From positions 1 through 32,566 of the forward strand of contig JAFXHY010000123.1 in NCBI GenBank assembly GCA_017536215.1: a DNA stretch of 32,566 bases, read 5' to 3'. Of the stretch, positions 1 to 32,566 are shown one piece after another. Source of the DNA: Muribaculaceae bacterium. GTDB taxonomy: Bacteria; Bacteroidota; Bacteroidia; Bacteroidales; Muribaculaceae. Below the pieces are notes generated by a model. That model was not told the origin of the DNA. It saw only the letters and a list, made by a program, of their open reading frames with translations, and did no database searches. The translations under genes and the position numbers were made by a program. The first letter of the stretch is position 1, and each line of letters opens with the position of its first letter.

Positions 1-20
1 GCATCGGCGGAAAAACTTTG

Positions 21-51
21 CAAAGGTAATACAAATTTTCGTTATACCAAA
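21..51 (-). promoter_or_regulatory. Leftward Bacteroidetes-type promoter (proximal)
   Basis: Read on the minus strand, TTTG (48-51) is followed by 19 bp and TACCTTTG (21-28). This matches the Bacteroidetes sigma-ABfr consensus TTTG-N19/21-TAnnTTTG. Transcription would start near base 14 and run off the left edge. The -7 box is the same as the one in front of the initiator tRNA gene in this window. Confidence 0.7.
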
Positions 52-180
52 ATTTTTACTGCTTTTTTTTGCAATTCTTTTTTTTATTTCTTCGCTTTCT
101 ACATCGCTCAGCTTTGATCGTTCTACATCTCTCAACCTTGATTGATGTCGCAGGGAATCGCTATCCCCTTAAAGCGAGTG

Positions 181-212
181 CAAAGGTAGACACTTTTACT
201 CTCTCTACCAAA
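181..212 (-). promoter_or_regulatory. Leftward Bacteroidetes-type promoter (distal)
   Basis: On the minus strand, TTTG (209-212) is followed by 20 bp and TACCTTTG (181-188), a full consensus match. It lies 160 bp upstream of the proximal leftward promoter and points the same way. Together they form a tandem pair in front of an unseen gene to the left. Confidence 0.7.
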
Positions 213-507
213 TATTTTTATTAATATTTTTGTGAAAATTTGTGAAAAATATGTTGTGCAACATACTTTTTCCTCTGCCCCAATCGGTTACACGGTTAAA
301 ATATTCACATGGCTCATTAAAGCTCAATACTGCATCTCTTTTTGAGTCCCCCTCCAAATAATTTTGTAATTGAGACTCAACATATATAAATAAAATTTCT
401 TACATATTACAATATTAAAGATAGAACAGCTTTCCCCAATCTCACACTGTTCTATTCGGCTTCTCAACAAAAATGAGAAAAAATGTTGATAAAATTATTT
501 TGCACGT

Positions 508-539
508 ATTGGGGCTATAAAATATAATTTGTAATTTTG
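508..539 (+). promoter_or_regulatory. dnaE promoter
   Basis: A TTG at 509-511 is followed by 20 bp and TAATTTTG (532-539), matching the Bacteroidetes -33/-7 pattern. The predicted start near 546 gives dnaE a leader of about 37 nt. The trxA gene is probably transcribed from here too. Confidence 0.6.
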
Positions 540-582
540 GGGGTATCAATTTACAAAATCCCACAAGACTCAACACCACTTT

Positions 583-3500
583 ATGGAACAATTCATTCAT
601 CTCCATGTCCACTCACAATTCTCCGTACTCGACGGTCAAGCCTCTATAGATGCCTTGGTAGATAAGGCTATGAGCGACGGTATGCCGGGGTTGGCGCTCA
701 CCGACCATGGCAACATGTTTGGCGTGAAGGAGATGTTTAATTATATAAAGAAGAAAAAGGGAAAACTCAAAGACGAGAAAGCAAAACTCGAAAAGCAACT
801 CGCCGAAGCACAAGAGGCCGGCGATGCAGAAAAGGAGACTGCTCTTAAAAATGATATCGACAAAGTTGTTCGCAAAATAAATTTCAAACCTATTTATGGG
901 TGCGAAATGTATGTTGCCAACACACGCATGACTGAGCGCACCGACAAACGCGATACCGGTCGACACCTCGTAGTCCTTGCAAAAAACGAAAAAGGATATC
1001 ACAACCTCATTAAACTTGTTTCAAAAGCTTGGACTGAGGGATTTTACTCCCATCCACGTACCGACAAGGTTGAGTTGGAGAAATATCATGAAGGGCTCAT
1101 TGTGTGTTCAGCCTGTCTTGGGGGTGAGCTACCCCGCTTAATTCAAGCCGGAGAAATTGAAGAAGCCGAGCGACAAGCCGAATGGTTTAAAAGCGTCTTC
1201 GGCGAAGATTACTACATTGAATTACAACGGCACAAAGCCACTGTTACCAACGCCAACCATGCCGTTTTTGAAGTTCAAGAAAGAGTTAATCCCGAACTGA
1301 TAAACATTGCACGCAAACTCAACATCAAATTAGTGTGTACCAACGACGTACACTTCGTAAACGAAGATGACGCCGATGCTCACGAACGCTTGATTTGCAT
1401 CTCAACCGGAAAGCGCTTATCGGACGAAGGGCGTATGCTCTACTCCAAACAGGAGTGGATGAAAACACAGGCCGAGATGAATGAACTTTTCAAGGACATT
1501 CCGGAGGCACTCTCCAACACTATTGAAATTTTGGACAAGGTCGAAACTTACGATATTGACCACGCTCCCATCATGCCCTTCTACGAAATTCCAAAAGAAT
1601 TTGGGACGGAAGAAGAATATCGCCAACGTCTCACCGAAGAAGACCTTTTCAACGAGTTCACTCAAGATGAAAATGGCAATGTGATTCTCTCGCGCGAAGA
1701 TGCAGAAAAGAAAATAAAAAAACTCGGAGGTTACGACAAACTCTACCGCATCAAATTCGAGGCTGACTATTTGGCAAAATTAGCCTACGAAGGAGCAGAA
1801 CGTCGATATGGCAAAGACCTTAGCGACGAGCTCAAAGAGCGTATAAAATTCGAATTGCACATCATGAAGACAATGGGCTTTCCGGGCTACTTCCTTATCG
1901 TGCAGGATTTTATCAACGTAGCTCGACAAAAGCTTGATGTCAGCGTGGGCCCGGGACGTGGTTCTGCCGCCGGTTCTGCCGTAGCTTATTGCCTTGGTAT
2001 CACTCAAATCGACCCGATAAAATACGACCTTCTTTTCGAGCGTTTCCTCAATCCCGACCGTATTTCATTGCCCGATATCGATATTGACTTCGACGACGAC
2101 GGTCGCGCTCGCGTACTTAAATATGTCACCGAGAAATACGGAGAAGAAAAGGTTGCCCACATTATCACATACGGCACAATGGCAGCCAAATCTGCGATTA
2201 AGGACGTGGCTCGCGTGGAAGATTTACCCCTCTCCGAAAGTGACCGACTCACCAAACTCATACCGCGCCACATGCCCGAAGTCAATGGCAAAGAATTGAA
2301 ACAGACTCTCGAAAACTGCTACAAACACTTGCCCGACTTCATTTCAGAACTTCAAGACGGCACAGAATCAGTCAAACAAACTTTGCGATATGCACTTCAA
2401 CTCGAAGGCAATGTCAGAAACACAGGCGTTCATGCATGCGGTGTTATTATATGTCGCGACGATGTAACTGATTGGGTCCCTGTCAGTACCGCTGTCGACA
2501 AAACCGATGGACGCGTATTGGTCACCCAATATGAAGGTCGCGTAATCGAGGAAACCGGACTCATCAAAATGGACTTCCTCGGGCTTAAAACATTGTCAAT
2601 CATCAAGGACGCCATCAAAAACATCAAGCTCACTCGTGGTATTGACGTTGATATTGACACAATCCCAATCGACGACCCCAAAACCTACCAACTCTATTGC
2701 GAAGGTCGCACCACCGGCACATTCCAATTTGAGTCGGCAGGTATGCAAAAATATCTGCGGGAGCTACAACCTTCTACCTTTGAGGATCTTATAGCCATGA
2801 ACGCGCTATATCGTCCCGGGCCTATGGAATATATCCCCGACTTCGTTGCTCGTAAGCATGGTCGCTCACCTATAGTTTACGATATTCCAATCATGGAGCA
2901 ATACCTCAAGGACACTTACGGCGTCACCGTATACCAAGAGCAGGTCATGCTCCTATCGCGACTTCTTGCCAACTTCACCCGTGGAGAAAGCGACACCTTG
3001 CGTAAAGCTATGGGTAAGAAGATGATTGACAAAATGAACGAACTGAAAGGAAAATTCCTTGAAGGGGGCAAAGCCAACGGACACAACGAAGAAGTGCTCA
3101 ACAAAATATGGGCCGATTGGGAGAAATTTGCATCTTACGCATTCAACAAGAGCCATGCAACATGCTATAGTTGGGTAGCATTCCAAACCGCATATCTTAA
3201 AGCCAACTATCCCGCGGAATACATGGCAGCTGTGCTTAGCCGAAACCGCAACGATATCTCAAAATTGACCACCTTCATGGATGAATGCAAATCGTTGCAC
3301 ATCCAAGTCAAAGGGCCCGATGTAAATGAAAGTTTTGGAGACTTCGGTGTGAACTCCAAGGGGGATATTCGCTTCGGACTTGCCGCAATAAAAGGTGTTG
3401 GCGAAAATGTTGCCAATGTAATTATCGAAACACGCCAACAAGGAGGCCCATTCTCTTCAATTTACGACTTCGTTGAACGAGTCCCTCTCGCAACACTCAA

Positions 3501-4377
3501 CCGTCGCACGTTTGAATCTTTAGCACTTGCCGGAGCATTTGACTGCTTTGAAGACGTTCAACGTGAAGACTATTTTGAGAAGAACAACAAAGATGAAAGC
3601 CTGTCGGAATTACTACTTCGATATGGACAATTATACCAAAAAGCAAGTCAAGAACAGACAGCTTCACTTTTTGGCGACGAAGACTTGTCGTTGAACACAG
3701 CCGGACGCCCCGCCATACATCATGCCGTACCTTGGTTTGACATCGTACGCTTGGAAAAAGAACGCGAACTCGTAGGCATGTTCTTATCCGCCCATCCTCT
3801 CGACCCATATTACATGGAGCTTACCCATGGATGCAACACAAGCCTAAAGGATTTCTCCGAAAAAAATGACGTCGTAGAAGATCGCGAAATATCTTTCGGA
3901 GGTATGGTTGTCTCTTTCGAAGAGCGTCCCTCGAAAAAAGGTGGCATGTACGGACGCTTGAAAATCGAGAACTACACCGGCTCTGCCGAACTCATGCTTT
4001 TCGGACAAGACTTTATCAAATTCGCCAACTTTGGCAAAATCGGCACACCAATTTATGTGACCGGAGTATACGCCAAAGGCTACAATAACGAGCTTCGCTT
4101 CAAAATAAACGATATAAAACTTTTGTCGGAGATTAAAGGGCATCTCATCAACTCCATTACCATCACCCTCGACAAAACCGACATCAATGACGGGTTAATC
4201 AATGCACTACTCGACCATAGCAGCGGCTCCACAACCAACCGAGGAGCGCTCAATTTCAAGCTATTTGACAACGAGGCAAATCGTGCCATATTAATGTCAT
4301 CCGATGTCAGAATACCCCTCAATCGCAAACTCGTGACTCTCCTTGACGATTTCAATTTAGAATATAAGTTTAACTAA
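583..4377 (+). CDS. dnaE: DNA polymerase III subunit alpha
   Basis: Catalytic subunit of the replicative DNA polymerase, which copies the chromosome together with the sliding clamp and clamp loader. The N-terminal PHP domain shows HLHVHS (H8, H10) and TDHG (D41, H42). The family-C polymerase core has the GPGRGSAAGSAVAY loop near 457-469 and PDIDIDFD (497-504), whose first two Asp are the expected metal ligands. A QTASLF motif at 1025-1030 resembles a beta-clamp binding site. An OB-fold region follows at about 1100-1180. At 1264 residues it is longer than E. coli DnaE (about 1160), partly because of a Lys/Glu-rich helical insert at about 55-97 inside the PHP domain. There is no DnaQ-like exonuclease domain, so it is not PolC. 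The ATG at 583 gives a full PHP start and sits 37 nt behind a good promoter. trxA follows after 16 bp. Confidence 0.97.
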   Translation: MEQFIHLHVHSQFSVLDGQASIDALVDKAMSDGMPGLALTDHGNMFGVKEMFNYIKKKKGKLKDEKAKLEKQLAEAQEAGDAEKETALKNDIDKVVRKINFKPIYGCEMYVANTRMTERTDKRDTGRHLVVLAKNEKGYHNLIKLVSKAWTEGFYSHPRTDKVELEKYHEGLIVCSACLGGELPRLIQAGEIEEAERQAEWFKSVFGEDYYIELQRHKATVTNANHAVFEVQERVNPELINIARKLNIKLVCTNDVHFVNEDDADAHERLICISTGKRLSDEGRMLYSKQEWMKTQAEMNELFKDIPEALSNTIEILDKVETYDIDHAPIMPFYEIPKEFGTEEEYRQRLTEEDLFNEFTQDENGNVILSREDAEKKIKKLGGYDKLYRIKFEADYLAKLAYEGAERRYGKDLSDELKERIKFELHIMKTMGFPGYFLIVQDFINVARQKLDVSVGPGRGSAAGSAVAYCLGITQIDPIKYDLLFERFLNPDRISLPDIDIDFDDDGRARVLKYVTEKYGEEKVAHIITYGTMAAKSAIKDVARVEDLPLSESDRLTKLIPRHMPEVNGKELKQTLENCYKHLPDFISELQDGTESVKQTLRYALQLEGNVRNTGVHACGVIICRDDVTDWVPVSTAVDKTDGRVLVTQYEGRVIEETGLIKMDFLGLKTLSIIKDAIKNIKLTRGIDVDIDTIPIDDPKTYQLYCEGRTTGTFQFESAGMQKYLRELQPSTFEDLIAMNALYRPGPMEYIPDFVARKHGRSPIVYDIPIMEQYLKDTYGVTVYQEQVMLLSRLLANFTRGESDTLRKAMGKKMIDKMNELKGKFLEGGKANGHNEEVLNKIWADWEKFASYAFNKSHATCYSWVAFQTAYLKANYPAEYMAAVLSRNRNDISKLTTFMDECKSLHIQVKGPDVNESFGDFGVNSKGDIRFGLAAIKGVGENVANVIIETRQQGGPFSSIYDFVERVPLATLNRRTFESLALAGAFDCFEDVQREDYFEKNNKDESLSELLLRYGQLYQKASQEQTASLFGDEDLSLNTAGRPAIHHAVPWFDIVRLEKERELVGMFLSAHPLDPYYMELTHGCNTSLKDFSEKNDVVEDREISFGGMVVSFEERPSKKGGMYGRLKIENYTGSAELMLFGQDFIKFANFGKIGTPIYVTGVYAKGYNNELRFKINDIKLLSEIKGHLINSITITLDKTDINDGLINALLDHSSGSTTNRGALNFKLFDNEANRAILMSSDVRIPLNRKLVTLLDDFNLEYKFN

Positions 4378-4393
4378 ATAATACTCAACAATT

Positions 4394-4717
4394 ATGGCAT
4401 TCAAATTCACAGACGACAATGTAGACGAAGTAATAGCATCAGGGAAACCTGTAGTTATTGATTTTTGGGGCACATATTGCGGTCCTTGCATGGCCATGTC
4501 GCCCATCGTTGATGAGTTGGCAGAAGAATACGCCGACAAAGTTGTAATCGGGAAATACAACGTTGAAGAAGAAAACGACTTCGCTGCTGTCAATCGCATC
4601 ATGTCTATTCCCGCGTTCTTATTCTACAAAGATGGCAAAAAGGTGGCTATTCGCCTTGCCGGCTCACAATCTAAAGAAACATTAAAAGGAAAAATTGACG
4701 AACTTTTGGCTATGTAA
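4394..4717 (+). CDS. trxA: Thioredoxin
   Basis: Small cytoplasmic dithiol-disulfide oxidoreductase of 107 residues, the usual size for thioredoxin. The active site reads WGTYCGPC (25-32) with redox cysteines C29 and C32, and the expected cis-proline is P73 in the MSIPAF stretch. The residue before the first cysteine is Tyr, where classical thioredoxins have Trp (WCGPC). There is no signal peptide, so it acts in the cytoplasm, for example in reducing ribonucleotide reductase or peroxidases. The gene starts 16 bp after dnaE and is followed within 31 bp by a strong terminator, so the two genes probably form one transcript. The function is clear at family level; the specific client proteins are unknown. 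Confidence 0.93.
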   Translation: MAFKFTDDNVDEVIASGKPVVIDFWGTYCGPCMAMSPIVDELAEEYADKVVIGKYNVEEENDFAAVNRIMSIPAFLFYKDGKKVAIRLAGSQSKETLKGKIDELLAM

Positions 4718-4744
4718 TTCAAGCAGAAAGTATCACCTAAACTC

Positions 4745-4775
4745 AAGCCGAGGAGAAAAACTCCTCGGTTTTTTT
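4745..4775 (+). terminator. Rho-independent terminator after trxA
   Basis: An 8-bp GC-rich stem CCGAGGAG / CTCCTCGG (4748-4755 and 4761-4768) with an AAAAA loop is followed by seven T (4769-4775). It closes the dnaE-trxA transcript. Confidence 0.93.
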
Positions 4776-5101
4776 ATATCCCGAAGCTCATTATTATAAC
4801 ACTAATTTGACATCATTATTTATAGAACAACAACACTTTCGCGAGAAAAATCTTGCAAAAATTGAATATTTTTCATATTTTTGACCGATTTTTTTTGTTA
4901 TTATAAAGTGGGAGTAGTTATTATGATAGATACCATTAACGCAACAAATATTAATATTTTTTCAACTATCTGTCCATAATTCTTAATTATAATTCCATTG
5001 GCATAAAAATCAAATCAAAATGCTATATTAAACGAATCTCAACATCTCAGCAAAGTTGAATATTAGTTAACTCAGATAATTTAAACAATTAAATAATAAT
5101 T
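4776..5101 (+). promoter_or_regulatory. Promoter and long 5' leader of the DUF4493 operon
   Basis: CTTG at 4852-4855, a 20-bp spacer and TATTTTTG at 4876-4883 form a Bacteroidetes promoter. The predicted start near 4890 leaves a leader of about 210 nt before the first lipoprotein gene, unusually long for this window. The leader is AT-rich. It has an 18-codon ATG frame (4923-4979) behind a GGGAG sequence and a weak inverted repeat ATAATT-CTT-AATTAT near 4977-4991. I recognise no known riboswitch. Confidence 0.55.
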
Positions 5102-7510
5102 ATGAAATTAATTTATGGAGTATTGTCGACAGCGATGCTTTTAGCAATCAATAGTAGCTGTAGCGACGATTACAATCCGAGCGAGGGCTCTTCCGGGAAG
5201 ATAAACCCGCTACTCGAACTCGACACCGAGGCGATAACTTCGCGCTCGCAAACTCAAAGCAGAGATGCCGCAACCATCTCAGTTAATGACTTGAAATTAC
5301 GACTCACTTCTACCGATGGTTCTTTCTCTAAAGAATGGAGCTCAATTTCTGAATTCGACAACAACGAATTATTTAAAGTTGGCACATACACTCTTGAAGC
5401 GATTTATGGCTCCATAGAAGAGGAAGGCTTTGAAATGCCCTATTACTATGGTTCCACCCAAGTCATAGTAAAAGAAAACAAAGTGACTCAAGCTTCATTA
5501 AGCGCAGAATTAGCCAATTCCATGGTAAGCATCGCCACTACAGAAGCTTTCCAATCCTACTTTACCACTTATTCATTTCAAGCTCACTCTGAAGGTGGAG
5601 ATTTCCTAAACTTTACATCTACAGAAAATCGTCCGGGTTACCTTCGCCCCGGCAAAGTTACTGTCACTGCTGATGTAACCAAGCCCAACGGACAAACCGC
5701 GTCGGTTGAAGCTGCAGTTTTTGTAGCTGAGCCCAAACATCACTATACAATTACTATCGATGTTAATAATGGCGAAGCAGGAAGTGCGCAATTAGTCATC
5801 ACCTACGATGATTTGCTCGACCAAGAAGACGTTTACATCGATTTGAGTGACGATATTTTAAGTTATCCCGCTCCGGTCGTTGTAGCTCAAGGTTTTGAAA
5901 TCGGAACTACCCTCTCGGTAATAGAAGGCGACAAGGGGATAGTAACTCCGAGTTTCTTCATAAACGCTGAAGGAGGGATAAGCTCTGTTGTTATGACTAC
6001 TCAATCTTCATCACTTATCGAGCAAGGTTGGTACAACGAAATCGACTTAGCAGCGGCAACCCCGGCTCAACAATCTAAATTAAAGTCGTTAGGACTCGAT
6101 GTAAAGGGTTTGTTTGGAAATATTGACCGCATGGCTCAAATTGACTTCACCAATGTGATTCCTCTCATCAAATATTTAGAAGGCGGCAACAACACATCAA
6201 CATTCACAATAGTTGTCAAAGACAAATATAACAAAGTCAGCGAACCAATTTCTCTATCCATATTCGTTGACCCGATACTTTTGACTATTGAAGAAGATGT
6301 CACCCCCAATATTGGGTCATCTACAATGTCATTAATTGTCAACTACAATGGTGATGATTTGGCAAACGATGTGACGATTCAATACAAAAATGTTCGTGGC
6401 ACTTGGGATAACACCAATATTACAAATGTCACCAACCTCTCCAACAATCGTTATAAGGTTGAAATAGACGGAATTCCCGCTAACGACACGACTGTAACAC
6501 TTCGCGCAGCAGTAAGTTCCAAGGAAAGTAACGAACTCGTAATCAGCAAAAACGGGTTCACCATCTCGGCAACAGCCAACGATTCGTTTGCCACTCGCGC
6601 TCGCATTGTTCCCACCTACTTAGACGACGAGACAAAAGCCAACGCATCGTCTGTGATATATTCAGTATCGGAAGATGGGGATAGCTATACTACCGTCAAC
6701 CACACTATAGAAAGCGATGGCTCTGCTTGGATTTCAGGTCTACCCTCCGGCAAAAATCTCTTTGTTAAAGCAGTTATAGATGATAAGATTGCCAATACGG
6801 AAATTACTACCGAAGTGGCAGCACAAATCCCCGATAGCGACATGAACGACAACTGGTGGAGAGCCAGAGGTGGCAACAATTGGGACTTCTACTATGCATA
6901 TGCCGAAGGTACACCTCAAGTATGGGACACCATGAATGAGGAAACTACATCTGAGAAAGGAGTAGGCGCAGCCTATGTAACAACATCAGGGACTAAGCCT
7001 GCCACAGGCGTTAATGGACAATGCGCTCTTATACGCACTGTTGGTTGGGGCGCAGGTAATACTGCCGGAGGATCTATCAGTATTGTTTACAACACTACCG
7101 CAGGACAACTCTATTTAGGAAAATTCAATGGAGTGGGTGCAACACCTAATTATGGGTATGCATTTTCTTCACGCCCGTCGAGCATTAAGTTCAATACTAA
7201 ATACGCAGCCTACAAGTCAGATGACTTTGGTAGCGCAGAAATTCGAGTCCTCGACGCATCAGGGAATGTATTAGCTTCAAACTCCACCAACATTGGTACC
7301 GACAAGAGTGATTGGACTGAAATCACCCTCCCACTCTCCTACCCCGCAAATGCCGCAAAAGCAGCTACTATTATAGTCATATTCAAATCTACAGCCCATA
7401 GTAATGGAGCGACAAAGAACTACCTCAAGCTACCCGCATTTGCAGCAAATTCAAAAACAGAATCAGTTGGTGGTCAGCTATATATCGACGACATCATGTT
7501 AAACTACTAA
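5102..7510 (+). CDS. DUF4493-type surface lipoprotein with C-terminal PCMD-like domain
   Basis: Predicted outer-membrane lipoprotein of 802 residues. A short signal peptide ends at C20 (NSSC), followed by Ser-Asp-Asp, which resembles the Bacteroidetes lipoprotein surface-export signal. Residues about 40-220 look like DUF4493: a beta-rich repeat with a conserved pattern of the type VGTYTLEAIYG and later RPGYLRPG. A middle domain (about 245-395) is shared with the next two genes. An Ig/FN3-like stretch lies at about 395-575. The C-terminal part (about 577-802) resembles PCMD, a putative carbohydrate-metabolism jelly-roll domain, and ends in LYIDDIMLNY. It is first in a three-gene operon, and its stop codon overlaps the next start (TAATG). 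I infer a role in binding glycans or surface structures; no enzymatic residues are visible. The domain names are from memory of the family pattern. Confidence 0.85.
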   Translation: MKLIYGVLSTAMLLAINSSCSDDYNPSEGSSGKINPLLELDTEAITSRSQTQSRDAATISVNDLKLRLTSTDGSFSKEWSSISEFDNNELFKVGTYTLEAIYGSIEEEGFEMPYYYGSTQVIVKENKVTQASLSAELANSMVSIATTEAFQSYFTTYSFQAHSEGGDFLNFTSTENRPGYLRPGKVTVTADVTKPNGQTASVEAAVFVAEPKHHYTITIDVNNGEAGSAQLVITYDDLLDQEDVYIDLSDDILSYPAPVVVAQGFEIGTTLSVIEGDKGIVTPSFFINAEGGISSVVMTTQSSSLIEQGWYNEIDLAAATPAQQSKLKSLGLDVKGLFGNIDRMAQIDFTNVIPLIKYLEGGNNTSTFTIVVKDKYNKVSEPISLSIFVDPILLTIEEDVTPNIGSSTMSLIVNYNGDDLANDVTIQYKNVRGTWDNTNITNVTNLSNNRYKVEIDGIPANDTTVTLRAAVSSKESNELVISKNGFTISATANDSFATRARIVPTYLDDETKANASSVIYSVSEDGDSYTTVNHTIESDGSAWISGLPSGKNLFVKAVIDDKIANTEITTEVAAQIPDSDMNDNWWRARGGNNWDFYYAYAEGTPQVWDTMNEETTSEKGVGAAYVTTSGTKPATGVNGQCALIRTVGWGAGNTAGGSISIVYNTTAGQLYLGKFNGVGATPNYGYAFSSRPSSIKFNTKYAAYKSDDFGSAEIRVLDASGNVLASNSTNIGTDKSDWTEITLPLSYPANAAKAATIIVIFKSTAHSNGATKNYLKLPAFAANSKTESVGGQLYIDDIMLNY

Positions 7511-8805
7511 TGAATAGACACTATATGAACTATAAAATATTTTCAACAATAGCAATTGCAACCTTCATGATGTCATCGTGCAGTGACAATTGGGCACCTT
7601 CAACCGACGAAGAAGGTGTAGGTCAATTGCATATGGAAGCAATCAACGTCACAAATGCAGAGAATGTTATCAATCGAGCAAGCGTTGATGTCAGCAACTT
7701 TATTATCACTATAAATAATGCTGAGGGTGAAACGGTGAAACGATGGAAATATTCTGAAATGCCGGAAATTGTAACCCTTCCGGTCGACGAAGGATACTAC
7801 ATTGATGTCATCTCTCATAACCAAGAAAAAGCAGCTTGGGACGCACCATTCTTCAAAGGTTCCTCTGAGAAATTTAACATTGTAAAAAACCAGTTAACTA
7901 ATGCAGGTACTATCACTTGTAAACTATCTAACATCAAAGTTTCAGTCAGATTTGCCGACGATCTTAAAAATATAATGGAAGATGATTGCAAGGTAACTGT
8001 TGTAGCCAATGATGAAGGTATGTTGGAATTTACCGCAGACGAAACACGTTCCGGCTACTTCCAAGCTATTGAAGGTAGCACTACATTAATTGCAACATTC
8101 ACCGGTACAATTCGCGGAAGCTACGAAGAGATTCGCAAAGTATACACCGACGTTGAAGCCGGACAACACCGTATCATCACATACAGCGTCAAATCAGGAG
8201 ATTCTACAATCCCCGATGAAAATGGCAACATCGACATCTCCAATGGCATTTCTGTTGACATGTCGACTATCGATGAAAGCATTGATGGCAACGTATCTAC
8301 TGATGAAGATATAATTGATGGCGACCGTCCGGGACAAGAAGAACCTATCAATCCCGACCCCGATGACCCCAATCCTGATAATCCCGAGGTTGATTACTTT
8401 ACATTCAACACAAGTATTTCATTGACCGACATCAATGAAGCCCTTGAAGGGAAAGACTATGTGGTTGGCATTCTTTCTGTAAATCCGCTATCAAATCTCA
8501 AAGTTAAAATTGAGTCAAACTATCTAACCGAAGAATTCCTTGCCAGCGTAGGCCTTGTATCAGAATTTGACCTTGCCAACCTCACCCCCGAACTCGAAAG
8601 TAAACTTGGTGAAGGCGGATTCGGATTCCCCACTGGAGATGAAGTTAAGGGCAACACTTCAGTTAATTTCGACTTAACTCCATTCATCCCGTTGCTCAAC
8701 CTCAGCCCTACCCCCAATGATATTCATAAATTCCATTTGACTGTCGTTGACGACCAAAACAATAGCGAAACTGTAGTATTAACCTTTATTTCAGGAGTAG
8801 AATAA
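7510..8805 (+). CDS. DUF4493-type surface lipoprotein, short form
   Basis: A paralogue of the genes on both sides, 431 residues. The signal peptide ends at C24 (MSSC), again followed by Ser-Asp. The DUF4493 region spans about 30-240 and includes RSGYFQAIEG, parallel to RPGYLRPG upstream and RKGYFMMPS downstream. A Pro/Asp-rich linker at about 280-298 (PDPDDPNPDNPEV) leads into the middle domain shared by all three proteins (about 298-430). The protein ends there and lacks the PCMD-like domain of its neighbours. It starts on the last base of the upstream stop codon, so translational coupling is likely. A second in-frame ATG at codon 6 would give a more typical signal peptide. Function unknown; I infer a surface-exposed partner of the other two. 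Confidence 0.82.
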   Translation: MNRHYMNYKIFSTIAIATFMMSSCSDNWAPSTDEEGVGQLHMEAINVTNAENVINRASVDVSNFIITINNAEGETVKRWKYSEMPEIVTLPVDEGYYIDVISHNQEKAAWDAPFFKGSSEKFNIVKNQLTNAGTITCKLSNIKVSVRFADDLKNIMEDDCKVTVVANDEGMLEFTADETRSGYFQAIEGSTTLIATFTGTIRGSYEEIRKVYTDVEAGQHRIITYSVKSGDSTIPDENGNIDISNGISVDMSTIDESIDGNVSTDEDIIDGDRPGQEEPINPDPDDPNPDNPEVDYFTFNTSISLTDINEALEGKDYVVGILSVNPLSNLKVKIESNYLTEEFLASVGLVSEFDLANLTPELESKLGEGGFGFPTGDEVKGNTSVNFDLTPFIPLLNLSPTPNDIHKFHLTVVDDQNNSETVVLTFISGVE

Positions 8806-8807
8806 CA

Positions 8808-10976
8808 ATGAAAAAACTATATATTGCAAGTACTGTCGCTGTAGGATTGGCTCTGATGACAGCATGCTCCGACAACCACGAATATGCCCTCGAAGGAGAA
8901 GGTAATTTGGTTTTGACAACCTCTTTCAGCAACGATGTCAAAATCGCTTCTCGCGCATCGCTCGAAGAGGAATTATCGGAGTCTACAATTATTTGGATTT
9001 CAAGTACAAAAGGTCTTGTACGCAAATACGAAGGATTACAGAATCTTCCGGCCGAAGGAATTAAACTTTTAGGTGGCAACTATGTTGCCGAAGCTTGGGC
9101 CGGTGATAGCCTTTCCGCATCGTTCGATGCTAAATATTATAAAGGCCGAGCTCCTTTTACAATTACCTCAGGAACTACCCGAGTAGAGCTCCCCTGTCGA
9201 ATTGCCAACGTCGTTGCTTCAGTTAAATATACTAACGACGTAAAAGAAGTATTGACCGACTACACTCTCACTATCGGTCATGACCGTGGCTCTCTCGAAT
9301 TCATCGGTGATGATGAGCGTAAAGGATATTTCATGATGCCTTCAACCTCAAAAGACCTAACTTGGACTCTATCTGGTAAACTTGCCGATGGCTCTACATT
9401 CTCTAAAAACGGTGTCATTGAAAATGTACAACCCACTACCGAATACATCTTGCATGTCACTTATACTCCAACATCCAACAACGAAGGTGGTGCATTCATC
9501 AATATAGTTATCGATGAAACCACAGTTGACTCTGAGGACGAGATTCTAATCTCTGTAGCCCCCGACATTGTTGGTACAACATTCGACATCAATAAAGGCA
9601 TTGCAGGTCAACCCGGTCTATTTGAAAAGAAATCGGTATATATAACAGCTTCTTCTGCGCTCAAAAGCGTAGTTCTCGAAACCTCTTTGCTCGCCAACAT
9701 TATAGGTGGCAATGATGTTGATTTAATGGCAACAGACGAATCTATTAAAAACACCCTCTCAGCAGCAGGTATTGAATGGTTCTACTCCTACAATGATGTA
9801 GAAGATGTATCCAACTTGAAGATAAACTTCAATGAGGAGTGGCTCAACACTATCCCCGTAGGTGAATACCTTGTAAACATCTCTGCGACCGACAATCAAA
9901 ACAAGAAATCGACAGTAGCGATGCCTATTACGATAACAAATGCCAAAGCAGAAGTTATTGAAGTGAGCAGCAATGCCGCAACAACATGGGCAACACAAGC
10001 TACTATCTATGGTCGCATCCTCGACTCAACTATTACTGAAGCTAATCTTGAATACCGCAAAGCCGGAGGTTCAAATTGGACATCTGCAACAACTACAATC
10101 GACGGAGAAAATCTTTCTGCTATAATAACCGGTCTTACCCCCGGCACTACTTATGAATATCGCGTTGTTTGTGCCGACTTTGAAAGCCCCGCCAAGACTA
10201 TCACTACCGAATCTGCTTTGCAACTAAGCAATGCCGGATTCGAAGGTTGGCAAGAAAGCTCAGGTAGTAGCGCGACCCTCATCTACGCTGCAGGAGATGC
10301 TTTATTCTGGGATTCAGGTAATCATGGCTCTGCATCTCTCAAAAAGCAAGTGACAACGCCCGATGGCACTTACAAACATTCAGGCAATTACTCTGCTTTG
10401 CTCTCTTCTCAGAAAGTAGCTTTCCTTGGCATCGGCAAATTTGCCGCCGGAAACATCTTCATCGGTCAATACCTTAAAACAGATGGCACCGACGGTATCC
10501 TCGGATGGGGTCGTCCATTTGCTTCTCGTCCGAAAGCATTAAAAGGCTACGTACGCTACGAGCCCGGCACAATCAGCTATAACGACTGCTCTATTAGCGA
10601 CAAAAAAGCTGAAATGGAAGCCCACATGGGAGAACCCGACCAAGGCACCATCTACATCATTATTCTTGACGACACTAACAAAATGACTGCAAGTAGCGTC
10701 GATACAGGAAAAGAAAGCACTTGGCCTATCGTTGTTGAAACTAAGAAAGGTCAATTAGTTGATGTAAACCGTAGCAATGTTATCGGTTATGGACAACTAT
10801 TCTTCGATGCTACACAAAGCGACGGAATGATTGAATTTGAAATACCTATCGAATACTTCAGAACCGACGTCAAGGCTGCAAATATAGCCATTACATGTTC
10901 TGCATCTCGATATGGCGACTATTTCTGTGGTGGTGATTCTAAGATGTGGATTGACGATTTCGAACTCGTATATTAA
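8808..10976 (+). CDS. DUF4493-type surface lipoprotein with FN3-like and PCMD-like domains
   Basis: Third paralogue of the operon, 722 residues, starting 2 bp after the previous stop. The signal peptide ends at C20 (MTAC), followed by Ser-Asp-Asn. DUF4493 covers about 28-225, and the shared middle domain about 240-378. A clear fibronectin-III-like domain (about 380-470) contains GLTPGTTYEYRVVC. The C-terminal PCMD-like domain (about 475-722) begins LSNAGFEGW and ends MWIDDFELVY, matching the end of the first gene's protein. A terminator follows directly. The architecture suits an extracellular adhesin or glycan-binding lipoprotein, but no substrate can be named from sequence. Confidence 0.85.
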   Translation: MKKLYIASTVAVGLALMTACSDNHEYALEGEGNLVLTTSFSNDVKIASRASLEEELSESTIIWISSTKGLVRKYEGLQNLPAEGIKLLGGNYVAEAWAGDSLSASFDAKYYKGRAPFTITSGTTRVELPCRIANVVASVKYTNDVKEVLTDYTLTIGHDRGSLEFIGDDERKGYFMMPSTSKDLTWTLSGKLADGSTFSKNGVIENVQPTTEYILHVTYTPTSNNEGGAFINIVIDETTVDSEDEILISVAPDIVGTTFDINKGIAGQPGLFEKKSVYITASSALKSVVLETSLLANIIGGNDVDLMATDESIKNTLSAAGIEWFYSYNDVEDVSNLKINFNEEWLNTIPVGEYLVNISATDNQNKKSTVAMPITITNAKAEVIEVSSNAATTWATQATIYGRILDSTITEANLEYRKAGGSNWTSATTTIDGENLSAIITGLTPGTTYEYRVVCADFESPAKTITTESALQLSNAGFEGWQESSGSSATLIYAAGDALFWDSGNHGSASLKKQVTTPDGTYKHSGNYSALLSSQKVAFLGIGKFAAGNIFIGQYLKTDGTDGILGWGRPFASRPKALKGYVRYEPGTISYNDCSISDKKAEMEAHMGEPDQGTIYIIILDDTNKMTASSVDTGKESTWPIVVETKKGQLVDVNRSNVIGYGQLFFDATQSDGMIEFEIPIEYFRTDVKAANIAITCSASRYGDYFCGGDSKMWIDDFELVY

Positions 10977-11006
10977 TAACCTAAATTATACGCATAAACT
11001 CAATTC

Positions 11007-11042
11007 GGGAGGTGGCTAATTATGTCACCTCCTTATTTTTTT
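11007..11042 (+). terminator. Terminator of the DUF4493 operon
   Basis: A 7-bp stem GGAGGTG (11008-11014) / CACCTCC (11026-11032), extended by a G-T pair, with an 11-nt loop. It is followed by TTATTTTTTT. It lies 30 bp after the third lipoprotein gene. Confidence 0.85.
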
Positions 11043-11098
11043 ACCATTTTCGCCGCTTCGTATTTGCCGAAGCATTATAGGGATTTTTATTGATTAAT

Positions 11099-11129
11099 TT
11101 TGTATCACGGCTTAAAATGCGTAAATTTG
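11099..11129 (+). promoter_or_regulatory. Promoter of the LptF/G - ribBA unit
   Basis: TTTG (11099-11102), a 19-bp spacer and TAAATTTG (11122-11129) match the Bacteroidetes consensus exactly. The transcription start would be near 11136, giving a leader of about 37 nt. Confidence 0.75.
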
Positions 11130-11172
11130 CAATCGTAATTTTCAATTTAATTAAAATTACAACTTATTTTAG

Positions 11173-13008
11173 ATGTACCGACCAAAACGACTATATACGT
11201 TCATGTTGCAAACATTTCTTCCGGTGTTTGCCATGACGTTTTTTATTTGTCTGTTTATTGTATTAATGCAATTTCTATGGCGATATATCGACGACCTCGT
11301 TGGAAAGGGATTGGATATAGCCACTATCGGCGAACTATTTTTCTATGCGGCTTTAACAATGGTGCCCATGGCGTTACCATTGGCCATATTGCTTGCTTCG
11401 CTAATGACATTTGGCAACCTTGGAGAAAAATTTGAGTTAACAGCAATGAAGGCATCGGGAGTATCATTGCTCAAAACCATGCGTCCGCTAATCATCTTAA
11501 TATTACTTATAGCCGGAGGCGCATTCTTCTTCCAAAACAACGTCTTGCCTATTGCTCAGGTGAAAATGTACTCTCTTCTCTACTCTATGAAGCAGAAATC
11601 TCCTGAAATGGAAATCCCGGAGAAAGCTTTCTATGACCAAATTCCGGGCATCAATATATATGTCGATGAAAAAGACAAAGTCACCGGCACCCTTTATGAA
11701 CTGATGATCTACGACATGAGTGGTGGCTCCGACAACACTCGCATTATCGTTGCCGATTCAGGGAAAATATCTCTTACCCCGGATAAGACTAAACTTTTGC
11801 TCAACATATACCAAGGAGAGCAATTTGAGAACTTACGTTCCACCACAGCAGGAGTCCAATCCAACAATCTCCCCTATCGTCGCGAAACATTTGCACAGAA
11901 AGACATTATGATTTCTTTTGACGCAAATTTCAATCGCATGGATGAATCCACAATGCGCAAGCAATACGTAGGGAAAAACATTACAGAATTAAATGCTACT
12001 ATCGACTCTGTGCAAGCTCGCGTTGACAGCGTAGGAAAAATCTACTCAACAGAAATTAAAGAGAAGCCATATTTTGCAATTCAATATTACCGACCTATCT
12101 ACACCGACTCCGGAAGCCGATTGGTCAAACAACCCGAAATAGCAATGGCTATGCCTCTCGATATCGACTCACTCTTCCACAACAATGCCAACCTCGACGA
12201 AGCTTCCATTATAAACCAAGCCCTATATAAAGCTCGTACGTTCAAAATGGACTACGAATATAAAAGCAAACTAATGGAAGAAGATCGCAAATCGATACGT
12301 CGCCACGGCATCGAATTGCAAAAGAAATTCACTCTTTCCTTTGCTTGCATTATCTTCTTCTTTATCGGAGCACCTCTCGGAGCAATCATTCGTAAAGGGG
12401 GTATCGGGCTGCCTTTGGTCGTTTCTGTAATATTATTTATCATATACTATATTATCGACAACACCGGCTATAAAATGGCTAAAGACGGGCGTATAGGTGT
12501 ACTTGAAGGAATGTGGTTAAGCTCATCTGTTCTACTTCCTTTGGGCATATTCTTCACCTACAAGGCGGTCCATGATTCCGGAGTATTCAACATCGATGCA
12601 TATAAAGCTCTTTGGGCACGAATTACTGGGAAACACAAACGCTCACTTGAACCGAAAGAATTCACACTTGATGAAGTGACTCCGGATGGCGCAATCAACG
12701 TTATAACTGCTTTCAACAACGATTTGAATGAATTTCGAATATCGTACTCCAAAATGTTTATACTGAAAAAATTGATAGTAAAAATATTTGGAACTAAACA
12801 ATCTGCCGAGTGCTTGCGTTCAATGAATGTGCTTATTGATTATCTCTCCAACTCGCGCAATCACTATGTAATTTCGATTTTAAATAAATATCCATATAAA
12901 ATAAGTCCACGCGATTTCAACCAACTTTCCGACAACAACGAGCAGTTATTACAATGGTTTAACAACGAAGTTGAGAAACAATCACGTGAAAATATAACAT
13001 TAAACTGA
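11173..13008 (+). CDS. LptF/LptG family permease (YjgP/YjgQ)
   Basis: Inner-membrane subunit of the lipopolysaccharide transporter LptBFG, which extracts LPS from the inner membrane for passage along the Lpt bridge. Transmembrane segments are visible at about 14-36, 54-80 and 103-121. A periplasmic beta-rich domain follows (about 130-370), and then three more segments (about 384-405, 412-430, 448-466). The stretch [19 protein letters not shown] (80-98) is the typical cytoplasmic coupling region that contacts LptB. Family members are often about 360-480 residues; this one has 611, with a 145-residue hydrophilic C-terminal tail after the last membrane segment. I cannot tell whether it plays the LptF or the LptG part. 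ribBA begins 11 bp downstream. Confidence 0.9.
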
Positions 13009-13019
13009 GATTTTTTAAT

Positions 13020-14231
13020 ATGAGTGATATAAAATTAGATAGAATAGAAGATGCCATCGCTGATTTTGCTGAAGGCAAAATGGTAATTGTCGTTGATGAC
13101 GAGGACCGCGAAAACGAAGGCGACCTCATCGTTGCTGCCGAAAAAATCACCCCTGAGCAGGTTAATTTTATGCTAAAAAACGCTCGTGGAGTTCTTTGTA
13201 CACCTATGACAATCTCACGTTGCCGAGAGTTGGAACTTCATCACCAAGTCGACAACAATACTTCAGTGCTTGGCACACCTTTTACTATCACTGTTGACAA
13301 ACTTGAAGGATGCAGCACAGGTGTGTCAATCAACGATCGTTGTGCCACCATTCGTGCTCTCGCCGACCCCAATTCTACTGCAGCTACATTCGGCCGTCCC
13401 GGACACATCAGCCCCCTTTATGCACAAGATGCGGGTGTGTTGCGTCGTTCCGGACACACTGAAGCCGCCGTTGACCTTGCTCGTCTTGCCGGATTACAAC
13501 CGGTTGCTGCTTTAATGGAAATAATGAGCGATGACGGTTCGATGGCCCGTTTACCGGAGTTACATAAGAAATCTATTGAATGGGGGTTAAAGCTCATTTC
13601 TATAAAGGATTTGATTGCTTATCGCAACGCTCGTGAAAGCCTTGTTGAAAGAGGTGTTGAAGTTGATATGCCTACGAAATATGGTCATTTCCGCCTTATT
13701 CCATTCCGACAGAAAAACAATGGCATGGAGCATATCGCGCTCATAAAAGGTGATATTACAACACCACAACCTGTTCTTGTCAGAGTTCACTCTTCGTGTG
13801 CCACCGGCGACATTTTCGGTTCAAAACGTTGCGACTGTGGCGACCAACTACACAATGCACTCCAACAAATTGAGAAAGAAGGTCGCGGAGCTTTAATCTA
13901 CCTCAACCAAGAAGGGCGTGGCATTGGCTTAATGGACAAAATCCATGCCTACAAACTTCAAGAGGAGGGGCACGACACCGTTGAAGCTAATCTTTTATTG
14001 GGGCATAAAGCTGATGAACGCGACTACGGCGTTGGTGCTCAAATTCTTCGCAGCCTCGGCATTACAAATATGCGACTAATGACCAACAACCCGGTAAAAC
14101 GTATCGGACTTGAAGGATATGGACTTAATGTAGTTGAAAATGTACCAATTGAAATAGAGCCTAACATCTACAATCGCAACTACATGAGTGCAAAGAAAAA
14201 CCTCATGGGTCACAACCTTCATAAGCTATAA
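13020..14231 (+). CDS. ribBA: Bifunctional 3,4-dihydroxy-2-butanone-4-phosphate synthase / GTP cyclohydrolase II
   Basis: Makes both starting precursors of riboflavin: RibB converts ribulose-5-phosphate to dihydroxybutanone phosphate, and RibA opens GTP. The RibB half (about 1-200) shows [12 protein letters not shown] (26-37) and [17 protein letters not shown] (142-158). The RibA half (about 205-403) shows [20 protein letters not shown] with the zinc cysteines C260, C271 and C273, then EGRGIGL (298-304). Both catalytic halves look intact, and the length of 403 is normal for the fused enzyme. The gene lies 11 bp after the Lpt permease gene with no promoter between them, so they are probably co-transcribed. 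I see no FMN riboswitch upstream. A bidirectional terminator follows. Confidence 0.96.
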
Positions 14232-14270
14232 ACATATTCCTCTAAATTTGAATTTTGTAACACGATAATA

Positions 14271-14308
14271 AAAGAATGGCTGATATTTTACAATCAGCCA
14301 TTCTTTTT
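14271..14308. terminator. Bidirectional terminator between ribBA and the AraC-type regulator
   Basis: A 14-bp perfect stem (14271-14284 and 14293-14306) with an 8-nt loop. It has A-rich sequence on the left and TTTTT on the right (14304-14308), so it can end transcription from both convergent genes. Confidence 0.9.
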
Positions 14309-14361
14309 ATCCTAAAATTTATATTTATAGGATTCTTATACCCCCGGGACCTATGCTCTCG

Positions 14362-15258
14362 TCAAAATTCCATTGAGTAGGCTTTATTTCGGAACGCAAG
14401 AGGCGACATATTCATGCGCGACTTAAAATATTTCCCGAAAAAAGATTGATTCACGAATCCCATCATGCCACTTATCTGATTGATTGATAAATCAGTTGTC
14501 TCAAGCAAGCGACGTATTTCATTGAGTACATAATAATCAATCCAATCGCTCGGCGGGCGATTACTTATTTCTTTGACCACTGCCGACAAATGTTTTGCCG
14601 ACACACCTAATCTATCTGCGTAAAATTTAACCGACCTCTCTCTTTTAAAATTATTCTCTACTTCAACTATAAATTTAAAAAATAGAGTGTCGGCACGACT
14701 ACATTGCGTATTTATACTACCTTGAATGCGTTTTGAATAATTGTTCAACGTTTCACAGAATACACCTTCACACAATTTAGCAACAACTAACGAATCAAAA
14801 TGGTTATCCGACTTGGGTAGCTTATGCTTTAAAAGGTTCGTAAATAATACCAATGTTTCAAACTCAGTAGCATCAAGTTGTATGATTGGATTATCCTTAT
14901 AATAGTACATACAAACAAGAATACGCGACATCAACGGCAACATATTAGTAAAATTTGATATCGCGGCTGATATCAACATCCCTTCAAAGTCGTCCGACGG
15001 AGTGAATTTTCGCACCAAATGTCCGGGCAATAATACTAATATCGAACATGGTATAAGTTTTACCGTCGTCATATCGTAACCAAGTTCAAGCGATCCCTTC
15101 GTACAAGCCACTAAAATTATAGTATGAGTCTTGCGAGGGAACATAAACTTTTCATTTACCTTATCTACCGAGTCGAGTACGGCAAGAAAAGAATTCCATC
15201 CGGCTTGATTATTGTTGAGCAACGAAATATTAGACTGAGTCAAGGATTGGGTATCCAT
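14362..15258 (-). CDS. AraC family transcriptional regulator
   Basis: DNA-binding regulator of 298 residues. The N-terminal part (about 20-180) fits a cupin-like sensing domain but has no diagnostic motif. The C-terminal 100 residues form the two-helix-turn-helix AraC domain: FYADRLGVSAKHLSAVVKE is the first HTH and INQISGMMGFVNQSFFGKYF the second, followed by the typical family ending MSPLAFRN. I start at the ATG at 15258; a TTG at 15318 would add 20 residues but lies upstream of a promoter-like TACTTTAG (15303-15296 read leftward). The gene is divergent from the DUF6377 regulator gene. An imperfect palindrome at 15330-15350 between them could be its operator. The effector is unknown. Confidence 0.85.
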   Translation of the reverse strand: MDTQSLTQSNISLLNNNQAGWNSFLAVLDSVDKVNEKFMFPRKTHTIILVACTKGSLELGYDMTTVKLIPCSILVLLPGHLVRKFTPSDDFEGMLISAAISNFTNMLPLMSRILVCMYYYKDNPIIQLDATEFETLVLFTNLLKHKLPKSDNHFDSLVVAKLCEGVFCETLNNYSKRIQGSINTQCSRADTLFFKFIVEVENNFKRERSVKFYADRLGVSAKHLSAVVKEISNRPPSDWIDYYVLNEIRRLLETTDLSINQISGMMGFVNQSFFGKYFKSRMNMSPLAFRNKAYSMEF

Positions 15259-15329
15259 TAATTTATGCCTGTTAGTATTTTTTGTAATTACTTTGCTAAA
15301 GTACGAATTTTTATCCAATTCTCCTAACT

Positions 15330-15350
15330 ACTTGCTAAGTTTAGGCAAGT
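15330..15350. promoter_or_regulatory. Operator-like inverted repeat between AraC and DUF6377 genes
   Basis: ACTTGC (15330-15335) and GCAAGT (15345-15350) are exact inverted repeats. With one extra C on the right arm the symmetry runs inward as ACTTGC-TAA / TTAG-GCAAGT, about 20 bp in all. It lies close upstream of the presumed start of the AraC-type gene, a plausible autoregulation site. No binding data can be seen in sequence. Confidence 0.4.
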
Positions 15351-15460
15351 TAATTCTAAAAATCCCAACCTGAAATTATGCATTATTCCTCTAAATATGT
15401 CGATTTAAACCATAATTTTAAAGTTTTTGTAATTTTCTTAAATTTGTTGTAAAAATTTTG

Positions 15461-15468
15461 TATTTTTG
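15461..15468 (+). promoter_or_regulatory. -7 box of the DUF6377 gene; decides the start codon
   Basis: TATTTTTG matches TAnnTTTG. Transcription would begin near 15475, so the in-frame TTG at 15466-15468 lies inside the promoter and cannot be the start. The ATG at 15493 remains. I find no well-placed -33 TTTG. Confidence 0.5.
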
Positions 15469-15492
15469 CCATATACCTATTTTTTTGTCTGG

Positions 15493-17067
15493 ATGGACCG
15501 ATTGTTAACCTTAATTTGCTTACTCTGTATAAGCACAGCCTCATCCTTTGCTATTAATGTATCAAAGGGCGATGTAGAAAAAGAATTAGAACAACTTGAC
15601 AATGAGATTGCCAAGCGTTCTGTTTATATCAAAGCTCGAGAAGCGCGTATTGACTCATTACGCAATAAGATTACCGAAAACGTAACCGGCTCGCGATTGC
15701 TTGAACTCACCATGGAGATTGGTGATTTATACAGTTCCTTTAATAATGATTCTGCAATTACCTACTATCAAAAAGGTCAAGAAAAAGCATTAGAATTTGA
15801 AGACACAATTAAAGCCTTTCGATTTCAAGTTAAATGCGCATCTCTTCGTCCATTATCCGGATTCATCGATGAAGGAGTTAAAGAATACGAAAGCATCGAC
15901 GCATCTAATTTGCCTATCGAAGAATTGGAATTATACTATAATACCGGTCGGCAACTTTATTCCTATATTGCTTCCTCATTCGTCAATTATCCCAAAGCCT
16001 ACAATTATTGGAATGAAAAAGTAAAACTAAAACGCGACTCTTTACTCGGAGTGCTTAAACAAGGCTCTCAAACCTACGACCTCAATTATAGTGAAGCCCT
16101 CATCGAAGCCGGAGAATTTAAAAAAGCAAAAGTTGTCCTTGTCGACCTTTTGGACCACACCACCCCCAATAGTAATATTAATGCTCGTGCATGTCATATG
16201 CTTTCTACTATTGCGAGGATGAATGGAAACAAAGAAGAACAAACTTATTATTTGGCAAAATCTGCTATCGCCGACATAAAAGGCGCTGTTAGAGAGGTTA
16301 TGTCCCTACAAGAGCTCGGCAATATTATGTCGGACCATAAAGACATCAATCGTGCATATTTATATCTCTCGGAAGCTCTTTCCAGTGCAGTAGAATGTAA
16401 CGCAACAATGCGTATCGTGCAAACTTCCGCCTCTCTTCCTCTTATTCAAAAAGCTCACTCGGCTCAAATTGAATCATGGCGAAATCTAATGTATTTCGTC
16501 ATAGGTTGTATAATTATAATCTTGATTATTCTGGTAATCACCCTCCTTGTGCTTCGAAAACAGATGCGTAAGCAATCTATGCTAAAAGCTAAAATTCAAG
16601 GAGCCAATCAAGTAAAAGAAATTTATATCAGTCAATTCTTCCGACTCTGTGCAATGTATATCGACAAGCTGAACCAATTCTGCAAAATTGCTAATCGCAA
16701 AATCTCATTGGGGCAAGTCGACGACCTTTACAAAATCACTAAGTCAGGCAAACTTGTAGAGGAACAAAGCGAAGAATTCTACAAACTTTTCGACGACGCT
16801 TTCCTTCACATCTACCCCACTTTCATCGAAGATGTAAACGCTCTTCTCAAAGAAAAAATAGTACTCAAAGAAGGCGAACTTCTCAACAACGATTTCCGTA
16901 TCTTGGCATTTATGCGTTTGGGACTTGAGGACACCAATCAAGTGGCTCTAATTCTCAACTACTCTGTAAACACAATCTATGCCTATCGCAACAAACTGCG
17001 TAACAGAGCTTACGACCGCGACAACTTCGAAAAGGATATCATGTCAATCGGCGCTATCAATGAATAA
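15493..17067 (+). CDS. DUF6377 membrane-anchored regulator (TPR-like, HTH-type C-terminus)
   Basis: Protein of 524 residues. An N-terminal signal peptide (MDRLLTLICLLCISTASSFA) is followed by a coiled region with KELEQLDNEI, a TPR-like helical periplasmic part to about 325, one membrane segment (about 332-354), a basic LRKQMRKQ stop-transfer and a cytoplasmic part. The last 60 residues, with LNNDFRILAFMRLGLED and YSVNTIYAYRNKLRNRA, match the helix-turn-helix-like end typical of Bacteroidetes DUF6377 regulators. The topology suggests it senses a periplasmic signal and acts on DNA or RNA polymerase while membrane-bound. The ATG at 15493 is chosen because the earlier TTG lies within the promoter. 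It is divergent from the AraC-type regulator and convergent with mutL. The target genes are unknown. Confidence 0.8.
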   Translation: MDRLLTLICLLCISTASSFAINVSKGDVEKELEQLDNEIAKRSVYIKAREARIDSLRNKITENVTGSRLLELTMEIGDLYSSFNNDSAITYYQKGQEKALEFEDTIKAFRFQVKCASLRPLSGFIDEGVKEYESIDASNLPIEELELYYNTGRQLYSYIASSFVNYPKAYNYWNEKVKLKRDSLLGVLKQGSQTYDLNYSEALIEAGEFKKAKVVLVDLLDHTTPNSNINARACHMLSTIARMNGNKEEQTYYLAKSAIADIKGAVREVMSLQELGNIMSDHKDINRAYLYLSEALSSAVECNATMRIVQTSASLPLIQKAHSAQIESWRNLMYFVIGCIIIILIILVITLLVLRKQMRKQSMLKAKIQGANQVKEIYISQFFRLCAMYIDKLNQFCKIANRKISLGQVDDLYKITKSGKLVEEQSEEFYKLFDDAFLHIYPTFIEDVNALLKEKIVLKEGELLNNDFRILAFMRLGLEDTNQVALILNYSVNTIYAYRNKLRNRAYDRDNFEKDIMSIGAINE

Positions 17068-17108
17068 TGATTAGCGTTACATTTCCACTACTATCTCATT
17101 AATCTTCG

Positions 17109-19019
17109 CTAAAACAACGCCTTAATTTCTGCTAATGAAATTTCCGCCATCACCCTATTGCCATCGGGGGTGTAGGTCGGTGTAGGCAAACTAAACAAAT
17201 TGCTCAACAGATGCTCTACCTCTTCATCGGTCAGTTGCCCTGATGCGTTGACTGCAGCAGCCTTCGCAAGATGTAGCGCTATTGATTGATGTACACTACG
17301 TTGCGTCTCATTTGTGCCACTCTGCAAATCATCGAGTAGCGATGTCAGCAATTGAATATTATCACCATCTGATATACCCGCCGGAATACCATTAATTACC
17401 CATGTATCCATCGACATCACCTCCAAATCAAAGCCCATATTCGCAATATCTTCCTTATAATCATTGAGTATCGCTACTCGCGCCGGAGTGAGATTTATAG
17501 CCTCGGGAAACATTACTTTTTGCGATGGCAAAGGCTGCTCCTCGCAACTCTTAACATACTTCTCATACAACACTCTGACATGAGCTCGATGCTTATCTAT
17601 TAAAAGAAGGCCGGTAGTTGTCGATGTGACAATATATTTATCATTAACTTGGATTGCTGTGCGTGGCATTGCCGCTCCCAACGACATATCGGCATCATTT
17701 CTATTGTCAATATTATTGATGCGACTCGACACCATGCCGGAACCTCCCTCTAATGAGCCGGCTCTGCCTCCTGAGAAAAGTGTGTCACTATCCGGATTGA
17801 CAACAGGTTCTGTCGAATTCTCAAATGATTGATACAACTTTTCCCAATCACCCATAGCCTGCGAGGCTTTACGCTGCCACGACTGAGCTGATGCCCGTGG
17901 CATGTTGTTTTCACTGAATGGGTTATAATCACTTTGCAATGAAAAATCGGGCATCGCACCGGCATCGGGGACAAAAGCCGGGATTTCGGGGATATCATCT
18001 TCCCTGTTGAAATCTATCGAAGGCACGGCATTGAATTTTCCCAACGACTCACGAACTGCGGCATTTAATATCTGCCATATCGCCTGCTCGTTTTCAAATT
18101 TTATCTCGTTTTTCGTTGGGTGAATATTGACATCGATTGTCGACGGGTCAACTTCAAAATTAACAAAATAGTTGGGTTGCTCTTCAGGTCGTATCAACTG
18201 TTCATAGCAATTGAGTATTGCCTTATGAAAATACGGGTGACGCATATTGCGCCCATTGACAAAAAGATACTGCAACGCCCCTCGCTTGCGAGCATTTTCC
18301 GGAAGTCCTACAAAACCGGTAATCTTCACCAACGATGTCTCTGTTTCTATCGGCACAAGCTGACGCTCTATCGATTTGCCAAACAAATCCCCAATACGTT
18401 GCTTCAATGAGCCGTGACGCAACTTATGAAGCGTCACCTCATTATGGATTATTGTTAAGTCAACATCGGGATTAACGAGTGCCAAACGTTCAAATTCGTG
18501 CAATATATTATTCAACTCCACCGAATCCTTTTTAAGAAACTTTCGGCGAGCTGGCACATTGAAAAAGATATTTTTCACCATTAAATTTGTGCCCGGAGCG
18601 GCAGCAACCGGTTGTTGCTGCTCAACCTTCGACCCTGAAATAAATATCTGAGTTCCTACAGTGTCCTCGCGACGCATTGATATCATCTCCACCTGCGCAA
18701 TTGCGGCTATCGATGCCAATGCCTCCCCTCTAAATCCCATTGTGCGAAGAGCAAAAAGGTCGTTGGCTACAGTGATTTTTGATGTTGAATGTCGTTCAAA
18801 CGCCATACGAGCATCGGTAGGCGACATTCCTATTCCATTATCTACGACCTGAATAAGTGTTCGTCCGGCATCTTTTATCACTATCGTAACGTCGGTCGCT
18901 TTTGCATCTATTGCATTCTCCACCAACTCTTTGACAACCGATGCCGGTCGTTGTATCACCTCTCCGGCCGCTATCTGATTGGCTACTGAATCGGGCAACA
19001 ATTTGATTATATCACTCAT
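17109..19019 (-). CDS. mutL: DNA mismatch repair protein MutL
   Basis: ATPase that links MutS mismatch recognition to strand removal. The GHKL ATPase motifs are intact: KELVENAIDA (30-39, with E31 and N35), DNGIG (60-64) and GFRGEALASI (95-104), then GTNLMVKNIFFNVPARRKF (143-161). A variable low-complexity linker (about 340-450) leads to the C-terminal dimerisation domain. The family's endonuclease motif DQHA-x2-E-x4-E is degenerate here: DKHRAHVRVLYE (475-486) has Val at the first Glu. The cysteine- and histidine-containing motifs near the C-terminus are also missing (TPTYTPDGNRVMAEI). The protein is therefore probably not a nicking MutL. Length 636 is normal. The gene is divergent from the ATP-grasp gene and has its own promoter. 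Confidence 0.96.
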   Translation of the reverse strand: MSDIIKLLPDSVANQIAAGEVIQRPASVVKELVENAIDAKATDVTIVIKDAGRTLIQVVDNGIGMSPTDARMAFERHSTSKITVANDLFALRTMGFRGEALASIAAIAQVEMISMRREDTVGTQIFISGSKVEQQQPVAAAPGTNLMVKNIFFNVPARRKFLKKDSVELNNILHEFERLALVNPDVDLTIIHNEVTLHKLRHGSLKQRIGDLFGKSIERQLVPIETETSLVKITGFVGLPENARKRGALQYLFVNGRNMRHPYFHKAILNCYEQLIRPEEQPNYFVNFEVDPSTIDVNIHPTKNEIKFENEQAIWQILNAAVRESLGKFNAVPSIDFNREDDIPEIPAFVPDAGAMPDFSLQSDYNPFSENNMPRASAQSWQRKASQAMGDWEKLYQSFENSTEPVVNPDSDTLFSGGRAGSLEGGSGMVSSRINNIDNRNDADMSLGAAMPRTAIQVNDKYIVTSTTTGLLLIDKHRAHVRVLYEKYVKSCEEQPLPSQKVMFPEAINLTPARVAILNDYKEDIANMGFDLEVMSMDTWVINGIPAGISDGDNIQLLTSLLDDLQSGTNETQRSVHQSIALHLAKAAAVNASGQLTDEEVEHLLSNLFSLPTPTYTPDGNRVMAEISLAEIKALF

Positions 19020-19073
19020 CGCTAATGTATTTCTTTTCAGGCGTTTTTATCTTTTACACCCTTTCGTTTACTA

Positions 19074-19105
19074 CAAAGTTAAACATTTGTATTTATTCCC
19101 TACAA
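19074..19105 (-). promoter_or_regulatory. mutL promoter
   Basis: On the minus strand, TTG (19103-19105), a 21-bp spacer and TAACTTTG (19074-19081) fit the Bacteroidetes consensus. The predicted start near 19067 leaves a leader of about 48 nt before mutL. Confidence 0.6.
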
Positions 19106-19142
19106 CACCTGTTAATAAATAGCTCTTATTGTTGAAAAGTAG

Positions 19143-19150
19143 TATCTTTG
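19143..19150 (+). promoter_or_regulatory. -7 box of the ATP-grasp gene; decides the start codon
   Basis: TATCTTTG matches TAnnTTTG. The in-frame TTG at 19148 is part of this box, so the ATG at 19169 is the likely start, about 12 nt after the predicted transcript start. No -33 box is clear. Confidence 0.5.
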
Positions 19151-19168
19151 CATAAAAATTCACCGACG

Positions 19169-20320
19169 ATGAACACTTTGTGGATATTCAACCCCGACAA
19201 CGACATTGCGTTAGGCAACAACCTTCGCAACTTCACCCCACCGCGCAATGCTATGCTTCTTCGCCAAGCCGGAGCGATGCTACCGGTGTGGACCGCCTTC
19301 GATGGTGATTTTATATATTCCGACAATCCCGCCGATTCTAATTGGCTTCAATCCGTAATGTCGGTTTCCCGCAAAAATATCTCTTTGCTGTCCGGCGACA
19401 ACATCGATAAAATCGAGTCGATAAGTCCGTGGGGATGGTCGCGCGCAATCGCCAATACATTGCAGCAAAAAGGTGTTCCGCCCTATTTACTCCCTTCCGA
19501 TGAGCAAATCGACAAAATTAGAATATTGTCACATCGACGCTCTTCAATCTTCATAAATCAGCAACTACAACAACACGGTCTGAATGCTTCAATCCCGGTA
19601 GAATTTTCTGATATCCAACAACTGAAATCTTATCTTGACACACACCATTCGGCAGTTGTTCTCAAATCTCCATGGTCGTCGAGCGGACGAGGTGTTTTAT
19701 ACTCCGACAATACCGAAACATCTCGACTACTGAGCCAAGCCGAGGGCATAATTAAAAATCAAGGTAGCATACTGGTAGAGCCAAAGCACAAAAAAATCAT
19801 TGATTTCGCCATGCTATATCAACTGAAAAACGGCATAGCCAAATACGTTGGGCTGTCGGTATTCAACACCCTCATCGGTGGAAACTACACCGGCAATATA
19901 GTCGCCTCGGAGCAACATCTATCAAACATTATCACACAATACATCTCTCCAACGTATCTCACTCAACTACAAAATGCTCTTGAGGTTATCCTCTGCGACT
20001 TAGTTGGGAATAACTACAACGGGATTTGTGGCATCGACATGATGGTCTACGTTGATGAAAACGGAGATTACCAAATAGCTCCTTGCATCGAACTCAACCT
20101 ACGCCACACAATGGGCTACGTGGCGCATTGCCTTGCCCGCGACATAATCGCACCCTACTCTATCGCTGAAATGAAGGTAGAATACATCGGCAACAATCCC
20201 GCCGACATGCAACAATATCTACCCCCACAATTTGATAACAACAACCGCCTAATTAATGGGACACTATCATTAATCCCCACCAACCCCCATTTCGCCATCA
20301 CCCTCACCACCACTCCATAG
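19169..20320 (+). CDS. Orphan ATP-grasp fold protein
   Basis: Protein of 383 residues without signal peptide or membrane segment, so cytoplasmic. The N-terminus reads MNTLWIFNPDNDIALG. The central part carries ATP-grasp features: a strand-lysine followed by a Gly/Ser-rich loop (VVLKSPWSSSGRGVLYSD), a second strand with acidic residues (ILVEPKHKKIIDFAMLYQL), and a late GIDMMVY ... CIELNLRHTMGY segment where Asp, Glu and Asn would bind magnesium and ATP. ATP-grasp enzymes join a carboxylate, via an acyl-phosphate, to an amine or thiol. I cannot name the substrates. No carrier, precursor peptide or partner gene lies next to it; its neighbours are divergent mutL and a convergent tRNA gene. I infer a peptide- or amino-acid-ligating enzyme, with low certainty on substrate. 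Confidence 0.75.
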   Translation: MNTLWIFNPDNDIALGNNLRNFTPPRNAMLLRQAGAMLPVWTAFDGDFIYSDNPADSNWLQSVMSVSRKNISLLSGDNIDKIESISPWGWSRAIANTLQQKGVPPYLLPSDEQIDKIRILSHRRSSIFINQQLQQHGLNASIPVEFSDIQQLKSYLDTHHSAVVLKSPWSSSGRGVLYSDNTETSRLLSQAEGIIKNQGSILVEPKHKKIIDFAMLYQLKNGIAKYVGLSVFNTLIGGNYTGNIVASEQHLSNIITQYISPTYLTQLQNALEVILCDLVGNNYNGICGIDMMVYVDENGDYQIAPCIELNLRHTMGYVAHCLARDIIAPYSIAEMKVEYIGNNPADMQQYLPPQFDNNNRLINGTLSLIPTNPHFAITLTTTP

Positions 20321-20383
20321 CAATATTGTAGTTGCCATCACTTATTCATTGCGCATACTGTGCGCCATAATTAACTCATGATA

Positions 20384-20421
20384 TAAAAAAACAGGAGATG
20401 AATTCTGTGAATTCATCTCCT
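20384..20421 (-). terminator. Terminator of the initiator tRNA gene
   Basis: A 13-bp perfect inverted repeat (20393-20405 and 20409-20421) with a 3-nt loop. Read leftward it is followed by seven T after one G. It lies 5 bp past the tRNA 3' end. On the plus strand it may also stop the ATP-grasp transcript. Confidence 0.85.
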
Positions 20422-20425
20422 TTGT

Positions 20426-20500
<75 letters not shown>

Positions 20501-20514
20501 ATGTTTTACGTCTG

Positions 20515-20545
20515 CAAAGGTACGACTTTTATTCTATTCTGCAAA
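20515..20545 (-). promoter_or_regulatory. Promoter of the initiator tRNA gene
   Basis: On the minus strand, TTTG (20542-20545), a 19-bp spacer and TACCTTTG (20515-20522) form a full consensus. The transcript would start near 20508, 8 nt before the mature tRNA. Confidence 0.8.
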
Positions 20546-20638
20546 CTTTTTAGCTATATTTATTTGTTAAAAATTATTACAATACCCTTTATTGCCTCTT
20601 TTCCTCTCTTTTCTTGCGCTTCTAAATCCTTTTTGTTG

Positions 20639-20646
20639 TATATTTG
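20639..20646 (+). promoter_or_regulatory. -7 box of the dipeptide epimerase gene
   Basis: TATATTTG matches TAnnTTTG. A CTTG 22 bp upstream (20613-20616) is a loose -33. The predicted start near 20653 gives a leader of about 14 nt. Confidence 0.5.
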
Positions 20647-20666
20647 GATAATAAATTGTAACAGCA

Positions 20667-21797
20667 ATGGACCGACGACAATTCCTTAAAGTAACTGCAT
20701 GTGGCGCAGTGGCGTCTATGATGCCTATCAGCTTCTCTGCTTGGGGACAACCCACAAAACAGGTAAACCGTAGTGGTCGCATGACTTTGCGTTTCTTCCC
20801 CTACGAGCTGCAATTACGCCACGCTTTTAATCTGGCTAAATACCAACGCACCACAACACCCGACGTTCAGGTTGAAATTGAATATGAAGGCGTAGTGGGC
20901 TACGGCGAAGCTTCAATGCCCCCTTATCTTGGCGAAAGTGTTGATTCCGTCACTTCTTTCTTATCTCGCCTCGACTTGAGCAACTTTTCATCGCCATTTG
21001 CTTTTGAAGAGATACATGAGTATATGGATAGTCTAAGCGACGGCGACCGTGCTGCCAAAGCTGCTGTCGACATCGCGCTACATGATTTGACCGGCAAACT
21101 GATGGGACAACCATGGTGGAAAATTTGGGGTCTAAATAAGGAGATAACACCCTGCACCTCTTTCACTATCGGCATTGACACCGCTGAAGTGGTGCGCCAA
21201 AAAGTTAAAGAAGCAAGCCCCTATCGCGTATTAAAAGTTAAAATGGGGCTTGACAACGATAAAGAAACTGTTGAAATTATTCGTTCGATGACCGACGTTC
21301 CTATTTGTGTCGATGCCAACCAAGGGTGGACAAGTCGAGAGCAAGCATTGGAAATGTGCCATTGGCTCGCCGAACGCAACTGCCTATTTGTGGAACAGCC
21401 ATTGGCTATCGACCGCCATGACGACACAGCATGGCTTCGCGAGCGCTCGCCTCTGCCTCTGATTGCCGACGAATCTCTACAACGCATCGGCGACGTGCGT
21501 CGCATGGCTGAAGCATTCGACGGCATCAATATCAAATTAATGAAGAGCACCGGAATGCACGAAGCCTACAAGATGGCAGTACTTGCGCGAGCGCTCGGCA
21601 TGAAAGTGATGTTGGGATGCATGACTGAGACTTCGTGTGCCGTTTCTGCCGCAGCTCAACTTTCACCACTCGCCGACTATGCCGACCTTGATGGAAATCT
21701 GCTGATAACCAACGACCGGTTCGACGGAATGAAAATCATTGACGGAAAAATCACTCTCAACGACCTTCCCGGCATCGGAATTTCACCCCTTAAATAA
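20667..21797 (+). CDS. Tat-exported dipeptide epimerase (L-Ala-D/L-Glu type, enolase superfamily)
   Basis: Predicted to interconvert L-Ala-D-Glu and L-Ala-L-Glu, or related dipeptides from murein. It has 376 residues, about 30 of them an export signal: DRRQFLK (2-8) is a twin-arginine motif and a hydrophobic stretch follows to about 27. The folded enzyme therefore probably acts in the periplasm or is membrane-tethered. The enolase-superfamily barrel carries the acid-base pair K190-V-K192 (LKVKMG) and K290 (NIKLMKSTG). The metal ligands are D216 (DAN), E243 (EQPL) and D268 (DES). The exact substrate is not certain from sequence, because this subgroup includes epimerases for other dipeptides. 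The short leader and the Arg pair at residues 3-4 support the ATG at 20667. Confidence 0.88.
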   Translation: MDRRQFLKVTACGAVASMMPISFSAWGQPTKQVNRSGRMTLRFFPYELQLRHAFNLAKYQRTTTPDVQVEIEYEGVVGYGEASMPPYLGESVDSVTSFLSRLDLSNFSSPFAFEEIHEYMDSLSDGDRAAKAAVDIALHDLTGKLMGQPWWKIWGLNKEITPCTSFTIGIDTAEVVRQKVKEASPYRVLKVKMGLDNDKETVEIIRSMTDVPICVDANQGWTSREQALEMCHWLAERNCLFVEQPLAIDRHDDTAWLRERSPLPLIADESLQRIGDVRRMAEAFDGINIKLMKSTGMHEAYKMAVLARALGMKVMLGCMTETSCAVSAAAQLSPLADYADLDGNLLITNDRFDGMKIIDGKITLNDLPGIGISPLK

Positions 21798-21845
21798 TGC
21801 AGCCTCACATTATTGACTACATCTATAATACGATAGAAATATTCA

Positions 21846-21877
21846 GTTGGAACGAGAGAAATGATGTATTACTTTTG
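21846..21877 (+). promoter_or_regulatory. Rubredoxin promoter
   Basis: GTTG (21846-21849), a 20-bp spacer and TACTTTTG (21870-21877) fit the Bacteroidetes pattern. The leader would be about 42 nt. Confidence 0.65.
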
Positions 21878-21925
21878 TGTATAGATAAGTAATACGAATA
21901 ATAACAATTTAAAACCATAAATATT

Positions 21926-22090
21926 ATGAAAAAATATCGTTGTGTAGTATGCAATTGGGTCTACAACCCCGAAGTAGGAGACCCCGATAGCGGCATCGCT
22001 CCCGGCACTCAATTTGAAGATATTCCCGATGATTGGTCCTGCCCCATTTGTGGTGTTACAAAAGAAGATTTCGAATTAATTGAAGAATAA
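21926..22090 (+). CDS. Rubredoxin
   Basis: Small electron-transfer protein of 54 residues with one iron held by four cysteines. The motifs CVVCNWVY (C6, C9) and CPICGV (C39, C42) are the two classic rubredoxin knuckles. Y13, the [10 protein letters not shown] loop and PDDW are also typical. In anaerobes it commonly passes electrons to rubrerythrin or to superoxide or oxygen reductases; no such partner is in this window. It has its own promoter and is followed by a strong hairpin, so it is probably monocistronic. The 54-residue length is exactly in the family range. Confidence 0.95.
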
Positions 22091-22100
22091 AATACTTAAA

Positions 22101-22143
22101 ACAAATGTGGAGGGCACCCCTATTTGAGGTGCCCTCCACTTGT
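22101..22143. terminator. Hairpin terminator between rubredoxin and DUF4251 genes
   Basis: A 12-bp GC-rich perfect stem (22107-22118 and 22128-22139) with a 9-nt loop, extended outward by ACAA/TTGT after a two-base bulge. There is no long T tract on either side, but it lies between two convergent genes and can serve both. Confidence 0.75.
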
Positions 22144-22165
22144 ATTATAACAGCTATGTATTCCG

Positions 22166-22702
22166 TCAGAATGAACGACCTTGAAAATATCGAGTGTTGA
22201 GAGGCTCAATTTTGCCTCGTAATGTAGCTCGTCCATTATTGAAAGTGGCATATATTGTTGCCGATGCCTCATTCTTTCCTTTGTGAAGTCGAATTTGCAC
22301 ATCCGTAGACCCCACAGTTGCCGACACCCTATATGTAACCAACAAATCCCCATCTTTAGTCGTTTTCGTCTCATATTTTGAGACATCGCCCGAAACGGTA
22401 AATCCGCCTACACTATTTGGTCCTCCGGCAAATAACGGCGACAACTGCACTACCCCGTTTATTGAATCGACAAGTAGAAAATTGGTATTATCCGAAACAT
22501 TGATTAGCGTAGATTGATTAATTGTGATTTGGTCGGCAGTAAGTACAAATCGGCGATGCTTTAGGAGCAATTGCGCAACATTGTTTGCTACCGAATCAGC
22601 GTATATTTGCTCCGGCGACTGAGTAGTCTTACAACTATTGGTTGTTATCGTTGTCAAAATGAATGCAACTGCTGTTGCTGCAATAATCAAAATGCGTTTC
22701 AT
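22166..22702 (-). CDS. DUF4251 family lipoprotein
   Basis: Protein of 178 residues. The N-terminus MKRILIIAATAVAFILTTIT followed by TNSC24 fits a lipoprotein signal peptide with a loose lipobox. The mature part resembles DUF4251, a small Bacteroidetes beta-rich domain (about 50-178). It has FVLTADQITI near its start, a SPLFAGGPNSVGGFTVSGDVSKYE segment in the middle, and a C-terminal GRATLRGKIEPL segment. I start at the ATG at 22702; a TTG 9 bp earlier adds only three residues. The function is unknown; an envelope location is the only firm inference. It is convergent with rubredoxin and lies 231 bp downstream of rpoZ, and I see no clear promoter in that gap. Confidence 0.8.
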   Translation of the reverse strand: MKRILIIAATAVAFILTTITTNSCKTTQSPEQIYADSVANNVAQLLLKHRRFVLTADQITINQSTLINVSDNTNFLLVDSINGVVQLSPLFAGGPNSVGGFTVSGDVSKYETKTTKDGDLLVTYRVSATVGSTDVQIRLHKGKNEASATIYATFNNGRATLRGKIEPLNTRYFQGRSF

Positions 22703-22905
22703 AATCAACAAGTTTTATCTATGTGAATTTTACAAAACAATTATTATAAGTTTTTTGCCATTAATACAACACGAAAAACTCTGATTTGTTTCGATTAAAG
22801 AATAATTATCTCGGTATTTACTTTACAAACAACGCCATGCAATAATATATGATATTAAAGCATAGCGTAGTAAGATATTGTTTAATTCAGGAACTCCAAA
22901 TATTT

Positions 22906-22932
22906 GTTGTAGCTTTGAAAAATAGCTACAAC
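22906..22932 (-). terminator. Hairpin just after the rpoZ stop codon
   Basis: A 9-bp perfect stem GTTGTAGCT / AGCTACAAC (22906-22914 and 22924-22932) with a 9-nt loop lies directly after the rpoZ stop on the minus strand. It lacks a U-rich tail, so it may only slow transcription or protect the mRNA end. Confidence 0.5.
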
Positions 22933-23268
22933 TTAGTCAATATTCAGTTTTTCCTTTGCAGGGTTGCGGTAATGGATTTTACCCTCAACATACTCTTGAG
23001 CGGCAATCAAAGTGGGCTTCGGAAGTTTCTCATAGTAACGAGAGATTTCTGTTTGCTCACGATTTTCCGATACTTCTTCATTAGAATCGTTGCATGATGC
23101 AAATTCCTGAAGTTTTTTATCGAGATCGTGCTTGATTTCGCCGGCTATTTGATTAGCACGTTTCGCGATTATGCACACAGTTTCATAGACATTGCCGGTA
23201 TCCTTTGACATTTCAATCATGTCGCGAGTCACGGTGTTGATAGGGGCGTTAGTCTTTTTGTAATCCAT
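22933..23268 (-). CDS. rpoZ: DNA-directed RNA polymerase omega subunit (Bacteroidetes Rpb6-like)
   Basis: Small RNA polymerase subunit of 111 residues that helps assembly and stability of the beta-prime subunit. The N-terminal half carries the omega/Rpb6 core: NAPINTVTRDMIEM, then TGNVYETVCIIAKRANQIAGEIK. The acidic middle (NDSNEEVSENREQTE) and the ending LPKPTLIAAQEYVEGKIHYRNP are typical of Bacteroidetes versions. It lies 65 bp downstream of bamD in the same direction with no promoter between them, so the two are probably co-transcribed, an arrangement common in this phylum. There is no conflicting start: the ATG at 23268 gives the full conserved N-terminus. Confidence 0.88.
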   Translation of the reverse strand: MDYKKTNAPINTVTRDMIEMSKDTGNVYETVCIIAKRANQIAGEIKHDLDKKLQEFASCNDSNEEVSENREQTEISRYYEKLPKPTLIAAQEYVEGKIHYRNPAKEKLNID

Positions 23269-23333
23269 TGTTTATATCGTTTTTATTGTTTTAATAATTT
23301 GTTGAAGGGATCTACACCCTAATTATATTATGC

Positions 23334-24134
23334 TTAATTGTTGATGTATTTTTGAGCAATCTTGTAGATATTGTCGGCCTCATCTCTATTTGAGCCTTCG
23401 GGATAGTTGTTTATAAAACTGTAATATTCATCGACAACATCACGAAAACGGTCAACTTTCTTCTCATCGATACTCTGAGCCGCAATTTGATAGCGCGATT
23501 TAAGCACCAACATTTCAAGCTCCTCTTTATATTTAGAATAAGGATACTCCTTGATTGCATTTTTGGCTACAATGATTGCGCTATCGTAGTTATTGAATAG
23601 ATAGTTGCCAAGATTGTAGTATAATTGTGCATTTTGCAACTCCTTTAATGTCAATTTGTCTTGAAGCTCAAAAATAGCATTTTGGGCAATCGAGACACGC
23701 TCGCTGCGAGGGAAGTAGTCCAAAAATCCCTGCAATTCATCTATCGCTTTAATCGTGCCCGACTGATCAAGCTGAGGCTCCGGCGAGTCAAGATAATAAG
23801 CATAACCTGCATAAAAGCGCGCCAATTCGGTGTACGTGCCTTTTGGGAAACGCTGATAGTAGCTTTGAAAATATGCTGCCGCGTCAATGTATTCTTTATT
23901 CTCATAGTGGCTGAGACCGAGCAAATACAATGACTCCTCTGCTTTTTGAGAGCCTTTGAACACAGTGACAACATCTTGGAGCAGTGTATAGGCTTGCACG
24001 TAGCGACCTTCCTCAAATGCTCGTTTTGCATAATCGAATTTCACATTTGGGTCGGTACTTTTCTGCACGCGTTGATATTCACCGCATGATGCCAGAACCA
24101 AAGCTAATAGTGAGAATATAAATAATTTGCGCAT
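23334..24134 (-). CDS. bamD: Outer membrane protein assembly factor BamD
   Basis: Lipoprotein subunit of the BAM complex, which folds beta-barrel proteins into the outer membrane. It has 266 residues. The signal peptide ends in LASC17, followed by GEYQ. The mature protein is built of tetratricopeptide repeats: KFDYAKRAFEEGRYVQAYTLL (about 32-52), SLYLLGLSHYENKEYIDAAAYFQSYYQRFP (about 68-97), ELARFYAGYAYY and later repeats to the C-terminus. The short turn FPKGTYTELA is a conserved family feature. The gene has its own promoter and leads an operon with rpoZ. Confidence 0.92.
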   Translation of the reverse strand: MRKLFIFSLLALVLASCGEYQRVQKSTDPNVKFDYAKRAFEEGRYVQAYTLLQDVVTVFKGSQKAEESLYLLGLSHYENKEYIDAAAYFQSYYQRFPKGTYTELARFYAGYAYYLDSPEPQLDQSGTIKAIDELQGFLDYFPRSERVSIAQNAIFELQDKLTLKELQNAQLYYNLGNYLFNNYDSAIIVAKNAIKEYPYSKYKEELEMLVLKSRYQIAAQSIDEKKVDRFRDVVDEYYSFINNYPEGSNRDEADNIYKIAQKYINN

Positions 24135-24210
24135 CTTTTTTCCTATTCGGTAATATTATTGGAATTCGCTTTTTATAATTTAAAATCGCAGCTAAATCCA
24201 ATTCAGTTTG

Positions 24211-24242
24211 CAAAGTTAATAATTTGTTGCCAAAAAAGCAAA
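24211..24242 (-). promoter_or_regulatory. bamD promoter
   Basis: On the minus strand, TTTG (24239-24242), a 20-bp spacer and TAACTTTG (24211-24218) match the consensus. The -33 TTTG is itself part of a second TAACTTTG (24239-24246), a possible alternative -7 box. The leader is about 70 nt. Confidence 0.7.
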
Positions 24243-24392
24243 GTTAGCCACCCTAAAAGATGTTTAAAAAAATCAAATATAATACATACCCGACATCTTA
24301 CACATCAGCTTTTTAAGTTTCCCTTGCTAACACCATCGCAATGTTCAACTAAATTTAGCTTCACATTCTGCCAAATATCACGAAAAAATGCT

Positions 24393-24400
24393 TAAATTTG
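24393..24400 (+). promoter_or_regulatory. -7 box of guaA
   Basis: TAAATTTG matches TAnnTTTG and lies 26 bp before the guaA start, giving a leader of about 20 nt. The upstream -33 is weak (TCTG at 22 bp). Confidence 0.5.
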
Positions 24401-24426
24401 CGATAAATTTTCAACTACACATTTAA

Positions 24427-25950
24427 ATGCAGGAAAAAATTATCATTCTCGATTTCGGTTCTCAAACCACGCAGCTTATAGGCCGACGTGTACGTGAACT
24501 CAATATGTATTGCGAAATCGTCCCCTACAACAAATTTCCCCACGACGATTCATCGGTAATTGGCGTTATCCTTTCAGGGTCTCCTTTCTCCGTTTACGAT
24601 GAAAAAGCGTTTAAGACAGACTTGTCGGAAATTCGCGGACGATTGCCTATTCTCGGCATTTGCTACGGTGCGCAGTTTATATCTTATTCCAATGGCGGCA
24701 ATGTAGAGCCGGCGCCATCGCGCGAATATGGCCGCGCAATTCTCGCTAAAGTTGACAATAAATCCCCCTTATTCAAAGGCATCGAAGCAGGTTCTACTGT
24801 TTGGATGAGCCATGGCGATACTATCACCTCACTACCTGCCGGCTTCACATCGGTAGCTTCAACCGACAAAGTGGCCATCGCTGCATATCAAGCCGACAAC
24901 GAGCCTATCTGGGGCGTTCAATTCCACCCCGAAGTGTTCCACACTCAAGACGGTACTCAGTTGCTCAAGAATTTCGTGGTCGATATTTGTGGTGGCAAAC
25001 AAGACTGGAGCGCAGCATCATTTATCGAATCTACAGTCAAAGAACTTCGCAATCAACTCGGCAACGACAAAGTGGTGCTCGGATTGAGCGGTGGTGTTGA
25101 CTCTTCAGTCGCTGCCGTTCTTCTCAACAAAGCTATCGGCAGCAACCTAACCTGTATTTTCGTTGACCATGGCATGCTTCGCAAAAATGAATTCACCAAT
25201 GTGCTCAACGATTATAAATGCCTCGGACTTAATGTTATCGGTGTTGACGCTTCACAGAAATTCTTCTCAGAGCTTAGTGGCATAACTGACCCGGAGCGCA
25301 AGCGCAAAATCATAGGCAAAGGCTTTATCGATGTATTCGATGAAGAAGCCCATAAGATTAAAGATGTGAAATGGTTGGCTCAAGGCACAATCTACCCCGA
25401 CTGCATCGAAAGTCTCTCAATCACAGGAACTACCATCAAGAGCCACCACAACGTAGGCGGACTCCCCGAAAAGATGAACCTCAAATTGTGCGAACCACTC
25501 CGCCTCCTCTTTAAAGACGAAGTACGTGCAGTAGGACGCGAACTCGGCATGCCCGACCACCTTATCAAACGCCACCCGTTCCCGGGTCCCGGTTTGGCGG
25601 TGCGTATCCTCGGCGACATAACGCCCGAAAAAGTGGCAGTACTCCAAGAAGCCGACGACATCTTCATCCAAGGATTGCGCGATTGGGGACTCTACGATAA
25701 AGTATGGCAAGCCGGAGCTATCCTCCTCCCCGTACAGAGCGTAGGAGTTATGGGAGACGAACGCACCTACGAACGCGCCGTTGCTCTTCGTGCCGTTACA
25801 TCTACCGACGCCATGACTGCCGACTGGGCACACCTACCCTACGAATTCATGGCGAAAGTATCAAACGACATCATCAACCACGTGCGTGGAGTAAACCGCG
25901 TTTGCTACGACATCTCCTCAAAACCACCGGCAACAATCGAGTGGGAATAA
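24427..25950 (+). CDS. guaA: GMP synthase (glutamine-hydrolysing)
   Basis: Converts XMP to GMP using ATP and glutamine, the last step of GMP synthesis. It has 507 residues. The class-I glutamine amidotransferase domain (about 1-190) has the nucleophile C79 in GICYGAQ and the pair H167/E169 in FHPE. The ATP-pyrophosphatase domain follows, with the P-loop SGGVDSS (221-227). The C-terminal dimerisation domain has [14 protein letters not shown] and ends in KPPATIEWE, the standard GuaA terminus. All catalytic residues are present. The codon use is GC-richer than in flanking genes, as often seen for highly expressed core genes. The gene stands alone between its own -7 box and a terminator. Confidence 0.98.
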
Positions 25951-26002
25951 TTTCACTTCAAGACTGAGAGAAAATTATTTACAAAACTCATATAATATAC
26001 CG

Positions 26003-26035
26003 AAATAGCCTCAGCCTAATCGTTGAGGCTATTTT
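26003..26035 (+). terminator. guaA terminator
   Basis: An 11-bp stem AAATAGCCTCA / TGAGGCTATTT (26003-26013 and 26024-26034) with a 10-nt loop. The following T run is short (TTTTG). Confidence 0.75.
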
Positions 26036-26254
26036 GTTGACTCTAAGTCTCTCGAAACCGCAACTATCATATCTCCAAAAATATAATATATTGCCATTTC
26101 CAACAATATCGAATTTTGATTTTGTCAAACCTTACTGTAATTTTACACCTATGTCTTCGTTAAAACAAGAAAAATTTCGAAAATTTAACATTTTCCACTA
26201 CACCTATCATTAAAAATATCAACCATTTTATAACCGAGTTTCGCAATAAATAAT

Positions 26255-26262
26255 TAATTTTG
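26255..26262 (+). promoter_or_regulatory. -7 box upstream of the coiled-coil gene
   Basis: TAATTTTG matches TAnnTTTG. The transcript would start near 26269, only about 12 nt before the ATG, with GGAA at 26272-26275 as the only ribosome-site candidate. No clear -33 box. Confidence 0.45.
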
Positions 26263-26280
26263 TAAAAATTTGGAATAAGA

Positions 26281-26574
26281 ATGTCCGTTAACTTTGAGCA
26301 ACGCCTTAACAATATCAGTGCCAAGACGCAAATGCTGATGCAACGTTATCACTATGTGGTGACGCAACGAGATGAAGCTCTTAAACGTCTTTCACATGCA
26401 AACAACGAGCTTGAATCAGCTCGCAAACGCATCGAAGAGTTAACTCGACAAGTAGAATATCTGCGCATGGCCTCGGCACTTGAAGTTGTTGACGGCGACA
26501 TTGAGCAAAGTCGGAAATTTTTATCCGAATTAGTGTGGGAAATCGATAAATGTATCAATCAGCTGAGTGAGTGA
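26281..26574 (+). CDS. Small coiled-coil protein upstream of zapA (ZapB-like candidate)
   Basis: Cytoplasmic protein of 97 residues, nearly all helical. Heptad-like spacing runs from about 10 to 70 (DEALKRLSHANNELESARKR, EELTRQVEYLR), and a second short helix follows after GDIEQSRKFL. There is no signal peptide or membrane segment. The gene lies 70 bp before zapA and co-directional with it. In Bacteroidetes a short coiled-coil gene often precedes zapA. By position and shape it could be a ZapB-like divisome partner, but sequence similarity to E. coli ZapB cannot be claimed from this alone. The C-terminal ending KCINQLSE is not a known targeting signal. Confidence 0.65.
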   Translation: MSVNFEQRLNNISAKTQMLMQRYHYVVTQRDEALKRLSHANNELESARKRIEELTRQVEYLRMASALEVVDGDIEQSRKFLSELVWEIDKCINQLSE

Positions 26575-26644
26575 CCCGATTTCGGAATACCTTACCCCAA
26601 AAACATCAATTGACATCGAATAATTTAATCAACTGATTGCTACA

Positions 26645-26986
26645 ATGAAAGATAAATTAAATATCACGATACGTATCGCCGAATTGCCTCCTTTTGCAAT
26701 GCAAATCGACCGCAACGATGAGGAAGCAATTAGGAATGCTGAATATCAAGTAAATAAATTGTGGAATATCTGGCGCCAACGATACACAAACAATACCTCA
26801 ACTGAGGTGCTCGGAATGGTGGCCTTTCAATTTGCAAAATTGTTTACTATCCTCAACATGCAGTCGGAAGAGACGATGGATATGCTCGACAAATTCGAAC
26901 ATCAACTCGACGACCTGCTTATCGGCATAGACTCCAACAACGCCAATGGTGAAGTTGGTATAACCGACAACAAAAGCTCACAATAG
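26645..26986 (+). CDS. zapA: Cell division protein ZapA
   Basis: FtsZ-associated protein that bundles filaments at the division ring. It has 113 residues. The N-terminal ZapA globular domain is recognisable in KLNITIRIAELPPFAMQIDRNDEEAIRNAE (4-33), followed by VNKLWNIWRQRY, and the C-terminal half forms the coiled-coil dimer (MVAFQFAKLFTILNMQSEETMDMLDKFEHQLDDLL). The polar tail after about 97 is variable in the family. A 14-bp perfect palindrome, ACAATAGCTATTGT (26980-26993), overlaps the stop codon. It follows the small coiled-coil gene and precedes a non-coding gap before rny. Confidence 0.85.
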   Translation: MKDKLNITIRIAELPPFAMQIDRNDEEAIRNAEYQVNKLWNIWRQRYTNNTSTEVLGMVAFQFAKLFTILNMQSEETMDMLDKFEHQLDDLLIGIDSNNANGEVGITDNKSSQ

Positions 26987-26993
26987 CTATTGT

Positions 26994-27155
26994 TAAAAAA
27001 CATTCGCATATTTACAAGCTACGCTTCGTGATAATGAGATAGACAACAAGTTTTATTATTAACCTTCCCGCACCTTCATATTTGCTCGTTCTGCCGGGTC
27101 GTTTCCCATCTACCGGCTTTGCGACATGACATGATGAGTGCGATTTTTATTTATA
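26994..27155 (+). ncRNA. ssrS: Candidate 6S RNA (ssrS) between zapA and rny
   Basis: The 182-bp zapA-rny gap has no reading frame of note. It contains a possible closing stem TCGCAT (27004-27009) / GTGCGA (27138-27143) flanked by A-rich and T-rich sequence, an inner helix GCCGG/CCGGC (27093-27097, 27113-27117), and TTTTTATTTAT at the right end like a terminator. 6S RNA genes lie next to zapA in many bacteria, and I recall the same position in Bacteroidetes. The long rod fold is only partly visible by eye, and I see no consensus promoter in front. The exact ends are guesses. Confidence 0.33.
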
Positions 27156-27168
27156 CACGATACAGATA

Positions 27169-28710
27169 ATGGATATAATTTATTACATTCTCGCTGCTGT
27201 CGCCGGCATAGCCTTAGGGTATGTTATCACCGTCGCAGTTCAAAAGTCGTTGGCTCGCAATCGCGCCAAGACTATCATAGATGATGCCAAACGAGAAGCT
27301 GAAGTCCTAAAAAAGAACAAGGTACTGGAAGCTCGCGAAGAAGAACTCAAAATCAAAGCTGAAGCAGAAAAGCAAGCTAACCAACGATTCTCTAAAATCC
27401 AATCGATGGAAGCTAAAATTAAGCAACGAGAACTCATGCTCAATCAGCAACAAAGTGAAAATCAACGCACTAAAAATGAGCTTGAGACTACTCGAATTAA
27501 TCTTGAGTCACAAATCGCAGTTATTGAAAATAAAAAAGAAGAACTCGACCAACTTCGTCGCAAAGCTCAAGAAGAGCTTGAGCACATCTCAGGGCTATCA
27601 TCGGAAGAAGCTAAAGAAAAATTGGTTGAATCTCTTAAAGATGAAGCCAAAACCGCAGCATCGGCCTACATTAACGATATCATGGACGAAGCTAAGATGA
27701 CTGCCAACAAAGAAGCTAAACGCATCGTAGTGCAAACTATACAGCGCGTGGCAACTGAAACTGCTATAGAGAACTCTGTGACAGTGTTTCATATTGATTC
27801 CGATGAAATCAAAGGACGTATCATAGGTCGTGAAGGACGCAACATTCGCGCTCTCGAAGCTGCCACCGGTATTGAAATCATCGTCGATGACACCCCGGAA
27901 GCTATCGTTCTTTCAGGATTTGACCCGGTGCGTCGTGAGGTTGCTCGATTGGCATTGCATCAACTCGTTGCCGATGGTCGTATACACCCGGCTCGAATCG
28001 AGGAAGTTGTCAACAAAGTGCGCAAACAGATTGAAGAAGAGATTATTGAGACAGGTAAACGTACAGTTATCGACCTTGGTATTCATGGACTTCACCCCGA
28101 CCTTATCCGCTTGATTGGTAAAATGAAATATCGTTCAAGCTACGGACAAAATTTGTTGCAACATGCTCGCGAAACAGCCAACCTTTGTGCCATCATGGCT
28201 TCCGAACTCGGTCTCAATCCCAAAAAGGCACGTCGTGCCGGTTTGCTTCACGACATAGGCAAAGTGCCCGATGAAGAACCGGAATTGCCACACGCATTGC
28301 TCGGCATGAAATTGGCTGAAAAGTACAAAGAGAAGCCTGAAATATGCAACGCTATCGGTGCTCACCACGACGAAATTGAACAAACCACATTGCTCGCACC
28401 CATCGTACAAGTGTGCGACGCTATTTCAGGTGCGCGTCCCGGTGCACGTCGTGAAATCGTTGAAGCTTATATCAAACGTCTAAACGACCTTGAACAACTT
28501 GCGCTCTCTTATCCCGGAGTTATCAAAACCTATGCAATTCAAGCCGGTCGCGAACTTCGCGTCATTGTTGGCGCCGACAAGATTGACGATGTTGAAACCG
28601 AACAACTATCAACTGAAATAGCTAAACGCATCCAGGACGAAATGACCTATCCCGGTCAAGTTAAAATTACCGTGATACGCGAAACCCGAGCTGTATCGTT
28701 TGCGAAATAA
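27169..28710 (+). CDS. rny: Ribonuclease Y
   Basis: Membrane-anchored endoribonuclease that starts mRNA decay. It has 513 residues, the family norm. An N-terminal membrane helix (about 4-24) is followed by a long Lys/Glu-rich coiled coil (about 30-175), a KH RNA-binding domain with [15 protein letters not shown] (216-230), and an HD nuclease domain with LLHDIGK (H361, D362) and GAHHDEIE (397-404). The C-terminal part to 513 ends in [13 protein letters not shown], a typical RNase Y end. All metal ligands appear intact. ricT starts 28 bp later and was found in Firmicutes as an RNase Y specificity factor. I infer a shared transcript and perhaps a shared complex. Confidence 0.96.
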
Positions 28711-28738
28711 TAACTCGTCGGTAAATCATTTTTGAATT

Positions 28739-30178
28739 ATGTCAGACGAAAAAGAAAATAAACCGCAGTTCAATAAGGAGGTCGATGACCCTATCCTCTC
28801 AGTGACAAAAGTTGACACCAACAAGCTCCAAGAGGAAGAAGAGCCGGAGATGCCAATGTGCAATCCTTGCTGCAACCGCAACATAAAACCGCCACGCGGA
28901 CAGTTGCAAAGCTACAACTACCTCGCCGACGTGCCGGGAGGATATGCCGACTCAGAATTTGTTGAAGTACTCTTCAAAAACACTCGCAAAGGTTTCTATA
29001 AAAACCCAACCGGTATAGAATTAAACATAGGCGATTGGGTGGCCGTAGAAGCGACTCCGGGACATGATATAGGTAAAGTTTCGATGGTTGGCGCTCTTGT
29101 TAAGTTACAAATGCGTAAAGCCGGCATAAAAAATGAAGCCGACATCAAACGTATTTTCCGCAACGCTCGTCCCGCCGACATGGAGAAATTTGAAGAAGCG
29201 AAAGCGCGTGAGAACGACACCATGATACGCTCTCGCAAAATCGCTGAAAGCCTTCAACTCGACATGAAAATTGGCGACGTTGAGTACCAAGGCGATGGCA
29301 ATAAAGCTATTTTTTATTATATTGCCGACGAGCGTGTTGATTTCCGACAGCTAATCAAAGTGTTAGCTGAGACATTCCGAGTGCGTATTGAAATGAAGCA
29401 AATTGGAGCCCGACAAGAAGCCGGGCGCATAGGTGGTATCGGTCCGTGTGGTCGTCCTCTATGTTGCGCTACTTGGATGACCAACTTTGTATCAGTGGCT
29501 ACGTCAGCCGCGCGATATCAAGACATTTCTCTTAATCCACAGAAACTTGCCGGGCAATGCGCTAAACTCAAATGTTGTCTAAACTTTGAAGTTGACGCTT
29601 ATGTAGAATCTGTCAAACGACTTCCCGCAAAGGATATTAGGCTTGAAACTGCCGATGCTACATACTATCACTTCAAAGTTGACATCTTCAAACGCGAGAT
29701 TACTTATTCGACTGACAAATCAATTGCTGCCAACCTTGTCACAATTGATGCCGACCGTGCGTTTGAAATCATTCGCATGAACAAAGCCGGAGAGAAACCA
29801 CTTTCGCTAAAGCGTGATGGTGAAGAGGAGCAAACGACCCAAAAATACAACGACATCTTGGATCAAGACAACCTCAACCGATTTGACAACAAAAAGCGCA
29901 AAAAGAAATCGAAAGACCGACATAACCAGGCAAAACGCGAACGCGACAACCATCCGGCAGAGAACATATCAGGCGAAAACGCTCAAGATGAGACCTCTAA
30001 CGGGAAGGATAGTCGGGAAAACCTCCAACGCGACAACAATCGCCGACGTCAACGCTTTTCACGCGACAACCGTCAACATCGTCACGAGAACTCCAACCGC
30101 CAGCAAAGCGAAGCTAATTCTGATGGTAGCAGAAGACGCGACAATGACTCAAACAAACGCTCTGAAAATGATGCATAA
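28739..30178 (+). CDS. ricT: PSP1-domain RicT homologue with Arg/Asn-rich tail
   Basis: Homologue of RicT (YaaT), the PSP1-domain subunit of the Fe-S Ric complex that directs RNase Y in Bacillus subtilis. It has 479 residues. The PSP1 core lies at about 70-295 and includes VEVLFKNTRKGFY, IFYYIADERVDFRQLIK and GPCGRPLCCATW. Nine cysteines lie in three clusters: C41-x2-C44-C45 near the N-terminus, C237-x4-C242-C243 and C274-x4-C279-C280. Residues about 375-479 form a low-complexity tail rich in Arg, Asn, Asp and Lys, with four RDN triplets (402, 431, 442, 467); it is probably disordered and RNA-binding. RicA and RicF are not in the window. The gene follows rny by 28 bp and its end overlaps gldH. 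Confidence 0.88.
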   Translation: MSDEKENKPQFNKEVDDPILSVTKVDTNKLQEEEEPEMPMCNPCCNRNIKPPRGQLQSYNYLADVPGGYADSEFVEVLFKNTRKGFYKNPTGIELNIGDWVAVEATPGHDIGKVSMVGALVKLQMRKAGIKNEADIKRIFRNARPADMEKFEEAKARENDTMIRSRKIAESLQLDMKIGDVEYQGDGNKAIFYYIADERVDFRQLIKVLAETFRVRIEMKQIGARQEAGRIGGIGPCGRPLCCATWMTNFVSVATSAARYQDISLNPQKLAGQCAKLKCCLNFEVDAYVESVKRLPAKDIRLETADATYYHFKVDIFKREITYSTDKSIAANLVTIDADRAFEIIRMNKAGEKPLSLKRDGEEEQTTQKYNDILDQDNLNRFDNKKRKKKSKDRHNQAKRERDNHPAENISGENAQDETSNGKDSRENLQRDNNRRRQRFSRDNRQHRHENSNRQQSEANSDGSRRRDNDSNKRSENDA

Positions 30179-30674
30179 GTCAACAAATAAACACTCTCTA
30201 TCAGCGCTGCTATTGTCTATAATAGTGGCGCTGATAGGCCTGTCGGGGTGCAAAATGGGACATAACGATTATAGTCATTTCCACAACATCGACATTAATG
30301 GGTGGGCTTATGGCGACACGTTAATATACAATTTTACCCCAAAAGATTCGGTCGTAACCGGTGATTTGACGTTATCTTTGCGCCATACCAACGACTATAT
30401 TTACAGCAACATATTCCTTGAGGTAACACTATCCGATTCCACCTCTTCGCAATGCGACACTCTGGCAATTACCCTCGCCGACAATTTCGGAAGATGGCAC
30501 GGGCGTGGCATTGGTACGGATTTTCAAATTTCCGATACAATAGCTTCAGGAATTACATTACATAAGCCGATAAATATCGCTGTTCGCCACATCATGCGCG
30601 ACGACGTGCTCAAAGAAATCGAACAGATAGGAATCTCTTTTGTAGAAAATCAATCCAAAAATGAGCAACAATAA
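30171..30674 (+). CDS. gldH: Gliding-motility-associated lipoprotein GldH
   Basis: Predicted lipoprotein of 167 residues. The signal peptide ends in LSGC27 (codons counted from the ATG at 30171). The mature part has NDYSHFHNIDINGWAYGDTLIYNF and IGTDFQISDTIASGITLHKP, both recognisable GldH features. GldH is needed for gliding in Flavobacterium but is widely kept in non-gliding Bacteroidales, where its role is unclear. Two adjacent ATG codons (30168, 30171) could start it. A longer in-frame extension into ricT exists but would remove the signal peptide from the N-terminus, so I reject it. It overlaps the end of ricT by 8 bp and the start of the M24 peptidase gene by 14 bp. Confidence 0.85.
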   Translation: MHKSTNKHSLSALLLSIIVALIGLSGCKMGHNDYSHFHNIDINGWAYGDTLIYNFTPKDSVVTGDLTLSLRHTNDYIYSNIFLEVTLSDSTSSQCDTLAITLADNFGRWHGRGIGTDFQISDTIASGITLHKPINIAVRHIMRDDVLKEIEQIGISFVENQSKNEQQ

Positions 30675-31821
30675 TTTGATTTTGTTAAACAGCGATGAGA
30701 AAACTCGCCGCATCAATAAGGTCACTACTGAAATGATTGCGGCAGGTGTCGACATGCTCCTCATCGCCGATAATGCCAATAAATTTTACTTGACCGGTCG
30801 CGTATTCGCCGGGTGGCTTACAATAAACTCAGCCGGTATACTACGTGCTTTCGTTCGTCGTCCTATCGACCTCGAAGGAGAGGAAGTAACTTTTGTTCGC
30901 AAAGTTGAAGATGTAGCTCTCGACGGAAATGTTATCGGACTTGAAAATGCCACATTATCAGCTGCGGAATATCTACGCATCAGCGCCATGCTCAACAATC
31001 AGTCGGCTGTTGACGCATCTAACATAATGCGTAAATCAAGAGCCGTAAAAACCGACTGTGAGATAGCTCTTATATCCGAATCGGGGCAAAAACAAGATAG
31101 CGTATATCGACGAATTCCAAGCCTATACCACGATAATATGACCGACATCGACCTTCAAATAGCTATCGAATGTGAATTGCGTAAAGAAGGGTGTTTAGGG
31201 CAATTCCGCATCAGCGGCAACTCCATGGAGCTATTCATGGGGAATATCCTTGTCGGAGATAATGCCGACAACCCCACCCCCTATGATTTCGCAATGGGCG
31301 GCGCCGGCACCAACCCGTCTCTGCCGGTCGGAGCCAATGGTTCGATGATTAGACCCGGTAACTCTATAATGGTCGATGCAAACGGCAATTTCACCGGATA
31401 CATGACCGATATGACACGCACATTTGCTCTTGGCGAAATTTCTGAAGAAGCAATGCGTGCTCATGCCTGTTCAATTGATATATGTAATCGCCTGGCACAA
31501 ATAGGAGTCCCGGGGGCTAAAGCCTCGGCTCTCTATGAAGAAGCAATCCACATGGCTGAAGAAGCCGGACTTGCCGATTTCTTTATGGGGCATCGACAGA
31601 AAGCCGGTTTTGTAGGGCATGGTGTCGGCATAGAAATAAACGAAGCTCCGGTAATAGCTCCGCGTAGCAAAGATATTTTGTGCATAGGGCAAGTCATCGC
31701 CCTTGAACCTAAATTCGTAATTCCCGGGACAGGCGCTGTTGGCATTGAAAACACCTACGTAGTTGAGGAGTCCGGTATGAGATGCCTCACTCCCACCCCT
31801 CCGGAAATATTACCGCTATGA
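30661..31821 (+). CDS. M24 family metallopeptidase (Xaa-Pro aminopeptidase-like)
   Basis: Predicted cytoplasmic aminopeptidase of the pita-bread fold, probably removing residues before proline. It has 386 residues. The N-terminal creatinase-like domain (about 15-130) is followed by the catalytic domain. The five metal ligands can be assigned: D239 (MVDANG), D250 (MTDMTRTF), H320 (GHGVGIEIN), E349 (ALEPKF) and E363 (GIENTYVV). All are present, so the enzyme should be active. Prolidase or methionine aminopeptidase activity cannot be excluded, but the two-domain length fits aminopeptidase P-like enzymes. The start overlaps gldH by 14 bp and the stop overlaps the cca start (ATGA), so translation is coupled. 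Confidence 0.9.
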   Translation: MSNNNLILLNSDEKTRRINKVTTEMIAAGVDMLLIADNANKFYLTGRVFAGWLTINSAGILRAFVRRPIDLEGEEVTFVRKVEDVALDGNVIGLENATLSAAEYLRISAMLNNQSAVDASNIMRKSRAVKTDCEIALISESGQKQDSVYRRIPSLYHDNMTDIDLQIAIECELRKEGCLGQFRISGNSMELFMGNILVGDNADNPTPYDFAMGGAGTNPSLPVGANGSMIRPGNSIMVDANGNFTGYMTDMTRTFALGEISEEAMRAHACSIDICNRLAQIGVPGAKASALYEEAIHMAEEAGLADFFMGHRQKAGFVGHGVGIEINEAPVIAPRSKDILCIGQVIALEPKFVIPGTGAVGIENTYVVEESGMRCLTPTPPEILPL

Positions 31822-32566
31822 ACATATCAGACAAGATAGATAAAGAAATATTTCATAAAATAGGAGAGGTTGCCGATGCCGAGAACCGCGAATGCTACGT
31901 GGTAGGAGGCTATGTGCGCGACCTTTTTCTAAACCGCACTTCCAAGGATATTGATTTCGTAACCGTCGGGAGTGGCATCGACTTTGCGAAAAAAGTGGCG
32001 GAAGCGCTTGGTCGCAAAGCCAAATGCAATTATTTCCCTCGTTTTGGCACCGCTCAAGTGCTAACCAAAGGTTTGGAGCTTGAATTTGTCGGCGCTCGAA
32101 AAGAATCCTATCGTTCTGATTCACGCAACCCGATTGTTGAAGACGGCACACTTGAAAACGATATCTCTCGACGCGATTTCACCATTAACGCAATGGCCAT
32201 TAGTGTCCGCACTTCCGATTTCGGACGCCTCGTCGACATGTATGGAGGCATAGAGGATCTTGAAGCTAAAATCATACGCACTCCTCTCGACCCCGACGTC
32301 ACTTTTTCCGACGACCCTTTGCGCATGTTTCGTGCCATAAGATTTGCATCCCAACTCCAATTTGAAATTCATCCCGACACTCTCGCGGCAATCTCTCGCA
32401 ATGCCCATCGCATTACTATTTTATCGAAAGAACGCATCGAAACAGAGTTGACAAAAATAATGATGTCGTCGCAACCTTCGATTGGTTGGATATTATTGCA
32501 ACAAACAGGATTACTGAAAATATTTTTCCCCGACCTTGATGCAATGTGTGGCGTAGAAGTAAAAAA
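31818..32566 (+). CDS. cca: tRNA nucleotidyltransferase / CCA-adding enzyme (partial, runs off the right edge)
   Basis: The first 249 codons are in the window with no stop. The head domain of the poly-A polymerase/CCA transferase family is clear: VVGGYVRDLFL (28-38) is the nucleotide-binding loop, KDIDFV (43-48) carries the metal pair D44 and D46, and RRDFTINAMA (118-127) plus the later SKERIETEL are family signatures. It adds or repairs the CCA end of tRNAs in the cytoplasm. Poly(A) polymerase is an alternative that the missing C-terminus (often an HD domain in this phylum) would settle. The ATG at 31818 overlaps the preceding stop codon, so it is the last visible gene of the rny-ricT-gldH-M24 run. 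Confidence 0.92.
   Translation, partial: MNISDKIDKEIFHKIGEVADAENRECYVVGGYVRDLFLNRTSKDIDFVTVGSGIDFAKKVAEALGRKAKCNYFPRFGTAQVLTKGLELEFVGARKESYRSDSRNPIVEDGTLENDISRRDFTINAMAISVRTSDFGRLVDMYGGIEDLEAKIIRTPLDPDVTFSDDPLRMFRAIRFASQLQFEIHPDTLAAISRNAHRITILSKERIETELTKIMMSSQPSIGWILLQQTGLLKIFFPDLDAMCGVEVK

Follow-up and report, generated by a model that had tools for sequence, protein, structure and literature searches.

The analyzed window, a 32,566-nucleotide stretch of Muribaculaceae DNA, carries three forward-strand open reading frames at the positions first assigned to them: gene A (5102–7510, 802 aa), gene B (7510–8805 as first called, 431 aa) and gene C (8808–10976, 722 aa). None of the three has an NCBIfam match, and the sole Rfam match is a tRNA. 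A terminator-like hairpin with a T-run 3′ of trxA (4745–4771, forward strand, 11-pair stem) splits the operon from the upstream genes, and another 3′ of C (11007–11033, forward strand, 10-pair stem) closes it, in a hairpin scan whose overall count was only slightly above that of shuffled sequences. A promoter-like pair of the Bacteroides type, recognized by eye, spans 4853–4883 on the same strand (TTG at 4853–4855, TATTTTTG at 4876–4883) and presumably corresponds to the Bacteroides −33/−7 consensus. The only inverted repeats upstream of the operon are AT-rich and imperfect, which makes an invertible promoter unconvincing.

The initial annotation described a TAATG stop–start overlap between A and B and read balanced synthesis from it. 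The overlap rests on the first ATG of B and is doubtful: homologues of B align to an internal ATG at 7525, which is the likelier start, and the A–B spacing in same-genus loci is 14–16 nt. Based on these two observations, a 14-nt gap between A and B is the likelier arrangement, and the argument for balanced synthesis is correspondingly weak. The 2-nt gap between B and C is real and is kept within the genus. As judged from Pfam matches of the neighboring genes in the window, no SusC/SusD pair or glycoside hydrolase lies beside A-B-C, so the description of the locus as other than an ordinary polysaccharide utilization locus holds. Elsewhere in the window, a DUF6377 regulator-like gene (15466–17067) sits beside an AraC gene (14362–15318, minus strand), and a 390-aa protein with no Pfam match (19148–20320) is encoded between mutL and a tRNA-Met gene. 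AraC homologues adjoin the DUF4493 set in loci L103, L115 and L116 too.

Architecture and pilin-like core of A, B and C

All three proteins begin as predicted lipoproteins. The lipobox Cys, which in A is Cys20 (5159–5161, forward strand), is followed by S-D-D in A and by S-D-N in both B and C. These motifs are close to SDDDD, which has been put forward as the surface-export consensus of B. fragilis (PMC5080379). By pattern, a lipobox is present in 84/96 distinct homologues of A, 103/112 of B and 96/99 of C. In all three, the N-terminal region is DUF4493 (PF14900), scoring 143 (A), 162 (B) and 163 bits (C) against a curated cut-off of 27 bits. In A, this two-domain core (residues 28–246, 5183–5839; Pfam and fold) precedes Ig-like spacers, an FN3-like domain and a PCMD-like jelly roll (residues 574–802, 6821–7507; family profile and fold). 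In B, the DUF4493 region (residues 36–263, 7615–8298; Pfam) is followed by an acidic Pro-rich linker and an Ig-like domain. In C, the core (residues 28–247, 8889–9548) leads into an Ig-like and then an FN3-like domain (residues 250–470, 9555–10217), both stretches being assigned by Pfam and fold, and into a C-terminal PCMD domain (residues 471–722, 10218–10973). All of these features lie on the forward strand.

The PCMD domain (PF13201) of C was found by Pfam (130 bits, residues 478–721). That of A was missed by the Pfam scan and came from the family profile, which matches solved PCMD structures (E 1.7e-5 to 6e-4). Thus, of the profile searches proposed at the outset, the one for DUF4493 succeeded in all three proteins and the Pfam search for PCMD in C and not in A. 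B is without PCMD, and its family profile has no match among solved structures. The C-terminal ends that had been summarized as (Y/W)IDD-x2-L-x-Y are YIDDIMLNY in A and WIDDFELVY in C. A and C are homologous over their full length (hhalign E 2.4e-69), and B aligns to them only through the middle Ig-like domain (E 8e-40 and 1.6e-37), the shared middle domain of the first description. On the profile, fold and hhalign matches together, the graded architecture is judged to be real and not a product of chance.

To examine the folds, AlphaFold models of full-length C and A (pLDDT 86.5 each) were searched against solved structures with VIA-align. The DUF4493 part of the C model matches 4gpv, 4k4k, 5nf4 (the Mfa3 tip), 3ufi and 3up6 (Z 9.0–9.8, rmsd 3.4–5.5, 179–202 residues), and that of the A model matches 4h40, 4gpv, 3ufi, 3gf8 (DUF1812/Mfa2 type) and 3pay (Z 7.7–9.6). 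Among the matches listed for both models, every one that covers the DUF4493 part and nothing else is a fimbrial or adhesin structure from Bacteroidales. Because these Z-scores, obtained with full-length models, are middling, an independent sequence test was made. The DUF4493 profile aligns with the Mfa2/FimB family of related genomes (score 52.9, probability 91%, E 9e-7), collinear over the first domain, and the eight column-permuted controls and one reversed control all scored at or below 18.3. The remaining domains of C (Ig, FN3 and PCMD) gave no match to Mfa2/FimB, Mfa_like_1 gave no significant match to the DUF4493 profile, and a single-sequence Pfam scan of A, B and C gave no fimbrillin match. 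The core of BT1062 consists of two transthyretin-like domains and a C-terminal hairpin (PMC2954217), and the A and C models show the same kind of arrangement over DUF4493: two β domains and a closing hairpin. In the models, DUF4493 is therefore a fimbrillin-like (type V pilin-like) two-domain core, and the profile alignment to Mfa2 agrees. Shared domains in the predicted structures, on which the initial annotation depended, are present: A and C have both the DUF4493 fold and PCMD in common.

The PCMD domain of C superimposes on solved PCMD structures with Z 21.6–23.2, and residues 574–802 of A superimpose on four of them with Z 17.0–18.2. After the PCMD structures, the nearest neighbors of the A domain are jelly-roll modules of carbohydrate-active proteins (Z 9–11), which is suggestive of carbohydrate binding. 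"Putative glycoside hydrolase", the name carried by the solved PCMD structures, is a label only.

In type V pilins, an exposed Arg or Lys in the β1–β2 loop is the site of precursor cleavage, as with Arg49 of Mfa1 and Arg43 of Mfa3 (PMC5789003, PMC4789730). A, B and C all have such a residue: Arg48 and Arg54 in A (codons 5243–5245 and 5261–5263), Arg56 in B (7675–7677) and Arg49 in C (8952–8954), all on the forward strand. The loop is the low-confidence stretch of both the A and C models. Within the loop, conservation is highest at Arg49 in the C family (84%) and at Arg56 in the B family (75%); in the A family, a loop Arg is nearly always there, at a position that shifts with loop length. Arg is enriched 2.1–3.2-fold in the loop over positions elsewhere and Lys shows no enrichment; both conservation and enrichment are to be read with loop bounds that were picked around the Arg and with related alignment rows. 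The bare presence of an Arg or Lys near the loop was dropped as evidence, as 94% of random 32-aa domain windows hold one. A C11 (clostripain-type) peptidase is encoded in 22/22 checked genomes with the set. It also occurs in some genomes without the set, and its co-occurrence is thus permissive evidence only. One genus of the family, g17 (G017, G040, G060, G095), is without DUF4493, D/E and the C11 peptidase together.

Several features of type V pili were sought as well. No Trp is conserved where the DUF4493 core ends, as judged by the consensus of each of the three families; the near-terminal Trp is missing from Mfa4 too (PMC5789003). No shaft-pilin C-terminus is present, with A and C ending in PCMD and B in an Ig-like domain, and the operon has no shaft-type gene. 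Nor is an uncleaved anchor obvious among the three proteins. The Mfa2/FimB anchor (PF08842) has no match among the window proteins or in the source genome (69% complete), nor in seven near-complete genomes with the triad (G031, G051, G010, G018, G021, G041 and G050). As the near-terminal Trp, the shaft subunit and the Mfa2 anchor were all looked for and not found, A-B-C is not classed as a type V pilus.

Conservation of the trio and its partner genes

The source genome holds exactly three DUF4493 genes in its 69%-complete assembly, all of them in A-B-C. Within the family, DUF4493 is found in 196/247 genomes and 28/30 genera; a sample of the order yielded it in 34/295 genomes. The arrangement of a long A, a B of ~430 aa and a C of ~720 aa on one strand recurs in nine of the families sampled across the order, and four- or five-gene variants occur in four further families. 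Among 80 homologues of C in named genomes, Barnesiella sp. An55 and Bacteroides gallinarum included, 70 belong to a complete A-B-C arrangement; for the remaining 10, the contig breaks off with no room left for the missing gene. Homologues that occur singly and never together, the outcome that would have spoken against the initial annotation, are thus not what the survey of Bacteroidales returned, and its suggestion that the three act as a set is plausible. A tree built from 97 DUF4493 domains groups A, B and C by operon position across families (18/20 each), with the exceptions on long branches. This clustering places the origin of the three paralogues before the split of several Bacteroidales families. 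Flanking genes are not conserved beyond the genus, the partners D, E and F excepted. Synteny was dismissed as the cause of conservation: dnaE-trxA and lptG-ribBA adjoin the operon only in its own genus and partly at one other locus.

Departures from the three-gene layout were also recorded. Loci L124 and L125 are tandem expansions to eight and six DUF4493 genes, respectively. L103, L110, L112 and L115–L117 have a DUF4493-only gene of ~225–285 aa, either added to the set or taking the place of a member, with only one D/E barrel per genome. At L089, A and C have lost their PCMD ends (418, 398 and 383 aa) and D-E-F is still there. A different DUF4493 architecture is seen in other families (L114, L136, L137, L138, L141), where single genes of ~420 aa end in a lamin-tail-like W-C-x-S...TGDLGTPG..N..C motif with no D/E/F nearby.

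The partner genes D (~246 aa), E (~285 aa) and F (~530 aa) lie directly 3′ of C on the same strand at many loci in many Bacteroidales families. D and E belong to one family. Their signal peptides, alternating strands and terminal ...FYL or ...VHI, together with a weak OMP_b-brl match in 3/23 members, make outer-membrane barrels likely; they have no match among solved structures. F, a lipoprotein (CIKNDIPYPR), carries PCMD in 15/15 members, and its residues 46–208 match the Ig domains of a levan surface glycan-binding protein (E 2e-8). In the source genome, D-E-F lies apart from A-B-C and outside the window, on contig C114 (L302, 4521–7796), with D at 7056–7796, E at 6112–7050 and F at 4521–6095, all on the minus strand.

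In the 247 genomes of the family, DUF4493 and D/E occur together in 175, DUF4493 alone in 21, D/E alone in 4 and neither in 47 (Fisher p 3e-29, a guide only, as the genomes are related). D/E is present, nearly always in two copies, in 124/126 family genomes with at least three DUF4493 genes, and the two exceptions are 71% and 76% complete; in the order sample the count is 23/24. That D-E-F almost always accompanies A-B-C suggests that the operon is half of a six-gene set, which may form an undescribed six-part surface attachment system.

Possible modes of action

The account given most weight here, and at present about evenly balanced between right and wrong, is that A, B and C are pilin-like subunits of a heteromeric surface adhesin whose heads resemble carbohydrate-binding domains; it would be anchored at D/E, or assembled through them, and activated by Arg cleavage. 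This account builds on the architecture, the fold match, the loop Arg, the conservation of the paralogues and the co-occurrence of D, E and F, as observed. A, B and C would be exported by Sec and lipidated, and the S-D-D/N signal would then direct their display on the surface. An Arg-specific protease, for which the C11 clostripain homologue is a candidate, would cut the β1–β2 loop at the conserved Arg, and the groove so freed would be filled by a strand from a partner subunit. The outcome would be an ordered A-B-C complex, whose formation and stoichiometry we infer, at or on the D/E barrels, with the PCMD heads presented to glycans. A bolder version, which we regard as unlikely, takes A–F to be a Bacteroidales outer-membrane assembly system in which Arg cleavage activates three pilin-like lipoproteins, with two small β-barrels as their dedicated assembly site. 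To our knowledge, type V pili have no usher or helper protein; if this version were true, the barrel pair would fill that missing role.

The heads may instead serve nutrient capture, in the manner of surface glycan-binding proteins. A, B, C and F would bind glycan via PCMD domains, D/E would be small diffusion channels or docking barrels, and the pilin-like core would be an uncleaved stalk. The N-terminal Ig domains that F has in common with the levan-binding lipoprotein of a SusCD utilisome are in line with such a role, as are the whole-length Foldseek match of C to the mixed-linkage-glucan protein SGBP-B (E 2e-9) and the resemblance of the A head, after PCMD structures, to carbohydrate-binding jelly rolls. 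However, the operon has no SusC/SusD, TonB receptor or glycoside hydrolase beside it in the window, D/E is too small for a TonB-dependent barrel, and the set is near-universal at constant copy number in the family, unlike substrate-specific utilization loci. We consider this account a real contender that is nonetheless somewhat improbable. If the three lipoproteins instead had no more in common than an ancestral fold and acted separately, without complex, cleavage or strand exchange, the operon would reflect co-regulation only. Each of them has indeed kept a lipobox and a surface-export-like signal, and a single A or a single B stands beside D-E-F at L123, L126, L128, L132 and L133, indicating that the trio is not always needed. 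The order, membership and position-specific identity of the paralogues, which are kept across many families, go beyond the usual chance co-regulation, and the loop Arg is conserved in A, B and C alike; separate action is accordingly rated distinctly unlikely. Finally, by analogy with a Porphyromonas fimbrillin-like lipoprotein described as pivotal for vesicle production (PMC11316588), the set might be an outer-membrane vesicle or envelope-structure system and not an adhesin, with D/E as membrane scaffolds. The small size and near-constant copy number of D/E would fit this role. Against it, the PCMD heads suggest an outward-facing ligand, and we hold the proposal to be very improbable.

Relation to known systems

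Muribaculaceae rank among the major bacteria in the gut of mice and other animals. Most of the sampled genomes of the family (DUF4493 in 196/247) carry the A-B-C system, whose domains are unnamed in the literature searched: DUF4493/PF14900, PF13201 and the PCMD domain are unmentioned there, and "PCMD" was found only in papers on rhizobial bacteroids. DUF4493 and PCMD are thus known domain families whose function is undescribed in that literature. The link between DUF4493 and fimbrillins and the six-gene set also appear to be undescribed, as judged by that literature. The fimbrillin link gives DUF4493, a domain of unknown function, a testable role, and the putative D/E barrel pair is a concrete candidate for the anchoring or assembly of pilin-like lipoproteins in Bacteroidota.

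A, B and C are made as lipoprotein precursors, as are the minor subunits of type V pili, chief among them the Mfa3 tip protein and the Mfa2/FimB anchor family (PF08842). In both models, DUF4493 matches the two-domain core of these subunits, its profile aligns to Mfa2, and the flexible β1–β2 loop with its Arg is a further likeness. Mfa3 also bears extra C-terminal residues beyond the core, as A, B and C do. In contrast to Fim/Mfa proteins, A-B-C has long Ig/FN3/PCMD extensions and is without the shaft-type C-terminus and the near-terminal Trp; its operon has no Mfa2 gene, and several near-complete genomes with the set have none either. We know of no D/E-type barrel partners in Fim/Mfa clusters.

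The C-terminal jelly roll of A and C is like that of PCMD proteins of known structure (3hbz, BT_2081; 4het, BT3745; 4jrl, BACOVA_00087; 3s30, BVU_0247), with Z 17–23. Unlike A and C, those proteins are chains of about 340–360 aa without DUF4493. With the surface glycan-binding proteins of polysaccharide utilization loci (SusE/F type, SGBP-lev and the mixed-linkage-glucan SGBP-B), A-B-C has in common a surface lipoprotein form, Ig-like spacers in tandem and a ligand domain at the C-terminus, and F and SGBP-lev have N-terminal Ig domains in common. A-B-C differs from these proteins in having no adjoining SusC/SusD or enzymes, in its pilin-like base and in its fixed operon of three paralogues.
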